The notes beneath the pieces were generated by a model that did not search any database, was not told the DNA's origin, and worked only from the letters and a program-made list of their open reading frames with translations. A stretch of 64,000 nt of DNA from Paracoccus sp. R12_2 (GTDB lineage: Bacteria > Pseudomonadota > Alphaproteobacteria > Rhodobacterales > Rhodobacteraceae): the NCBI RefSeq assembly GCF_017744015.1, contig NZ_JAGHRA010000004.1, positions 186,001 through 250,000 of the forward strand. Reading direction: 5' to 3'. The translations under genes and the position numbers were made by a program. The stretch's first letter is position 1. Every line of letters starts with the position of its first letter. Shown one piece after another: positions 1 through 64,000 of the stretch.

Positions 1-188
1 CCGTCTTTGCGACCATCCCCGCCGCGGCGCATCGGCGCGCACAAGAGGCCGGGGCGATCTATCACCTGTGGCCCGACAAGTCGGCCGATGGGCTGGATCC
101 CGTGCCGATCCGTCTGGTGACGTCGTGGAACACGCCCCACGCGGATATCGAACGGTTTCTTGCGGCACTGGCGGGTCGGCGGGCCTAG
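1..188 (+). CDS. ltaE: Low-specificity L-threonine aldolase, C-terminal part (partial)
   Basis: This is the end of a gene that begins before the window. The frame starting at base 3 is open and stops with TAG at 186-188. The visible ~61 residues contain an AAAHRRAQEAGA helix, then LVTSWNTPHADIERFL and the C-terminus. That matches the end of PLP-dependent threonine aldolases, which cleave L-threonine/L-allo-threonine to glycine and acetaldehyde. The PLP lysine lies outside the window, so catalytic competence cannot be judged. The gene converges on pncC with one base between the two stop codons. The identification rests on C-terminal motifs only. Confidence 0.7.
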   Translation, partial: VFATIPAAAHRRAQEAGAIYHLWPDKSADGLDPVPIRLVTSWNTPHADIERFLAALAGRRA

Positions 189-189
189 G

Positions 190-699
190 TCAGCCGTCGG
201 CGTCCTGTGTGCGGCGCTGCCCGAGATGCAGCAGCAACAGCCGCAGCGCGCGATCGACCGTCGCTGCGCGCACCCGATGCCGACCGATCGCGCCGAATTC
301 GACCGTCTCGGTCACCACCTCGGGCCCCGTGCCCCCTGACACAATCGCAACACCGAAACAGACCCGGCCCTCGGGTTTGTGGTCAGATCCGCCGGGGCCC
401 GCTATCCCGGTGACCGCGACCGCAAGGTTTGCATCCGAGTGCGCCAAGGCGCCGCTGGCCATCTGGGCCGCGACCTCTTCGCTGACCGCGCCGAATGCGC
501 CAAGCGTTGCGGGTTTGACGCCCAGCATCTGGCGCTTGGCGGCGTTCGAATAGGTCACGAAGCCCCGATCCACGATATCGGACGAACCCGGAACCTCGGT
601 CAGTGCGGCCGCGATCAGCCCCCCGGTGCAGCTTTCGGCGGTGGCGATCAGGATGCCGCGCGCACGGGCGGCGTCCAGCACCTCGGCCGCAAGGCTCAC
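190..699 (-). CDS. pncC: CinA-family nicotinamide-nucleotide amidohydrolase (PncC)
   Basis: The 169-residue stand-alone CinA C-terminal domain carries the family motifs TAESCTGGL near the N-terminus and VAVTGIAGPGG in the middle. In this family the enzyme deamidates nicotinamide mononucleotide to nicotinate mononucleotide, recycling the product of NAD-dependent DNA ligase in the cytoplasm. The length is normal for the single-domain form, without the COG1058 N-terminal domain of full CinA. Its start overlaps the end of pgpA by four bases, so it is the last gene of the purL-ispDF-pgpA-pncC string and is probably co-transcribed. Confidence 0.88.
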   Translation of the reverse strand: MSLAAEVLDAARARGILIATAESCTGGLIAAALTEVPGSSDIVDRGFVTYSNAAKRQMLGVKPATLGAFGAVSEEVAAQMASGALAHSDANLAVAVTGIAGPGGSDHKPEGRVCFGVAIVSGGTGPEVVTETVEFGAIGRHRVRAATVDRALRLLLLHLGQRRTQDADG

Positions 700-1190
700 A
701 TCAGCACCCCATGAGCTATGGCCGCCGCGATCATCGTGGCGATGCCCGCGAACAGACCCGCCCAGAGATCATCCACCATCACGCCATCGACCCCTCCCTG
801 CCGGTCGGCGCGTCCGACAAGCCATGGCTTCCAGATGTCGAACAGGCGAAAGAACAGGAATGCCGCGATCCAGCCGGGATAGGGAAAGCTGCTTGCGGGC
901 AGCCCCGCAAAAAAGAACCCTGCCGAAGGGAAACACAGTGCCAGCCACTGGCCCGCGACCTCGTCAATGACGATTTCGCTGCGGTCGGGATCGTCCATGC
1001 CGGCGGTATGGCGGCGAACGGCCCAGAACCCTGCGATGGTGACGGCAACCGTGGCGATGGCCAGCAGGGGAAAATGCCCGATCCTGTGGATCAGCAGCCC
1101 CAGCGCGACGGCCACTGCCGATCCCCAGGTGCCGGGGGCGGGCTTCAACAGACCGGCACCGAACCAGATACACAGCAGGCGATCCATCAT
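696..1190 (-). CDS. pgpA: Phosphatidylglycerophosphatase A
   Basis: The 164-residue membrane protein has the PgpA signatures APGTWGS (about residues 18-24) and the acidic IDEVAGQW motif around residue 75, with hydrophobic segments spread over the rest. PgpA dephosphorylates phosphatidylglycerol phosphate to phosphatidylglycerol at the inner membrane. Its start directly abuts the stop of ispDF and its end overlaps pncC by four bases, which suggests translational coupling within one operon. Confidence 0.9.
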   Translation of the reverse strand: MMDRLLCIWFGAGLLKPAPGTWGSAVAVALGLLIHRIGHFPLLAIATVAVTIAGFWAVRRHTAGMDDPDRSEIVIDEVAGQWLALCFPSAGFFFAGLPASSFPYPGWIAAFLFFRLFDIWKPWLVGRADRQGGVDGVMVDDLWAGLFAGIATMIAAAIAHGVLM

Positions 1191-2345
1191 CTATCCTTTC
1201 ATCAGCGCGGCGGTTGCGATGGCCGCGATCCCTTCGCGTCGGCCGGTAAATCCAAGGCGTTCCGAGGTGGTCGCCTTGACGCTGATCCGGTCGGCGTCGA
1301 TCCCCGTGATTTCGGACAGGCGCAGCTGCATTGCGGCGGCGTGCGGTCCGATCTTCGGAGCCTCGCAGATCAGCGTGACATCGCAATTGCCGAATGAAAA
1401 CCCGTGGCTGCGGGCAAGCTCTGCCGCATGGCGCAGAAAGATCGCGCTGTCCGCACCTTTCCACTGGGGGTCGGAAGGCGGAAAATGCCGACCGATATCG
1501 CCCTGGGCCAGCGCGCCATAGATGGCGTCGGTCAGGGCGTGCATGCCGACATCTGCATCAGAATGGCCGACCAGCCCGGCCTCGTGCGGGATCTGCACGC
1601 CGCACAGCCAGACATGATCGCCCGGCCCGAAGGCGTGAACGTCGTAACCGTTGCCAAGCCGTATATCCATTGCCGTTCCCAGAATCCGTTCGGCCCGCGC
1701 GAAATCCGCAGGATAGGTGATCTTCAGATTGTCTTCACTGCCGGCTGTGATCGCGACCTGCAATCCCGCCATACGCGCCAGTTCGACATCATCGGCGGCG
1801 TCGTGCGGATGATCCAGATGGGCCGTCAGGATGTGGTCGAAGGAAAATCCTTGCGGGGTCTGGGCGCGATACAGCCCGTCGCGCGAGGCGGTTCCGGTGA
1901 CCTTGCCCTGATCGCCGCGCCACAGCGCGTCGCTGACCGGCAGCGCGGGCGCCGCCGCCAGCGCCCCCGCCGTCAAGGCCTCGATGACGCCGCCGATGAC
2001 GTCGTCGCTGACCAGAGGGCGGGCGCCGTCGTGGATCAGCACATGGCTGACGCCGCCGCCGCGCAGGGACAACAGGCCGTTGCGGACACTTGCCGCGCGG
2101 GTCTCGCCCCCGGAAACGATCGTGACGGCGCCCGAGAATTCCCTGATCGCATCGCCCATGTCGTCGGGATGCACGACCAGCACCACGCGATCAAAGCCCG
2201 AGAAGGCGGCCAGCGTCCGGGCCAGCACCGAACGCCCCGAAAGGCTGCGCCATTGCTTGGGCGCGTCACCGTCACCGCCCGCGCGGCTGCCACGACCCGC
2301 CGCCGTGACGATGACGGCGAATCCGACGGGCGCGCGCACGGTCAT
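1191..2345 (-). CDS. ispDF: Bifunctional IspD/IspF enzyme of the MEP isoprenoid pathway
   Basis: This is a 384-residue fusion. Residues ~1-225 are MEP cytidylyltransferase (IspD), with the glycine-rich [11 protein letters not shown] loop and PKQW nucleotide-binding motif. Residues ~228-384 are MECDP synthase (IspF), starting [11 protein letters not shown], with the [16 protein letters not shown] metal-binding segment. Fused IspDF is usual in alphaproteobacteria. The two domains catalyse the third and fifth steps from methylerythritol phosphate towards IPP/DMAPP. The ATG overlaps the purL stop by four bases, so translation is probably coupled to purL. Confidence 0.95.
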
Positions 2346-4522
2346 GCGTGATCGGGCATGTCGCCCTTGATCGCGACCTTGAATGCCGTGCGGTACAGCC
2401 GCGACAGTTCGGCCAGATCTTCGGCGTCATCGCCCAGTTCGACGATCGTCCCGCCGAACCTGCCGACCTGCGCCACAGGAATTCCGGCCAATCCGGCCGC
2501 CTTCTCGATGGCATCGGCGCCTTCGGCATCGCAAGCGACCAGATAGCGGGCCTGATCCTCTCCGAACAGCTGACCGATATCGCTGCTGCCCAGATGCAGG
2601 CCGATGCCTGCCGCCTCGGCCATCTCGAACGCGGCCAGCGCAAGCCCGCCATCCGACAGGTCGGTCGCGGCCTTCAGGTGCCGGCGGTGGGTCCGCAGGA
2701 ATTCGCCATGCCTGCGTTCGGCATCAAGATCGACATGGGGGGCATCACCGGTTTCGATCCCGAACGCCTCGTGCGCCAGGGCCGATTGGGCAAGATGTCC
2801 GTCGGTCCGGCCGATCACCAGCGCCAGATCGCCTTCCGACGGCAGACCCGCGATCAGGTGCGAGATGTTGTCGATCAGACCGACACCGCCGATGGTCGGC
2901 GTCGGCAGGATCCCCTTGCCGTCGGTCTCGTTGTAAAGCGACACGTTGCCCGACACGATCGGGAAATCCAGCGCGCGACATGCTTCGCCGATGCCTTTGA
3001 TCGCGCCGACGAACTGGCCCATGATCTCTGGCTTTTCGGGGTTGCCGAAATTCAGGTTGTCGGTGGTGGCCAGCGGCGTCGCGCCGACAGCGCAGAGATT
3101 GCGATACGCCTCGGCAACGGCCTGCTTGCCGCCCTCGAACGGGTTCGCCTTGACATAGCGGGGGGTGACGTCGCTGGTGAAGGCCAGCGCCTTGTTCGTG
3201 CCATGCACCCGCACGACGCCTGCACCCAGCCCCGGACGGCGGATCGTATCGGCACCGACCTGCGTGTCGTATTGTTCCCAGACCCATGATTTGTGGGCAT
3301 GGTTGGGGCTGCCGATCAGGGCGCGCAGCGCCGCGATCGGGCGGATCGGGGGCAGGGTGGGGGCGGCGTCTGCGGCCGGCGTCTCGACCCACGGGCGATC
3401 ATATTCCGGCGCGCTGGAGGACAGTTTGGACAGCGGCAGATCCGCTTTCACGTCGTTGCCATGCAGGATCAGGAATCGGTCTTCGGCGATGGTTTCGCCG
3501 ACAATGGCGAAATCCAGATCCCATTTCTCGAAGATCGCGCGGGCTTTGGCCTCTTTCTCGGGCTTCAGCACCATCAGCATGCGTTCCTGCGATTCCGACA
3601 GCATCATTTCGTAGGCGGTCATGTTGGTTTCGCGCTGCGGAACGGCGTCCAGATGCAGCTTGATTCCCAGGCCGCCCTTGTCGCCCATCTCGACCGCGGA
3701 ACAGGTCAGCCCTGCCGCGCCCATGTCCTGAATCGAGATGACCGAACCCGAGGCCATCAGTTCCAGGCAGGCTTCCAGCAGGCATTTTTCGGTGAAGGGG
3801 TCGCCGACCTGAACGGTGGGGCGCTTTTCCTCGATCGTGTCATCGAACTCGGCGCTGGCCATCGTGGCGCCGCCGACGCCGTCGCGACCGGTCTTTGCGC
3901 CAAGATAGACGACCGGCATGCCGACGCCGGATGCGGCCGAATAGAAGATCTTGTCGGTATCCGCCAGACCCGCGGCGAAGGCGTTCACAAGGCAGTTTCC
4001 GTCATAGCTGCGGTGGAACCTGACCTCGCCGCCGACATTCGGCACGCCGAAGCAATTGCCATAGGCGCCGATGCCTTCGACCACGCCCTTGACCAGATGC
4101 GGGGTCTTGGGATGTTCGGGCCGCCCGAAGGACAGCGAATCCATGGCCGCGATGGGTCGTGCGCCCATCGTGAAGACATCGCGCAGGATGCCCCCCACGC
4201 CGGTCGCGGCACCCTGATGTGGCTCGATATACGAGGGGTGGTTGTGGCTTTCCATCTTGAAGACCACGGCCTGGCCGTCGCCGATATCGACGACGCCCGC
4301 GTTCTCGCCCGGCCCGCAGATCACTTGCGGCCCTTCCGTCGGCAGGGTGCGCAGCCATTTCTTGGACGATTTGTAGGAACAATGTTCGTTCCACATCGCG
4401 CTGAAGATGCCCAGTTCGGTGAAGGTCGGTTCGCGGCCGATGATCTTCAGGATGCGGTCATATTCGTCGGGCTTCAGCCCGTGCGCGGCGATCAGATCGG
4501 CGGTGATCGACGGTTCCTGCAT
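2342..4522 (-). CDS. purL: Phosphoribosylformylglycinamidine synthase subunit PurL
   Basis: The 726-residue protein is the small (Bacillus-type) PurL, which works with separate PurS and PurQ to convert FGAR to FGAM in purine biosynthesis. Visible family features are the N-terminal [10 protein letters not shown] region, [16 protein letters not shown], the ATP/Mg segment with [12 protein letters not shown], and a duplicated AIRS-like half. A GGAAGGG ribosome-binding site precedes the ATG. It is the first gene of the purL-ispDF-pgpA-pncC string. No PurS/PurQ gene is in the window, so they must lie elsewhere. Confidence 0.97.
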
Positions 4523-4615
4523 ATCCGGCCCTTCCTGCCCCGTGTGGTCTGGCGCCTTTTATGGTGAGACGCCCGCCATGGGAAGGGTTGCGCGGCGAAC
4601 CGCGCCCGTGCGGAC

Positions 4616-4642
4616 AAAAAAAAGCCGGGCACGAGGCCCGGC
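4616..4642 (-). terminator. Intrinsic terminator of the 4.6 kb small RNA
   Basis: Read on the minus strand, a GC-rich 7-bp stem (GCCGGGC/GCCCGGC with a short loop) is followed by eight consecutive T residues. No protein gene ends here on that strand within 200 bases. The terminator therefore most likely belongs to the small RNA annotated at 4616-4697. Confidence 0.85.
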
Positions 4643-4697
4643 CTAAGTCCAACAGGGAGGTAGAAGGTGATGCGCGGTTAAGCTGACCACCGCCTTC
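4616..4697 (-). ncRNA. Putative trans-acting small RNA of ~80 nt (SuhB/MmgR-like candidate)
   Basis: The purL-lysR gap lacks a plausible protein gene but holds a well-formed sRNA unit on the minus strand. It has a promoter (4705-4733), a short 5' hairpin (GCGGT...ACCGC), and an unpaired pyrimidine-rich stretch containing CCTCCCTGTTGGACTT. A strong intrinsic terminator with T8 closes it. The CCTCCC core is anti-Shine-Dalgarno-like. The two-hairpin layout with this segment resembles my memory of the alphaproteobacterial SuhB/MmgR sRNA family, but I could not search Rfam. What is seen is the architecture; the family name and Hfq-dependent regulation are inference. Confidence 0.6.
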
Positions 4698-4704
4698 GCA
4701 GCCT

Positions 4705-4733
4705 GATTTATGGGCAGGATGCGAATGGTTCAA
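4705..4733 (-). promoter_or_regulatory. Predicted promoter of the small RNA
   Basis: On the minus strand, TTGAAC (4733-4728) and TAAATC (4710-4705) are separated by exactly 17 bases. Initiation about seven bases downstream, near 4697-4699, gives a ~80 nt transcript ending at the T8 tract. The match to sigma-70 consensus is moderate at -35 and weak at -10. Confidence 0.45.
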
Positions 4734-4864
4734 GGAAAATGATGCTGCACCCGCAGCATAGCCGCCATGCAGTTGCTGAATAGCTACACGCGAAAGTTGT
4801 AGATCAGCCCCGAGTCGCCGCAAAATTGCAGTCTGATATGTCAGGATTCGGCAGGTTTAGCGCA

Positions 4865-5770
4865 CTATTCAGGCACGACTTCGCTTTTCTGCCGCCGATA
4901 GGCCTGAATCTCTTCCAAGACAAAATCGCGGAATGCGGCGACGCGCCGCGTCTGGCGCAGTTCTTCGGGGTAGGCAAGGAAGACCGGAACCTCGCCCGAC
5001 TCGATCTCGGGCAGGACGCGCACAAGGCCTTGGTGATCCACGGCCAGGTAATCGGGAAGAACGCCGACGCCGACATTGGCCAGAACGCCCTGAAGCACGC
5101 CGAAATAATTGTTCACGGTCAACATCGAGGTGATGTTCCGGGACATGATTTCCTGAACCAGCCGCGCGCCGGCGGCGACCTGCGGCTGATCGGTTTTCTG
5201 ACAGATCAGCCGATGGGTGGACAGGTCGTCCAGGCTGCCTGGGGTGCCGGCGTGATCCAGATACTCCTGCGTGGCATAAAGCCGCATGCGGATATTCAGC
5301 AGGCGCCGGCGGATCAGGTCCGATTGGCTGGGTTCCTTCATGCGGATCGCGACATCGGCCTCGCGCATGGGCAGGTCAAGCACCCGCTCCTCCAGCATCA
5401 GGTCGATCTTCAGGTCGGGATATTTCTCGTAAAGCTTGACCAGGCGCGGGGCCAGCCACAACGTGCCGAAGCCGACCGTCGTGGTCACCTTCAGTTCGCC
5501 AAGAACATTTTCCTCGCTGTCGCGGATGCGGGCCGAGGCGCCGTCCAGCTTGCGCGCCATGGCGGAGGTCGCCTCGAACAGCAGCTCGCCCTGTTCGGTC
5601 AGAATCAGTCCGCGCGCATGCCGGTGGAAAAGCGTCGTTCCCAGCGTCTCTTCCAACGCGCGGATCTGCCGGCTGACGGCTGATTGCGACAGATGCAGCG
5701 TGTCGCCAGCATGGGTCAGGCTGCCGGCGTCGGCAACCGCGTGAAATATTCTTAGTTTGTCCCAGTCCAT
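4865..5770 (-). CDS. LysR-family transcriptional regulator
   Basis: The 301-residue protein has an N-terminal winged helix-turn-helix (residues ~1-60, with AGSLTHAGDTLHLSQSAVSR) and a LysR substrate-binding domain (~92-290). It is transcribed divergently from the indolepyruvate ferredoxin oxidoreductase gene, with 161 bases between the starts. That is the usual arrangement for a LysR regulator and its target, so it may control aromatic amino acid breakdown; this is inference from position. The effector is unknown. Confidence 0.9.
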   Translation of the reverse strand: MDWDKLRIFHAVADAGSLTHAGDTLHLSQSAVSRQIRALEETLGTTLFHRHARGLILTEQGELLFEATSAMARKLDGASARIRDSEENVLGELKVTTTVGFGTLWLAPRLVKLYEKYPDLKIDLMLEERVLDLPMREADVAIRMKEPSQSDLIRRRLLNIRMRLYATQEYLDHAGTPGSLDDLSTHRLICQKTDQPQVAAGARLVQEIMSRNITSMLTVNNYFGVLQGVLANVGVGVLPDYLAVDHQGLVRVLPEIESGEVPVFLAYPEELRQTRRVAAFRDFVLEEIQAYRRQKSEVVPE

Positions 5771-5931
5771 AGCTGTTACAATCCTGCTTGGTCAGCCATG
5801 CGTTTTTTGCAAATCTCTTCTTCCCCTGCCTGTCCCTCACGGCTGCGTCAAGCATCGATTTTTTCCTTCATCGGTCAGCAATTCTGACCTATAATGGCTG
5901 CAGAGCCCACCGGCATTGGAGGAGACGCAGG
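5771..5931 (+). promoter_or_regulatory. Divergent lysR/indolepyruvate oxidoreductase promoter region
   Basis: The 161-base gap between the divergent starts contains a perfect TATAAT at 5890-5895, about 36 bases before the oxidoreductase ATG. The hexamer 17 bases upstream (TTCATC) is a poor -35, which fits a promoter needing an activator such as the adjacent LysR protein. I did not find a convincing T-N11-A LysR box by eye. Confidence 0.4.
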
Positions 5932-8900
5932 ATGAGCAAGCAGGAATTCACGCTAGCCGACCGCTTTGATCTGTCGAAGTCACACGTATTGTTGAACGGC
6001 ACGCAGGCCCTTGTTCGCCTGATGCTTATGCAGGCGGCACGTGACAAAGCCGCAGGGTTGAACACGGCCGGCTATGTCACCGGCTATCGCGGGTCGCCGT
6101 TGGGGGGCGTCGATCTGCAGATGATGCGCGAGGGCAAGCGCCTGTCCGAGGCGAATGTGCTGTTTCAGCCCGGCCTGAACGAAGACCTTGCGGCAACCGC
6201 CATCTGGGGCAGCCAGCAGGCGGAACTGCGCGGCGAGGGCAAATACGACGGCGTCTATGCGCTATGGTATGGCAAGGGGCCGGGCGTGGACCGCACCGGC
6301 GACGTGATGCGCCACGCCAACATGGCCGGCAGTTCGAAACATGGCGGTGTCGTCATGGCGATGGGCGACGATCACACCGGCGAAAGCTCGACCGTGCTGC
6401 ATCAGTCGGACTGGGCGATGATCGACGCCTATATCCCGGTCCTGTCACCGGCCGGTGTGCAGGAAATCCTGGACTATGGCCTGTATGGATTTGCGCTGTC
6501 GCGGTTTGCGGGCGTCTGGACCGGCCTGAAGACGATGAAGGATACCGTCGAGGCGACCGCCGTCGTCAACGGCGATCCAGACCGCTTGAAATTCGTCATC
6601 CCCGATTTTCAGATGCCCGAGGGCGGGCTGAATATCCGCCTGGGCGATACGCCTGTCACGCAGGAAGCGCGGATGATCGATTTCAAGCGGTGGGCGGCCG
6701 AGGCGTTCAGCCGCGCCAACCGGATCGATCGCAAGCACTGGGGCAGGCCGGGCGCCAAGATCGGCTTCGTCGCGGCGGGCAAGAACTGGCTGGATTTGGT
6801 TCATGCTCTGTCCTTGCTGGGCATAGACGAGGCCGAGGCCGAGCGTCTGGGGCTGACCACCTACAAGGTCGGTCAGACATGGCCGCTGGACATGAAGTCT
6901 TTCCAGGAATGGTCTGAAAATCTGGAACTTATCGTCTGCGTCGAAGAAAAGCGAAAGCTGATCGAGGTGCAATTGAAAGAGGCGATCTTCGACAATCGCC
7001 ACGGGCGTCGCGTGCATGGATGGAAACACGACAGGACCGGCGAGGAACTGTTCCCCACGCGTTATGCGCTGGACCCGGTGATGATCGCCCAGAAGATCGG
7101 CGGCATCCTGATCGAGGAAGGCCGCGGGACCGAACATATCCGTGCCGGTCTGGACCGCCTGACCGAAGTCCGCCGCAATGACAACGCACCCGAGATAGCG
7201 AGCAGAACCCCCTGGTTCTGTTCGGGTTGCCCGCACAACACCTCGACCCGCTTGCCCGAAGGCAGCCGCGCCTATGCCGGCATCGGTTGCCATTACATGG
7301 TGCAGTGGATGGGTCGCGAGACCGAAGGCTTCACCCATATGGGCGGCGAGGGTGCGAACTGGATCGGCGAGGCGCCATTCAGCACAAGAGGTCATGTTTT
7401 TCAGAATCTTGGCGACGGAACCTATAATCATTCCGGCTCTCTGGCGATCCGTGCGGCGATCGCGGCCAAGACCACCATCACCTACAAGATCCTGTATAAC
7501 GACGCTGTTGCGATGACGGGCGGCCAGCCGAACGAGGGTGACCTGACCGCGCCCCAGATCGCGCGCGAGTTGAGCGCGATGGGGGTCGATCCGGTGATCG
7601 TGGTCTATGACGAGAAAGAGGACGTGGACCGCAAGCAATTCCCGCAGGGAATGCGGTTCGAGGAACGCGCCGAGATGATGAATGTTCAGCGCGAACTGGA
7701 AGATGCCAAGGGCGTCAGCGCGATCCTGTATATCCAGACCTGCGCGGCTGAAAAGCGCCGTCGCCGCAAGAAGGGGCAGTTCCCGGACCCTGACCGGCGC
7801 GTCTGGATCAATCCCGAGGTCTGCGAGGGCTGCGGCGACTGCTCGGTCCAGTCGAACTGCGTGTCGATCGTGCCGCTGGACACCGAACTTGGCCGCAAGC
7901 GTCAGATCGACCAGTCCAGCTGCAACAAGGACTATTCCTGCCTGAAGGGCTTCTGCCCCAGCTTCGTGACCGTCAAGGGCGGCAAGCTGCGCAAACCCAA
8001 GGCCGAGGCGTTCAACATCCCCGATCTGCCGCAGCCCGCGCTGCCCGCAATCAGCGGGACGCATAACGTGGTCATCACCGGGGTCGGCGGCACCGGCGTG
8101 GTCACCATCGGGGCCGTGCTGGCCCAGGCCGCGCAGATCGACGGCAAGGGTGCCGGCATGATGGAGATGGCCGGGTTGGCCCAGAAGGGTGGCGCGGTCC
8201 ATATTCATCTGCGACTGGCCGAGCGCCCCGAGGATATCAGCGCGATCCGCGTGGCGACCGGTGAAGCCGACTGCGTGATCGGCGGTGATCTGGTCGTGAC
8301 GGCCGGCGCCAGGACGATCGGGCTGATGACGCATGATCGCACCGGCGCGGTCGTCAACGATCACGAGATCATCACCGGCGATTTCACCCGGTTCCGCGAT
8401 TTTCAGGTGCCCGCCGATCGGCTGAAGATGTCGCTGCAGGCGCGGTTGGGTGACCGGGTGGCGTTCTTTGACGCCAATGATCTGGCGCTGCGGATGCTTG
8501 GCGATTCGATCTATTCCAACATGCTGGTTCTGGGCGCGTGCTGGCAGCAGGGGCTGATTCCGCTGACCGAGGCGGCGATCCACGACGCGATCCGACTGAA
8601 CGGTGCCAAGGTCGATGACAACCTTCGTGCTTTCCAGATCGGCCGCTGCGCGATGGCATTCCCGGAACTGATGAAAAAGCCGGTCGAGATCCCGGAACTG
8701 CCGGTCGATCCCGTGTCCTATCGCGAGGCTCGGCTGGTTGACTATCAGGGCAAGAGGCTGGCCAGGAAATTCCGCAAGCTGGTCGATCTGGCGCCGGACG
8801 GAATGCGCGAAAGCGTCGCGCGCGGCTACTACAAGCTGTTGGCCTACAAGGACGAATACGAGGTTGCGCGGCTTCACCTGACCACCGCCGAACAGATCGC

Positions 8901-9321
8901 GGCGCAGTGGGAGGGTGACACGACGCTGTCCTTCCATCTGGCACCGCCGATGTTGTCGGGCACCGATGCCAACGGGCGCCCCAAGAAGCGGCAGTTCGGG
9001 CCATGGATGCTGAAGGCTTTCCGGGTTCTGTCGGCCATGAAGGGGCTGCGCGGCACGCCGTTCGATCCGTTCGGCTATGGCGCCGAACGCAGGCGCGAAC
9101 GCGCCATGATCCGTGATTTCGAGGCGGACATGCGCGAGGTACTGGCGAATGTGGATGACGCGACGCTGCCCATCGCCATCGAACTTGCCGAACTGCCGCT
9201 CAGCGTGCGGGGCTATGGACCGGTCAAGGACAAGGCCGCAGACGAGGCCGCGATCCGGCGCAAAGAGTTGCTCGCACAGTTCCGGTCCGGTGGCGCACCG
9301 ATGCGTGAAGCCGCTGAATGA
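5932..9321 (+). CDS. Indolepyruvate ferredoxin oxidoreductase, fused alpha/beta subunits
   Basis: The enzyme decarboxylates arylpyruvates such as indolepyruvate to aryl-acyl-CoA, reducing ferredoxin, in aromatic amino acid catabolism. The 1129-residue chain starts MSKQEF after a GGAGGAGACG ribosome site; the longer open frame upstream has no such site. In order it has a pyruvate:ferredoxin oxidoreductase-like domain (GYRGSPLGGVD near residue 50), a TPP domain (WFCSGCPHNTST, ~430), a Cys-rich 4Fe-4S segment (CEGCGDC...CNKDYSCLKGFCPS, ~630-680), an IorB-like gamma domain (GVGGTGVV, ~715) and a C-terminal accessory region. The length is typical of the fused proteobacterial enzyme. Confidence 0.93.
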   Translation: MSKQEFTLADRFDLSKSHVLLNGTQALVRLMLMQAARDKAAGLNTAGYVTGYRGSPLGGVDLQMMREGKRLSEANVLFQPGLNEDLAATAIWGSQQAELRGEGKYDGVYALWYGKGPGVDRTGDVMRHANMAGSSKHGGVVMAMGDDHTGESSTVLHQSDWAMIDAYIPVLSPAGVQEILDYGLYGFALSRFAGVWTGLKTMKDTVEATAVVNGDPDRLKFVIPDFQMPEGGLNIRLGDTPVTQEARMIDFKRWAAEAFSRANRIDRKHWGRPGAKIGFVAAGKNWLDLVHALSLLGIDEAEAERLGLTTYKVGQTWPLDMKSFQEWSENLELIVCVEEKRKLIEVQLKEAIFDNRHGRRVHGWKHDRTGEELFPTRYALDPVMIAQKIGGILIEEGRGTEHIRAGLDRLTEVRRNDNAPEIASRTPWFCSGCPHNTSTRLPEGSRAYAGIGCHYMVQWMGRETEGFTHMGGEGANWIGEAPFSTRGHVFQNLGDGTYNHSGSLAIRAAIAAKTTITYKILYNDAVAMTGGQPNEGDLTAPQIARELSAMGVDPVIVVYDEKEDVDRKQFPQGMRFEERAEMMNVQRELEDAKGVSAILYIQTCAAEKRRRRKKGQFPDPDRRVWINPEVCEGCGDCSVQSNCVSIVPLDTELGRKRQIDQSSCNKDYSCLKGFCPSFVTVKGGKLRKPKAEAFNIPDLPQPALPAISGTHNVVITGVGGTGVVTIGAVLAQAAQIDGKGAGMMEMAGLAQKGGAVHIHLRLAERPEDISAIRVATGEADCVIGGDLVVTAGARTIGLMTHDRTGAVVNDHEIITGDFTRFRDFQVPADRLKMSLQARLGDRVAFFDANDLALRMLGDSIYSNMLVLGACWQQGLIPLTEAAIHDAIRLNGAKVDDNLRAFQIGRCAMAFPELMKKPVEIPELPVDPVSYREARLVDYQGKRLARKFRKLVDLAPDGMRESVARGYYKLLAYKDEYEVARLHLTTAEQIAAQWEGDTTLSFHLAPPMLSGTDANGRPKKRQFGPWMLKAFRVLSAMKGLRGTPFDPFGYGAERRRERAMIRDFEADMREVLANVDDATLPIAIELAELPLSVRGYGPVKDKAADEAAIRRKELLAQFRSGGAPMREAAE

Positions 9322-9384
9322 ACTGAGTCATTTCCAAACGCCGCGCGGCGTCCTAAAACGGCGCGCGGCAGAAGGAGTGGCAAG

Positions 9385-10197
9385 ATGGCGGTTGGCGTGT
9401 TCGATTCGGGTCTGGGCGGGCTGACGGTTCATAGCGCCATCGCCGCCCGGTTGCCGGATCTGCCTTTGGTCTATCTTGGCGACAATGCGCATGCGCCCTA
9501 TGGGGTGCGTACACCGGACGACATCTTCGATCTGACCTGCGCGGGCGTCAGCCGTCTGTGGGACGAGGGCTGCGATCTGGTCATTCTGGCTTGCAACACC
9601 GCCAGCGCCGCCGCGCTGCGCCGCATGCAGGAAACCTGGCTGCCCAAGGGCAAGCGGGTTCTGGGGGTGTTCGTGCCGATGATCGAGGCCCTGACCGAAC
9701 GTCAATGGGGCGACAATTCGCCGCCCCGCCCCGTCGCGGTCAATCAGGTGGCGCTGTTCGCGACCCCCGCCACCGTTGCCAGCAGGGCCTTTCAGCGCGA
9801 ACTGGCATTCCGCGCCGTGGGCGTCGATGTCGAGGCGCAGCCCTGCGGCGGCGTCGTGGATGCCATTGAAATGGGTGACGAAATTCTGGCCGAGGCGCTG
9901 GTGACCAGCCATGTCGAGGCGCTGCTGCGTCGCATGCCGCAGCCCGAAGCCGCGATCCTTGGCTGCACCCATTATCCGCTGGTCGAGGCCGCGTTTCAGC
10001 GCGCCTTGGGCACCAAGGTCCGGGTTTACAGTCAGGCGGGGCTGGTCGCAGAAAGCCTTGCAGACTATCTTCAACGCAGGCCCGAGTTTCTGGGCGAAGG
10101 CACTGCGTCGAAATACCTGACCACGGGCGATCCGGTCCGCGTGTCCGGCAAGGCGACGCAGTTCCTGCGCCGTTCGATCCGTTTCGAGGCTGCTTGA
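9385..10197 (+). CDS. murI: Glutamate racemase
   Basis: The 270-residue enzyme makes D-glutamate for peptidoglycan. The N-terminus has the family signature [12 protein letters not shown]. The two catalytic cysteines sit in [12 protein letters not shown] (mid N-terminal half) and [11 protein letters not shown] (C-terminal half). An AGAAGGAGTGGC ribosome site precedes the ATG. It lies 10 bases upstream of ccmE and the two may be co-transcribed, although their functions are unrelated. Confidence 0.95.
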
Positions 10198-10207
10198 GGA
10201 GGAAAGA

Positions 10208-10666
10208 ATGGCCGGTCTGAAATCGCTGAAGAAACGCCGTCGCGCGCAGGTCCTTATCGCGGCTTCAGTCGCGCTGCTGATCGCGGTGGGGCTGATCGGC
10301 TACGGCTTTCGGGACGGCATCAACCTTTACCGCTCGCCGACCCAGGTCAGCGCACAGGCCCCCGGCGCGGATGAATATTTCCAGCTTGGCGGGTTGGTCA
10401 AGGACGGCTCGATCATCAACCGCGATGGGGTCGCCTTCGATTTCATCATTACCGATGGCGCGGCAGAAATCCCGGTCAGCTATATCGGGCGCGATCCGCG
10501 TCCGGACCTGTTCAAGGAAGGGCAGGGCACGATTGCCAAGGGATATTATCGCGGCGGCCGCTTCGAGGCGGAAAGCCTGCTGGCCAAGCACGACGAAACC
10601 TACATGCCACGCGAAGTCGTCGATACGCTTAAGGAAAGCGGCGTCTATCAGGATCCCAATTCCTGA
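10208..10666 (+). CDS. ccmE: Cytochrome c maturation haem chaperone CcmE
   Basis: The 152-residue protein has a short cytoplasmic basic N-terminus, one membrane anchor (~15-34) and a periplasmic OB-fold domain. The covalent haem-binding histidine is H128 in the HDETYMP motif, with the conserved tyrosine at Y132. CcmE receives haem from CcmC and hands it to the CcmF/CcmH lyase. It is separated from ccmF by the endolysin/holin pair, which is an unusual split of the ccm set. Confidence 0.95.
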   Translation: MAGLKSLKKRRRAQVLIAASVALLIAVGLIGYGFRDGINLYRSPTQVSAQAPGADEYFQLGGLVKDGSIINRDGVAFDFIITDGAAEIPVSYIGRDPRPDLFKEGQGTIAKGYYRGGRFEAESLLAKHDETYMPREVVDTLKESGVYQDPNS

Positions 10667-10692
10667 GGCCGAGTCCAGCAACGCACGCATGG

Positions 10693-10707
10693 TTAACGAT
10701 GGGTTAA
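10693..10707 (+). promoter_or_regulatory. CtrA-binding site upstream of the endolysin/holin pair
   Basis: TTAA at 10693-10696 and TTAA at 10704-10707 are spaced by exactly seven bases, extended to GGTTAAC...GGGTTAACC. This is the classic full CtrA motif TTAA-N7-TTAA. It lies 61 bases before the endolysin ATG. CtrA is a known regulator of gene transfer agent and lysis genes in Rhodobacter, so the site and the downstream genes support each other. Confidence 0.8.
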
Positions 10708-10768
10708 CCTGACCCATCGACCCTAGAGCCGTTCGCCGCTTCGGGCGGCAGGCTTCAGGGGGATTCAG

Positions 10769-11380
10769 ATGCCAAGCGTCACTGACATCGCGCGAGAGAT
10801 CGTCGCCCGCGAGGGCGGCTATGTGAACGACCCCGACGATCCCGGCGGGGCCACGAATTTCGGGGTCACGATCGGCACGATGCGGTCGCTGGGACTGGAC
10901 CTGACCGGCGATGGCAAGGTCGATGCAGTCGATGTACGCGCCCTGACGCGGTCGCAGGCGGAACAGATCTTCGTCGAACATTATTTCCGCAAGCCGCGTC
11001 TGGCCGAATTGCCCGATCCGGTGCAGGCCAGCGTCTTCGACATGTATGTGAATGCCGGCGCGAACGCCGTGAAGATCCTGCAGAAACTGGTTTCGCGCAT
11101 GGGATTTCCGGCAACTGCGGATGGCGTGATCGGCCCCAGAACGATCGCCGCGGTCGCAGATGCTGCCGAAGCTGCGCCTGCCCATATCGCCGATGCCTAC
11201 GGGATCGCCCGGCGCAATTATTACTACGCACTGGCCGATCAGCGCCCGGCAAGCCGCAAATACGCGCGCACCCGCGCGGGCGGAAAAGGCGGCTGGATCA
11301 CCCGGGCCGAAACCTTCGTATCGCCGCGCTATCACCTGACCGAAGCCGAACACCGTGAAAGGACCGCAAGATGGGCATGA
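10769..11380 (+). CDS. GH108 N-acetylmuramidase, gene-transfer-agent type endolysin
   Basis: The 203-residue glycoside hydrolase family 108 protein has the AREGGYVNDPDDPGGATNFGVT motif at residues 13-34, with E15 the expected catalytic acid. A C-terminal peptidoglycan-binding-like part follows. It hydrolyses the glycan backbone of peptidoglycan. There is no signal peptide, so it needs a holin, and the next gene (10-base overlap) encodes one. Rhodobacter capsulatus releases RcGTA with such an unlinked endolysin/holin pair. The upstream CtrA box fits that role. There are no phage structural genes nearby. Confidence 0.85.
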   Translation: MPSVTDIAREIVAREGGYVNDPDDPGGATNFGVTIGTMRSLGLDLTGDGKVDAVDVRALTRSQAEQIFVEHYFRKPRLAELPDPVQASVFDMYVNAGANAVKILQKLVSRMGFPATADGVIGPRTIAAVADAAEAAPAHIADAYGIARRNYYYALADQRPASRKYARTRAGGKGGWITRAETFVSPRYHLTEAEHRERTARWA

Positions 11381-11913
11381 TCGACCGCTTCCTTGGTTTT
11401 GGCCAGGGTGTGACCGCGCTTGGCAGCGCCGCGACGGGCATGGCCGAGGTGTTCACCCAGAACGCGACGCGCAAGATGGAACTGGAAGAACAGGCCTATG
11501 CCCGCGCGATCACCCAGCTTGGACAAGAATTTCAGGTCGCCCGGCCGGGTTTCTTCGACAGTCTCGTGAACGGGCTGAACCGCCTGCCGCGCCCCTTGCT
11601 GGCGTTGGGGACGATGGCGCTGTTCGTCTATGCGATGGTCGAGCCGTCGGGTTTCGGCCTGCGGATGCAGGGGCTGCAACAGGTGCCGGAACCGCTGTGG
11701 TGGCTGCTTGGCGCGATCGTCGGGTTCTATTTCGGCGCGCGAGAAGCGCATTATTTCCGGCACCGGGTCTGGCCTGCGGCGCAGGTGGCAGGGACCGGCC
11801 CAGCACCCGACCGCCCGCAGGAAGCCGTCGCGCTGACCGGCGCCGCGCGGCCCGACGATGATTTTGCGGATAATGCCGCCTTGCGCGATTGGGCGGCCGG
11901 GTTGCGCGAATAG
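11371..11913 (+). CDS. Holin of the three-TM gene-transfer-agent release family
   Basis: The 180-residue protein has three hydrophobic segments at roughly 8-28, 74-91 and 108-125. It has a polar linker with KMELEEQAYARAI between the first two and an acidic tail. The layout and the REAHYFRHR segment match the GTA_holin_3TM family, which permeabilises the inner membrane so that the endolysin reaches the wall. Its start overlaps the endolysin gene by 10 bases, so expression is surely linked. An intrinsic terminator follows 30 bases after the stop. Confidence 0.82.
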   Translation: MGMIDRFLGFGQGVTALGSAATGMAEVFTQNATRKMELEEQAYARAITQLGQEFQVARPGFFDSLVNGLNRLPRPLLALGTMALFVYAMVEPSGFGLRMQGLQQVPEPLWWLLGAIVGFYFGAREAHYFRHRVWPAAQVAGTGPAPDRPQEAVALTGAARPDDDFADNAALRDWAAGLRE

Positions 11914-11942
11914 GTCGCACGGAAAACTGAAGGGCGGCGACC

Positions 11943-11966
11943 AAGGGGGGACTTTCCCCCCTTTTT
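11943..11966 (+). terminator. Intrinsic terminator after the holin gene
   Basis: AAGGGGGG, a five-base loop and CCCCCCTTTTT form a perfect GC stem followed by five T residues on the plus strand. It closes the endolysin-holin transcription unit only ~40 bases before the ccmF start, so ccmF probably relies on readthrough or a promoter within or just after this region. Confidence 0.85.
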
Positions 11967-12004
11967 GCGTATCCCTATGCTGGCGCCAACGGAGGAACAC
12001 CCGC

Positions 12005-13966
12005 ATGATCGCAGAATTTGGCCATTTCGCCCTGACGCTTGCCTTCGCGGTGGCGCTGTATCAGATGATTGTACCGATGATCGGCGCGGCCAAGGGCAGG
12101 CAGGGCTGGATGGACAGCGCCCGACCGGCCGCCATGGCCCAGTTCCTGCTGACCGGCCTGTCATTCGCGGCGCTGACGGTGGCGTTTGTCACATCGGATT
12201 TCTCGTTGAAGCTGGTTTATGAGAATTCGCATACCGCCAAGCCGATGATCTACAAGATCAGCGGCGTCTGGGGAAACCACGAAGGCAGCATGCTGCTGTG
12301 GGTGCTGATCCTGTCGCTTTTCGGTGCCGCGGCGGCGGCGTTCGGTGGCAACCTGCCGCCCAGTCTCAGGGCGCGGGTGCTGGGCGTTCAGGCGTCGATC
12401 GGCGCGGCGTTCTATGCCTTCATCCTGTTCACCTCGAACCCGTTTCTGCGCCTGGCCAACCCACCCTTCGACGGGCGCGACCTGAACCCCCTGCTGCAGG
12501 ATCCCGGTTTGGCCTTTCACCCGCCGTTTCTGTATCTGGGCTATGTCGGGCTTTCGATGGCGTTCAGCTTTGCCATCGCGGCGCTGATCGAAGGCCGGGT
12601 CGATGCCGCATGGGCACGCTGGGTGCGGCCCTGGACGCTGGCGGCCTGGATGTTCCTGACCGTGGGCATCGCTCTGGGGTCGTGGTGGGCCTATTACGAA
12701 CTGGGTTGGGGTGGTTTCTGGTTCTGGGATCCGGTGGAAAACGCCAGCTTCATGCCGTGGCTTCTGGCCGCCGCGCTGCTGCATTCGGCCATCGTCGTGG
12801 AAAAGCGCGAGGCACTGAAAAGCTGGACGATCCTTCTGGCGATCATGGCGTTTGGCTTTTCCATGATCGGCACCTTCATCGTTCGGTCCGGCGTCATCAC
12901 CTCGGTCCACAGCTTTGCCAGCGATCCGGCGCGCGGGGTGTTCATCCTTGCCATTCTGGCGGTGTTCATGGGCGGCGGCCTGACGCTGTATGCGGCACGC
13001 GCGGGTGAGATGACCGCCAAGGGCGTGTTTTCCCCCGTCTCGCGCGAGGGGGCGCTGATCCTGAACAACGTGCTGCTGGCGGTGTCGGCCTTCGTCGTGT
13101 TCATCGGAACCATGTGGCCGCTTTTCGCGGAAATGATGTGGGACCGCAAATTGTCGGTCGGCGCGCCGTTCTTCAACCAGGCGTTCACGCCCTTCATGAT
13201 CGTGCTGGCGATCGTGCTGCCTCTGGGTGCGATCATGCCATGGAAACGCGCCACGCTGATGCGATCGGCCAAGCCGCTGCGTGCGGCGCTGATCCTGTCA
13301 GTCGCGGTGATGGTGCTGGTCTGGTCGGTCTCGACCGGGCGCAGCGCGATCGCGGTGATCGGGGCCGGGCTTGGCGCCTGGTTGATCGCGGGCGCGGCGG
13401 CGGAACTGATCCATCGCACCGGGAGATCCGGCCTGTCGCGGCTTGTCCGGCTGCCGCGCGCAGACTGGGGCAAGGCGGTGGCGCATTCAGGCTTGGGCGT
13501 GACATTCATCGGTGTCGGTCTGCTGACCGCTTGGCAGACAGAGGATATCCGTGTGGCGCAGATCGGCGAACCGTTCGATCTGTCCGGATATCAGATCACC
13601 CTGACCGCCGTGGACGAGGTTCAGGGGCCGAATTATGTCTCGACCATGGCCACGATGCAGGTGGCACGCGACGGCAGGCAGGTCGCGACCATGCACCCCG
13701 AAAAACGCGTCTATCCCGTGCAGGCGATGCCCACGACCGAGGCCGCGATCGACAACGGCATCTTCCGCGACATCTATCTGGTCATCGGCGATGCGCAGGC
13801 TGACGGGGGCTGGGCCGTGCGCAGCTATATCAAGCCTTTCGCCAACTGGATCTGGGCGGGCTCGATCCTGATGGCGCTTGGCGGATTGATCAGCCTGTCC
13901 GACCGCCGCTACCGCGTCGCCGCCGGTGCGCGGCGCGCGCACGCCAACGCGGTGCCTGCGGAATGA
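12005..13966 (+). CDS. ccmF: Cytochrome c haem lyase subunit CcmF
   Basis: The 653-residue polytopic inner membrane protein carries the tryptophan-rich WWD haem-handling segment (GSWWAYYELGWGGFWFWDP, around residue 222). Many TM helices and a periplasmic loop near the C-terminus are also visible. CcmF with CcmH attaches haem to CXXCH apocytochromes. The start MIAEFGHFAL was chosen because GGAGGAACACCCGC precedes it; the longer frame overlaps the upstream terminator. It overlaps ccmH by four bases. Confidence 0.96.
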   Translation: MIAEFGHFALTLAFAVALYQMIVPMIGAAKGRQGWMDSARPAAMAQFLLTGLSFAALTVAFVTSDFSLKLVYENSHTAKPMIYKISGVWGNHEGSMLLWVLILSLFGAAAAAFGGNLPPSLRARVLGVQASIGAAFYAFILFTSNPFLRLANPPFDGRDLNPLLQDPGLAFHPPFLYLGYVGLSMAFSFAIAALIEGRVDAAWARWVRPWTLAAWMFLTVGIALGSWWAYYELGWGGFWFWDPVENASFMPWLLAAALLHSAIVVEKREALKSWTILLAIMAFGFSMIGTFIVRSGVITSVHSFASDPARGVFILAILAVFMGGGLTLYAARAGEMTAKGVFSPVSREGALILNNVLLAVSAFVVFIGTMWPLFAEMMWDRKLSVGAPFFNQAFTPFMIVLAIVLPLGAIMPWKRATLMRSAKPLRAALILSVAVMVLVWSVSTGRSAIAVIGAGLGAWLIAGAAAELIHRTGRSGLSRLVRLPRADWGKAVAHSGLGVTFIGVGLLTAWQTEDIRVAQIGEPFDLSGYQITLTAVDEVQGPNYVSTMATMQVARDGRQVATMHPEKRVYPVQAMPTTEAAIDNGIFRDIYLVIGDAQADGGWAVRSYIKPFANWIWAGSILMALGGLISLSDRRYRVAAGARRAHANAVPAE

Positions 13967-14421
13967 AACGGTTTCTGCTGATCCTGACGCTGTTGCTGAC
14001 CTTGCCCATCGCGGCGCTGGCAGTCCAACCTGACGAGGTTCTGGACAACCCCGCGTTGGAGACGCGGGCGCGCCAGCTGTCACAAAAGCTTCGCTGCCCG
14101 GTCTGCCAGGGCGAGAATATCGACGAATCGAATGCCGCGATCAGCCGCGACCTGCGGCTGTATGTGCGCGAAAGACTGGTCGCCGGGGATAGCGACGATC
14201 AGGTGATCGACGCCGTTGTGGACCGGTTCGGAGAGTTCGTCCTGTTCGAGCCGCGCGCCCGTGGCGGCAATCTGGTGCTGTGGCTGGCCGGTCCGGTCAT
14301 GGCGCTGATCGCGCTCTTGGTCGCGTGGCGTTTCATGCGCGCCCGTGCCGCATCGACCGCGCGCGTCGAAGACCTGTCTGAGGCCGAACGGACAAGGCTG
14401 CAGGAAATCATGCGCGACTGA
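13963..14421 (+). CDS. ccmH: Cytochrome c maturation thiol protein CcmH
   Basis: The 152-residue protein has a signal peptide (cleavage near ALA, ~20), a periplasmic helical domain with the redox motif LRCPVCQ (~43-49), and a membrane anchor at ~105-124. It reduces the apocytochrome haem-binding cysteines for CcmF. This is the short CcmH/CcmL form without TPR domain (CcmI is not in the window). It is translationally coupled to ccmF. A U-less hairpin (CGCGGGG/CCCCGCG, 14422-14444) directly follows the stop. Confidence 0.94.
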   Translation: MKRFLLILTLLLTLPIAALAVQPDEVLDNPALETRARQLSQKLRCPVCQGENIDESNAAISRDLRLYVRERLVAGDSDDQVIDAVVDRFGEFVLFEPRARGGNLVLWLAGPVMALIALLVAWRFMRARAASTARVEDLSEAERTRLQEIMRD

Positions 14422-14487
14422 CGCGGGGTCCGGCTTTCCCCGCGCGCCAATTCAGGCATCATGCCCCCAGACCAGAGGGGGACTTCC

Positions 14488-15258
14488 ATGAGTTTCGAGA
14501 CCATCCAGTTCGCCGTCAGCGACGGCATCGCGACGCTGATCCTGAACCGTCCGCAGGTGATGAACGCGTTGAACCGTCAGATGCGGGCCGAGATCACGCA
14601 AGCCCTGACCAGCCTGACCGAAGACGTGCGCTGTGTCGTGCTGACGGGGTCCGGCAAGGCGTTCTGTTCGGGTCAGGATCTGACCGATGCAAGCGCGGCA
14701 CTGGACCTCGAGGCGACGCTGCGCGACGAATACGAGCCGATGTTGCGGGCGATCCGCGACTGCCCGGCACCGGTGATCGCGGCAGTGAACGGCGTCGCGG
14801 CCGGTGCGGGCGCCAATCTGGCGCTGGTCGCCGACGTGGTGATCGCGGCTGAAAGCGCCAGCTTCGTTCAGGCGTTCACGCGGATCGGATTGATCCCGGA
14901 CGCCGGCGGAACCTGGGCGATACCGCGCGCGGTCGGTGCCGCCCGTGCCCTTGGAATGATGCTGTTCGCGGATGCCATACCGGCCCGGCAGGCTGCGGAT
15001 TGGGGATTGATCTGGCAGGCGCTGCCCGACGACGAATTCGCCCAGACGGTCACCGACCGGGCCCGCCATCTGGCGCAGGGACCGACCGCCGCCTACCTTG
15101 CCGTCCGCAGCGCCGTGGCGGCGTCCTTCGACAACGATCTTGACGAACAGCTTCGGCTGGAGGCGCGTCTGCAGGGCGAGGCTGGCCGCAGCGCCGATTT
15201 CCGCGAGGGCGTGGCGGCGTTTCTGGAAAAGCGCAAACCGGGATTCATCGGTCGCTAG
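14488..15258 (+). CDS. paaG: Enoyl-CoA hydratase/isomerase family protein, PaaG-like
   Basis: The 256-residue crotonase-fold protein has the oxyanion-hole segments GSGKAFCSGQDL and VNGVAAGAGANLAL, plus FTRIGLIPDAGGTW. The C-terminal QGEAGRSADFREGVAAFLEKRKP is typical of PaaG, the 1,2-epoxyphenylacetyl-CoA isomerase of phenylacetate degradation. The start MSFETI has GAGGGG upstream. No other paa gene is nearby, so the substrate could be another unsaturated acyl-CoA. It is adjacent to, but functionally unrelated to, the ccm genes. Confidence 0.8.
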   Translation: MSFETIQFAVSDGIATLILNRPQVMNALNRQMRAEITQALTSLTEDVRCVVLTGSGKAFCSGQDLTDASAALDLEATLRDEYEPMLRAIRDCPAPVIAAVNGVAAGAGANLALVADVVIAAESASFVQAFTRIGLIPDAGGTWAIPRAVGAARALGMMLFADAIPARQAADWGLIWQALPDDEFAQTVTDRARHLAQGPTAAYLAVRSAVAASFDNDLDEQLRLEARLQGEAGRSADFREGVAAFLEKRKPGFIGR

Positions 15259-15340
15259 GGCAAGCTGCGCCCTCATGGCGCGCGGGCTGCAATGCGGGAT
15301 GCCATCGGGAACGTGATCGGTCCGCAGGGCGGGGCGTATG

Positions 15341-15368
15341 TTGACTTCCCGTGCTGCGTGTCTAGCTT
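15341..15368 (+). promoter_or_regulatory. Predicted promoter of lgt
   Basis: TTGACT (15341-15346) and TAGCTT (15363-15368) are separated by 16 bases, 24 bases before the lgt ATG, in the gap after the paaG-like gene. The -35 is a good match and the -10 is moderate. Confidence 0.45.
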
Positions 15369-15392
15369 GCGCGACGAAACCCGAGAGGCCGA

Positions 15393-16280
15393 ATGATCCC
15401 CTTTCCCAATATCGCGCCCGAGATATTTTCCATCCATCTGGGTGGTCTGACGCTGTCGTTGCGGTGGTATGCGCTGGCCTATCTGGCCGGGCTGCTGATC
15501 GGCTGGCAGATCATGGTGGCGATGATGCGCCGCGACCGTCTTTGGGGCGATCGCGCGCCAATGGCGGGCGACGCGGTCGACGATCTGCTGACCTGGGTCA
15601 TTCTGGGCGTGATTCTGGGCGGAAGGCTGGGCTTCGTGTTGTTCTACGAACCCGGATATTATCTGGCCAATCCCGGTCAGATCCTGCAGGTCTGGCAGGG
15701 CGGAATGAGCTTTCACGGCGGCTTCGCGGGGGTCATCGTCGCCGCGTGGCTGTTCTGCCGCGCGCGCGGCATCGCGCCGCTGCGCCTTGCGGACGCGATG
15801 GCGGTCGTCGCCCCGATCGGGCTTTTCTTCGGCCGCATCGCGAATTTCATCAATGCCGAACTTTGGGGACGGCCCACGGATCTGCCCTGGGGGGTGATTT
15901 TTCCCGGCGAGGCGGCACAGAACTGTCCGGGGATTGAGGGGCTGTGCGCCCGCCATCCCAGCCAGCTTTACGAGGCAGGGCTGGAAGGTCTGCTGCTGGG
16001 GCTTGTCCTCTTGGCCGTGGTCCGCGCGGGCGGGTTGCGCCGTCCCGGATTGTCCTTCGGGATCTTCCTTTCAGGTTATGGTCTGGCGCGGATGTTCGTC
16101 GAGTTGTTCCGGGTCGCCGACGCGCAGTTCATCACGCCCGACAATCCGCTGGGTCATGTTGTCGGCGGTCCGGTGATCGGTCTGACGATGGGGCAGGTTC
16201 TTTCCCTGCCCATGGTGGTGCTGGGCGTGGTCTTCATCCTTCGGGCGTGGCGCCGCGCGCCTGTCCCGGCCACTGCATGA
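15393..16280 (+). CDS. lgt: Prolipoprotein diacylglyceryl transferase
   Basis: The 295-residue inner membrane enzyme transfers diacylglycerol from phosphatidylglycerol to the lipobox cysteine of prolipoproteins. Visible family motifs are FHGGFAGV (around residue 110) and the Lgt signature [16 protein letters not shown] (around 148-163), with several TM helices. It heads an overlapping set lgt-midA-like-pgeF (4-base and 17-base overlaps) that looks like one operon. Confidence 0.96.
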
Positions 16281-17338
16281 CGCCGCTGGCGCAGATCATT
16301 GCCCGGCGCATCCGCGCAACCGGGCCAATCTCGCTGGCCGACTATATGGAACTGTGCCTGCTGCACCCGCAGCACGGCTATTATGCGACGCGCGATCCAT
16401 TCGGTCAGGCCGGCGATTTCGTGACCGCGCCCGAGATTTCGCAGCTCTTCGGAGAGCTTTGCGGGCTGGCCCTTGCACAGGCATGGATGGATCAGGGCTG
16501 TCCGGCGCCCTTCACGCTGGCCGAACCGGGGCCGGGGCGCGGTACGTTGATGGCCGACATGCTGCGCGCGATCCGAGCCGTGCCGGGAATGATCGACGCG
16601 GCCCGGATTGCCCTGATCGAGGCATCGCCGCATCTGCGCGATGTGCAGCGCGACAGGCTGGGCGATGTCCGGCATCTGGACAATCTGGACGACCTTCCAT
16701 CCCAGCCGCTGTTCCTGATCGCGAATGAATTCTTTGATGCCTTGCCAATCCGGCAGTTCCAGCATGTCGATGATGGCTGGGCCGAGCGTGTCGTCGGGCT
16801 GGACGAGAACGGCGGCCTGCGCCTGGGGCTGGCGCCGCCGGTCGATTTGCCGCGGCAGGGACGTGCAGGGGATGTGATCGAGGACTGCCCGGCCGCACCG
16901 GCGATGATGACGGCCATCAGCAATCGGATCGCGGCGCATGGCGGGGCGGCGATCATTGTCGATTACGGCGGCTGGAACGGTTATGGCGATACGTTTCAGG
17001 CATTGGCGGGGCACCGCCCTGAAGACCCGCTGGCCCGACCCGGCGAGGCGGATCTGACGGCACATGTCGATTTTGCGCCGCTTGCGGCGGCGGCGATCAG
17101 GGCAGGCGCCACGGTGTCGCGCCCTATCCATCAGGGCGACTGGCTGCTGTCGCTGGGGGCGCGCCAGCGGGCCGAGCGGTTGACCCAGGCGGGCGATGGC
17201 GGTGCGATGGCGGCGTTAGACCGCTTGACCGATGCAGACAAAATGGGTCACCTGTTCAAGGCGATGGCCATCTGGCCCCAAGGGGCGCCGCCGGTGCCCG
17301 GATTCGACGCACTGAGGCTTCATGCAGACGACGCTTGA
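16277..17338 (+). CDS. MidA/NDUFAF7-family SAM-dependent methyltransferase
   Basis: The 353-residue protein starts [12 protein letters not shown], overlapping the lgt stop by four bases. The longer in-frame reading into lgt is spurious. It has [21 protein letters not shown] and [15 protein letters not shown] at the N-terminus, then the SAM-binding [14 protein letters not shown], all hallmarks of COG1565. The mitochondrial relative NDUFAF7 methylates an arginine of complex I subunit NDUFS2. A similar job here is plausible but unproven. Confidence 0.88.
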
Positions 17339-18086
17339 GATCCTGACCCACCCGCTGCTGCACGATGTCAGGCACGGTTTCTTTACGCGAAAGGGCGGCG
17401 CGTCGTCGGGCCTGTTCGCAGGATTGAACTGCGGACGCAGATCCAGCGATCAGACCGACATGGTTGCGGTGAATCGTGCAAGGGTGGCGCAGGCGATGGG
17501 CGTCGAACCGGACAAGCTGGCGACGGTCAAGCAGGTCCATTCCGCCGACGTGGTGACACTGACCGCGCAGGACGACATTGAAAAGATCCGCGACACGCAG
17601 GCGGACGGCATCGTCACCGACCGGCAGGGGGTGGCGCTGGCGGTGCTGACGGCAGATTGTCAGCCGGTGCTGCTGGCCGACCGCGAGGCGGGCGTGATCG
17701 GCGCATGCCATGCGGGTTGGAAAGGTGCCTTGGCCGGGGTCATCGAAACGACCGTGGCGGCGATGCGGGCGTTGGGTGCGACACGGATCCGGGCTGTGAT
17801 CGGACCCACGATCAGTCAGCGTGCCTACGAGGTCGGCGAGGATTTCATGGAGGATTTCCTGATCGAAGACCCCGAATATCATCGGTTTTTCAGTGGCGGC
17901 CCGAACGGCCGTCCCATGTTCGATCTGCCGTCATTCGGACTTTCGCGACTGCGCGCCGAAGGCGTCGAGGCCGAATGGTCGCGCCATTGCACCTATTCGG
18001 ACCCGCAGCGGTTCTTCAGCTATCGCCGCGCCACGCACGAAGGGCAGGCGGATTACGGAAGGCTGATTTCCGCAATCGCGCTGTAG
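17322..18086 (+). CDS. pgeF: Peptidoglycan editing factor PgeF / laccase-domain protein
   Basis: The 254-residue YfiH/DUF152 protein has the zinc-site motifs VKQVHSADVV, LTADCQPVLLAD and GACHAGWKGALAG. A C-terminal HCTYSDPQRFFSYRR segment is also present. In E. coli PgeF removes wrongly incorporated L-Ser from muropeptide precursors; family members were earlier annotated as polyphenol oxidases. It overlaps the methyltransferase gene by 17 bases and ends the lgt operon. Confidence 0.92.
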   Translation: MQTTLEILTHPLLHDVRHGFFTRKGGASSGLFAGLNCGRRSSDQTDMVAVNRARVAQAMGVEPDKLATVKQVHSADVVTLTAQDDIEKIRDTQADGIVTDRQGVALAVLTADCQPVLLADREAGVIGACHAGWKGALAGVIETTVAAMRALGATRIRAVIGPTISQRAYEVGEDFMEDFLIEDPEYHRFFSGGPNGRPMFDLPSFGLSRLRAEGVEAEWSRHCTYSDPQRFFSYRRATHEGQADYGRLISAIAL

Positions 18087-18304
18087 TTCGAGAGGGACGA
18101 CGATCCCGGATGCGCCCGCAAGTCTTCCCAGCGGGCCTCAACGCGCAAAATCGTCGGATTGATGGATGGTCGATCCAAAAGCGACGATCACAACCGTTCT
18201 TGCCTGCGGTCTTGATGACCGTGGTGCCTTGTCTTTGAAAAACTGTCGGCCGCCACGCTGACATCGCGACCGACGAAAGTCCCGGCGGTTGGTCTTCTGG
18301 ACGG

Positions 18305-18472
18305 TCAGGCGGCGCGCGCATGCAGGTGATGCGCGCATAGTGCTTCGGCTTGATATTCCAGGCGTTCCAGAAGTTCGCGATACTGAACGTTATGGCGATA
18401 GGGCTTTAGTGCAGACAGGATGAGCTGCCATTCGTCATCGGAAATTTTCGGTCGAAATGCGTTGTTCATCAT
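18305..18472 (-). CDS. Small hypothetical protein (55 aa)
   Basis: I do not recognise this protein. The best start is the first of two adjacent ATGs (MMNNAFRPKIS). The open frame continues 27 codons upstream but that part looks non-coding. The product is predicted mostly helical (DDEWQLILSALKPYRHNV, then a Glu/Leu-rich helix) with a histidine-rich tail (CAHHLHARAA). The ribosome-binding site is weak (ACGAG). It sits alone between pgeF and tRNA-Val. Confidence 0.4.
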   Translation of the reverse strand: MMNNAFRPKISDDEWQLILSALKPYRHNVQYRELLERLEYQAEALCAHHLHARAA

Positions 18473-18753
18473 GGTGTTGCTCGTTCTTGCTGTAATTGCC
18501 TGTCGGCGAAGAAACTGAGTAGTCAGATATTGGTTGCATCTCGACAGTGACAAATGGTGCGTGAAAGCGGCGTGAACGAAACCAGCTCAGGTTGTGACGC
18601 TGCAAAGAAATATTCTTGGCCTGACGCGGAAAAGATCGCGGCCGGTCGGTGCCATCAGTTCGCTTCGGCAGACGGTGCTGCGAGAACAAACTGCCGCTGC
18701 CTTCAGGTTCTGGCCGTGACGATCAGGACGTGGTCGGTTTTGCCGGAACCATA

Positions 18754-18828
18754 TGGTGGGGCGGGAGGGGATCGAACCCCCGACCAACACGGTGTAAACG
18801 TGTCGCTCTACCGCTGAGCTACCGCCCC
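18754..18828 (-). tRNA. tRNA-Val (anticodon UAC)
   Basis: The minus strand folds into a full cloverleaf. The acceptor stem is GGGGCGG/CCGCCCC, the D-arm GCTC...GAGC, and the anticodon stem ACACG/CGTGT with loop TTTACAC giving anticodon TAC. A five-base variable loop precedes a T-arm with TTCGATC, and the CCA end is encoded. It is 75 nt long and reads valine codons, mainly GUA/GUG. Confidence 0.97.
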
Positions 18829-19001
18829 ATTGGCAACAGGGTCTTGAAGATCCCCGGCAAGTCTTGGACTCGCTGATACCGTGCTGCCAGATAGCCCACA
18901 ATATCTTCGGTGTAAACGAGGCCGATGAACGGTTCCGGATTGGTTCAGGAAGCTGTCGAAACCGCAGTCATCCCCAGCCCCGGTGACGAGGGTTTCGCGA
19001 T

Positions 19002-19565
19002 CTAGGTCTGCCAGATCTGGTGTCCCTTGCGGCAGACGACGTGGACCGCCCCCTGCACGACCGGCATGTCGCCAAGGCGATCGGGGGGCAGGCCCATGGC
19101 GACCAGACGGATCATCCGCAGCGTGATTCCATGGGTGACGATCAGCGTGGGGCGGGTCAGGCCGCCCAGAAAGCCTGTGACGCGCGTCCGCAGGCAGGCA
19201 AGGCGTTCACCATCGGGCGTCCTGTCATACCAGTCCAGCGAACCTTCGCGAAACACCTTGGGGTGCTGATCCCGCAATTCGACCAGTAGCCGACCCGAGA
19301 AGTTGCCGGTGTCGATCTCGGCCAGCCTTGTGTCGGTTTCAAAGGCTTGCGAACCAAAGACGATCCTGGCCGTTTCAACGGCGCGCCCCTGCGGACTGGC
19401 AACACGCAGCGCATCTTCGACAGGGGCGACCAGCCGTGCCAGCCCATGTGCCTGCTGCCTGCCCAAAGACGTCAGCGGTGAATCCAGCCTGCCCTGTATC
19501 CGCCCCTCGGCGTTCCAGGCAGTCTCGCCATGCCGCATGAGATAGAGGTCGGGATAATCTGGCAT
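19002..19565 (-). CDS. Histidine phosphatase family protein (phosphoglycerate mutase-like)
   Basis: The 187-residue protein begins MPDYPDLYLMRHGETAW; H12 of the RHG motif is the expected phospho-accepting histidine. The second catalytic histidine is in VTHGITLRM near the C-terminus. Substrate specificity cannot be read from sequence; members range from cofactor-dependent mutases to small-molecule phosphatases. The much longer upstream frame has no family similarity. The 241 bases between its start and ccoS hold no gene I can identify. Confidence 0.85.
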   Translation of the reverse strand: MPDYPDLYLMRHGETAWNAEGRIQGRLDSPLTSLGRQQAHGLARLVAPVEDALRVASPQGRAVETARIVFGSQAFETDTRLAEIDTGNFSGRLLVELRDQHPKVFREGSLDWYDRTPDGERLACLRTRVTGFLGGLTRPTLIVTHGITLRMIRLVAMGLPPDRLGDMPVVQGAVHVVCRKGHQIWQT

Positions 19566-19806
19566 GTCCGTGATCCGCCGCAGGTAACCGCCGCCGGACA
19601 AGGACGGCGAGGGGCGCAATGATGCCAGGAAAGATCCCGCCTTGATGCGCACAAGGCATTGATATGACACAGCGCGACATCTGCGCAAGCCGCGGTCCGC
19701 TGTGCTTCGTGAATGCGCCGTATGAACGCAGACCGCTGACGCATGATAACCCGGAAAGCACGGCGAGGGATCGAGGGTCTTCGTGCTTGCCGGCACGCGC
19801 GGCCGT

Positions 19807-19968
19807 TCAGTCAGGGCGCGGGCGGTCATCCCATTCATCGCTGAGGATGCGTTCGGCGTCGCCCTTGGGATCGTCGTATTGGCGCGCGCGCAGCGTCCAG
19901 ATGAACGCCGCCAGACCGACGACACCCAGCCCAAGCGATACCGGGATCAGGATGGTCAGGATCTCCAT
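19807..19968 (-). CDS. ccoS: cbb3-type oxidase assembly protein CcoS
   Basis: The 53-residue protein has a single TM helix (ILIPVSLGLGVVGLAAFIWTL, written here in two parts: ILIPVSLGLG and VVGLAAFIWTL), then RARQYDDPKGDAERIL, which is the CcoS/FixS signature. It starts 11 bases after the ccoI stop and is the last gene of ccoGHIS. CcoS is needed for cofactor insertion into the cbb3 catalytic subunit. The longer frame covering it is a shadow of ccoI. Confidence 0.9.
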   Translation of the reverse strand: MEILTILIPVSLGLGVVGLAAFIWTLRARQYDDPKGDAERILSDEWDDRPRPD

Positions 19969-19979
19969 GGCACTTCCTT

Positions 19980-22187
19980 TCAGCGGCGCAGGCGCAGCGC
20001 GTTCAGCGTCACGGTGATCGAGCTTGCCGACATCGCCAGCGCGGCAAGCAGCGGCGTGGCAAGACCGGCGATCGCCACCGGCACCGCGATGATGTTGTAC
20101 AGGATCGAGATCGCGAAATTCTCGCGGATGCGGGCGGTGGCGCGCCCCGCGGTCAACAGCGCGTCGGCGACGGGCGACAGATCCTGCCCGGTCAGGACCA
20201 TGTCGCTGGCGACGCGCGCGGCGTCCAGGGCCGAGGCCGGCGAAATCGAGGCATGGGCGCGCGCCAGCGCCGCCGTGTCGTTCAGCCCGTCCCCGACCAT
20301 CAGCACATGCGCGCCCTGCGCTGCCAGCGCCTCGATCGCGGCGGCCTTGCCCATCGGGTCGGTGCCGGCGTGCCATTCGGCGATCCCCAGCCGGGCCGCC
20401 AGATCCGCCACCGCTGCAGGCCGGTCGCCCGAGATCAGGATGACCCGTTGGCCATCCGCATGCAGCCGGGCCACGCAGTCCCCGGCACCCGGACGCATCT
20501 GGTCTGTGAAATCCAGCCGGATCGGCGCGCGGCCCGCGACCGACAACCACGTGGCGCTGCCAGGACGTTCGGCATTGTCGTCGGCGACGCCCAACCAGTC
20601 GGCGCGACCCAGTCTGACCTCGGCTCCCTGCCAGATGGCGCGGATACCATGGCCGGGTTCCTCGCACAGATCGTGAAGTTCGGCGGGCGGTGTCCCGGCC
20701 AGGGCCTCGGCCAGAGCCCGCGACAGCGGATGCGCCGAGCCCTGCGCCAGCGCCAGCGCCACGGGTCGCAGAACGTCGGGCAGCGCATCGGTGGACAGCA
20801 GGCTTGGCCGGCCCATGGTCAGCGTTCCGGTCTTGTCGAACACGACCGTATCGACCTGCGCCAGCCGTTCCAGCGCGGTGCCGTCCTTGATCAGCAATCC
20901 GCGCCGGAACAGTCGGCCCGACGCTGCTGTCACCACCGCAGGCACCGCAAGCCCAAGCGCGCAAGGACAGGTGATGATCAGCACCGCCGCGGCGATATTG
21001 ACCGACAGGCGCAGATCGTGCGTCGTCCAGAACCAGCCCGCGAAACTGGTCGCGGCCAGCAGATGCACCACCGGCGCATAGGCGCGCGAGGCGCGTTCGG
21101 CCAGCGAGGTATAGCGACCGCGCGCGGATTCCGCCGCCTCGACCAGCGCGGTCAGCCGCGCAAGGGTGGTGTCGCGCCCTGCGGCCGTCACCCGCATCAG
21201 CAGCGGGCCCGTCAGGTTCAGCTCTCCCGCCGACAGATCCAGCCCGGGTCCGGCGGCAACCGGCAGCGTCTCTCCGGTCAGCAGGGCGCGGTCGATCTCG
21301 GACCGGCCGTCGACGATGCGGCCATCGGCGGGGATGCGGCCGCCGGGGCGCACGCGAACCAGATCGCCCACGGCAAGGCTGGCGGCCGGCACGATACGTT
21401 CCCCCGTCGCGCTCAGCAATGTGGCGCGCGGCACTTCAAGCGCGGTCAACTCGGCCGCTGCGGACCGCGCGATGGCACGTGTGCGATGGTCCAGATATCG
21501 CCCGATCAGCAGGAAGAAGCACAGCATCACTGCCGCGTCGAAATAGGCGTGATGGCCAGACAGGACCGTTTCGTAGACCGAGATCGCGGTGGCCAGGATC
21601 AGCGCCAGCGAGATCGGCACGTCCATTCCCAGACGCCGCGCCTTGATCGCGGTCCAGGCGCTGGAAAAGAAAGGCTGACCGGCAAAGGCAACAGTGGGCA
21701 AGGCGATGGCGGCGCTGATCCAGTGAAACAGGTCACGCGTCGCGTCCTGCGCACCCGACCAGACAGCCACGGACAGGATCATGACGTTCATCATCGCAAA
21801 TCCCGCGACGCCGATGCGCATCAGCAGGTCGCGCCCCTGCCGGTCGGCGGCGCCGTCGGACAGCGCATCGGGGTCCAGCTCATGCGCTTCGTAGCCGATA
21901 CGGCCCAGTACCGGGATCAGATCAGCAGCCGTCAGGCCCGGGGCGTCTATCGTCACCCGGCGCAGCGTCAGGTTCACCCGGGCGTGGCGGACGCCCGGCA
22001 GCGCATGCAGCGCGCGTTCGACGTCGCCGATACAGACCGCGCAATGGATCCGGGGCAGGGACAGGATCAGTGTGCCATTGCCCGCCGCCATCGCCGCGCC
22101 GCCCGCCCGGTCGGCCAGATGTCGCGCCAGCGGGGCGGCGTCACAGGCCGGGCAGGCGCTCAGCCGGATCGCGGACAGATCGCTCAT
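19980..22187 (-). CDS. ccoI: Copper-translocating P-type ATPase CcoI/FixI
   Basis: The 735-residue P1B ATPase has an N-terminal Cys pair (CPACDAAPL), an HMA-like domain with CAVC, and the TM copper motif ITCPCALGLAVPA. The phosphorylation site is FDKTGTLTMG and the hinge region MVGDGLNDTAAL. CcoI exports copper across the inner membrane to supply the CuB centre of cbb3 cytochrome oxidase. It lies between ccoH and ccoS in the standard order. Confidence 0.95.
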   Translation of the reverse strand: MSDLSAIRLSACPACDAAPLARHLADRAGGAAMAAGNGTLILSLPRIHCAVCIGDVERALHALPGVRHARVNLTLRRVTIDAPGLTAADLIPVLGRIGYEAHELDPDALSDGAADRQGRDLLMRIGVAGFAMMNVMILSVAVWSGAQDATRDLFHWISAAIALPTVAFAGQPFFSSAWTAIKARRLGMDVPISLALILATAISVYETVLSGHHAYFDAAVMLCFFLLIGRYLDHRTRAIARSAAAELTALEVPRATLLSATGERIVPAASLAVGDLVRVRPGGRIPADGRIVDGRSEIDRALLTGETLPVAAGPGLDLSAGELNLTGPLLMRVTAAGRDTTLARLTALVEAAESARGRYTSLAERASRAYAPVVHLLAATSFAGWFWTTHDLRLSVNIAAAVLIITCPCALGLAVPAVVTAASGRLFRRGLLIKDGTALERLAQVDTVVFDKTGTLTMGRPSLLSTDALPDVLRPVALALAQGSAHPLSRALAEALAGTPPAELHDLCEEPGHGIRAIWQGAEVRLGRADWLGVADDNAERPGSATWLSVAGRAPIRLDFTDQMRPGAGDCVARLHADGQRVILISGDRPAAVADLAARLGIAEWHAGTDPMGKAAAIEALAAQGAHVLMVGDGLNDTAALARAHASISPASALDAARVASDMVLTGQDLSPVADALLTAGRATARIRENFAISILYNIIAVPVAIAGLATPLLAALAMSASSITVTLNALRLRR

Positions 22188-22203
22188 AACAAGTCACCGC
22201 CGC

Positions 22204-22668
22204 TCATTTCACCACCGCGCCCGCATAATGATCCAGCCGCTGGCGAAACTGCGTTCCATCGGGCGCCGTGGCGACGACATGGATCGTCCATGCGCCGGGT
22301 TCCAGCGTCAGCGGGGCGCGATAGACACCGCCCTCGTAGGTCAGGACCGGCGTGCGGTCGGCGCGTTGATGGGTCGTCCTTCCCACCGTTGCGGACAGGC
22401 CTGCGACCCTGACAGGCAGGCCGTCGCGATCGGTCACAGCCAGCGTCAGTTCCTCGCCGTCATAGGACGGGATCACGGTCCAGCCCAGAGCGCTTTGGGC
22501 CGCACGGTCGTCATCGAATGTCTGCGACGCCACGTAGGAATTGGCGACCTCCAGCCCCGGAAAGCTGCCCACCGCCTTGATCGCCATGACCACGTTGACC
22601 CCGATGATGACGGAAAACGCCGCGACGGTGATCGTCAGCACGTGGCGGCCTGTCAGTTCGCGGCGCAT
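22204..22668 (-). CDS. ccoH: cbb3 oxidase assembly protein CcoH/FixH
   Basis: The 154-residue protein has an N-terminal membrane anchor (~10-32) and a periplasmic beta-rich domain ending in a short tail, as in FixH. It starts immediately after ccoG without spacing. CcoH stabilises assembly intermediates of the cbb3 oxidase in the inner membrane. Assignment combines fold pattern with operon position. Confidence 0.88.
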   Translation of the reverse strand: MRRELTGRHVLTITVAAFSVIIGVNVVMAIKAVGSFPGLEVANSYVASQTFDDDRAAQSALGWTVIPSYDGEELTLAVTDRDGLPVRVAGLSATVGRTTHQRADRTPVLTYEGGVYRAPLTLEPGAWTIHVVATAPDGTQFRQRLDHYAGAVVK

Positions 22669-24210
22669 CTACTGGCTCCTTCCATGAAAGACGGTCTCGA
22701 CCGAGTTGCTGGCATCGCCGCCCCGCTGGGTCACGACCAGTTCGATCGGCGTGTTCTCGGCCTGTGTCAGCGGCGATCCCGCCGGGGCGGTCAGATACAG
22801 CCGAGCGGCAAGCGTCTGGTCGGCGGCGACCTGGACCGTATCGCCCTCGGCCCCCTCGATGGTCAGGGTCAGGCCCTGTGTATCGCCACCCGCCACGCCG
22901 AAGCTGTAGACGCTGGTATCGTGCTGCTTGTTGCGCAGCCGAACCTCGTAAGTGTTGCGGATCGCGCCGTCAGACATGGTCACGAACAATGGATTGCGCA
23001 CCGGCGAGACGTTCAGATCGACCGAGGATCGCATCATCAGCGCGACCAGCAACAGCACGCCGATTCCCGACCACAATGTGAAGTACAGCAGCGTGCGCGG
23101 GCGCAGCACATGTTTCAGCAGCGGCTTGGGCGCCCCGCCGGCACGCTCGGCCGTCTCGTCGCGCAGTGCCATGTAGTCGATCAGGCCGCGCGGCTTGCCG
23201 ATCTTTTCCATGATCTCGTCGCAGGCGTCGATGCACAGCGCGCAGGTGATGCACTCCAGTTGCTGGCCATCGCGGATGTCGATCCCCATTGGACAGACAT
23301 TGACGCAGGCCATGCAGTCGATGCAGTCGCCCCGCACGGCATCCTCGGGGTCGGGCGACGTCAGACGTGGAGCCTGCGCGACCGCCGCGCCTTGTGCCGC
23401 GACCGACGGATCGCCCACGACGCCGGCCGCGCCGTGACCCGCCGGCTGCCTGCGATCATGTCCGGATTTGCCGCGCGGCTCGCCCCGCCAGTCGCGATAG
23501 GCGACGGTCAGCGTGTCCTCGTCCATCATCGCCGCCTGAATTCGCGGCCATGGGCAGGCATAGATGCAAATCTGTTCGCGTGCGAAGCCGCCGAAGACGA
23601 AGGTGGTCGCGGTCAGCAGCGCGATGGTCAGATAGGCCACGGCGTGCGCCTGACCGGACAGCAGATCAATCAGCAGCGTGGGCGCATCGGTGAAATAGAA
23701 CACCCACGCCCCGCCTGTCAGCAGCGCGATCAGCAGCCATGCCGCGAACTTGATTGCGCGCAGGCGGATCTTCTGCCCGTTCCATTTTTGCCGGTGCAGG
23801 CGGATGCGGTTGTTGCGATCCCCTTCGATCCACCGTTCGACCAGGATGAACAGGTCGGTCCAGACGGTCTGCGGACAGGAATAGCCGCACCAAACCCGTC
23901 CCAGCGCCGACGTGAACAGGAACAGGCCCAGCCCCGCCATGACCAGAAGCCCGGCAACGAAATAGAACTCGTGCGGCCAGATCTCGATCCAGAAAAAGAA
24001 GAAGCGGCGATTGGCCAGATCGACCAGAACCGCCTGATCGGGCATGCTCGGCCCACGATCCCACCGGATCCACGGCGTGACGTAATAGATCGCCAGCGTT
24101 ACCGCCATGATGATCCATTTCAGGTTCCGGAACCGGCCCCTGACACGTTTGGGGAAGATCGGCTCGCGTGCCGCGTAGAGGCCGGGCGGGTCCATCCGTG
24201 ATGTGGACAT
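22669..24210 (-). CDS. ccoG: Membrane ferredoxin CcoG/FixG (cytochrome oxidase accessory, copper reductase)
   Basis: The 513-residue inner membrane protein has TM helices in its N-terminal half and two cysteine-rich 4Fe-4S motifs, CIDCMACVNVCP and CITCALCIDACDE. A C-terminal periplasmic Ig-like domain (FixG_C) follows. CcoG family members reduce Cu(II) for delivery to cbb3 oxidase. The start MSTSRMDPPG follows an AGGAG site; the upstream in-frame ATG lacks one. An extra ~40-residue Gly/Ala/His linker lies between the TM part and the first cluster. It is the first gene of ccoGHIS. Confidence 0.94.
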   Translation of the reverse strand: MSTSRMDPPGLYAAREPIFPKRVRGRFRNLKWIIMAVTLAIYYVTPWIRWDRGPSMPDQAVLVDLANRRFFFFWIEIWPHEFYFVAGLLVMAGLGLFLFTSALGRVWCGYSCPQTVWTDLFILVERWIEGDRNNRIRLHRQKWNGQKIRLRAIKFAAWLLIALLTGGAWVFYFTDAPTLLIDLLSGQAHAVAYLTIALLTATTFVFGGFAREQICIYACPWPRIQAAMMDEDTLTVAYRDWRGEPRGKSGHDRRQPAGHGAAGVVGDPSVAAQGAAVAQAPRLTSPDPEDAVRGDCIDCMACVNVCPMGIDIRDGQQLECITCALCIDACDEIMEKIGKPRGLIDYMALRDETAERAGGAPKPLLKHVLRPRTLLYFTLWSGIGVLLLVALMMRSSVDLNVSPVRNPLFVTMSDGAIRNTYEVRLRNKQHDTSVYSFGVAGGDTQGLTLTIEGAEGDTVQVAADQTLAARLYLTAPAGSPLTQAENTPIELVVTQRGGDASNSVETVFHGRSQ

Positions 24211-24238
24211 GAGGATATCGCTCCTGTTTCGCACCCCG

Positions 24239-24280
24239 CTGATAGGGCGGCGGGCGACGTCACGCCTTGACCTGCGTCAA
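24239..24280 (-). promoter_or_regulatory. Fnr-type promoter of ccoGHIS
   Basis: An Fnr/FnrL palindrome TTGAC-N4-GTCAA occupies 24267-24280. On the minus strand TATCAG (24244-24239) is a plausible -10. With initiation near 24232 the palindrome is centred close to -41.5, the class II activation position. Oxygen-responsive control of cbb3 assembly genes by Fnr is well established in Rhodobacteraceae. Confidence 0.75.
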
Positions 24281-24344
24281 ACGGCGCGTGGAGTGGATAT
24301 GCAAAATGACGAATTTATCGGGCTTGCCGGTCGCGCAGCGGCGG

Positions 24345-25325
24345 TCAGAGGACAAGGGCGATGGCGGCGACCGCGATCAGGCAACCGGCAGCCAGTTGCA
24401 TCGCGCCGGGAAGCCAGCGCCCCAGCGCGGCCAGTGGCCCCGTTTCGGGCAGCAGCGCAAGGCTGCCGCGCCGGGCCCACACCGACATCGCCGCGACCAG
24501 CAGCGTCACCGAAGCGGTGCCCAGCCCCATCGCCATCGCGCCCGCGACCCCGATCGCGAAGACATCCATCCGCCAGGTCAGGATCAGCAGGAACAGCGCC
24601 CCCGTGCAGGGCCGCGCGGCGATGCCCGCGATCAGCATGACCGCGTCGCGCAGCGAACGGGTCGCCAGAACCTCTTCGGCGGTCGGGCCGTGCGCATGGC
24701 CGCAGCCGCAATCCGCAGCATGCTGGTGATCATGCCCGTGTTCATGACCATGCATGTGGTCGTGGTGATGCGTGTGATGAGCGGGATGCTGGCCGCCTTG
24801 TGCTGTCCGCAGGATCAGGCGGGCGCCGCGCAAGGCAAGCCACAGCCCGACCAGCGCGATCATCACGGCACTGATGTCGGCCATCGAATCCTCGGTCAGC
24901 CCGGTCAGCGCCTCGCGCGACAGGTCCAGCAGCGCGATGCCGCCCCAGACCAGCGCCACCGCCGTCCCGGCCTGCGCCAACGAGGACAGCAGGGCCAGCA
25001 CCGCCAGCCGTCCCATCGGAACCTGCGTGCCATAGCCATAGCCGCCAATCAGGATCTTGCCATGTCCGGGACCGACGGCATGGACGAACCCATAGCCAAA
25101 GCAGATCGCCAGCAGCGTCCCGGTCGCACCCGGCTGGCCGGCGCGCAACTGACGCAGCGCGCCGGCCATCAGGGTCTGCGCCTCGCGCTGCCGGTCGGCC
25201 GCCCAGGCCTCGATCCCCGCCAATGCACCGCTGGACCACAGGACCAGCAGAAGCAGCCCGACCCCAAGTCCGGCGATCGCCAGGATACGTGTCGCGCTGC
25301 GACGATGATGTGCGGTGTCGTTCAT
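24345..25325 (-). CDS. RcnA/NiCoT-type nickel/cobalt transporter
   Basis: The 326-residue inner membrane protein has the transport motif FVHAVGPGHGK (residues 80-90), several TM helices, and a cytoplasmic loop extremely rich in histidine (residues ~180-212) ending CGCGHAHG, apt for Ni/Co/Zn binding. Direction of transport cannot be decided from sequence. It overlaps the DUF1007 gene by four bases; that pairing is frequent in alphaproteobacteria and suggests joint metal handling. Confidence 0.82.
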   Translation of the reverse strand: MNDTAHHRRSATRILAIAGLGVGLLLLVLWSSGALAGIEAWAADRQREAQTLMAGALRQLRAGQPGATGTLLAICFGYGFVHAVGPGHGKILIGGYGYGTQVPMGRLAVLALLSSLAQAGTAVALVWGGIALLDLSREALTGLTEDSMADISAVMIALVGLWLALRGARLILRTAQGGQHPAHHTHHHDHMHGHEHGHDHQHAADCGCGHAHGPTAEEVLATRSLRDAVMLIAGIAARPCTGALFLLILTWRMDVFAIGVAGAMAMGLGTASVTLLVAAMSVWARRGSLALLPETGPLAALGRWLPGAMQLAAGCLIAVAAIALVL

Positions 25326-26008
25326 CCCGGCGCCGCGCCGCAGATGACATTCAACGCGCCCGCCCCCGCGCCGCCGATATCAACCGTCACCAGTTCCGCC
25401 TCGGAATCGTCTGTCGCCCCCAGCAGGGCGGTATCCAGCGCGGCGCGATAGGCCGCACGCGCCGCATCCGGGTCACCCTGGTCCAGCGCCGCCCGGCAAT
25501 CGTCGCGACCCAGGAAGCGGGGCGGACCGTGCAGCGTGAAATCGACATAGAATTCGGGATCGTAGGTTTGCAGTTGCAGCGCCGCGTCGGCTGGTAGCGG
25601 CGAGGACAGCGGCCGCAGATGCCGCGACACGATCCGGCCGTCACGATAAACGGCTTCGAAGCTGCGCGGCCCCAGCAATTCCACCGGACCCTGATCTGTT
25701 GTCAGATACAGCCGACCGTCGAAGTCCGGTTCCCAATCCGCGTCGAACCCCTGAAGCCGGGTCCGTTCGTGGTCGTCCAGAACGCCGTCACCATCGGGGT
25801 CAAGGCCAAGATCGGTAACGATCAGCAGCGAATACAGCTCGTCATAGCTCCATTCCACGGCGACTGCGCTAAGTCGCCCCGTCGCGTCGTAGATCAGCTC
25901 CAGCTCGGAATCGATATAGACATGCGGATGCGCCGCCGCTGGGACGGGCGGCAGGGCCAGCAGGGCCAGCAGGGCCGACAGGATCAGGGCGCGGGGTTGC
26001 ACGAGCAC
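25322..26008 (-). CDS. DUF1007 family periplasmic protein
   Basis: The 228-residue secreted protein starts with GTG (AAAGG site nine bases upstream; a second GTG is two codons later). It has a signal peptide ending near PAAAHPHVYIDS. The mature N-terminus HPHVYID and the DPDGDGVLDDHE acidic loop are typical of DUF1007, which accompanies RcnA/NiCoT-type transporters. It probably binds metal in the periplasm (inference from partner). It is translationally coupled to the downstream transporter. Confidence 0.8.
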   Translation of the reverse strand: MLVQPRALILSALLALLALPPVPAAAHPHVYIDSELELIYDATGRLSAVAVEWSYDELYSLLIVTDLGLDPDGDGVLDDHERTRLQGFDADWEPDFDGRLYLTTDQGPVELLGPRSFEAVYRDGRIVSRHLRPLSSPLPADAALQLQTYDPEFYVDFTLHGPPRFLGRDDCRAALDQGDPDAARAAYRAALDTALLGATDDSEAELVTVDIGGAGAGALNVICGAAPG

Positions 26009-26206
26009 GAAGCAGGGCCTTTCAGGAACCTTGGGGGCCAGATAAGCCCAGCCATGCGTCAACGCAAACCCCCGGATGCGCTGGTCGGGGCCGCAGGCGT
26101 GGTCATGCCGAATGACAATCGCGCGAGGCGCGCCGTGCGGCCTGCACCCGGAACCCACCGCGTTGCGTGACTGTTCGGATAGGAAAGCAACAGGGAAGGC
26201 CGCGCG

Positions 26207-27181
26207 ATGCCAAGACTTAGACCGGGACTGCTGGTGCTGACCATCGTGGCGGCAAGCCTTGCGGGCTGCGCGGCGTTCGTCGAGGATCGGGCAGCCACGC
26301 GCGAGGATGCTGCCGAGGCCGCCTATCCCCCGACCGGACGGCTGATCGAAGTGGACGGACATCGTGTCCACGCCCATGTCGAAGGCTCTGGCCCCGATCT
26401 GGTCCTGATCCACGGCGCCAGCGGCAACACCCGCGACTTCACCTTTGATCTGGTCGGACGGCTGAGCGATGATTACCGCGTCATCGCCTTCGACCGACCT
26501 GGCCTGGGCTGGACCGACAACATCGGTGCGCAGAACGACAATCCCATCGCGCAGGCCGAGTTGTTGCGCAAGGCCGCCGATCAGCTTGGGGTCACGCGGC
26601 CCATCGTGCTGGGGCACAGCTATGGCGGGGCGGTTGCGATGGCGTGGGCACTGCGCGACCCGCAGGACACGGCAGCGGTGGTGCTGCTTGCGGGTGCCAC
26701 CCACCCCTGGCCCGACGAGGCGGATCTGGGCCCGTTCTATCCGTTCATTACCAGCGCGTTGGGGCGGTCCGCGGCGGTGCCGCTGATTTCGGCCTTTGTC
26801 CCGGAATCCCGGATCGAAAGCGCCATTGCCGGCATTTTCGCGCCTAATCCGGTACCCAAGGGATATATGGAATATGTGGGGGCCGGCCTGACCCTGCGTC
26901 AGGACAGCTTTCTGGCCAACGCGCAGCAGGTCGACAACCTGAAGCCCTATCTGGCACGGATGGCACCGCTTTATTCCGAATTGACCCTGCCGATCGAGAT
27001 CGTCCACGGTGCGCGCGATACCACGGTGGGTATCCAGTATCATTCGCGCAAGATGGACGATCAGTTGCCGAACGCCCATCTAACGATCCTGCCGGGTATC
27101 GGCCACATGCCGCATCACGCCGCGCCCGATGCCGTTCTGGCAGCCATCGAGCGGGCGGCGCAGCGCGCGGGGCGGCGCTAG
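26207..27181 (+). CDS. Alpha/beta hydrolase, predicted lipoprotein
   Basis: The 324-residue protein has a lipobox LAGC with C21 as the acylated residue. Its alpha/beta-hydrolase fold shows the oxyanion HGASGNTRDF, nucleophile elbow GHSYGG (S138), the acidic residue region GARDTTV and histidine motif GIGHMPHH. The substrate is unknown; haloperoxidase/esterase-like relatives are common. It is divergent from the DUF1007 gene across a 198-base gap. Confidence 0.85.
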   Translation: MPRLRPGLLVLTIVAASLAGCAAFVEDRAATREDAAEAAYPPTGRLIEVDGHRVHAHVEGSGPDLVLIHGASGNTRDFTFDLVGRLSDDYRVIAFDRPGLGWTDNIGAQNDNPIAQAELLRKAADQLGVTRPIVLGHSYGGAVAMAWALRDPQDTAAVVLLAGATHPWPDEADLGPFYPFITSALGRSAAVPLISAFVPESRIESAIAGIFAPNPVPKGYMEYVGAGLTLRQDSFLANAQQVDNLKPYLARMAPLYSELTLPIEIVHGARDTTVGIQYHSRKMDDQLPNAHLTILPGIGHMPHHAAPDAVLAAIERAAQRAGRR

Positions 27182-27246
27182 CTGCGTGTGGCGAACCCGG
27201 AAAACACTCCGTTAGCCTCGACTGATCTTAGCCCGATCCACACTAC

Positions 27247-27558
27247 TCAGTGGGTCCAGGGTCCGCGGCGGTCCGTCGCGAAATTCTCGCCATATCCGCG
27301 GGGGCGAACATTGACCGCGCGCTTGTGAGGTTCCTGAACGACATATTCAAGACCGTGATCGCGCGCATAATCCTCGGCCTGCTTGCGCGTGTCAAAGCGC
27401 AGACGAACCTGGCTTTGTGTATCGTCGCTGCTGGTCCAGCCCATCAGAGGATCGATCTCGCGGGCGTCAGCCGCCGGAAATTCCAGCACCCACCCCTTGC
27501 TGAGGGCCGTTCCGGACTGCATCGCGTTACGGGCGGGCTGGAAGATGCGGACTCGCAT
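27247..27558 (-). CDS. NDUFS4-like NADH dehydrogenase accessory subunit
   Basis: The 103-residue protein (ETC_C1_NDUFS4 family) shows [13 protein letters not shown] at the N-terminus, WVLEFPAAD, and [17 protein letters not shown]. The stretch that includes [15 protein letters not shown] follows, all matching the 18-kDa mitochondrial complex I subunit. Paracoccus complex I is known to contain NDUFS4, one of the few bacterial homologues of the supernumerary subunits. It is a single-gene unit away from the nuo operon. Confidence 0.92.
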
Positions 27559-27689
27559 GGGTGAACCTCTTGCACTAGCTTCGCAGGTTTATCGCCAAAG
27601 CGGGGCGCCGGATCAAGCCCCGAACGCTTTCTGTCACGTGGCGGGTCAGGGCACAGCCCGCTTGAAAGCCGCCGACCTGAACCGGAATC

Positions 27690-27980
27690 CTAGAAGCCGC
27701 CGGTCAACTCGGCGGCCCGGGTCTTCTTGTCGTAGATGCAGATCACGCGCTCTGCCTCACCGCCGGACGGCTTGATCGACAGCAATGCGGCGCCGTAGGA
27801 TTCGGAACCGAACGGTGCGATGTCCAGACTGACCAACGCGCCGTCCGATGATTGGACAAGGTCGCTGCACGCTTCTTCGACGGAAGCCCGAAATTCTTCC
27901 CACGCCTTATCGGTCGAGGCGAGCGTCGGTCCTGACGCCAGCAGGCAAACCGTCGCGGCCTGGATCCATGGTCGTTTCAT
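27690..27980 (-). CDS. Small secreted protein of unknown function (96 aa)
   Basis: I do not recognise a family. It has a clear signal peptide (MKRPWIQAATVCLLASGPTLAS, cut after ALAS or close; quoted ends only: MKRPW...TLAS). The ~75-residue mature domain has two cysteines, one in EEACSDLV and one in VICIYDKK, that could form a disulphide. A start-proximal GGAGTAAG ribosome site is present. It is divergent from the I78-like lipoprotein gene with 89 bases between starts. Confidence 0.6.
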   Translation of the reverse strand: MKRPWIQAATVCLLASGPTLASTDKAWEEFRASVEEACSDLVQSSDGALVSLDIAPFGSESYGAALLSIKPSGGEAERVICIYDKKTRAAELTGGF

Positions 27981-28069
27981 TTGGGCTTACTCCTTGAACT
28001 GCTCTGGCCTAGGCAAGGGAACGTACCAGTGTCCACCCGGGTTCTGACACAAGATAGAGAGGAGCCGTC

Positions 28070-28354
28070 ATGTATCGCATTTTCCGCAGCACGGGCCTTG
28101 CAGCGATGATCTGCAGTCCCGTCGTCCTGTCCGCATGCCAGCAGCAATCCGGCCTGACCGTCAGCGCCGCGCGCTGCGAGCCCGCGCTGCATCAGGCGCT
28201 GGTAGGACGCAATATCGGTGCCGTGACGCTGCCGTCAGAGTTGCCGCAGCGAGTCGTCATACCCGGCGCGACCCTGACCGATGGCGTCAATCCCGATCGT
28301 CTGAACATCTTCGTGGACCCGAAGGGCTGGATCGCCCGCGTCAGCTGCGGCTAG
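28070..28354 (+). CDS. I78-family peptidase inhibitor-like lipoprotein
   Basis: The 94-residue protein has a lipobox LSAC (C23). The compact domain contains LVGRNIGAVTLP, PQRVVIPGATLTDGV and DRLNIFVDPKGWIARVSCG. These are the Inhibitor_I78 pattern (conserved Arg, Pro-Gly, Asn-Ile and C-terminal Cys-Gly). Family members inhibit serine proteases such as subtilisin/chymotrypsin-like enzymes. A GAGGAG site precedes the ATG. Its target is unknown. Confidence 0.75.
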   Translation: MYRIFRSTGLAAMICSPVVLSACQQQSGLTVSAARCEPALHQALVGRNIGAVTLPSELPQRVVIPGATLTDGVNPDRLNIFVDPKGWIARVSCG

Positions 28355-28365
28355 TCCCGTGCGGG

Positions 28366-29199
28366 CTAGAAGCCCAGGCGCCGCAACGGGCCGATCACCC
28401 GCCGATACATGACCGGTGGCAGGACGTCCTGAAGCATCTCATTCCTGCGTGTCTCGCGGTCGGCCTGATCGGCGGTGCCTGGACGCGGCTTGAACAGGGT
28501 CGTGTGCGCCTTCTTGGTGCCGTCCCATGTCGCGGTATAGTAATACAGCGCCATCGACATGCGCGGCTCGCCCTCGGGGTGGTTGACCGGCGTCGGATTG
28601 CCGTGCCAGGTCGTTGACCCGGTGTTGAAGCAGACCATGCGGTTGAACAGGGGCACGAAACTGTCCACCATTTCGGTCATGTCATCATTCCAGATTTCGA
28701 ACGACCCGCCATATTCCTTTTTCCAGTCCTTGTTCAGATAGATCAGGACATTCAGTCGCCGTTCAAGATTCAGAATGGCGTTGTGGTTGAAATCCGCATG
28801 AATATCCAGATGGCCGCCGTTTCCGACGACGTGGATGCCGCCACCCGCGAAATAGGGATCGGGAATAAGCCCCTTGATGCCGGTCAGGTTTTCCAGAAAC
28901 TGAACGAACGGGCGGGAATTCAGGATATAGAACAGATTGCGCGTGTATGGCGGCAGGCGTTCCGGCACATAGCTGGTTTTCAGCTTTTCCTGCGGGCGAT
29001 CGAAGCTGGTCTCCGCCTCGGGCAGGGCCTTCAGCTCTTCACGGACATTGTCCAGCACCTCCGGCGGCAGGAAGTCTTCGAAACTGCCATAGGGATAGGG
29101 CGACTTGTTGCGATACGACTCGGACGCGGCCTTGCCGGCAGCCTTCGCGATTTCGGGATCGAGTTGAAGCGTTTCGGGATCCATCGCAAGAACCGGCAT
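28366..29199 (-). CDS. 2-oxoglutarate/Fe(II)-dependent oxygenase
   Basis: The 277-residue prolyl-4-hydroxylase-like oxygenase has iron ligands H134 and D136 (DIHADFNHN) and H199 (TWHGNPTPV). R213 in EPRMSMALYYYT is the probable 2-oxoglutarate anchor. The substrate cannot be told; relatives act on proteins or on sugar/lipid precursors. The gene is monocistronic, convergent with the I78 gene (11 bases apart), with an AT-rich upstream promoter region (29205-29280). Confidence 0.85.
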   Translation of the reverse strand: MPVLAMDPETLQLDPEIAKAAGKAASESYRNKSPYPYGSFEDFLPPEVLDNVREELKALPEAETSFDRPQEKLKTSYVPERLPPYTRNLFYILNSRPFVQFLENLTGIKGLIPDPYFAGGGIHVVGNGGHLDIHADFNHNAILNLERRLNVLIYLNKDWKKEYGGSFEIWNDDMTEMVDSFVPLFNRMVCFNTGSTTWHGNPTPVNHPEGEPRMSMALYYYTATWDGTKKAHTTLFKPRPGTADQADRETRRNEMLQDVLPPVMYRRVIGPLRRLGF

Positions 29200-29280
29200 G
29201 ACAAACTCCTAAAGCTGAACACATATATTGCAATTAGAAACCGATTCCCTGACAAAAACAAAGCGGTTTTTGACTGGCGA

Positions 29281-29305
29281 TTTCGGCAGATTGACATTGC
29301 CGAAA
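29281..29305. terminator. Dyad between uvrB and the 2OG oxygenase gene
   Basis: TTTCGGCA and TGCCGAAA form perfect 8-bp arms around a nine-base loop, 24 bases beyond the uvrB stop. There is no immediate U tract, so it could be a weak terminator/RNA-stabilising hairpin for uvrB or an operator for the oxygenase gene. Confidence 0.4.
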
Positions 29306-29328
29306 TTCCAACGCGCATGACACACCGA

Positions 29329-31515
<2,187 letters not shown>

Positions 31516-31673
31516 CCATTCCCCCGATGTGTCTCGTGCGACAGACACCCAAGTTGTGGTCTCGTGCGCGAAAGTCAACCTGACCTTCCTTTGCGAGTTC
31601 TCATACGGCGAGGCAGGGCCCTTGCCCCAAACAGGCAGCGTTGCCAATCGTCGCCGATGGACGGCGCGGGGGT

Positions 31674-31693
31674 CCGGGGGGCTCGCCCCCCGG
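31674..31693. repeat. Perfect GC hairpin (8-bp stem, CTCG loop)
   Basis: CCGGGGGG and CCCCCCGG flank a CTCG tetraloop in the dat-uvrB gap. Such G/C runs around CTCG are common intergenic hairpins in this bacterial group. It probably acts with the next hairpin to separate dat from uvrB transcription. Confidence 0.6.
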
Positions 31694-31712
31694 CCATCGC
31701 GGGACGCAGAAA

Positions 31713-31735
31713 GCGCCGCGGGTTTCCCGCGGCGC
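31713..31735 (-). terminator. Terminator-like hairpin after the D-amino acid transaminase gene
   Basis: A perfect 10-bp stem (GCGCCGCGGG/CCCGCGGCGC) with a TTT loop begins 12 bases past the gene's stop. On the minus strand it is followed by TTTCTG, a short U-rich tail, so it most likely ends that transcript before uvrB. Confidence 0.7.
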
Positions 31736-31746
31736 CCGAGGTCTGG

Positions 31747-32607
31747 TCAGACCGCCGCCTTGCGGCTTTCCTCAAGATAGATCTCGCGCAGGCGCGTCGC
31801 GATGGCGCCGATCTTTCCGGTGCCGACGGGTTTTCCGTCGATCTCGACCACCGGCATCACGAAGGCCGAGGCCGAAGTCACGAATGCCTCGTCGGCCTCT
31901 TGCGCCTCGGCGATGGTGAAGCTGCGTTCCTCGATCTTCATCTGCGCCTCGGCCGCGAAACGCAGCACCGCCGCGCGGGTGATGCCGTGCAGGATGTCGT
32001 GGGACAGTTCTCGCGTGACGATCACCCCGTCCTTGACGATATAGGCATTGTTCGAGGTCCCCTCGGTCACGAATCCGTCCTCGGTCAGCCAGGCATCGTC
32101 CGCGCCGCGCGACTTGGCCTCCATCTTGGCCATCGAGGGATAAAGCAGCTGCACCGTCTTGATGTCGCGACGGCCCCAGCGCAGATCCTCGACGCTGACG
32201 ATCTTCCAGCCGGTCTTCGCCGCCGGCGCGTCGGCCAGTCCGGGTTTCGCCTGTGTGAACATGACCACTGTCGGCGGGGTGTCTTCCGGCGGATAGGCGA
32301 AATCGCGATCACCCGGATTGCCGCGCGTCACCTGCAGATAGACAAGCCCGTCGATGATCGCGTTGCGGTCCAAAAGCGTGCGATGGGCGTCCAGATATTC
32401 GTTCTCGGCCAGCGGATTGACGATCTCCAGCGCCGCGAGCGAGCGCTGCAGCCGCGCCATGTGGCCGTCGAAATCCAGCAGCTTGCCGTTCAGGACGCTG
32501 ACCACCTCGTAAACGCCGTCGGCCATCAGGAAGCCGCGATCGAAGATCGATACGCTTGCCTGATCCTCGGGCAGATACTCGCCGTTCACATAGACTGTCC
32601 GCGTCAT
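31747..32607 (-). CDS. dat: D-amino acid transaminase (class IV PLP aminotransferase)
   Basis: The 286-residue fold-type IV enzyme begins MTRTVYVNGEYLPEDQASVSIFDRGF. It contains the PLP-lysine segment RRDIKTVQLLYPSMAK and the phosphate-binding TEGTSNNAYIV and GITRAAVL. These fit D-alanine/D-amino acid transaminases rather than branched-chain or ADC lyase members, though specificity remains an inference. An AGAGAGGATGCG site precedes the ATG. It is divergent from mcl1. Confidence 0.85.
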   Translation of the reverse strand: MTRTVYVNGEYLPEDQASVSIFDRGFLMADGVYEVVSVLNGKLLDFDGHMARLQRSLAALEIVNPLAENEYLDAHRTLLDRNAIIDGLVYLQVTRGNPGDRDFAYPPEDTPPTVVMFTQAKPGLADAPAAKTGWKIVSVEDLRWGRRDIKTVQLLYPSMAKMEAKSRGADDAWLTEDGFVTEGTSNNAYIVKDGVIVTRELSHDILHGITRAAVLRFAAEAQMKIEERSFTIAEAQEADEAFVTSASAFVMPVVEIDGKPVGTGKIGAIATRLREIYLEESRKAAV

Positions 32608-32786
32608 CGCATCCTCTCTCCGTATCAGCGTCCTCGGCTGCGGTCCTGCGCCCAAAGCGCGCGCGGGTCAAGTCGGACATTCGCTCGCCCCGGGCGGTAT
32701 GCGACGGTGCGCAACGGGGTTGAAAGCGGCCACGCGGCGCGCTAATGGTGCCGCAATTAAATTTCGCCTGATGACACGGAGCCGCA

Positions 32787-33746
32787 ATGAGCTTTCGCCT
32801 TCAGCCCCTTCCGCCAGCCCGACTGAACCGCTGCCAGTTGTTCGGTCCCGGGTCGCGCACGGCTCTGTTCGAGAAGATGGCGAAATCCGCGGCCGACGTG
32901 ATCAACATCGATCTCGAGGATTCGGTCGCGCCCGACGACAAGGAAACCGCCCGGCGCCAGACCATTCAGGCGATCGGCGACATCGACTGGGGTGACAAGA
33001 CCCTGTCCGTGCGGATCAACGGGCTGGACACGCCTTTCTGGTATCGCGACGTGGTCGATCTGCTGGAACAGGCGGGCGACCGGCTGGACCAGATCATGAT
33101 CCCCAAGGTCGGGAATGCCGCCGACATCTATGCCGTGGACGCGCTGGTCACGGCGATCGAGCGTGCCCGGAATCGCCGCAAGGCCATCGCCTTCGAGGTC
33201 ATCATCGAAAGCGCCGCCGGGATATGCCATGCTGAGGAGATTGCGGCCGGATCACCCCGGATGCAGGCGATGAGCCTTGGCGCCGCGGATTTCGCGGCCT
33301 CGATGGGGATGGCCACGACGGGCATCGGCGGCACCCAGGAAAACTATTACATGATCCGCGAGGGCCAGAAATACTGGCCCGATCCATGGCACTGGGCGCA
33401 GACTGCCATTGTCGCCGCGTGCCGGACGCATGGACTGCTGCCGGTGGACGGCCCGTTCGGCGACTTCTCGGACAAGGACGGCTTCGTCGCGCAGGCCCGC
33501 CGGTCCGCCACGCTTGGCATGGTCGGCAAATGGGCGATCCATCCCAGCCAGATCGCGTTGGCCAACGAGGTGTTCTCGCCCTCGGACGATGCGGTGACCG
33601 AGGCGCGCGAGATCCTGGCGGCCATGGAAGAGGCCAAGAAGACCGGTGCGGGGGCCACGGTGTACAAGGGCCGCCTGGTCGATATAGCCTCGATCAAGCA
33701 GGCCGAGGTGATCGTGCGTCAGGCCGAACTGATCGCCGGATCGTAA
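32787..33746 (+). CDS. mcl1: L-malyl-CoA/beta-methylmalyl-CoA lyase
   Basis: The 319-residue HpcH/HpaI-fold enzyme reads MSFRLQPLPPARLNRCQLFGP, then NIDLEDSVAPDDK, IESAAGICHAEE, GAADFAASMG and GKWAIHPSQIALANEVF. This is nearly identical in pattern to my memory of Rhodobacter Mcl1. It cleaves malyl-CoA and beta-methylmalyl-CoA, yielding glyoxylate plus acetyl- or propionyl-CoA, a step of the ethylmalonyl-CoA pathway for C2 assimilation. No other pathway gene is in the window. Confidence 0.95.
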   Translation: MSFRLQPLPPARLNRCQLFGPGSRTALFEKMAKSAADVINIDLEDSVAPDDKETARRQTIQAIGDIDWGDKTLSVRINGLDTPFWYRDVVDLLEQAGDRLDQIMIPKVGNAADIYAVDALVTAIERARNRRKAIAFEVIIESAAGICHAEEIAAGSPRMQAMSLGAADFAASMGMATTGIGGTQENYYMIREGQKYWPDPWHWAQTAIVAACRTHGLLPVDGPFGDFSDKDGFVAQARRSATLGMVGKWAIHPSQIALANEVFSPSDDAVTEAREILAAMEEAKKTGAGATVYKGRLVDIASIKQAEVIVRQAELIAGS

Positions 33747-33803
33747 GGACACACAAGCGGCGCCGGACCAGTGGAGGGGGACGGCCCGCGATGTGGGAGG
33801 GCG

Positions 33804-33831
33804 CAGGCCCCGTGGGTGACCGCGGGGCCTG
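33804..33831 (+). terminator. Hairpin downstream of mcl1
   Basis: CAGGCCCCG and CGGGGCCTG form a nine-bp perfect stem around a ten-base loop, ~57 bases after the mcl1 stop and before the convergent TIGR02186 gene. There is only a weak T tail (TTGCGT), so it may work in both directions. Confidence 0.55.
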
Positions 33832-33912
33832 TTGCGTCATCGCCGATCAGGACACGGCTTGCGGCGCTAGGCCCTGATCGCCGTCACCCGGCAGCCGCGG
33901 CACAGGCGAAGT

Positions 33913-34809
33913 TCAGGCCCGCCTCAGCCGCCGGAACGCAGCCGATGCGCCCCAGCCCGCCGCCACCGCCACCGCCAGCGACATCAGCCCGTAAACCAGC
34001 GGCTGATCGAAGGCGAGACGGTAGAGCCAGCGTTCAAGCCCGACCTTCCGCACTTCGATAGGCGCCCGGTAGACATCAACCACCTCTCCGTCGCGCAGCA
34101 GGAAGATGCGTGTCTTGTAGTCGCCTTCGATCAGATTGGCGGGCAGGCGTATGTCGGCGCGGAACAGCGTCTGATCGACCAGCTTCACGCTGCCTTCGTC
34201 CAGCCGATACAGCCCGTTCGCCTCGCGGATGCGGATCAGCGCCTCGGTATAGGGCACCGCGTCTTCGACATTCAGGCCGCCGCCGAACGCCCGCAGCGCA
34301 AGCGGCAGCGATATGCGATAGCGGCTGTCCCATTCGGGGCTCAGGATCTGGTCCAGCGGACCGCTGGTGGCGACGGCATAGAAGCCGGGCGCTGCCCCCA
34401 CCTCGACGCTTTCGGCGTTCAGCCAGATCCCCAGCTTGCGTTCCTTTTGCCAAACCGTCAGCGCCTGCGTCGGAGCCTCGAGCGTTACGACGACCTCCAG
34501 CGGCGGACCCGGGGGGATGGGCGTCTCTCGCTTGATGGCACCGTAGATCAGGATTTCGGATCCATCGAAGCTGGCCGTGATCGCAACGGAATTGCGTGAC
34601 AGTCCCGCGACCACCTGTTCGGTCGGGGCGTCCTGCTGCACCGGCAATCCGGCGCGGGGCATTCCGGGGTCGGGATAGAGCGGATAGCCCTGCTGCGGTG
34701 GCGACAGCGGAACCGTCGACCCCGGCGCCTGACGTGGCGGGGCATCCTGTCCCCACACGGCCCCGGCCGCCAGCCAGATCCCCGCCGCAAGACCCAGAAA
34801 CGCACGCAT
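33913..34809 (-). CDS. TIGR02186 family protein (predicted exported, membrane-anchored)
   Basis: The 298-residue protein has a signal peptide (cut near AVWG-QDA), a ~230-residue extracytoplasmic region (VAGLSRNSVAITASFDGSE, then ILIYGAIKRETPIPPG), and a C-terminal TM helix (LVYGLMSLAVAVAAGWG) before a basic tail. This is the alphaproteobacterial TIGR02186 layout; its function is unknown. It overlaps the TSUP permease gene by one base (TGATG), so the two are co-translated and may form a complex. Confidence 0.82.
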   Translation of the reverse strand: MRAFLGLAAGIWLAAGAVWGQDAPPRQAPGSTVPLSPPQQGYPLYPDPGMPRAGLPVQQDAPTEQVVAGLSRNSVAITASFDGSEILIYGAIKRETPIPPGPPLEVVVTLEAPTQALTVWQKERKLGIWLNAESVEVGAAPGFYAVATSGPLDQILSPEWDSRYRISLPLALRAFGGGLNVEDAVPYTEALIRIREANGLYRLDEGSVKLVDQTLFRADIRLPANLIEGDYKTRIFLLRDGEVVDVYRAPIEVRKVGLERWLYRLAFDQPLVYGLMSLAVAVAAGWGASAAFRRLRRA

Positions 34810-35723
34810 CAGTGCGCCCCCGTCGTGATCGAGAACAACTCATCCGGGCGCAGGAACAGGTCCAGCGCCAGCTTGCCGCAGACGATCAGCACCAGCAGTG
34901 CCAGCAGGATGCGCAGCTGTTCGGCCCGCAGTCGCGCGCCAAGCGTGGTGCCGATCTGCGCGCCGATGACGCCGCCGACGATCAGCAGCACCGCAAGCAT
35001 GATATCCACGGTATTGTAGCTGATGGCATGCATCAGCGTCGTGAAGGCGGTGACGAAGATGATCTGGAACAGCGAGGTTCCGACCACGACCTTGGTCGGC
35101 ATTCCCAGCAGGTAGATCATTGCCGGAACCATGATGAAGCCGCCGCCGACACCCATGATCGCGGCCAGAACACCGACCGCCACGCCGACCAGCAGCACGG
35201 GAATCGCGCTGATATACAGTCCAGAGGTGCGGAACTTCATCTTGAACGGCCAGCGATGGACCCAGTTATGCTGGTGAAGTCGCTTGCGATAGGTCGGATT
35301 GCGCGACCGCCGCATGCTGCGGATGCTTTCCTGCAGCATCATCCCACCGATCAGGCCAAGGAATATGACATAGCAAAGCTGAACCACCAGATCGACCTGG
35401 CCCAGATTCTGCAGGATGGTGAAGACCCAGACGCCCATCCATGACCCGACCAGACCGCCGGCCAACAGCACGCCGCCCATTCGAAAATCAACGGTCCTGC
35501 GCTTGACATGGGCCAGCACGCCACTGACCGATGAAGCCACGACCTGGTTGGCGCCGGTGGCCACCGCGATCGGGGGCGGAATGCCGATGAAGAACAGAAG
35601 CGGCGTGATCAGAAAGCCGCCGCCGACGCCGAACAGGCCGCTCATCAGTCCGACCAGCCCGCCAAGCCCGATCAAGGTAAAGGCATTGACCGAGACTTCG
35701 GCGATGGGAAGAAAAATCTGCAT
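34809..35723 (-). CDS. TSUP (TauE/SafE) family anion permease
   Basis: The 304-residue membrane protein has the two family repeats [19 protein letters not shown] and [21 protein letters not shown]. Start [13 protein letters not shown] was chosen because upstream codons fall in the divergent surE region. TSUP members export sulphite, sulphoacetate or other organosulphur/carboxylate anions. Coupling to TIGR02186 is typical of alphaproteobacteria. Confidence 0.88.
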
Positions 35724-35893
35724 GTTGCGCGCGCCAATTGCGGTGGGCAGAGAATGCAACGCCCGGCGCGGCGCGTCAAACCGCTTTCTGCCCACCGATC
35801 AGCGGGTTGATGCGCGCCCCGCGCGCCGGTAAGCAATACGAAGTGACGCCGGATGCCGGATCCCGGCGCATATTCAATTGGCGCGGGGCCGCA

Positions 35894-36709
35894 ATGCGCA
35901 TACTTATCACCAACGACGACGGCATCAACGCGCCGGGCCTTGAGGTTCTGACCGAGATCGCATCCGATCTGGCCGGGCCGCATGGCGAGGTCTGGACGGT
36001 CGCACCGGCATTCGAACAGTCGGGCGTGGCGCATTGCATCAGCTATTCTCATCCCACCATGGTCGCCCGGCTTTCCGAACGTCGCTATGCGGCCGAGGGC
36101 AGCCCCGCCGACTGTGTATTGGCCGCGATTTCCGATATCATGTCGGCCACCCCCCCTGATCTTGTGCTGTCCGGCGTCAATCGCGGCAACAATGCCGGCG
36201 AGAACGTGATGTATTCCGGCACGATCGGCGGCGCGATGGAGGCCGCCCTGCAGGGCCTGCCGGCGATTGCCCTGTCGCAGTATCTGGGGCCGGAAACGGC
36301 CGATCTTGCCGATCCGTTCGAGGCCGCCCGGCGTCACGCGGCGCGCCTGGTGCGGCAGTTGCTGGATCACGCCGACTGGCGTTCGGACCAGGATTTCCGG
36401 CTGTTTTACAATGTGAATTTTCCGCCGGTTCCGGCGGTGAAGGTGCGCGGAACGCGGGTTGCGCCGCAGGGTCGTCGCCAGGGCACCGGGTTCAGCGTAG
36501 TGCCCTATACCGCGCCGAATGGCCGCCGGTTCATGTGGGTATCGGGCAGCTCGCAACAGGCACCGGCTCGCGCAGGCAGCGATGTCGCGCAGAACATGGC
36601 TGGTTTCGTGTCGGTGACGCCCATGCGGGCGGATCTGACCTGCCACGCGTCGCTTGACCGGCTCGCCACGGCGCTGGACCGCGAAACGGAGGCCAGCGAA
36701 GCGTCATGA
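35894..36709 (+). CDS. surE: 5'/3'-nucleotidase SurE
   Basis: The 271-residue enzyme begins with the SurE metal site [16 protein letters not shown]. It then has [16 protein letters not shown], a SYSHP segment, GSPADCV and [25 protein letters not shown]. It dephosphorylates nucleoside monophosphates in the cytoplasm. The in-frame upstream extension is non-coding. The stop overlaps the pcm start by four bases. surE-pcm-nlpD is a conserved order across proteobacteria. Confidence 0.96.
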
Positions 36710-37377
36710 GCGATCCTGAAGACGAAGACGAAGGCGAAGGCAGCACCGCGGAACGCAAGATGCGTTTCCTGTTCCAGCTGCGCTCGCGCGGGGTCACCGA
36801 CCCCCGCGTGCTTGAGGCGATGGAACGGATCGACCGCGGCCTGTTCGTTCGCGGACAGTTCGCGGATCGGGCCTATGAGGACACGCCGCTGCCGATCCCG
36901 TGCGGCCAGACCATCAGCCAGCCATCGGTCGTCGGGCTGATGACACAGGCACTGTCCCCGGGGTTGCGCGATACCGTGCTGGAAATCGGCACGGGCTCGG
37001 GCTATCAGGCTGCGGTGCTGTCCAGACTGTGCCGGCGCGTCTATACCGTGGACCGGCATCGTCGGCTTGTCCAAGAGGCCGAGGCGATCTTCCGGCAGCT
37101 TGACCTGCCCAATATCACCGCGCAGATCGCCGACGGATCGCGCGGGCTGCCGGATCAGGCTCCGTTCGATCGGATTCTGGTCACCGCGGCGGCTGAAGAC
37201 CCGCCCGGCCCGCTGTTGGCACAACTGAAGATCGGCGGTATCATGGTCGTGCCGGTCGGGCAGTCGGATGCGGTTCAGACGCTGATCCGGGTGACCCGCA
37301 CGGATGCCGGGTTCGAATATGACGAGTTGCGGCAGGTGCGCTTCGTTCCGCTGGTCGAGGGGTTGGGCCAGACATGA
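36706..37377 (+). CDS. pcm: Protein-L-isoaspartate O-methyltransferase
   Basis: The 223-residue SAM-dependent repair enzyme has [18 protein letters not shown] in the N-terminal part, the SAM motif [16 protein letters not shown] and [14 protein letters not shown]. It starts repair of isoaspartyl residues in damaged proteins. The acidic N-terminal ~10 residues ([10 protein letters not shown]) are unusual. It is translationally coupled to surE. A divergent paralogue lies at 41576-42229. Confidence 0.95.
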
Positions 37378-37432
37378 TCCCCGCCGGCAAGGGCGCGCAT
37401 CGCCGCCAAGAGGCAGTTTGAGGACATACAGG

Positions 37433-38590
37433 ATGAGCAGAACACCATTGTTTGCGGCCGGCGCTTGCGCCGTGCTTGCGCTGCTGGCCTCTTGCGGGCC
37501 GAATGGCGGCTTCGATCCCGATCTGCGGCGCTGGATGCCCGGTGCCCTGAATACTGCGGATGCGGCGGCACGGGCAGCGCCAAGGCCCCAGCCGGACAGC
37601 CGGGGCGTGATTTCCTTTCCGGACTATCAGGTTGTCATCGCACGCAACGGCGATACCCCGGCCAGCATCGCATCGCGGCTTGGTCTGACGGCGGATGAAC
37701 TGGCGCGTCATAACGCCTTGCCCATCGATGCCGCGTTGGCGGAAGGCGCGACGCTGGTGCTGCCGCGCCGCGTGGCCGCCGGGGCGCCCGCCAGCGGCAC
37801 CAGCACCACCGGCCTTGTGACCGATCCTTTCGCCGGGCAGGGGGTTCGCCAGCGTGACGTTCCTGGTCGCAGCAACGCCCAATCCGGTGGTGGCACCAAA
37901 CCCGCGGCCACAACCGCGCAACCGGGGCAGCACGTCGTTTCGGCCGGGGAAACTGCATGGTCGATCTCGCGCAAATACGGTGTCAGCGTTCAGGATCTGG
38001 CCAGCTGGAATGGCCTGCCTTCATCAATGAACGTGCGCGTCGGTCAGCGTTTGATGATCCCCGTCGCTGGTCAGACACCGCCTGATCCGGCGCGGGTAAC
38101 GACCGCGCCTGGCAGTGGCAGTCCAACCCCCAAGCCGCCATCCTCCGCCGAGGCGCTGCCCAAAGAGGATACCAGCCCCGCTGCCGCACCGGCCCCCGAT
38201 GCGCCTGCCACGAACATGGGCGCGGACCGCACTGCGGCGTCGGGCGGCGGACGTTTCGCGATGCCGGTGTCAGGCGCGATCATCCGGGTCTATGAAAAGG
38301 GCAAGAATGACGGCATCGACATCGCCGCGCCTGCCGGAACCTCGGTCAAGGCCGCCGGCAGCGGTACGGTCGCTGCGATCACCCGCGATACTGCCGGGGT
38401 GCCGATCGTGGTCGTGCGTCATGGCGATGGGCTGATGACGGTCTATACCGGCTTGGCGTCGCTGAATGTCGCGAAGGGCGATCAGTTGTCGTCGGGACAG
38501 TCACTGGGGACCGCGGGTGACGGCGGCTTTGTCCATTTCGAAGTCCGTCGGGGCTTTGAAAGCGTCGATCCCGAAGACTATCTGGGCTGA
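37433..38590 (+). CDS. nlpD: NlpD-like lipoprotein with two LysM domains and a degenerate M23 domain
   Basis: The 385-residue protein has lipobox LASC (C21), LysM domains at ~64-112 and ~167-212, a Pro/Ala-rich linker, and a LytM/M23 domain at ~274-377. In active M23 enzymes the zinc site needs HxGxD and HxH. Here the first position reads KNDGIDIA (no His) and the usual YxHL reads YTGL. The fold is therefore probably catalytically dead, as in NlpD/EnvC, which activate cell-division amidases. Position after surE-pcm supports NlpD. Confidence 0.88.
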   Translation: MSRTPLFAAGACAVLALLASCGPNGGFDPDLRRWMPGALNTADAAARAAPRPQPDSRGVISFPDYQVVIARNGDTPASIASRLGLTADELARHNALPIDAALAEGATLVLPRRVAAGAPASGTSTTGLVTDPFAGQGVRQRDVPGRSNAQSGGGTKPAATTAQPGQHVVSAGETAWSISRKYGVSVQDLASWNGLPSSMNVRVGQRLMIPVAGQTPPDPARVTTAPGSGSPTPKPPSSAEALPKEDTSPAAAPAPDAPATNMGADRTAASGGGRFAMPVSGAIIRVYEKGKNDGIDIAAPAGTSVKAAGSGTVAAITRDTAGVPIVVVRHGDGLMTVYTGLASLNVAKGDQLSSGQSLGTAGDGGFVHFEVRRGFESVDPEDYLG

Positions 38591-38632
38591 TCGCCGGGTC
38601 GGCGCCTGCCCGTTCTTTTTCATGAGGCGAAG

Positions 38633-38661
38633 ACGCCGGCCAGAAGTTTTCTGGCCGGCGT
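38633..38661. terminator. Bidirectional hairpin between nlpD and the PopZ-like gene
   Basis: ACGCCGGCCAGAA and TTCTGGCCGGCGT form 13 perfect base pairs with a three-base loop, in the gap between the convergent nlpD and PopZ-like genes. Neither side has a U tract. It is the longest perfect stem noticed in the window and probably separates the two convergent transcripts. Confidence 0.65.
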
Positions 38662-38754
38662 GATCTGGGTGTTGTCCATCCCGCCAGGCGGGATGATGGC
38701 TTTCCCGGACCGGGCTGCGTCGCACGCGCTCGATCCGGCTTACGCCTGTGGAAA

Positions 38755-40161
38755 TCAGAAACGATCGATCTGGTCGTCGATTGCCGCAGCGACTTCGCGC
38801 CGGATCACGGCCCGCAGATTGCGTGCGAAACGCTGGCCCAGTTCGCCATGCAGTTCTTCCTGGATCATGTCGCGTAGAAGGTCGCGGATGCTTTGTTCCT
38901 CGTCTTCAGGCGAAAGGCCGGTCACCGTGTCATAGCGCGATGTGCCGAAAGCTGCGGGCGAGGAAGCGTCGGCAGGTTCCTGTCCGGTATCCTCGCCTTG
39001 CTCACCCTGTGACGCATCGGGCATGACCGCTGCGATCTTTTCGGGGGCGTGGGCATGCGGCGCGATGTCGTCGTCGCACGCCGACCCGTCAGCGTCGCCG
39101 CGCGCCATCGCATCCAGGACGTCCGAAAATGCCGCCTCGCCGGTCCCGACAGCGGGGCGGGCGACGTCTTGGACCTTGCCGGCATCACGACCATCGGGTG
39201 GCGACACCCAACCCGACACGCGTTGACGGTGGATGACGCTTCCAACGACGCCCGCATCCGAAGTCGCGGCCTCGGCGTCGCCGAGAGAACTTGCGAAATG
39301 GGCGGCATCGGGCAGGTCCGGACGCATCCGGCTTTTCCAGTCGAATGCCTCGGCGAATGCGTCCTCATCCTGTGCGTCTGTCGGGGCTGGGTCCTGCTGA
39401 TCGTCAGCCTGTTCCGCAGTCTCAGTCTGCGGTCGTGCGCGCAGCCAGCCGCGCCACCCCAAGCTCGCTTCGCGCGCCGGGGACATCGTCTCATCCGTGA
39501 CACGCCGGGTATTGTCCAGCCGCAGTGGCGACGTTGCAGGCGCGGTCTCTGTTGCGCGACGCGGCACGACGTTCAGCCGCGGGGGCGAGGCAGATCCCGG
39601 ATTTTCTGCGTCGTCATGGTGGCGTTGCGCGCGTGACAGCGCGCGCACCAGATCGTTGCGCGCCTCGGGACGATCGCCGCGTCCGGGGTCCGGCATCGGA
39701 GTATCGGCGGACAGATGCCTCCTGATGCGCTGCGGTGGCTGCGGGGTGTCGAGGATCGGTGTTTCGGGAACGACCGGGCGAGGGCGCGCGGCGCCGGGCG
39801 CGTTTGCGGCATCGCCAAGAGGCCAGGCAAGGTCACCATGTTCGGTCGGCTGGTTGACGGCCATATCGTCGCCCGGCGAGATGGCTTTGGCCAGATCCAC
39901 CGGACGATCATAGCCGTTCTGGGGTTCCGATCCCGTGGCCATCCGGCGGGCAAGCGCTGCGTTTCCACCATGTCGGCGGGCAAGAAATTCTGCCGCATCC
40001 TCGTCGATCGCTTGCCTTGCGTCGGCGCGGCCAGCGCCGATCCGATCGCGGGCCAGTGACAAGGCTTCGTCCTCGGCGATCAGTCGGCGGATTGCTGACA
40101 GCACGTCTCCGATATCTTCGGACAGGCGGGCCGCGTCCTGCGGAAGGCGGGCATCAGACAT
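38755..40161 (-). CDS. PopZ-like (DUF2497) polar organising protein candidate
   Basis: The 468-residue protein has PopZ architecture. A short conserved N-terminus (LSEDIGDVLSAIRRLIAEDEA) is followed by a ~350-residue low-complexity, acidic and proline-rich middle. The C-terminal helices read SIRDLLRDMIQEELHGEL and LRAVIRREVAAAIDDQI. PopZ condenses at cell poles and anchors chromosome and cell-cycle regulators. It follows pcm2 and a TolC-type gene, matching the order of tolC and popZ in Caulobacter. It is longer than Caulobacter PopZ (177 aa) and divergent, so this is a probable rather than certain orthologue. Confidence 0.65.
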   Translation of the reverse strand: MSDARLPQDAARLSEDIGDVLSAIRRLIAEDEALSLARDRIGAGRADARQAIDEDAAEFLARRHGGNAALARRMATGSEPQNGYDRPVDLAKAISPGDDMAVNQPTEHGDLAWPLGDAANAPGAARPRPVVPETPILDTPQPPQRIRRHLSADTPMPDPGRGDRPEARNDLVRALSRAQRHHDDAENPGSASPPRLNVVPRRATETAPATSPLRLDNTRRVTDETMSPAREASLGWRGWLRARPQTETAEQADDQQDPAPTDAQDEDAFAEAFDWKSRMRPDLPDAAHFASSLGDAEAATSDAGVVGSVIHRQRVSGWVSPPDGRDAGKVQDVARPAVGTGEAAFSDVLDAMARGDADGSACDDDIAPHAHAPEKIAAVMPDASQGEQGEDTGQEPADASSPAAFGTSRYDTVTGLSPEDEEQSIRDLLRDMIQEELHGELGQRFARNLRAVIRREVAAAIDDQIDRF

Positions 40162-40184
40162 GACGCCCGCCTTTCACGCGCCGA

Positions 40185-41579
40185 TCAGTTTCCTTTGCCG
40201 ATGGCGCGCAGAACGCGATCCAGGCTTTCGCCCTGCTTGCTTGTGGTGTTGGGCGCGTTGCGCACCGCGTTGTAGTATTGGGATGGGTCATAGGTCGGAA
40301 TCCCCAGGTTCAGGTGTTCTACCGTAAGACGACCCATAGCAGCCAAAAGTTGATAATGTGCTAACTGGAGATTGACCTCTGCCGTGATCTTGTCGGCCCG
40401 TGCCTCAAGCAGGGACTGTTCGGCATCCAGAACGTCCAGCGTGGTGCGCGCGCCCAAAAGCGCCTCTTCGCGGACGCCGTCATAGGCTTGCTGGGCGGCT
40501 GAAATCTGCTGATCGATTGCACCGATCTGCGCACGCGCGACGCCGATATTCGCCCAGAATTCGCCCACTTGCTGGCTGACCTGCCGCGAGGTGTTCAGCA
40601 GTGCCGCCCTGGCCTGATCGCGCGCCGCCATCGACTTGCGCTGCGCCGAAGGCAGTCTGCCGCCGGAATACAGGGTCTGGCTAAGTTCCAGCCCGACCGA
40701 TGCGCCCAGTCGGTTGTCATAGTTGTTCAGCTGGTCGGGGCCGCGGGTCAGGCCGACCCTGCCATTCGCGGACAGCGACGGGCGGCGTTCGGCGGCGGCC
40801 GCAGCCACACCAAGCTCGGCCGCGGCGGCTTGACGCTGTGCCTGAAGAATGGCGGGGTGGGTTTTCTGTGCGATCCCGCGCGCCGCGTCGATCGAACCCG
40901 GCAGTGCGGGCAACGAGGACGGCTGATTGATGTTTTGCGGACGTCGTCCGGTCGCGGCGACATAGGCTTCGCGCGCCACCTCCAATTGCCCTTGCGCGGC
41001 TGCAAGTGCCGCCTGAGTGGCGGCCAGTTGCGCATCGGCCAGCGCGACATCTGTCACGGTGATTTCGCCGACATCGAAACGATCCTGCGCGGCCTGGCGT
41101 TCACGGGTCAGAACCTCGACCGAGTTCTGTTGCAGGGCCACCTGTTCCTTGGCTTCCCAGACATCGAAATAGGCCAGAGCCGCGGCCAGCAGAATGTCCT
41201 GTTCGACACCCAGCAGCGCCTGGCGCGTTGCCAGAACCTGTTCCTTGGCGGAATCGATGGCCAGTTGTGACCGACCCCAATCATACAGCGTCAGCTCGGC
41301 GCCCAGGGACAGCGAGGTTGACCGCGTGGTAGGGCTGCTTTCGTTGTGCTGGATCGAATGATCCAGCACCCACTGAACCACCGGACGCAACTGCGCGACT
41401 GCGCTTGCCACATCCTCGTCGGCGGCACGCAGCACGGCGCGGTTCTGTTCGATCAGGGCCGAATGGCGATAGGCGGCGACCATGGTGTCGGCCAGCGTCT
41501 CGGCGCTGGCCGGCAATGCCACCGACAGCGTCATCGCGGCGCCTGCCGCCAGCCTGCGAAGCGATGTCCGGAATCTCAC
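40185..41579 (-). CDS. TolC-family outer membrane efflux/secretion channel
   Basis: The 464-residue protein has a signal peptide (cut near ALPASA-ETL) and two repeated OEP domains with long Ala/Gln-rich coiled-coil helices. [20 protein letters not shown] and [13 protein letters not shown] mark the beta-barrel strands of each repeat. It serves as the outer membrane exit duct of type I secretion and RND/MFS efflux systems. It overlaps pcm2 by four bases and precedes the PopZ-like gene by 23 bases. Confidence 0.92.
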
Positions 41580-42229
41580 AGGCTGAACCCCCGTTCCTTT
41601 GCAAATCCGGCCAGCACCGGCGCATGCGCATTGAATGCATAGCGCCAGTTCACCCGGCCATTCAGGCGGTGCCCGATCCGCACCACGCCCAGCCTTCCTT
41701 CCGAAAACAGGGCGGCAATACGACCACCTTCCTTCAACTGATCGATGATCGCGCCCGGCACCTCTTCGACGGCGCCGCCGATCAGGATCGCGTCATAAGG
41801 TCCCTGCTTCGGCGCACCCTCGGCCAGCGGCGCGTTCAGCACGGCGACGTTGAACACGCCGGCCTCGGCCAGACGACGTTCGGCTTCGGCCGCCATTTCC
41901 TCGTGATCCTCGATCGCGACGACGGCTTCCGCCATGCGCGAGATGACGGCTGACGAATATCCATAGCCACAGGCCAGATCCAGAACCAGATCCTGTGGCT
42001 GGATGTCCAGGGCATCCACCATCTTGGCCAAGGTGCGCGGTTCCAGCAGAACCCGGCCATGACCGATGTCCAGATTCTCGCCGGAATAGGCGACCGCACG
42101 CTTGGCCGGAGGAACGAACTCCTCTCGCGGAATGGTCAGCATGGCCTGGATCACGGGGAATTTGGTCACGTCACTGGGACGGACCTGCGTGTCCACCATC
42201 ACGGTGCGCCGCTGCGCGAAATCGGTCAT
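41576..42229 (-). CDS. PCMT-family methyltransferase (second paralogue)
   Basis: The 217-residue protein begins [21 protein letters not shown]. It has the SAM motif [15 protein letters not shown] and FAKERGFSL at the end. It belongs to the isoaspartyl methyltransferase family but to the shorter alphaproteobacterial clade that precedes tolC. A role other than protein repair is possible. The start was chosen at the ATG after AGGTTTCCGAC; the 44-codon extension upstream is not family-like. It is first in pcm2-tolC-popZ-like. The 209 bases upstream hold no gene. Confidence 0.88.
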
Positions 42230-42438
42230 GTCGGAAACCTCTGCGACCTGTTTTGACCAGCTTATTGCCACGATTTCCGGGGGTGGGCAACGCCACTGAT
42301 GGCCTTGGCAAGGGCTGTGGGGTCGGGCCGGTGCCTCATCGCACCCGCTTTCGTCCGACATGACCGGTCAGGCACTGCGCCAAGGCGGGACGCGCGGCGG
42401 CAGGGCGGGCCGGCGCCGAGGCTGCCACAATCATGTGA

Positions 42439-43143
42439 TCAGGATTTCAGGATCAGGAAACAGCCGCTGACCACCGCGAAGATCAGCACCCCGTACCGCA
42501 GCGCCTTGCCGCTGATATGGGCATGCGTCAGCCGCGACAGCGCACTGCCGGCCAGAACCGCGGGCATCAGCATCAGGGCGGCGCTGGCCTGCGACAGTTG
42601 CAGCATTCCCATCACGGCAAGCACGACCAGCGAGATCACCTCGCCCACGAAAAAACAGGTCGCCACGGTGGAGCGCAGGACGGGGCCTGCGGCATGCTGA
42701 TACAGCAGCGCCAGCGGCGGGCCGCCGATCCCCGTCGCGGTCTCGGTGACGCCGGTGAACAGCCCCACCCCCAACGCTGCAGGTCGGTTCGGGTCGAAAC
42801 GGGGTGCCAGCAATGCGACGGCTGCGGCGATCACGGTGAACCAGCCGACCGCCAGTCCCAGTTGGCTTCCGCTGAGGGCGGCCAGCATCCACAGCCCGGC
42901 GAAGGTTCCGAAGAACCGCCCCAGCGTGATCCAGCCGGCGCCGGGCCGGTCGATATCGCCGCGTTCGCGCCAGGCGACGTGGAAATTCAGCGGCAGCATC
43001 AGGATCAGCAGCGTCACCGGCAGATATTCGGGCGCAAGGATGCCGAAGACCGGCGCGACGATCAGGGCGAAGCCGATGCCGATGGCACCCTGGACGAACG
43101 CGGCGACGAAGACCGTCGCCGAAAGGATCAGGAACAGGGTCAC
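42439..43143 (-). CDS. TSUP (TauE/SafE) family permease, second copy
   Basis: The 234-residue membrane protein starts with GTG overlapping the amidohydrolase stop (GTGA). It has VAAFVQGAIGIGFALIVAP and a second repeat with TGVTETATGIGGPPLALLY. It probably exports an anionic product of the pathway encoded by the two upstream genes. It is unrelated in detail to the copy at 34809-35723. It is the last gene of the LacI-flanked operon. Confidence 0.83.
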   Translation of the reverse strand: MTLFLILSATVFVAAFVQGAIGIGFALIVAPVFGILAPEYLPVTLLILMLPLNFHVAWRERGDIDRPGAGWITLGRFFGTFAGLWMLAALSGSQLGLAVGWFTVIAAAVALLAPRFDPNRPAALGVGLFTGVTETATGIGGPPLALLYQHAAGPVLRSTVATCFFVGEVISLVVLAVMGMLQLSQASAALMLMPAVLAGSALSRLTHAHISGKALRYGVLIFAVVSGCFLILKS

Positions 43144-44537
43144 GCAAGGGCCTCGACTCGGTGCTTGTCGGCGGTGGGATGGATGCGGGTGATCGGCGCG
43201 CCGGCGATCGCGTGCGCGGCGGTTTCCCGGATCTCGGCCAGCAGGGCACGGGCGTCCCAGTCGACCGGCCAGCCCTGCCACAGGCGCAACCTTCCCTGCG
43301 TGAACACCGCGTCGATCTGGTCGCGATTTCCATAGCGCACCAGTTCCCATGTCAGATCGTGCGACGGGGTGAATTCCGGCCGATCCAGATCGACCAGCAG
43401 GAAATCGGCGGCCAGGCCCGGTGCGATGCGGCCCGTCACGGCGCCAAGCCCGCTGGCGTCGGCGGCCATGCGGGTCGCGGCATCCAGCCACAGCCAGCCG
43501 CCGCCGCAGGAACTGTCGCCCGAGGCAAGGCCATAGCCCGCGCGCTGCAAGGTTTCGGCGGCGTCCATCAGGCGGAACCCGTCCGCGCGGGTGCCGTCTG
43601 TGCCCAGCCCGAACCGGATCCCCAGCGCGGCCATCTGCAGGGCCGGTGCGATGGCATTGCCCTTCCAGACCGAGGCGACGGGGTTGTAGGCGACCGCCGT
43701 GCCGGTATCGCGCAGGATATTCAGTTCGGAAGGCGTCACCAGCGTCGAATGGGCGATCAGGACATGCGGCCCCAGCGCGCCGATATGTGCCAGATGCTCC
43801 AGCGGGCGGCGGCCATTGGCGACAAGCGAGCGTTCGACCGCCACCAGATGTTCGTTCACATGGGTCTGGAAGATCGCACCGGCCTTGCCGGCCATGCCCG
43901 ATATCCGCGCCAGCATCTGGTCGCTTCCCACCTCGGGAATCGAGATCGCCAGGGAAGGATGGACCAGAGGGTCGTCGCAATAGCGTTCAAGATGCGCTTC
44001 GGCGCGGGCGACGATCCGGTCGGGGGGCGGCACGTCGACCGCACCCCCCAGATCGTTGCAGATCAGTCCGATGACCGAACGCATGCCGGTCTCCTGCGCG
44101 GCCTGCGTCAGCGCATCAAGCTGCCCGGCCGAGCGGGTGCCCGCATCAACGGCGCAGGTGAAACCGCCGCGCAGACATTCCAGTGCCGCCAGCTTCGAGG
44201 ACAGATAGACCATGCGCTGATCCAGGCTGCCCTCCAGCGGGACCCAGATGCGACGGAATATCTCTGACGGCTCGCCGAAGACCAGCGACTTTCCAAGCGA
44301 CTGGGTAAGATGCGTGTGGCTGTCGATGAAGCCGGGCATCATCAGGTGATCGGGCAGTGCGATGGGCGTCAGGCCGGGATGCCGGGCGGTCAGTTCCGCC
44401 ACCGTGGCGATCTCGGCAAAGCGGCCATCGCGGACCAGGGCCGCCATGCCGGTGGCGGGACCGTCCTCCAGCAGCATCCGGCCGGGGGCCAGAAGCATCT
44501 CTGGGCGGTCAAGCAGGTTGTCGGGAAGATCCCACAT
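43140..44537 (-). CDS. COG0402 amidohydrolase (guanine deaminase/chlorohydrolase-like)
   Basis: The 465-residue metal-dependent hydrolase has GFIDSHTHLTQS (H74, H76), FQTHVNEH, LIAHSTLV and GLGTDGTRADGF. These are the zinc ligands and catalytic Asp of the SsnA/guanine deaminase/TrzN-like group. It likely deaminates or hydrolyses a purine, pyrimidine or s-triazine-like ring; the exact substrate cannot be read. The NCS2 permease directly upstream (one-base overlap) argues for a nucleobase-like substrate. Start MWDLPDNLL follows GGAGATCAAC. Confidence 0.82.
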   Translation of the reverse strand: MWDLPDNLLDRPEMLLAPGRMLLEDGPATGMAALVRDGRFAEIATVAELTARHPGLTPIALPDHLMMPGFIDSHTHLTQSLGKSLVFGEPSEIFRRIWVPLEGSLDQRMVYLSSKLAALECLRGGFTCAVDAGTRSAGQLDALTQAAQETGMRSVIGLICNDLGGAVDVPPPDRIVARAEAHLERYCDDPLVHPSLAISIPEVGSDQMLARISGMAGKAGAIFQTHVNEHLVAVERSLVANGRRPLEHLAHIGALGPHVLIAHSTLVTPSELNILRDTGTAVAYNPVASVWKGNAIAPALQMAALGIRFGLGTDGTRADGFRLMDAAETLQRAGYGLASGDSSCGGGWLWLDAATRMAADASGLGAVTGRIAPGLAADFLLVDLDRPEFTPSHDLTWELVRYGNRDQIDAVFTQGRLRLWQGWPVDWDARALLAEIRETAAHAIAGAPITRIHPTADKHRVEALA

Positions 44538-45880
44538 CAGTTGATCTCCTGCAGGCTGGTTTCGGCCACCGGGCGCACATGTTGGAACAGGGCGTTGACG
44601 ATCACTGCGGTGATGGTTCCCGCGGCAAGTCCGTTGCCGATGATCATCTGCGACCATTGCGGAAACTGGCTGTAGATGCCCGGCACAAGGATCGGCATCA
44701 GCCCCATCGACAATCCCGAGGCCAGCGTGAACATCGCGCCGTGTTCACGCAGATCTGTGCGGCGCAGCAGATCGATGCCGATCACGCCGATGATCGCGAA
44801 GACGATGACGGCGGTCCCGCCGATCACCGGGCCGGGCAGGGCCGAAGCCAGCCGCGACACAGGCGCGAACAATGCGATCAGGACCAGGATCACCCCCGCC
44901 ATCGCGGTGACATAGCGCGATTTGACATTGGTGGCGCGGACAATGCCCACATTCTCGCCCGAGGTGATGATAAGCGAGGTGCCGAACAACCCGCCGACCA
45001 GCGACATGACCGCGTCGCCGCGAATGGTGCGCGGCACGATCCCGCGCGCATCCTCGCGCCGACCGACGATCTCGGCGGTGGCGATGGTCTGCCCTGTCGC
45101 CTCGGCCATCGAGATGATCGAGAACACGATCAGCGGAAGTGCGGCGATGATGTCGAACTTGGGCATGCCGAACGGAAACAACTGCGGCACGGCGATCAGC
45201 GGCCCACCGGCGACGCCGGACAGGTCGATCTGGCCAAAGATTGCCGCCAGCACCGTGCCCGCGACCAGCCCCAGCATCACCGAGATGCGGCGCAGCGTGC
45301 CGGTGAAGCCCCAGGCGAAGAGGACCGTCAGTGCAATCGTCGCCAGCGCCAGCCCCACGTTCAGCGGATCGGCGAAATTGTCGCTGCCGGGCTTGCCGGT
45401 GATCGTGCTGCCATAGATGCGGACAAGGTTGACCGAGACCAGCAGCAGCATCGTGCCGACGACGATGGGCGGGAAATACCGCAACAGGCGCCGGAACACC
45501 GGCAAGGCGACGAAATAGAAGACCGAAGTCATCAGCACCGCGCCGACGGCGGTCTGCACGTCGGTCTGCAGCGCGATAGCAAGGAAGATCGCGATCGGGG
45601 CGCCGCCTGGAACCATGATGAACGGCAAGCGCGCGCCAAAGCCTCGCGGCCCGAAACTTTGCAGGATCGAGCCCAGCCCGCAGACCAGGAAAGTGGCGCT
45701 GATGACGCTGACGGTCAGTGCCGTGTCGAAGCCCAGGGTCTGGGCGACCAGGAAGACGGCGGTGATCGGTGACGCGGCCATGACCAGCACATGCTGCAGG
45801 CCGTAAAGGATCAGGCTGCGCATTGGCAGAACCTGATCGACGGGGTCGCCGTCATAGGGCGGGGTTTCGGTGAAGGACAT
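44537..45880 (-). CDS. NCS2-family nucleobase (xanthine/uracil) permease
   Basis: The 447-residue polytopic protein has the NCS2 features LYGLQHVLVMAASPITAVF and RLPFIMVPGGAPIA. The QTIATAEIVGR, TSGENVGIVRATNV and PGPVIGGTAVIVF motifs follow. It imports a nucleobase or analogue with protons. It heads the permease-amidohydrolase-TSUP operon; its ATG has AGGGAACAC upstream and lies 42 bases below the first LacI-type operator. The long N-terminal extension in the same frame runs through the operators and is not coding. Confidence 0.9.
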   Translation of the reverse strand: MSFTETPPYDGDPVDQVLPMRSLILYGLQHVLVMAASPITAVFLVAQTLGFDTALTVSVISATFLVCGLGSILQSFGPRGFGARLPFIMVPGGAPIAIFLAIALQTDVQTAVGAVLMTSVFYFVALPVFRRLLRYFPPIVVGTMLLLVSVNLVRIYGSTITGKPGSDNFADPLNVGLALATIALTVLFAWGFTGTLRRISVMLGLVAGTVLAAIFGQIDLSGVAGGPLIAVPQLFPFGMPKFDIIAALPLIVFSIISMAEATGQTIATAEIVGRREDARGIVPRTIRGDAVMSLVGGLFGTSLIITSGENVGIVRATNVKSRYVTAMAGVILVLIALFAPVSRLASALPGPVIGGTAVIVFAIIGVIGIDLLRRTDLREHGAMFTLASGLSMGLMPILVPGIYSQFPQWSQMIIGNGLAAGTITAVIVNALFQHVRPVAETSLQEIN

Positions 45881-45921
45881 GCGAAGTGTTCCCTGTTGCT
45901 GATCCAGACTGACTCTTATTG

Positions 45922-45939
45922 ATGCAAAACGTTTTGCAT
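45922..45939. promoter_or_regulatory. LacI-type operator O1
   Basis: ATGCAAAACGTTTTGCAT is a perfect 18-base palindrome with central CG, the classic LacI/GalR-family operator form. It lies between the divergent permease and LacI genes, close to the permease start. Confidence 0.85.
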
Positions 45940-45968
45940 AAACATTCATTAGCATGGTTCGCGATTCG

Positions 45969-45984
45969 TGCAAAACGTTTTGTG
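45969..45984. promoter_or_regulatory. LacI-type operator O2
   Basis: TGCAAAACGTTTTGTG shares a perfect 12-base palindromic core (CAAAACGTTTTG) with O1. The two centres are 46 bases apart. Two sites in one divergent promoter suggest cooperative repression of both the operon and the regulator gene. Confidence 0.82.
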
Positions 45985-46055
45985 ATCGGTTTGCCCAAGT
46001 GTTGCTTTTCCGGGCAACTGCGGGTTCTGTGGGGGCGGAAAAGTTGGGGGGCGGC

Positions 46056-47051
46056 GTGCGCAAACCTACGATCATCGATCTTGCGAAGGCGGCGGGGGTG
46101 TCACCCACGACGATATCCCATGCCTTCAGCGGCCGCCGGAAGGTCGATCCCGAGACCCGCGAAAGGATCGTCGCCCTTGCCGCGCAGATGGGTTATCGGC
46201 CCAATCAGGCCGCGCAGCGCCTGCGCAGCGGTCGGACCGGCACGATCGGGCTGGCGTCCTCGATGCCGTTCGCGGTTGCTGCGGGCCCGTCGCGCCTGGG
46301 CTTCCTGATGGAAATTGCCGCATCCGCGGCGATGACCGCACTTGGCCGGAACATGGCCCTTTGCCTGATCCCGCCGCTGGCGCCCGGCGGAAACCTGGAC
46401 GGTCTGGGCTTCGACGGGGTGATCGTCGTCGAACCCGCGCGGGATGAGGCGCTGATCGGCTATTTCGAATCCCGTCACACGCCCGTCGTGTCGATCGGCA
46501 AGGTCCCCGGGCGACCCGACATTCCCGCGATCGACCTGCATTCCCGGCGGACGGCATGCATGCTGCTGGATCATCTGCGGCAGGCGGGCAGCCGTCGGAT
46601 CGGGCTGATCACCGGCGCACAGCGCCGCACGTCCTATGAGGAAACCGAGGATGCCTATGCCGGTTTCGCCGCGACCCACGATATGACGCCTGTCGCACTG
46701 CGCCTTGACGAAAGCGGCGGCGAGGCCCTTGCCGAGATCGAGGCTGCGCGGCTGATCCGCCAGTCGCCCGGCTTGGACGGGCTGTTGGTCACGGTCGATG
46801 CGCTGGCGACCGGCACGCTGACCGCGCTGAGCCGACTTGGTCTGAACGTGCCTGCCGACATGCGGCTGGCGACGCGGTATGACGGGATGCGGGCGCAGCT
46901 TGCGCAACCGCAGCTGACCGCGGTCAACCTGCATCTGGATCGTGTCGCCGAACTGGCGGTCGAAACCATCTTTGCCCGGATCGAAGACCGCGACAGCGCA
47001 TTTGTCGCGCCCGAGCCGGAACTGATCATCCGTCCGTCCAGTGCGGACTGA
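46056..47051 (+). CDS. LacI-family transcriptional regulator
   Basis: The 331-residue protein starts at GTG (GGGGGGCGGC upstream). The N-terminal LacI helix-turn-helix reads TIIDLAKAAGVSPTTISHAF, with hinge RPNQAAQRLRSG. The periplasmic-binding-like effector domain covers ~60-325. It is divergent from the NCS2 permease operon and faces two palindromic operators, so it very likely controls that operon and itself. A small ligand such as a purine is inferred from the permease and amidohydrolase. The upstream in-frame codons overlap O2 and are not used. Confidence 0.9.
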   Translation: MRKPTIIDLAKAAGVSPTTISHAFSGRRKVDPETRERIVALAAQMGYRPNQAAQRLRSGRTGTIGLASSMPFAVAAGPSRLGFLMEIAASAAMTALGRNMALCLIPPLAPGGNLDGLGFDGVIVVEPARDEALIGYFESRHTPVVSIGKVPGRPDIPAIDLHSRRTACMLLDHLRQAGSRRIGLITGAQRRTSYEETEDAYAGFAATHDMTPVALRLDESGGEALAEIEAARLIRQSPGLDGLLVTVDALATGTLTALSRLGLNVPADMRLATRYDGMRAQLAQPQLTAVNLHLDRVAELAVETIFARIEDRDSAFVAPEPELIIRPSSAD

Positions 47052-47174
47052 GCGCGGCTGCCGGCATCCTGATCCCGACATCGGTCGCGGCATGCTTTAC
47101 GGGAAACGCGCCGACCTGTAGTCGCTAAATCAGAACCGCCGGACTTTCGTTCCGGCCATGCAGATGAAGCGACC

Positions 47175-48131
47175 ATGGACGACCCGATCGAAGCCCTGCC
47201 GGAACAGTTGGAGCGCGCCCGTGTGGCCTGGTTCTATTTTGTCGGCGGACTGACCCAGCAGCAGATCGCCGAGCGGATGAACATGACCCGCCTGCGGGTG
47301 AACAAGATCATCGGGCAGGTGCGCGAGGATGGCGCGGTGCGGATCGAGGTCACGCTGCCGCTGAGCGACTGCATCGCCCTGGCCGAGGCGGTCGCCGGGC
47401 GCTATGGCCTGGCCGACGTCCTGGTGGTGCCGGATGTCCCGGACTATCTGGAACAGAAGCGGGTCATCGGCGAGGCGGCGGGGGCGATGGCCGCCGCGCT
47501 GATCGAGGGGCGCGACCTGGGCATCGGCATCGCGACGGGCCGAACGCTCAGCTTCGCGGTCCGCAGGCTGAACGCACGACCGCATGCCGACAGCTGGGTG
47601 GTCGGGCTGACCGGCGGGGTCACGCGGTCATCGGGGACCAACACGTTCGAGGTCGCGACCAGCTTTGCGCGCAAGCTGGGCGTCGAATGCCACTATCTGA
47701 CCGCGCCGCTGTATTGCGCGTCGCCCGAAAGCCGGGAAACGCTGCTGCTGATCGACGAGTTGACCGATGTGCTGGCCCGCACCGAGATCGCCGATCTGGG
47801 CATCACCTCGTGCGGACCTTTGGCCGAAGACACGACGCTGACCCAGATCAGGGTGGTCAAGGATCATCTGGACGATGTGGTCAGGCGTGGCGCGGTGGGC
47901 GAGTTTCTGGGCTGCTTTCTGGACTCGCATGGTCGGCCCGTCGATCATTTCCTGAACGAGTCGATCATCGCGCTCAGCCCCGACAAACTGAAGCTGAAGC
48001 CGATGTCGATGCTGGTTTCCGGCGGGATCGAGAAGGTGCAGATCATCCGCGCCATCCTGCGCGCGGGATATGTGAACAGGCTGGTCACCAACGAATCCGT
48101 GGCCCGCGCCCTGATGGCGGGGCCACGGTAA
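47175..48131 (+). CDS. SorC-family sugar-responsive regulator (EryD-like)
   Basis: The 318-residue protein has an N-terminal helix-turn-helix (GLTQQQIAERMNMTRLRVNKII) and a SorC effector domain (GIGIATGRTLSFAVRRL, NESIIALSPDKL). SorC proteins respond to phosphorylated sugars or polyols. It converges on the DhaK-DhaL kinase gene (three bases apart) and lies next to a sugar ABC operon, so it is the likely regulator of that operon. The erythritol regulator EryD is a relative. Confidence 0.88.
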   Translation: MDDPIEALPEQLERARVAWFYFVGGLTQQQIAERMNMTRLRVNKIIGQVREDGAVRIEVTLPLSDCIALAEAVAGRYGLADVLVVPDVPDYLEQKRVIGEAAGAMAAALIEGRDLGIGIATGRTLSFAVRRLNARPHADSWVVGLTGGVTRSSGTNTFEVATSFARKLGVECHYLTAPLYCASPESRETLLLIDELTDVLARTEIADLGITSCGPLAEDTTLTQIRVVKDHLDDVVRRGAVGEFLGCFLDSHGRPVDHFLNESIIALSPDKLKLKPMSMLVSGGIEKVQIIRAILRAGYVNRLVTNESVARALMAGPR

Positions 48132-48134
48132 GGC

Positions 48135-49895
48135 TCAGGCCGTCGTCTTTGCTTCTTCCAGCTCGGCAGCCATTGCCCGCAGGATGACCCATGTCGAGGC
48201 CGCGCCCGGATCGATATGCCCGATCGAACGCGCGCCCAGCTTGGCCGACCGGCCCCGCCGCGATTCCAGGTCGGCGGTGGCTTTCATTCCCTGCTCGGCG
48301 CCGTCGCGGGCGGCCATCATCACGTCACGCTCGGTTCCCGACAGGGCTGCCTGCTGCGCGCGATCGACCGCCGGGACCCAGGCGTCGATCATGGTCTTGT
48401 CGCCCGGCTCGGCCCGACCCCGGTCGCGAACTCCCTGCAGGGCCGCCGCCAGCCATGCCGCCAGCGCAGCCGGGTCAAGGTTCAGCCGGTCGCTGACCGC
48501 TGCACCCGCGCGCAGGAAGGCGGTCGCATAGAGCGGCCCCGACGAGGCGCCCACGGCATCCAGAAACGCCTTGGCCATCCGCTTGCAGCTGCCTTCGATT
48601 GTTTCGTTGTCGGGGGCGTTGGACAGCGCGCCCTGAACTGCCTTCCAGCCGATTTCCATGGTCACGCCGTGGTCGCCGTCGCCGATGACGCCGTCCAGTT
48701 CCGACAGCCAGTCACGTTCCGCGATGATGTCATCCCCGGCGCGATGCATCATGGCCCGGAAGATCGCCGGGGTAATCGCGCCGTCACGCTTGAGGTCGGT
48801 CATGGCCTGCGCCTTGGCCGGCGCATCTGTGGCCTGTGCCGTCTTGCGTGCGGATCGCGCACTGCCCGCCGACGCTCCCTCGACGGCGCCCACGGTCAGC
48901 GCCGGTGTCCGGCAGGGATGGTCAAGAAGCTGCGTCAGTTCGTCGTCCAGCTTCATCAGCGTGATCGAAGCGCCCGCCATTTCCAACGAGGTTGCGTATT
49001 CGCCGACCCATGAATGGTGGATCTGGACCCCGCGCTGGTCCAGCACCTGCTTCAGCCGGTCGAAGATGATGTAAAGTTCGACAAGCGATGTCGATCCCAG
49101 CCCATTGACCAGAACGGCCACCCGGTCACCCGTGGCCGGAGTCATTTCGGTCAGGATCGCATCCAGCAATTCGTCGGTAACCTGATCGGCGGGGGCCAGC
49201 TTCTCGCGGCGGATGCCGGGTTCGCCGTGCAGGCCCATGCCGATTTCCATTTCGTCATCGCCGATCTCGAAATTCGGCTTGCCGGTCTGGGGCAGGGAAC
49301 AGGCACCCAGTGCAACGCCCATGGACAGGGTCGCATCATTGGCCTTCTGTGCCAGCGCCTCGACCCGCGCCAGCGGCTCGCCCAGATCGGCGGCGGCACC
49401 GGCGATCTTGAAGACGAAGAAATCGCCGGCGATCCCGCGACGTTCGCTGCGGCGATCCCTTGGGGCCGAGGCCACGTCATCGGCGACCTGCACCTGACGG
49501 ACGCGGGTTCCTGCGGCCTCCAGCTCTTCGGCGGCCATCGTAAAGTTCATCACGTCGCCGGTGTAGTTCCCGTAAAGGAACAGGACGCCTGCACCGCCAT
49601 CGGATGCGCGCGCGGCGTCAAGGATCTGCTCGGGCGAGGGCGAGGCAAAGATGTTGCCGACCGCCGCCGCATCGGCAAGTCCCCGTCCGACATAGCCTGC
49701 GAAGGCGGGTTCATGGCCCGAACCGCCGCCGACGACAATGCCGACCTTGCCGTCGCGCGGCCCGTCCACCGCGACGATGGCGCGGCCGGTGCCACCTTCC
49801 ACCGTCAGCATGTCGGGATGCGCGGCGACCATGCCGCGGATCAGTTGCGGGATGATGTCCTCGGGCGCGTTGATCAGTTTCTTTGTCTTGGTCAT
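48135..49895 (-). CDS. Fused DhaK-DhaL dihydroxyacetone-type kinase
   Basis: The 586-residue protein joins DhaK (residues ~1-335) and DhaL (~375-580), the ATP-dependent form. The DhaK site shows H61 (GSGHEPAF), D114 (NYTGDVMNF) and H223 (GLHGEPG), the histidine that covalently holds the ketose. DhaL has the Mg/ADP loop IGDGDHG and GHIDPGAAS. Such kinases phosphorylate dihydroxyacetone, and some act on erythrulose. Being last in an ABC sugar operon beside a SorC gene, a tetrulose/triulose substrate is plausible; that part is inference. Confidence 0.88.
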   Translation of the reverse strand: MTKTKKLINAPEDIIPQLIRGMVAAHPDMLTVEGGTGRAIVAVDGPRDGKVGIVVGGGSGHEPAFAGYVGRGLADAAAVGNIFASPSPEQILDAARASDGGAGVLFLYGNYTGDVMNFTMAAEELEAAGTRVRQVQVADDVASAPRDRRSERRGIAGDFFVFKIAGAAADLGEPLARVEALAQKANDATLSMGVALGACSLPQTGKPNFEIGDDEMEIGMGLHGEPGIRREKLAPADQVTDELLDAILTEMTPATGDRVAVLVNGLGSTSLVELYIIFDRLKQVLDQRGVQIHHSWVGEYATSLEMAGASITLMKLDDELTQLLDHPCRTPALTVGAVEGASAGSARSARKTAQATDAPAKAQAMTDLKRDGAITPAIFRAMMHRAGDDIIAERDWLSELDGVIGDGDHGVTMEIGWKAVQGALSNAPDNETIEGSCKRMAKAFLDAVGASSGPLYATAFLRAGAAVSDRLNLDPAALAAWLAAALQGVRDRGRAEPGDKTMIDAWVPAVDRAQQAALSGTERDVMMAARDGAEQGMKATADLESRRGRSAKLGARSIGHIDPGAASTWVILRAMAAELEEAKTTA

Positions 49896-49916
49896 GGGAA
49901 ATTCCACTTCGTCAGG

Positions 49917-50909
49917 TCAGGCGCCGTCACGGCGAAGATAGCGGCGCGACAGCGCGTCGAACGAGATCGCCAGAACGACGATCGCACCGGATACGACGCC
50001 CTGCCAATAGGGAGAGACGCCGAACAGCACGATGATGTTCTCGATGATGGCGATGATGCCCGCGCCGAAGATCGCACCAAGGGGTGAGCCGATGCCACCG
50101 GTCGTGGCAACCCCGCCGATCACGGCGGCAGCGATGGGCGCAAGCACCCAGGTCTGCCCGATCGAGGGCTGGGCGGTTCCCAGCCGCGCCACCATCAACA
50201 GCCCGGCCAGCGCCGACAGCATCCCGGCGAAGGTGAACACCAGCAAACGGATCCGGTCCACGCGAATGCCCAGCATCCGCGCCGCCGCCGCGTTGTTGCC
50301 GATGGCATACATATAGCGGCCCATCGGCGTCTTCAGCGTCAGGAACAGGGCGATGGCCAGAACCACCAGCATGATCAGGAACGGCACCGGCAGGCCCAGC
50401 ACATCGCCACGGCCCAGGAACTGGATGCCCTGCGGAATGCCGGTGATCGCCACGCCCTTGGTCAGCACCAGAATGGCGCCGCCATAGATTCCGGCCGTGC
50501 CGATGGTCAGGACCAGCGAATGCAGCCCCAGCGAGGTGACCAGAAAGCCGTTCACAAAGCCAAGGACCATGCCCAGCATCAGCGCCAGAACCAGGGCGAC
50601 GCCCCAAGGCAGTCCGGCCTGAACCATCAACATTCCCGACACGACGCCACACAGCCCGCCGATGGTGCCAAGCGACAGGTCCAGTTCGCCCAGGATCATC
50701 AGCGATGACTGCGCGATGGTCACAAGCCCGACGAACGCCAGCCCGCGGGCAATGACCGACATGTTGTAGCCGGTCAGGAAGTAGGGAGAGATCAGCGCCG
50801 AGATCGCAAAGATCACCGTCAGCGCCACGAAGACACCGGCCAGCGGGTTGCGGATCAGAATGGCCAGCGCCGAGGGCGCGCGCGCCTGCGCGGTTGTATC
50901 AGTGGACAT
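49917..50909 (-). CDS. Ribose-type sugar ABC transporter permease
   Basis: The 330-residue inner membrane protein of the RbsC/BPD_transp_2 family has ~8-10 TM helices. It carries the family segment GELDLSLGTIGGLCGVVSG and the coupling region AIGNNAAAARMLGIRVDRIRL. It overlaps the ATPase gene by 11 bases. It works with one ATPase (two nucleotide-binding domains) and the binding protein encoded upstream. Confidence 0.92.
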   Translation of the reverse strand: MSTDTTAQARAPSALAILIRNPLAGVFVALTVIFAISALISPYFLTGYNMSVIARGLAFVGLVTIAQSSLMILGELDLSLGTIGGLCGVVSGMLMVQAGLPWGVALVLALMLGMVLGFVNGFLVTSLGLHSLVLTIGTAGIYGGAILVLTKGVAITGIPQGIQFLGRGDVLGLPVPFLIMLVVLAIALFLTLKTPMGRYMYAIGNNAAAARMLGIRVDRIRLLVFTFAGMLSALAGLLMVARLGTAQPSIGQTWVLAPIAAAVIGGVATTGGIGSPLGAIFGAGIIAIIENIIVLFGVSPYWQGVVSGAIVVLAISFDALSRRYLRRDGA

Positions 50910-52425
50910 GGGAAGCCTCTGCGTCTTCGCGGGCCTGTTCGGACCCGGTGCCGGTGGCGAAGATCGCCCCGACCAGAGTTTCGGTATCGGTGGTCGCGGC
51001 GTCGAAATCGCCGGTGATGCGCCCACCATGCATGGTCAGGATCCGGCTGGCACAGCGGCGCAGCTCGGTCATTTCCGATGAGATAAGGATGATGCCCACC
51101 CCGTCTTCGGCCAGTTGCTTCATGATCCGGTAGATCTCGGCCTTGGTGCGGATGTCGATGCCCTTGGTCGGCTCGTCGAAGATCAGGATGCGTGGCGTCG
51201 TGGCCATGGCCCGGCCGATGATCGCCTTTTGCTGATTGCCGCCCGACAGGTTCGAGATGCGCTGACCGGGACCTGAGGCCTTGATCCCGTAATCGTCGAT
51301 CACGCGCCGGACAAGCCCGCGCTCCATGCCAAAATCGATGCCTGCCGCGCCCGAGGTCAGAGACAGCACCGACAATCCGATATTCTCGCGCAGAGACAGT
51401 AGCGGGAAGATCCCGTGTTGCTTGCGTTCCTCGGACAGATACAGCATCCCGCCCGCGACCGACGATGCGGTGTCATGCAGGCGCCAGTCGCGCCCCTCGA
51501 CCTGCACCCGGCCTGCGGTCGCCTTGCGAAAGCCGAAAATGCTTTGCATCAGTTCCGACCGTCCCGCCCCGACAAGCCCGGCAAGGCCAAGGATCTCGCC
51601 GCGTTTCAGATCGAAGCTGACATCGTCGAACATGTGCCCGGACAGGTTCTCGACCGTCATGACCGTGTCGGTGACGGGGCAGGCGGGACGGAAATGTTGG
51701 TCTATCGCCACCTCGCGGCCCGACATGGCGCGGATCAACCCCGGCTCGTCGATCTCGGTGACGCGGCCCGCATCGACCTTCTTGCCGTTGCGCAGAACCG
51801 TGTAGTCGTCGCCGATCTCGAACACCTCTTCCATCTTGTGCGAGATGAAGACGATGGCGTGATCGCGATCCAGAAATCCGCGGATCACCTTGAAGACGCG
51901 CTGAACCTCTCGCGCGGTCAGGGCCGAGGTCGGCTCGTCCAGGATCAGCACCTTCATGTCCTGATTCGTGGATGCCCGCGCAATCTGCAGCAATTGCTGA
52001 TCAGGGACCGAGATATGGCGAACCAGATCGGATGGCTTCGCGTCGATTCCGAAACGGTCCAGATAGGTCTGTGCCTCGGCCTCCATGTGGCGGCGATTGA
52101 CGATGCCGCCATGGCCGGTGCGGTCAAAGGGCATGAACAGGTTCTCGGCCACGCTGACATCGGCGAACAGCGACAGTTCCTGCGGCACATAGGCGATGTT
52201 GCGAAACAGGTCGGGATGGTCCAGCGGGTCCTGCCCGTCGATCGCGATGCTGCCGCGTGTTGCGCGGTCGGAACCGGTCAGGATCTTGACCAGCGTCGAT
52301 TTTCCGGCGCCATTCTCGCCGGCCAGAATATGGGTCCGTCCAAGTTCGACCGAAAGATCGACCTCGTTCAGCGCGGTCACACCGGGAAAATCCCGACCAA
52401 GGCCGCGTGCCTCCAGATAGGCCAT
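50899..52425 (-). CDS. Ribose-type sugar ABC transporter ATPase (two NBDs)
   Basis: The 508-residue RbsA-like protein has a first nucleotide-binding domain with Walker A GENGAGKSTLVK and Walker B LILDEPTSAL. The second half has a degenerate P-loop (GLVGAGRSELMQS) but an intact signature NLSGGNQQKA and FDEPTKGID, as is usual for this family. The ATG was chosen because GGGAGGAAAC lies just upstream; a GTG four codons earlier would include that site. It overlaps the permease gene. Confidence 0.94.
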   Translation of the reverse strand: MAYLEARGLGRDFPGVTALNEVDLSVELGRTHILAGENGAGKSTLVKILTGSDRATRGSIAIDGQDPLDHPDLFRNIAYVPQELSLFADVSVAENLFMPFDRTGHGGIVNRRHMEAEAQTYLDRFGIDAKPSDLVRHISVPDQQLLQIARASTNQDMKVLILDEPTSALTAREVQRVFKVIRGFLDRDHAIVFISHKMEEVFEIGDDYTVLRNGKKVDAGRVTEIDEPGLIRAMSGREVAIDQHFRPACPVTDTVMTVENLSGHMFDDVSFDLKRGEILGLAGLVGAGRSELMQSIFGFRKATAGRVQVEGRDWRLHDTASSVAGGMLYLSEERKQHGIFPLLSLRENIGLSVLSLTSGAAGIDFGMERGLVRRVIDDYGIKASGPGQRISNLSGGNQQKAIIGRAMATTPRILIFDEPTKGIDIRTKAEIYRIMKQLAEDGVGIILISSEMTELRRCASRILTMHGGRITGDFDAATTDTETLVGAIFATGTGSEQAREDAEASHVH

Positions 52426-52482
52426 GTTTCCTCCCACGGCTGTTGGTCGCGGCCGGGTCTGCGCCGGCCGCGACGGGATCGT

Positions 52483-53427
52483 TCAGCCGTCCACGTTGTC
52501 CTTGGTCAAGAAGGCGTTTCCGGTGTCGAGGTAATCCGGAACCGGCGCACCGGTGGCCTGTGCCCAAAGCAGCATCACCGACCAGTAACCCTGCAATTCG
52601 GGCTGCGAGGCCGAGGAACTGTCGGCCACGCCGGAACGGATCATGTCCAGCATCTCGGGCAGGTTGTCCAACCCGACCAGCGTGACCTGATCTTCCTTGC
52701 CAGCCTCGACGATCGCCTGCCCGATGCCGATGGGACCGGCGGCGTCCGATGCGACCCAGCCCTTCAGGTCGGGATTGGCCTGCATGATCGCAGCGGCCTG
52801 CTGTTGGGCGATCTCGATGCTATCATTGTCGATGCCTTCGGCCACGACGGTGATGCCCTCGTGTTCGGCAAACACCTCGCGGTGGCATTCTGCGCGGATC
52901 GAATGGTTCGGTGCGGTGGGCACGCCCATCATGATCGCGACCTCGCCTTCGCCGCCCAGAACCTCGACCAGCCGGCGCGAGGCGATCTTGGCCTGCTCGC
53001 AGAAATCCGATCCGATATAGGGGATGTCCATGCCCTCGGGCGGAACCGAATCAAAGATCACCAGCGGAATGTCCTGACCCTGCGCGGCTTCCAGCGAACC
53101 GCGATTGCCGGACGGATCCAGAAGGTCGATGGCGATGCCGTCCGGGCGGGTCGAGATCGCGCTTTCCACGATCTGCACCTGCTGCACGACATCCGCGGTC
53201 TGTGGCGCGGAATAGACGATTTCGATATCGGCGCCGGTCTGCGCCTGCAGCGCCTCGGCGGCCATCTGGGCGCCGTCATTCACCTTGTCGAACCACGGAT
53301 GGACGACCTTCGGCACGATCAGAAAGCGATAGCTGTCCTTCTTGGCGGTGCCGGCGGCGTCTTGCGCGGCGGCGGCCAAGGGCATGGCAAGGGCCACACC
53401 GGCCAGCATGGCGGCCAGTTTCCTCAT
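52483..53427 (-). CDS. Periplasmic sugar-binding protein of the ribose-type ABC transporter
   Basis: The 314-residue protein has a signal peptide (cut after AAAA-QDA) and a Peripla_BP_4 fold (FLIVPKVVHPWFDKVNDGA, DGIAIDLLDPSG, ASDAAGPIGIGQAI). It captures a sugar or polyol and delivers it to the downstream ATPase/permease. It starts after GGGAGGAATATCC and is the first gene of the operon, with a perfect dyad ~90 bases upstream. It is only distantly like the second binding protein at 63156. Confidence 0.9.
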   Translation of the reverse strand: MRKLAAMLAGVALAMPLAAAAQDAAGTAKKDSYRFLIVPKVVHPWFDKVNDGAQMAAEALQAQTGADIEIVYSAPQTADVVQQVQIVESAISTRPDGIAIDLLDPSGNRGSLEAAQGQDIPLVIFDSVPPEGMDIPYIGSDFCEQAKIASRRLVEVLGGEGEVAIMMGVPTAPNHSIRAECHREVFAEHEGITVVAEGIDNDSIEIAQQQAAAIMQANPDLKGWVASDAAGPIGIGQAIVEAGKEDQVTLVGLDNLPEMLDMIRSGVADSSSASQPELQGYWSVMLLWAQATGAPVPDYLDTGNAFLTKDNVDG

Positions 53428-53517
53428 GGATATTCCTCCCAGATACATGCGCCCGATCAGGGCGCTCCTCCTGTTGGCGGCATCGGCTTGGCGCACCGCA
53501 CGGGCATCCTGATACAA

Positions 53518-53537
53518 TTGTAATATAGAAATTACAA
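53518..53537. promoter_or_regulatory. Perfect dyad upstream of the sugar ABC operon, candidate SorC operator
   Basis: TTGTAATATAGAAATTACAA has perfect 7-base arms (TTGTAAT/ATTACAA) around six bases, within an AT-rich stretch ~90 bases before the binding-protein start. A smaller palindrome TACAATTGTA overlaps its left side. Assignment to the nearby SorC-type protein is positional inference. Confidence 0.6.
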
Positions 53538-53755
53538 GTATAAATGCTGCGCGGCGCGAGGAGGGCCTTGTGCGACACCGCGCATGCGGGACGACCTGCG
53601 GCGACGCGAATCGCGCACGGGTTGCATCATTCCAGGATATCAATCGAAGTCGGCAGGTGTTTGGGGCGCGCCGAGATATTGCGATGGAATATAGTTTTCA
53701 TCCGAGATATTGATTTGGCGCCGCACAATAAGTCTGTAAATAAACCATTTTCTAT

Positions 53756-53761
53756 TATAAT
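53756..53761 (+). promoter_or_regulatory. Candidate -10 element of the 53.8-60.5 kb cassette
   Basis: TATAAT occurs 28 bases before the 40-codon ORF. The ~100 bases upstream are markedly AT-rich compared with the rest of the window. The -35 region is not well defined (CTGTAA at 16-base spacing), so this is tentative. The 53428-53788 gap otherwise holds the ABC operon promoter and the dyad, and no other gene. Confidence 0.4.
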
Positions 53762-53788
53762 ATGATTAGGTCTTTAAAAGGTGCTGCC

Positions 53789-53911
53789 ATGCAAATGTTT
53801 TACCTGATCCCGTGGGTCTTGGTTTTCGTCGTCCTGACCGTTCCGCCGCAACCGTCTCAGGCGCGGATCGGGGCCGGGCCGTGCAATCCCGAAGTGCAGA
53901 CCTGCATCTGA
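53789..53911 (+). CDS. Short secreted peptide heading the protease cassette (40 aa)
   Basis: This ORF was found by reading the gap: ATG after AAAAGGTGCTGCC, 40 codons, TGA, then only 10 bases to the membrane protein gene. The product has a hydrophobic signal-like core (FYLIPWVLVFVVLTV) with a likely SPase I site after PSQA. That leaves a mature peptide of ~15 residues containing two cysteines (GPCNPEVQTCI). No family is recognised. It could be a leader, a tiny signalling/regulatory peptide, or a chance ORF; spacing and ribosome site favour translation. Confidence 0.5.
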   Translation: MQMFYLIPWVLVFVVLTVPPQPSQARIGAGPCNPEVQTCI

Positions 53912-53921
53912 GACAGAAACC

Positions 53922-55616
53922 ATGAACCCCGCATATCTGGCAGCTTGTCTGGCCGGAGCGATCGTGTTGACGGTCGAGTCGGTTCAACAGTTTCGCAAAC
54001 CCGGCAAAAGCGTTGCTTTCGATCGCTTCTCGATCCTGCGCGGGGTCGAGATCGGCGCGCTGTGCACGCTGGGGGAACGGGTCCGGGGTGCGGCATTCTA
54101 TGTGGGCATCTATCTGCTGATCTATGCTGGTCTGCTTGGATCCGAACGGCTGCTTCAGATGTTCGTCGCACTTTCGGGCGAGCATGCGGGTCCGACCGGC
54201 AGCAGCTTTCTTCCGGATAATTCCCTGACCGTGAACGGGCTGAACTTCGGCAAGCCGTTCTATATCGCGACGCTAATCATGGTGGCGATGGTGTCGGGGG
54301 TTCTGGCCCCATTGGAAAGATTCATTCGCAGCGTCGCGCATCGCGCTGCCAATATCCCGAATGGCGTTTTCCGAATTGTCGAGGATCTGGACCGGTTCGA
54401 GTTTCCCGATTACCTGGATTCCGCAGCGCCGGCGCGTGACAGGTTCCGGTTGTTGTCGGGATTCGATCATCGCTTTCCCGATGGAACCGGTTGGAACACG
54501 CCGTCGGACCGACAGGATCTGCGCGGGTTTCTGAAGCAGATCGACGTGCTGCATGCGGCGGTGATCGGCGCTGGCCGGTACCGTTTCTTCAGCACCGCGA
54601 CGACCGAATCGCTTTCCGACGTGCACGATCTTCTGGTCAAATCCTACGAGAAACTGTGCGAGGATCTGGACGGCCTGAAGACGGACAGCCCCGAGGCGCA
54701 GACCAGATTCTACCAGGCCGCGGTCGATCTGTGCGAGAACATGAAGGCGATCTTCGCGGTCCAGTTCATTCGGAACGGCAGATCACTGACGGCACTGCCC
54801 GCCCAGCCCAACAACCCGCGCGACCGGCTTTACGGGCGTCTGAACGGTCATCTGCGCAGCAACGAAGAGGCGAATGCCGACGCATTGCTGGGGGCGACGC
54901 TAGCCTGTGCAATGGGATCCTTCCTTGCGGCATCGTTCATCTACTGGCTTTTCGTGCGCTTTGTTCTGGGCCTTGGGGTGTTCCCGCCGGATGTCCTGAA
55001 ATCCATCGTCACGCAGTCGATCGGACTTGCGATCACCGGGGCCACCTTGAGTTTCTTCAGCGGGTTCTTCGCGCTGCTGATCCGCGATATTCGGCGCGAA
55101 CAGGGCAAATGGGCCGCGTGGAACCCACGATTTCCACCCGTTTCGCGTCTTGTCGGGACGGTCGTGCTGCCCGGCGTCGTCGGCATGGCCTTCGTCGGAC
55201 TGGCGCTGCTGCTGCAGGATCTTGCCTTCGGCTATGTCGCCACGATGGATCAGATGCGCGACTTTCTTCAGGACAAATGGCGCTATCTGCTGTTTTTTGC
55301 GCCGCTTGGTGCCTGTGTGTCGCTGGGTGTTCTGATCGCCACCGACCAGCATGACAATTTGATTGCCAGCCGCACCATCCTTGTCACGCTGGCCGCGCTG
55401 GTGCCCGCGGTGGTGTTGGCATTGATCTGTGTGCTGATCGCAGTTCCGAATTTCACCTCGGCGCAAGAGGGATGGGCGTGGGCCATCTGGTATCTGCGCG
55501 AGGCGCTGTTCCTGTTGATGCCGCTGGCGATCTTCCTGATCTCTTACGCCGGTCTTCTTGAGATGTCGGAAAAGCGCAAGCATCTGGCGGCGGCCGCCGT
55601 GGCAGGTGAGGGATGA
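53922..55616 (+). CDS. Polytopic membrane protein of unknown function with a large soluble insert
   Basis: I do not recognise a family for this 564-residue protein. Hydrophobic segments at about 5-20, 56-73 and 112-131 are followed by a ~190-residue soluble region (132-320, with FRIVEDLDRFEFPDYLD and helical charged stretches). Six more segments follow at ~322-350, 361-387, 408-432, 454-474, 485-509 and 524-547. The layout suggests a membrane platform, sensor or channel rather than an ABC or MFS transporter. Its stop overlaps the start of the periplasmic binding-like gene (ATGA), implying coupled synthesis and possibly a complex. Confidence 0.75.
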   Translation: MNPAYLAACLAGAIVLTVESVQQFRKPGKSVAFDRFSILRGVEIGALCTLGERVRGAAFYVGIYLLIYAGLLGSERLLQMFVALSGEHAGPTGSSFLPDNSLTVNGLNFGKPFYIATLIMVAMVSGVLAPLERFIRSVAHRAANIPNGVFRIVEDLDRFEFPDYLDSAAPARDRFRLLSGFDHRFPDGTGWNTPSDRQDLRGFLKQIDVLHAAVIGAGRYRFFSTATTESLSDVHDLLVKSYEKLCEDLDGLKTDSPEAQTRFYQAAVDLCENMKAIFAVQFIRNGRSLTALPAQPNNPRDRLYGRLNGHLRSNEEANADALLGATLACAMGSFLAASFIYWLFVRFVLGLGVFPPDVLKSIVTQSIGLAITGATLSFFSGFFALLIRDIRREQGKWAAWNPRFPPVSRLVGTVVLPGVVGMAFVGLALLLQDLAFGYVATMDQMRDFLQDKWRYLLFFAPLGACVSLGVLIATDQHDNLIASRTILVTLAALVPAVVLALICVLIAVPNFTSAQEGWAWAIWYLREALFLLMPLAIFLISYAGLLEMSEKRKHLAAAAVAGEG

Positions 55617-56614
55617 AGGCCGCCCTTGCGATCCTGGCGCTGATCGCGGCGCCCGCCTGCGCGCAGCCCGCCGACGATACTGCACAGCCGGAATTGCCGA
55701 CTCTGTATGTCGGGGTTCGGGCCGATGCGCCGCCTTTTTCATACCGGCCCGATCAGATGCTTGTGTCATCCGGCAAGGGCACCGGTCCGTTGGGGGACGC
55801 AGGATATTCGGGCTATATCGTCTATATCTGCGACCGGGTGCTGGAAGTGATGCGCGACCGGAACGACCAGCCGGCCTTCAATGTCGTGCCGGTCGAGGTG
55901 ACGGCGGGATCCCGTTTCCAGATGCTGCGAGAAATGCCCGGCGGCGGCGATCCTTCGATCGACCTTCTATGCGATCCCGCCACGGCGACACGCGATCGTC
56001 TGAGCGACCACACCGCCTCGCTGCCGCTTTATCTTTCGGGGGTCGGCTATGCCGCAAGAAAGCGGGAAAGAAACCAGAATACCGGCTCCGGCAACTTCCG
56101 CATCAATGTCGTTGGCAGCACCACGGCCATCGATCACGGAATCCGGCGGATTCTGGACGCGGGGGAATGGCCAAGCTTTCGCGATGATCTGCTGAGCTAT
56201 CTGTATAATCCCGGCGCGGCCGCGGACGGCAACGAGAAGGTTCACCTGTCGCCCACCCACAAGGACGCGGTCAAGGCTTTCTGCGCGGCACCATCGGGCG
56301 ATTCCAACCCGCTTCAGTACTATGTCGGCGACCTGGAAATCGTGAACCGGGCCCTGCTTATATATGGCGACCCCGACTGCAAGCCCGAGCCCGCGACGAC
56401 GACCTACAGCGATGATCGCTATGTTTTGTTCATGCGCAATGCCGACAGCGTCGGCATCGACAAGGCGCGGCTGCTGATGACCTTTTCGCGGGTGCTGTCC
56501 GAACTTGTCCTGTCGCAGCCATCGCTGCTGGACGAGGCATTCGAGGCGAATTTCGAAGGCTATCGGCGCAGCGACAAGCTGCGCCTTTTTTTCTGGAGCC
56601 TTTACGGGCCGTGA
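55613..56614 (+). CDS. Periplasmic solute-binding-like protein (SBP family 3)
   Basis: The 333-residue protein has a signal peptide (cut after PACA-QPAD). LYVGVRADAPPFSYRPD, then SGYIVYICDRVLEVM and SIDLLCDPATATRDRLSDH, give the pattern of family-3 (amino acid type) binding proteins. It is longer than usual, with insertions around 60-70 and 215-265. No ABC permease or ATPase accompanies it; its partners are a membrane protein and two intracellular proteases. A ligand-sensing rather than transport role is therefore likely (inference). Confidence 0.72.
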   Translation: MKAALAILALIAAPACAQPADDTAQPELPTLYVGVRADAPPFSYRPDQMLVSSGKGTGPLGDAGYSGYIVYICDRVLEVMRDRNDQPAFNVVPVEVTAGSRFQMLREMPGGGDPSIDLLCDPATATRDRLSDHTASLPLYLSGVGYAARKRERNQNTGSGNFRINVVGSTTAIDHGIRRILDAGEWPSFRDDLLSYLYNPGAAADGNEKVHLSPTHKDAVKAFCAAPSGDSNPLQYYVGDLEIVNRALLIYGDPDCKPEPATTTYSDDRYVLFMRNADSVGIDKARLLMTFSRVLSELVLSQPSLLDEAFEANFEGYRRSDKLRLFFWSLYGP

Positions 56615-56635
56615 CCGGATGCAGGGGGGGTGTGG

Positions 56636-58645
56636 ATGAATGATGGGGCGTTGATCGGATCGACAGGGCAGCCCGCCGGTCAAAGGGCCGGCAGACGCAC
56701 CGCTGGCTGGCACAGCGGATTGTCCCGCGATCCGTCCGATTTGCGCGATCAGATCTATACCCCGACGCTGCGCCTTCTGTCGCCCGAGGCCGATCCGGGC
56801 GGGTTCGCCGCCGCAGCGTGTCCTGCCGACGGTTGCCCGTCCTATCCGATCCGCAATCAGGGCGATGCGGGCACCTGCGTCGGGCAGGCCCTTGCCAACC
56901 TGATCGACATTCACCGCCGACGCGCAAATGTTGCGAATGCGGACCCGGTATCGCCGCAGATGCTGTATCTGATGGCGCGGCGGATCGAGGGGCGCGAGAC
57001 CAGCGCCGACACCGGCGTTCAGTCGCTGCGCTCGGCGGTCAAGGGGTTCTATCATTTCGGCTGCTGCCCGGACAGGATGTGGCCGGACCCGGTCGCGCAG
57101 GCCGCCGCAGATGATCTGCCGTCCGAGGTCGAAAGGTTCAAATCGGCGCGGGGTGTGACGCTGGGGGCGTATTACCGCGTCCGCCCGATCCTCAACGATT
57201 ATCACAACGCCCTCGTCGAGGCGGACGGCATTCTTGTTTCGGCCGAAATCCACGCGGGGTGGCAAGACGACGCCGTGTCGGCGTTCTCTGTCGCATCCGC
57301 CGACCGGCGCGGCCGTATTCCGGTGTCATCCCGCGGCCTTGGCGCGCATGCCTTCGTGATCCTCGGCTACACCTCCGAGGGGTTCCTGGTGCTGAATTCC
57401 TGGGGCGCCGATTGGGGCGGGTTTCGCGACCGCCCGGGGATCGCGCTTTGGAAATACGAGGACTGGGCGCGCAACGTGATGGATGCCTGGGTGCTGCGCC
57501 TGGGCGTCCCTGCGCCCGAGGCGTTCCAGTATTCCGTGGGCGACCAGGGCATCAGTTTCGGTGGCGCCGATATCCGCGCGGGGTCCACCGCCTGCCATCA
57601 GTTGCTTGGCCATTTTGCCCATCTTGACGACGGTGTGCATGTCGAACGCGGCAGCTACGCGACCTCTCGCGACTATGTCGCCCAGACGACCGACCGATTG
57701 CGCAAGCGCAGCAAACGCGATCGCAAGCCGGTGCTGCTGTCGGTCAGCGGCTCGCTGATGGGGATGAAGGATGCTTTCGACTTCGAGGCGCGTCGGCGCC
57801 AATGCGTCGAGGACATCTGCGACATGTATCCCTATGCCGTCCTGTGGTGCAACGATCTGATCGAAAGCGCGACACCGGTGCTGACCCATCTGTTCTCGAC
57901 TGCGGTGCAGCGGGTCGGACCGCACAGCGACCGCCTGAACGCCGAGATCGAAAAGGTCACCGCCGGAATCGGCCGCGCGTTCTGGCGCGAGATCGAGCGT
58001 GCCGCAAGAACCGCCGGTCGCCATGTCACAAAGGGAACCGATGGCGCGGCGGCCGAGATATTCGACCGCTTCGCCGCAGCCCGCACGCCGCTGCATCTGG
58101 TGATCGAAGGTGCCGGCGCCCTGCTGATGGCAGAATATCTCGAGTCTTTGAACTCGGACACCGGCAACGCCGCCGAAAACCGCCGCCGCAAGAAACTGGC
58201 CGAACGATTCCATGCGGCCGTCGCCTCGATCGATCTGATTGCGCCCGTGATGGAAGCCCCGCGTTTCCAGTCGGCGTTCGGACCTCTGATCCGTGGGCTG
58301 TCGGTCCTCAAACCGGGGCGGGCGACGCTGTGGGTTCCGACACGGCCGTTCGAGGAACGGCTGTCCATCGACCACTATGCGGGTTCGATGTTGGATCTTG
58401 TCCTGTACAGTTTCCAGGGGCGGCCGCGCGATGCCCGGCTTGTCGGCATGTCGCGCCAGCGATCCGGCATTGCGCAGCTATGTGGTGCCGGCGGCGCGTT
58501 GCAGGGATTGCGCATCGGGCCGATCCGCCCGCGTGTGCCCGGACGGCGGCGCTATGAATATCACGAAGTCAGTATCAACCTTGCCTGTCACACGATGATC
58601 CTGCGCCATCTTGCCAGGATCGGTGAGGCCGGCGCGAAGCAGTGA
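56636..58645 (+). CDS. Papain-fold cysteine protease fused to a degenerate alpha/beta-hydrolase domain
   Basis: The 669-residue protein has no signal peptide. Residues ~65-290 form a C1 papain-like domain with an intact site: Q75 and C81 in RNQGDAGTC, H238 in GLGAHAFVILGY, N254 in LNSWGADWG. Residues ~360-669 look like an alpha/beta hydrolase (LLSVSGSLMG, LHLVIEGAGALL, ASIDLIAPVMEA, SMLDLVLYSF). Where a GHSxG nucleophile elbow is expected it reads IEGAGAL, so the catalytic serine is missing and the domain may bind rather than hydrolyse. A GGGGGG site precedes the ATG. It is third from the end of the cassette's protein order and 21 bases after the binding-like gene. Confidence 0.8.
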   Translation: MNDGALIGSTGQPAGQRAGRRTAGWHSGLSRDPSDLRDQIYTPTLRLLSPEADPGGFAAAACPADGCPSYPIRNQGDAGTCVGQALANLIDIHRRRANVANADPVSPQMLYLMARRIEGRETSADTGVQSLRSAVKGFYHFGCCPDRMWPDPVAQAAADDLPSEVERFKSARGVTLGAYYRVRPILNDYHNALVEADGILVSAEIHAGWQDDAVSAFSVASADRRGRIPVSSRGLGAHAFVILGYTSEGFLVLNSWGADWGGFRDRPGIALWKYEDWARNVMDAWVLRLGVPAPEAFQYSVGDQGISFGGADIRAGSTACHQLLGHFAHLDDGVHVERGSYATSRDYVAQTTDRLRKRSKRDRKPVLLSVSGSLMGMKDAFDFEARRRQCVEDICDMYPYAVLWCNDLIESATPVLTHLFSTAVQRVGPHSDRLNAEIEKVTAGIGRAFWREIERAARTAGRHVTKGTDGAAAEIFDRFAAARTPLHLVIEGAGALLMAEYLESLNSDTGNAAENRRRKKLAERFHAAVASIDLIAPVMEAPRFQSAFGPLIRGLSVLKPGRATLWVPTRPFEERLSIDHYAGSMLDLVLYSFQGRPRDARLVGMSRQRSGIAQLCGAGGALQGLRIGPIRPRVPGRRRYEYHEVSINLACHTMILRHLARIGEAGAKQ

Positions 58646-58657
58646 AAGGACAACGCC

Positions 58658-60526
58658 ATGGCGCGCGCGAAGAAACCCTCGAACGGCAAGCCTCGTGAGG
58701 CTGCTGCCGGCGGCCCGGACGGCAAGCTGACGCTGGAGCAACTGGCCGAGATGGTCGCCGATCCGGCCACCGCGCCCGGCGATCTGGAACCCTATTTCCG
58801 CGTCGCCGAGGATCAGGGCGCGGCCTTCGATCCCGTGGTCGAGATCAATACCGATACGGTTCATGTCCCCGACACCGCCGAGGGGCGTTCGCGCAGCGCG
58901 CTGATCCTGAATGGCGCGAACTGGCTGGAACGGAATGGCAGGCAAAGCCGGTTCTATCGGCTGCTGTCCAAGGGAAACTACACAGGCCCGGTGATCGTCG
59001 AAGAAGGCGACAGCTGGTTCCAGTATCCCTTCAAGCTGTGGGACGTGATCGACGTGCTGATGGAGAAATATGCCGTCCTGTCGCTGAGCGCGGGCGGGGA
59101 CACGCTGGAAAACATGGTCCGCAGGGCCGAATATCGAAAGGCGTTGCAGTCCACTCAGGCCTCGATCCTGCTGCTGTCGGCGGGTGGCAACGATCTGGTT
59201 GCGAACGGGAATCTGGCGACGCATCTGCGGGCGTTCGATGCTGCGCTGCAACCGGCCGAATATCTGCTGAGCAGTTTCGACCAGCTGATCGGCAGGACCA
59301 TGGCGCTTTATGACATGATCTTCCGCGACGTGGCGCAGCGTTTCCCGCAGGTTCAGGTCGTCTGCCACGGCTATGATTATCCGGTCCCCGACAAGGGCCG
59401 CTGGCTGGGACAGCCGATGGCCACGCGCGGGATCGTCGATCCGCAATTGCAGGTGTCCATCGCCAAGGTGATGATGGATCGATTCAACATCTCTCTTGCG
59501 CGATTGTCACGCAGCCATGCGCATGTGCATTTCCTGGATCTGCGCGGGGTTGTGGGACGGCAGGGCTGGTCCGACGAACTGCATCCGAAGAATGCCGGCT
59601 ATCGCCGTGTAGGCGATATCTTCGCGGCGCAGATCGACAAGTTGTCGCGCCCGCGAGGCCGCGGTGCGTCACGGTCCGATCGCCCGCGCGCGATGTCGTT
59701 GCATCTGGGGCTGAACAACGCCGATCCGGCGCATTACGGGGCCGAGCTTTCGCCGTTGGAATTCTGCATCGCGGACGCCGAAGCCATGGCCGAACTGGCG
59801 GGAAGCCGGGGCTTTGCGCCGATCCTGCTGATCGATGCGGCCGCGACACGGGATGCCCTGAAAGAGGCGATGGCCAAGGCCGCGACCGACCTGCAACCCG
59901 GCGAGACCTTCATGTTCACCTATGCGGGGCATGGCGGGCAGTTGCCGGATTTCAACGGTGATGAAATGGGCGGTCCAGACATGGACCGGCTGGACGAGAC
60001 GCTGTGCCTGTTCGACGGGCAGTTCGTCGATGACGAGTTGTTCGCGCTGTGGTCGCAGTTCCGCGAAGGCGTGCGCGTTCTGGCCGTCTTCGACAGCTGC
60101 CATTCGGGCAGCGTCGTCCGGGCGCCCGCGACGCTGGACGCAGGACCGACAGTCACCGCCCGGCGGATGACTCTGGGGGCTGCATCACGCGTTTTTCGCA
60201 AGAACGAGGCCTTTTATCGCGGTCTGCCAGGCGTCGGCGCGGCACCCGATCCGGCAATCATCAATCGCGAACTGGACTATCCGGTGGCGGCGTGCGTGGT
60301 GCAGCTTTCTGCATGCCAGTCCAACCAGCTGGCGACCGAAAGCCTCGGGCACGGGCGTTTTACCGATACCATGCTGGAAGTCCTGGGGGCTTCGCCGCAG
60401 ATCTATGGATACAAGGCACTCATGGACCGGATCGCGTCGCGCATGCCGCCCGAACAGACGCCGAAATACTGGCGTGTCGGCGCCGAGGATGCATCCTTCG
60501 AAAGCCAGTTGGTTTTCTCGGTCTAG
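58658..60526 (+). CDS. SGNH hydrolase-metacaspase fusion protein
   Basis: The 622-residue cytoplasmic protein has three parts. A helical N-terminus (~20-110) is of unknown role. An SGNH/GDSL-like hydrolase (~110-330) has S119 in EEGDSW, SAGGD, N178 in AGGND and D306/H309 in DELHP. A caspase-like C14 domain (~345-622) has catalytic H425 in YAGHGGQ, C481 in DSCHSGS, plus LCLFDGQFVDDEL and LSACQSNQLATE, as in type I metacaspases. Both active sites look complete. Metacaspases usually cut after Arg/Lys and are often calcium-dependent; an acidic patch (NGDEMGGPDMDRLDE) could serve that. It is last in the cassette, 12 bases after the papain gene. Confidence 0.87.
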   Translation: MARAKKPSNGKPREAAAGGPDGKLTLEQLAEMVADPATAPGDLEPYFRVAEDQGAAFDPVVEINTDTVHVPDTAEGRSRSALILNGANWLERNGRQSRFYRLLSKGNYTGPVIVEEGDSWFQYPFKLWDVIDVLMEKYAVLSLSAGGDTLENMVRRAEYRKALQSTQASILLLSAGGNDLVANGNLATHLRAFDAALQPAEYLLSSFDQLIGRTMALYDMIFRDVAQRFPQVQVVCHGYDYPVPDKGRWLGQPMATRGIVDPQLQVSIAKVMMDRFNISLARLSRSHAHVHFLDLRGVVGRQGWSDELHPKNAGYRRVGDIFAAQIDKLSRPRGRGASRSDRPRAMSLHLGLNNADPAHYGAELSPLEFCIADAEAMAELAGSRGFAPILLIDAAATRDALKEAMAKAATDLQPGETFMFTYAGHGGQLPDFNGDEMGGPDMDRLDETLCLFDGQFVDDELFALWSQFREGVRVLAVFDSCHSGSVVRAPATLDAGPTVTARRMTLGAASRVFRKNEAFYRGLPGVGAAPDPAIINRELDYPVAACVVQLSACQSNQLATESLGHGRFTDTMLEVLGASPQIYGYKALMDRIASRMPPEQTPKYWRVGAEDASFESQLVFSV

Positions 60527-60714
60527 ACCGAACGGTGGATCGTGGCCGGGGCTGATAGATTTTTTCCGTTCCCGCGAAATTTGGCGTTGATCCCCGACGA
60601 GGGGGATTTACAGGTCGTGCGCGACGGGACAGGCTTTCCACCGTCAACGATGCTGCGTGCAGTTTTGGTGGCCCGACCCCGTCGGACCACGCGCCGCGAA
60701 TGGGAGGAACTGAA

Positions 60715-61758
60715 ATGGCCGAGGCACTTGTTCTTGAACGCAAGGGAGAGTTGGCGCTGCGCGACATCGCGTTGCCGGATCAACTGCGTCCGCAGGACGT
60801 ACGCATCGCCGTACACACCGTTGGGGTCTGTGGCTCGGACGTGCATTTCTACACGCATGGCAAGATCGGCCCCTTCGTCGTGCAGGAACCCATGATCCTG
60901 GGCCACGAGGCGTCGGGCATCGTTGTCCAGACCGGGTCGGATGTGCAGCATCTGAAGGTGGGCGACCGGGTCTGCATGGAGCCCGGCATCCCCGATCCGA
61001 CCTCGCGGGCCTCGCGTCTCGGGATCTACAACGTCGACCCGGCGGTGACCTTCTGGGCAACGCCACCGGTGCATGGCTGCCTGACGCCGCATGTGATCCA
61101 TCCGGCGGCCTTCACCTTCAAGCTGCCGGACACCATGTCCTTCGCCGAAGGGGCGATGGTCGAACCCTTCGCCATCGGCATGCAAAGCGCGCTGCGCGCC
61201 CGCATCCAGCCGGGTGATGTCGGTCTTGTCACAGGTGCCGGTCCGATCGGCATGATGACGGCGCTGGCGGCGCTGGCGGGGGGCTGCGCCAAGGTCTATG
61301 TGGCCGATCTGGCGCAACCCAAGCTGGACATCATCGGAGCGTATGACGGCATCGAGACCATCAATATCCGTCAGCAGTCGGCTGCCGAGGCGATCGCCGA
61401 GGCCACCGACGGCTGGGGGGCCGATGTGGTGTTCGAATGTTCCGGCGCGGCCCCCGCGATCCTTGGTCTGCCGGCACTTGCGCGCCCGGGTGGCGCGATC
61501 GTGCTGGTCGGCATGCCGGTCGATCCGGTCCCGGTCGATATCGTGGGCCTGCAGGCCAAGGAATTGCGGGTCGAGACGGTGTTCCGCTATGCCAATATCT
61601 ATGACCGGGCCATCGCGCTGATCGGGGCGGGGAAGGTCGATCTGAAGCCGCTGATCTCGGCCACGCTGCCTTTCGCGGACAGCGTCGCGGCGTTTGATCG
61701 GGCCGTCGAGGCCCGCGAAACGGACGTGAAGATCCAGATCAGAATGCCCGAAGCCTGA
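60715..61758 (+). CDS. Zinc-dependent polyol dehydrogenase, xylitol dehydrogenase-like
   Basis: The 347-residue medium-chain dehydrogenase shows [27 protein letters not shown], the coenzyme-binding TGAGPIGMM and [15 protein letters not shown]. This closely follows my memory of Rhodobacter NAD-dependent xylitol dehydrogenase. The structural-zinc cysteine cluster of many relatives is replaced by [14 protein letters not shown], as in that enzyme. It oxidises a polyol to a ketose (xylitol to D-xylulose is the best guess). The ATG follows GGGAGGAACTGAA. The gap after the metacaspase gene holds a small ATCCCC/GGGGAT hairpin (60590-60606). Confidence 0.85.
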
Positions 61759-61795
61759 CAGGCCGCAAATCATCCGATCCTGGAACTATGTGACT

Positions 61796-61830
61796 GGCCC
61801 CGGCGTGGCGACGCCGGGGCCTTTGATTTT
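61796..61830 (+). terminator. Intrinsic terminator after the polyol dehydrogenase
   Basis: An 11-bp perfect GC-rich stem (GGCCCCGGCGT/ACGCCGGGGCC) with a GGCG loop is followed by TTTGATTTT. It starts 37 bases after the stop codon and closes the dehydrogenase transcript on the plus strand. Confidence 0.85.
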
Positions 61831-62174
61831 GCGCAGCCATCCGGTCGCGACGGAATGCGAGGAAAAAGTATAGGCGAACATGCGACTTATCCTGACAGCC
61901 GGTGTTCCTTTCCTCCGGCCGAGGCCCAAGAATTTGCCCGAAACGCGTTCATTAGCGTCCGCCCCTGCAACTTTATTCTGCACTGCGGCAAGTGCGCGAT
62001 CTGCAAATTGCGGAGTGCCGGTGATGAATTTCAGGCGGTTCGTGTCAAAAAAGTATCATAAATTTCTGGCTGGCGTCGTGGAGGCGCAGGCGTTGCAAGT
62101 GCTAGAACGGGAATCGGCGCCACGAGGAGGACCGGTCCCACAAGGGCAGGATCCGGCGCGGGAAGGAGGAGATC
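61831..62174. other. Intergenic region upstream of the AraC gene
   Basis: The 344 bases between the terminator and the AraC start hold no convincing gene; short open frames here lack a ribosome site or family pattern. A TATCAT at about 62053 in an AT-richer patch could be a -10 element for the AraC gene, leaving a ~115-base leader. Confidence 0.4.
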
Positions 62175-63059
62175 ATGCAACCCGATCTGGAACTGGTGCA
62201 CATCAGGAAAGGCGAATCCTTCGCCGCGTGGAAGCATGGCTATCCCTTCCGGACGGTGCGCTGGCACTATCATCCCGAATACGAAATCCATCAGGTCGTC
62301 GCCACGTCAGGCAAGTTCTACATCGGTGACCATGTCGGCGAATTCGCGCCCGGCCAACTGATCATGACCGGACCGAACCTGCCGCAGAACTGGATCAGCG
62401 ATATCCGCCCCGGCGAGATCGTTCCTCAGCGCACCCAGGTCATCCAGTTCCCCGAAAGTTTCATCGACGGGGCCCTTGCGACCTTTCCCGAACTGGACGC
62501 CGCGCGACATCTGCTGGACCGCAGCCGGCGCGGGGTCCTGTTCGGCGACGATACCGCGCAAGCGGTCCGTCCCTTGATCCGTCGCCTGATCGACGCGCGC
62601 GGCACGCGACGCCTTGGGCTTTTCTTCGAGATCCTCGACCTGATGGTGAACGCACCGCAGGCGCAGACGCTGGCCAGTCTCAGCTTCGTCCTGGATCTGG
62701 AGAAGGCCGAGGAATCGGACATGAACCGCGCTATTGCCCATCTGCGCGACAACCTGAACGAACCGCTGAGCGAGGCCGAGCTTGCCGAATTGACCGGCCA
62801 GAGCCAAAGCGCCTTCTCGCGGTCATTCAAGCGCCATACCGGCACGACGCTGGTCCGCTATCGCAACCAGCTTCGGATCGATCTGGCCTGCCACATGCTG
62901 CTGTCCGACCCCGACACCAAGGTGGCGGACATCTGCTTCGAGGTCGGCTTCTCGAACCTGTCGAACTTCAACCGGCATTTCCTGAAGCTGAAGAACATGT
63001 CGCCGTCCGAATTCAGGGCAACATTCGCGGCCAACAACACGGTGCGCATGGCCAGCTAG
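62175..63059 (+). CDS. AraC-family transcriptional regulator
   Basis: The 294-residue protein has an N-terminal cupin sensor domain (TVRWHYHPEYEIHQVV, FAPGQLIMTGPNLPQNW). The C-terminal double helix-turn-helix covers ~190-290 (SEAELAELTGQSQSAFSR, ADICFEVGFSNLSNFNR, HFLKLKNMSPSEFR). A GGAGGAGATC site precedes the ATG. It sits between the polyol dehydrogenase and a sugar-binding protein gene and probably activates that transport operon in response to its sugar or polyol. Confidence 0.92.
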   Translation: MQPDLELVHIRKGESFAAWKHGYPFRTVRWHYHPEYEIHQVVATSGKFYIGDHVGEFAPGQLIMTGPNLPQNWISDIRPGEIVPQRTQVIQFPESFIDGALATFPELDAARHLLDRSRRGVLFGDDTAQAVRPLIRRLIDARGTRRLGLFFEILDLMVNAPQAQTLASLSFVLDLEKAEESDMNRAIAHLRDNLNEPLSEAELAELTGQSQSAFSRSFKRHTGTTLVRYRNQLRIDLACHMLLSDPDTKVADICFEVGFSNLSNFNRHFLKLKNMSPSEFRATFAANNTVRMAS

Positions 63060-63155
63060 GACGACCATTCACCCTTTACCAGTTTCCCATCGTTGCAGGC
63101 AGCATGTCCGCAGCGTGCGGAAAAGACGTGCCATCTTCATCAACGGGAGGAACCC

Positions 63156-64000
63156 ATGAAGACATTCTTGAAAACCGCATCCATCGCGACCCTCGCGCTT
63201 GCCACATCGGCCGGATTGGCCGCCGCGCAGGACGACGGACCGCTGAAAATAGGCATGACGTTCCAGGAGATGAACAACCCCTATTTCGTCAGCATGCAAG
63301 AGGCGCTGAACGAGGCCGCCGCCCAACTGGGCGCCGAGGTGGTCGTGACCGACGCAGGACACGACGTCGCCAAGCAGATTTCGGACGTCGAGGACATGCT
63401 GCAACAGGGCATCGACATCCTGCTGGTCAATCCGACCGACAGCGCGGGCATCGAAACCGCCGTCAGGATGGCGAAGGATGCGGGGGCGATCGTCGTCGCC
63501 GTGGACGCCAACGCCAACGGACCGGTCGACAGCTTCGTGGGTTCCAAGAACCGCGACGCGGGGTACCAGTCCTGCAAGTACCTGGCCGAGGCGCTGGGGG
63601 GTGAAGGCGAAGTCGCGATCCTCGATGGCATCCCGGTCGTGCCAATCCTTGAACGTGTCGAAGGCTGCAAGGCCGCGCTGGAAGAGGCCGAAGGCATCAC
63701 GTTGGTTGATACCCAGAACGGCCGTCAGGACCGTTCGGTCGCGCTTGGCGTGGTCGAGAACATGATCCAGTCGCATCCGGACCTTGCCGGCATCTTCTCG
63801 GTCAATGATGGCGGCGCGATGGGGGCGCTGGCAGCGATCCAGGGGTCGGGCAAGGACATCAAGCTGACCTCGGTTGATGGTGCGCCCGAAGCCGTCGAAG
63901 CGATCGCCAAGGGCACGGCGTTCATCGAGACCACTGCCCAGTTCCCGCGCGATCAGGTTCGCATCGGTCTGGCCATGGCGCTGGCCAAGCACTGGGGCGC
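63156..64000 (+). CDS. Ribose-type sugar/polyol-binding protein (partial, runs off the window)
   Basis: 281 codons are visible. There is a signal peptide (cut near LAAA-QDD) and a Peripla_BP_4 fold (IGMTFQEMNNPYFVSMQEAL, then GIDILLVNPTDSAG, VAVDANANGPVDSFVGS, FSVNDGGAMGAL). It begins after GGGAGGAACCC. It is the first gene of what should be an ABC operon continuing beyond base 64000. The polyol dehydrogenase and AraC neighbours suggest a pentitol or related sugar as ligand. Confidence 0.9.
   Translation, partial: MKTFLKTASIATLALATSAGLAAAQDDGPLKIGMTFQEMNNPYFVSMQEALNEAAAQLGAEVVVTDAGHDVAKQISDVEDMLQQGIDILLVNPTDSAGIETAVRMAKDAGAIVVAVDANANGPVDSFVGSKNRDAGYQSCKYLAEALGGEGEVAILDGIPVVPILERVEGCKAALEEAEGITLVDTQNGRQDRSVALGVVENMIQSHPDLAGIFSVNDGGAMGALAAIQGSGKDIKLTSVDGAPEAVEAIAKGTAFIETTAQFPRDQVRIGLAMALAKHWG

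What the first reader, a model, noticed from the sequence alone, without database searches (positions are those of the whole stretch)
53789..60526. Undescribed five-gene cassette: peptide, membrane platform, binding-like sensor, papain protease and SGNH-metacaspase
Five same-strand genes are packed with gaps of 10, -4, 21 and 12 bases behind an AT-rich promoter region. Together they encode a short secreted peptide, a ~9-TM protein, a periplasmic ligand-binding-like protein without ABC partners, and two cytoplasmic cysteine proteases of different clans (papain and caspase), each fused to a hydrolase-type domain. Two dissimilar proteases plus a ligand sensor and a membrane protein suggest a signal-triggered proteolytic circuit: anti-phage defence, regulated cell death or envelope stress response. 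The composition is seen; function and novelty are inference, and I recall no named system matching it.
Basis: partly seen in the sequence, partly recalled or inferred. Interest (0 to 1): 0.92.

Follow-up and report, generated by a model that had tools for sequence, protein, structure and literature searches.

The report
Peptide-receptor cassette with interchangeable lytic enzymes
Five neighbouring bacterial genes form a recurring, apparently undescribed kit: a tiny secreted peptide and a membrane sensor placed beside a changing set of enzymes that digest proteins, cell wall or lipids, possibly a controlled self-destruct or conflict system.

Summary
The five genes are real, at the stated coordinates and spacings.

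Two modules emerge. (1) Receptor module: a short peptide with a signal-like start, ending in C-[N/D]-P-x4-C; a ~9-TM protein; and an amino-acid-type binding protein, fused to the TM protein in 8 of 29 held loci. The peptide lies upstream of TM in 27 of 29 loci by inspection (24 by an automatic rule) and upstream of 0 of 1055 control genes. (2) Effector battery: a papain/hydrolase protein paired with an SGNH-hydrolase protein whose partner domain varies (caspase, caspase-M15, trypsin, amidase-M15, none). Other loci hold CHAT, S8, patatin, GH19, CHAP or GH108. None of 26 effector proteins checked shows a Sec-like start.

Papain, SGNH and caspase catalytic residues are kept; the papain partner's own hydrolase serine is lost in the caspase-linked clade.

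Best reading: a signal-gated lytic (self-dismantling or conflict) system. Conservation and modularity are shown; trigger, ligand and lysis are inferred. No named system matched in the libraries and open papers searched.

The parts
53789..53911 (+). 40-aa peptide: signal-like N-terminus, C-terminal CNPEVQTC loop
   Evidence: family
53882..53905 (+). conserved C-[N/D]-P-x4-C motif (Cys-x6-Cys) of the peptide
53922..55616 (+). TM protein, 564 aa, 9 hydrophobic segments; a family without a Pfam hit over cut-off; fused to the SBP in 8 of 29 held loci
55613..56614 (+). SBP: family-3-like solute-binding protein with a signal-like start and three invariant cysteines
56636..58645 (+). PAP: papain-like (xylellain-type) cysteine protease fused to an alpha/beta-hydrolase-like domain
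56717..57505 (+). papain domain, about aa 28-290 (Q75, C81, H238, N254)
57593..58621 (+). alpha/beta-hydrolase-like domain, about aa 320-662; GxSxG serine replaced (EGAG, aa 491-494)
58658..60526 (+). CASP: SGNH hydrolase fused to an orthocaspase
58715..59662 (+). SGNH module, about aa 20-335 (S119, G147, N178, D306/H309), shared with other partner domains in other loci
59684..60523 (+). caspase domain, about aa 343-622 (H425, C481), related to 3bij (GSU0716)
56565..56592 (+). terminator-like hairpin plus T-run inside the 3' end of the SBP gene, between receptor and effector genes
   Evidence: may be a by-product of a conserved protein motif

Best explanation
The cassette joins a receptor module to a lytic effector module. 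Shown: the peptide, TM protein and SBP form a conserved module, and PAP and SGNH-caspase form a conserved gene pair with intact papain, SGNH and caspase catalytic residues. Inferred: the secreted Cys-x6-Cys peptide (as ligand, subunit or plug) and the periplasmic SBP gate the TM protein. When the signal arrives, the TM protein lets the cytoplasmic enzymes act: papain first, then (possibly by cleavage) the SGNH-caspase. The caspase would degrade proteins while SGNH, and the peptidoglycan hydrolases and lipases of related loci, attack the envelope. The outcome would be regulated self-dismantling (abortive infection, or altruistic or kin lysis). Interchangeable partner domains, and loci on conjugative plasmids, fit a conflict role better than housekeeping.
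For: Receptor module: peptide upstream of TM in 27 of 29 held TM-family loci by inspection; an automatic rule finds 24 of 29 and 0 of 1055 control genes. It was found in all 11 TM loci fetched after the motif was noticed from plasmid TM searches, 10 strict and 1 looser, and in Palleronia. TM and SBP are neighbours in 14 and fused in 8 of 29. Effector pair: the 14 best PAP loci of the 80 all have SGNH-caspase directly downstream; PAP and SGNH-caspase are fused in L156 and L157. All five parts lie together in L021, L034, L157, L019 and on the Palleronia plasmid. Catalysis: SGNH S/G/N/H 28 of 28, caspase H and C 23 of 23; papain C81 92 of 93 (1 gap), H238 93 of 93. SGNH partner domains. Peptidoglycan-hydrolase neighbours: (Pfam or annotation); three scanned match phage endolysin or tail-lysozyme families. 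No Sec-like N-terminus in 26 of 26 effector proteins, against three positives.
Against: No experiment. The TM model is unusable (pLDDT 44.1), so gating is a guess. The peptide loop is nearly uniform across genera, unlike a strain-specific pheromone. The Arg expected to contact ligand in family-3 SBPs (recalled) is kept in 15 of 20 SBPs. Of 17 held loci reached by TM queries, 5 have PAP or SGNH in the held stretch, 6 have other lytic or protease neighbours and 6 have none recognised. Seven of 29 TM loci have no detected SBP. 66 of the 80 PAP loci lack the SGNH-caspase neighbour, and none of these 66 shows TM or SBP in the held stretch. An immunity-like gene (Rap1a/Tai) near L238's cassette also fits exported toxins.
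Confidence: 0.45

Rival explanations
1. An interbacterial toxin battery: the enzymes are exported by an unidentified route and attack competitors; TM, SBP and peptide are immunity or export parts.
For: Peptidoglycan hydrolases, lipases and proteases in variable combinations; a Rap1a/Tai-family immunity gene near one locus; variable partner domains recall polymorphic toxins (PMC3482391, seen in a search listing only).
Against: No Sec-like starts by a simple hydropathy rule. T6SS sheath gene absent in 5 of 6 same-genus genomes that carry PAP, including the window's own; present in G063. Phage-type sheath absent in the window's genome, present in G089 and, below cut-off, in G026. TM-SBP stays while the effectors change, unlike cognate immunity genes.
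Confidence: 0.25
2. A member or offshoot of the caspase-centred conflict systems of Kaur et al. 2020 (EACC1-caspase or VMAP ternary systems) with a new sensor.
For: That paper reports that caspase domains of VMAP systems always have an alpha/beta-hydrolase neighbour, mutual exclusion of trypsin and caspase, and instances of TM helices with a periplasmic-binding-protein domain in its System 4. Similar themes appear here, including a protein with alpha/beta-hydrolase-type matches and a CHAT domain directly after TM-SBP in L235.
Against: EACC1-associated caspase model 22.4 bits against a cut-off of 140; no vWA, MoxR, VMAP or STAND match in the five genes; the caspase is C-terminal, not N-terminal.
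Confidence: 0.12
3. A nutrient-scavenging operon: the SBP senses amino acids and the enzymes digest macromolecules.
For: The SBP profile reaches amino-acid-binding proteins; the window cassette sits between sugar ABC genes and a dehydrogenase.
Against: Enzymes lack Sec-like starts; no ABC permease or ATPase in the module; the peptide and the endolysin-type partners are unexplained.
Confidence: 0.08
4. The peptide is a regulatory leader (attenuation or arrest peptide) that controls TM translation, not a secreted factor.
For: Short, directly upstream, conserved C-terminus close to the stop codon.
Against: Hydrophobic signal-like stretch in all 27 copies seen and a Cys-x6-Cys loop kept across genera; about 40 aa is short for a secretion-arrest peptide whose signal must leave the ribosome (recalled).
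Confidence: 0.1

Closest known systems
Caspase conflict systems of Kaur et al. 2020 (EACC1-caspase System 4; VMAP ternary systems)
   Same: Caspase with interchangeable domains, hydrolase-caspase pairing, trypsin in place of caspase, membrane association, instances of TM plus periplasmic binding protein (PMC7159879, passages and section 33).
   Different: No EACC1, vWA, MoxR or NTPase in the five genes; here a multi-TM protein, separate or fused SBP, a CNP peptide, papain and SGNH. In that text 'SGNH' occurs 0 times and 'papain-like' once.
GDSL lipase-amidase-metacaspase fusion of Chitinophaga pinensis (Asplund-Samuelsson et al. 2012)
   Same: Lipase, amidase and caspase domains in one protein, called what seems 'a highly destructive weapon' (PMC3501461, passages).
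   Different: One sequence; in the passages no partner genes are described, and 'papain' and 'SBP' occur 0 times in the text.
Xylellain (PDB 3ois), Xylella papain-like protease
   Same: Papain domain fold, Z 27.2, 27% identity.
   Different: Aligns only with aa 23-291 of PAP; PAP adds an alpha/beta-hydrolase-like domain.
GSU0716 (PDB 3bij) orthocaspase
   Same: Caspase domain, E 2.2e-54, aa 343-622.
   Different: Match covers only the caspase domain; the SGNH module here is extra.
Phage lysis cassettes
   Same: One GH19, one GH108 and one CHAP partner match endolysin or tail-lysozyme families and lack Sec-like starts.
   Different: PAP has no match among 50,697 phage records; CASP one weak match in its caspase part.

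Membership tests
EACC1-caspase two-gene system | EACC1-associated caspase subfamily model over cut-off | tested here: not met
   22.4 bits against 140
EACC1-caspase two-gene system | caspase at the N-terminus with a variable C-terminal domain | tested here: not met
   caspase at aa 343-622 behind SGNH; feature
VMAP/iSTAND ternary systems | vWA, MoxR, VMAP or STAND proteins in the operon | tested here: not met
   no such Pfam match in the five genes; not searched genome-wide
Orthocaspase (C14) | catalytic His and Cys in a C14 domain | tested here: met
   Pfam 53.3 bits over 21.4; H and C 23 of 23
Papain C1 family | Gln, Cys, His, Asn active site and papain fold | tested here: met
   Q and C 92 of 93 (1 gap each), H and N 93 of 93; Z 27.2 to 3ois. 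No Pfam C1 match was reported for the window protein
SGNH hydrolases | Ser, Gly, Asn, His block residues | tested here: met
   28 of 28 for S, G, N and H
Alpha/beta-hydrolase (PAP C-terminal domain) | GxSxG nucleophile in the window protein | tested here: not met
   EGAG in place of GHSxG
SBP_bac_3 transport proteins | family match over cut-off | tested here: inconclusive
   window 13.8 bits, L034 24.6 bits, cut-off 26.4; profile of 7 SBPs reaches PDB members, best E 2.4e-7
SBP_bac_3 transport proteins | ABC permease and ATPase partners | tested here: not met
   none among the five genes; the ABC genes upstream are on the other strand with their own binding protein
Known anti-phage systems (PADLOC) | system-specific models | tested here: inconclusive
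   only single-protein matches: 'caspase', and weak BrxC (window, E 0.017) and BovA (L235, E 0.0004)
T6SS effectors | T6SS sheath in the genome | tested here: not met
   VipB absent in 5 of 6 genomes including the window's; present in G063

The most novel reading that the evidence does not exclude
A new class of Gram-negative signalling: an obligate secreted Cys-x6-Cys mini-peptide works with a multi-TM/solute-binding-protein receptor (itself with three invariant cysteines, so perhaps a thiol-disulphide switch) to unleash interchangeable cytoplasmic lytic enzymes, a bacterial analogue of a peptide- or redox-triggered caspase death pathway.
Probability: 0.3. Interest if true: 0.95.

Novelty: new variant of a known kind. 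Interest (0 to 1): 0.8.

Why it matters
Physiological triggers of bacterial caspases are, as far as I recall, mostly unknown. Here an orthocaspase sits beside a defined candidate sensor (peptide, SBP, TM) and a second, unrelated protease, in small cassettes that could be moved whole into laboratory strains. If the reading holds, it links extracellular sensing to caspase-type cell dismantling in bacteria, and gives a modular family, seen on rhizobial and Paracoccus plasmids, in which the sensor stays and the lytic enzymes change.

Tried and rejected
TM fold: predicted from 7 rows, mean pLDDT 44.1, not used further. A profile of the TM family found nothing convincing in the PDB (best E 0.2). The listed Foldseek and VIA-align rows for PAP covered the papain part, so the hydrolase-like domain rests on sequence motifs, secondary structure (strand 486-492, helix 494-506) and weak PDB profile hits to esterases (best E 0.036); no structural match is claimed for it, and none is excluded.

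Empty site: in two same-genus genomes with the downstream dehydrogenase (84 and 81% identical) the 14.5 kb fetched held no match to the upstream ABC genes, so no clean empty site was seen.

SBP search over 385 genomes: 29 genomes matched, nearly all by partial matches to the first half of the profile, as generic SBP_bac_3 proteins would give; not used as evidence. TM search over the same number of genomes: 3.

The rule 'hydrolase serine lost only with caspase' has exceptions. L008 keeps Ser although an SGNH-caspase lies 3.7 kb away. L006 looked caspase-free, but SGNH-caspase was found at the other end of its circular plasmid. L009 and L010 also lack Ser and have no caspase match in the held stretch; both were outside the table. 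That table used 93 of 100 PAP rows (matched stretch over 430 residues). The tree used 80 of those 93 (13 left out by hand, mostly near-copies); it is a quick tree without bootstrap.

Further TM matches on plasmids (other Ensifer, Rhizobium and P. yeei records) and H3 were listed but not fetched. L134 and L135 are distant TM matches without the peptide. The automatic rule missed L005 (open frame running over the peptide) and L014 (TM gene in two frames); both peptides were seen. L231 has Cys-x6-Cys without N/D-P; the proline is absent in L013 and L014. A looser Cys-x6-Cys rule also hits 9 of the 1055 control genes.

The Sec check is a hydropathy rule on a hand-picked set, not a signal-peptide predictor; two of the enzymes (L230 SLT, L023 S8) have an internal hydrophobic stretch.

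Literature: no paper describing the cassette was found with nine searches of open-licence PMC papers only; most subscription papers and all bioRxiv preprints are outside that library.
Full report
OBSERVATION. The five genes are present exactly as described: peptide 53789-53911, TM 53922-55616, SBP 55613-56614, PAP 56636-58645, CASP 58658-60526; gaps 10, -4, 21 and 12. CASP has Lipase_GDSL_2 and Peptidase_C14 over their cut-offs; SBP is a sub-threshold SBP_bac_3; peptide, TM and PAP have no Pfam match over cut-off. phmmer links the CASP tail to GSU0716 (3bij, E 2.2e-54) and PAP to 3ois (E 4.6e-10). AlphaFold with 50 aligned sequences gives PAP pLDDT 84.9; its first ~290 residues match xylellain (Z 27.2, rmsd 2.2 A, 231 aligned). 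In Paracoccus maritimus (L021) the same cassette has 97-99% protein identity (peptide 95%; L016 and L021 taken as one locus) and few nonsynonymous changes. That the window is a Paracoccus follows from this kinship and is an inference.

THE CASSETTE RECURS. A genome scan with PAP kept 80 loci of 100 relatives. The 14 best (L021-L034), from alphaproteobacteria and one uncultured Granulosicoccus (a gammaproteobacterium), all have the SGNH-caspase gene directly downstream. The other 66 belong to a broad family that reaches Gammaproteobacteria, Planctomycetota, Nitrospirota, Verrucomicrobiota and others. They lack that neighbour in the held stretch, often a short contig; L048 has SGNH alone, L053 weak separate caspase-like matches, and L078 a gene in the same similarity cluster. 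Fusions of TM with SBP (8 of 29 held loci: L034, L157, L230-L235) and of PAP with CASP (L156, L157) argue that these pairs work together. In an even sample of 385 genomes of the class, 8 have a strong SGNH-module match (E up to 1e-20) and 11 a strong PAP match (E up to 1e-45); 6 have both. The two genes are close in four of these (the window's, G431, G124, G342) and apart in G221 and G406.

THE PEPTIDE IS A CONSERVED GENE. Looking upstream of each TM gene showed a short open frame with a hydrophobic start and a C-terminus C-[N/D]-P-x4-C followed by 0-1 residues. A scan of 1.8 Mb of held sequence found hydrophobic matches (over 2.0) only at TM loci. Another lies in L157, a Palleronia copy was found at the expected place, and all 11 TM loci fetched afterwards had one: 10 strict, and L231 with CATNARVC. 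In total 27 of 29 held TM-family loci have it by inspection (proline in 24 of the 27); the two without (L134, L135) are distant TM matches. The automatic rule gives 24 of 29 against 0 of 1055 other genes of at least 250 aa in 113 loci; a looser Cys-x6-Cys rule gives 25 of 29 against 9 of 1055. These loci are not independent: L017, L018 and L026-L029 are Sinorhizobium or Ensifer relatives of one type, and window/L021 and L013/L014 are near-copies. The loop hardly varies between genera, which suggests one conserved partner rather than strain-specific signalling (inference).

THE SBP. A profile of seven SBPs reaches amino-acid-binding proteins in the PDB (AncQR, E 2.4e-7). Across 20 SBPs, three cysteines (C73, C120, C224), D117 and D240 are invariant; the Arg of the TxTxxR motif is kept in 15 of 20. 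That this Arg contacts ligand in family-3 SBPs is recalled. An odd number of invariant cysteines beside a two-cysteine peptide makes a thiol switch worth testing (speculation).

THE EFFECTORS ARE INTERCHANGEABLE. The SGNH module (S, G, N, H 28 of 28; caspase H and C 23 of 23) is fused to caspase; caspase plus M15 (L030, L033, L034, L156, L157, L159); trypsin (L158, and L222 where SGNH is seen by profile only; in Geminocystis L241 trypsin is in front); amidase plus M15 (L239 and L242 by Pfam, L236 with SGNH by profile); a protein annotated S8 peptidase; or stands alone (L223, L224, L240). TM-SBP is followed directly by a CHAT protein with alpha/beta-hydrolase-type matches in L235 and by an annotated CHAT protein in L234. 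P. seriniphilus (L236) has the window's order with other effectors: peptide, TM, SBP, SGNH-amidase-M15, trypsin. Other neighbours, by Pfam or annotation: GH19, CHAP, GH108 (a cluster in 9 PAP loci, one of them scanned), SLT, patatin, S8, haem peroxidase, chitosanase, C25. None of 26 effector proteins checked (PAP, CASP and 24 from related loci, hand-picked) has a Sec-like N-terminus by hydropathy (highest 11-residue mean 1.85; peptide, SBP and TM 2.67-3.00), so they are probably cytoplasmic; two have internal hydrophobic stretches. Ascertainment: of 17 held TM loci reached by TM queries (L005, L013-L015, L134, L135, L230-L240), 5 have PAP or SGNH within the held stretch (L233, L236, L238, L239, L240), 6 have other lytic or protease neighbours by Pfam or annotation (L005, L230, L231, L232, L234, L235), and 6 (L013, L014, L015, L134, L135, L237) have none recognised, most of these records being unannotated.

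A LOST ACTIVE SITE. In the broad PAP family the C-terminal domain mostly has HGG and GHSxG motifs; in the caspase-linked clade both are mostly replaced (GSL; D/E-GAG). Of 93 PAP rows, 21 of 23 with SGNH-caspase lack the serine, one has a gap there (L159) and one keeps it (L008); of 70 without a detected caspase, 69 keep it, and the exception (L006) proved to have SGNH-caspase across the plasmid origin. Partners with SGNH alone or SGNH-trypsin keep it (5 of 5, two of them near-identical). On the tree the loss is a single change, so this is one event, not repeated evidence. L009 and L010, outside this table, also lack it. The papain site stays intact (C81 92 of 93, H238 93 of 93). Inference: the hydrolase domain became a binding or regulatory part once the SGNH-caspase partner was fixed.

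MECHANISM. Most likely (0.45): signal-gated self-dismantling. Peptide, SBP and TM sense; PAP and SGNH-caspase execute; in related loci peptidoglycan hydrolases and lipases join. Shown: modules, conservation, catalytic residues, lack of Sec-like starts. Inferred: gating, order of proteolysis, lysis, benefit. Main rival (0.25): toxins for neighbours. Against it: no T6SS sheath in 5 of 6 genomes and a constant receptor with changing enzymes. For it: a Rap1a/Tai gene in the L238 stretch.

KNOWN SYSTEMS. Kaur et al. 2020 (PMC7159879; passages and section 33 read) describe mutual exclusion of caspase and trypsin, caspase with alpha/beta-hydrolase, and EACC1-caspase operons with instances of TM-PBP domains; EACC1 and NTPase parts were not found in the five genes. 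In PMC8195603 only two passages for chosen terms were seen; neither describes this cassette. Asplund-Samuelsson et al. 2012 (PMC3501461, passages) noted one GDSL-amidase-caspase fusion. PADLOC gave only single-protein matches. The cassette is therefore rated a new variant of a known kind (caspase conflict or death systems) with a new sensor module; a categorically new signalling class is possible but unproven.

Noticed in passing
window 56565-56592: The only + strand hairpin of at least 7 perfect pairs followed by at least 7 T in 8 bases in the whole window lies inside the SBP 3' end, between receptor and effector genes. The hairpin is identical in L021 but its T-run is interrupted; it encodes a conserved KLRxFFW-like motif, so it may be coincidence.
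   Followed up: partly
L009, L010, L011: PAP-family proteins fused to a trypsin-like domain lie beside a divergent gene of about 2400 aa and another hypothetical gene in Paracoccus and Roseivivax plasmids: a separate conserved locus.
   Followed up: partly
L043, L073, L077, L082, L085, L087, L088, L089, L097: In nine PAP loci a similar small protein is a neighbour of PAP; the one scanned (L043) is a GH108 endolysin-like enzyme.
   Followed up: partly
L006, L022, L023, L024, L158, L222: A haem-peroxidase-type protein of about 620 aa sits directly upstream of PAP (Pfam in L022, L158, L222; similarity cluster or annotation in the others). Peroxidases are also annotated near PAP in L020 and L233 and in the Geminocystis SGNH locus.
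   Followed up: partly
L241: A Geminocystis (cyanobacterial) plasmid carries a trypsin-SGNH fusion with annotated GH19, amidase, murein endopeptidase and di-heme peroxidase genes; no TM, SBP or PAP match in the 12.4 kb held.
   Followed up: partly
L025: A Stf0 sulphotransferase and an FkbM methyltransferase lie just upstream of PAP-CASP, and an S8 peptidase downstream.
   Followed up: no
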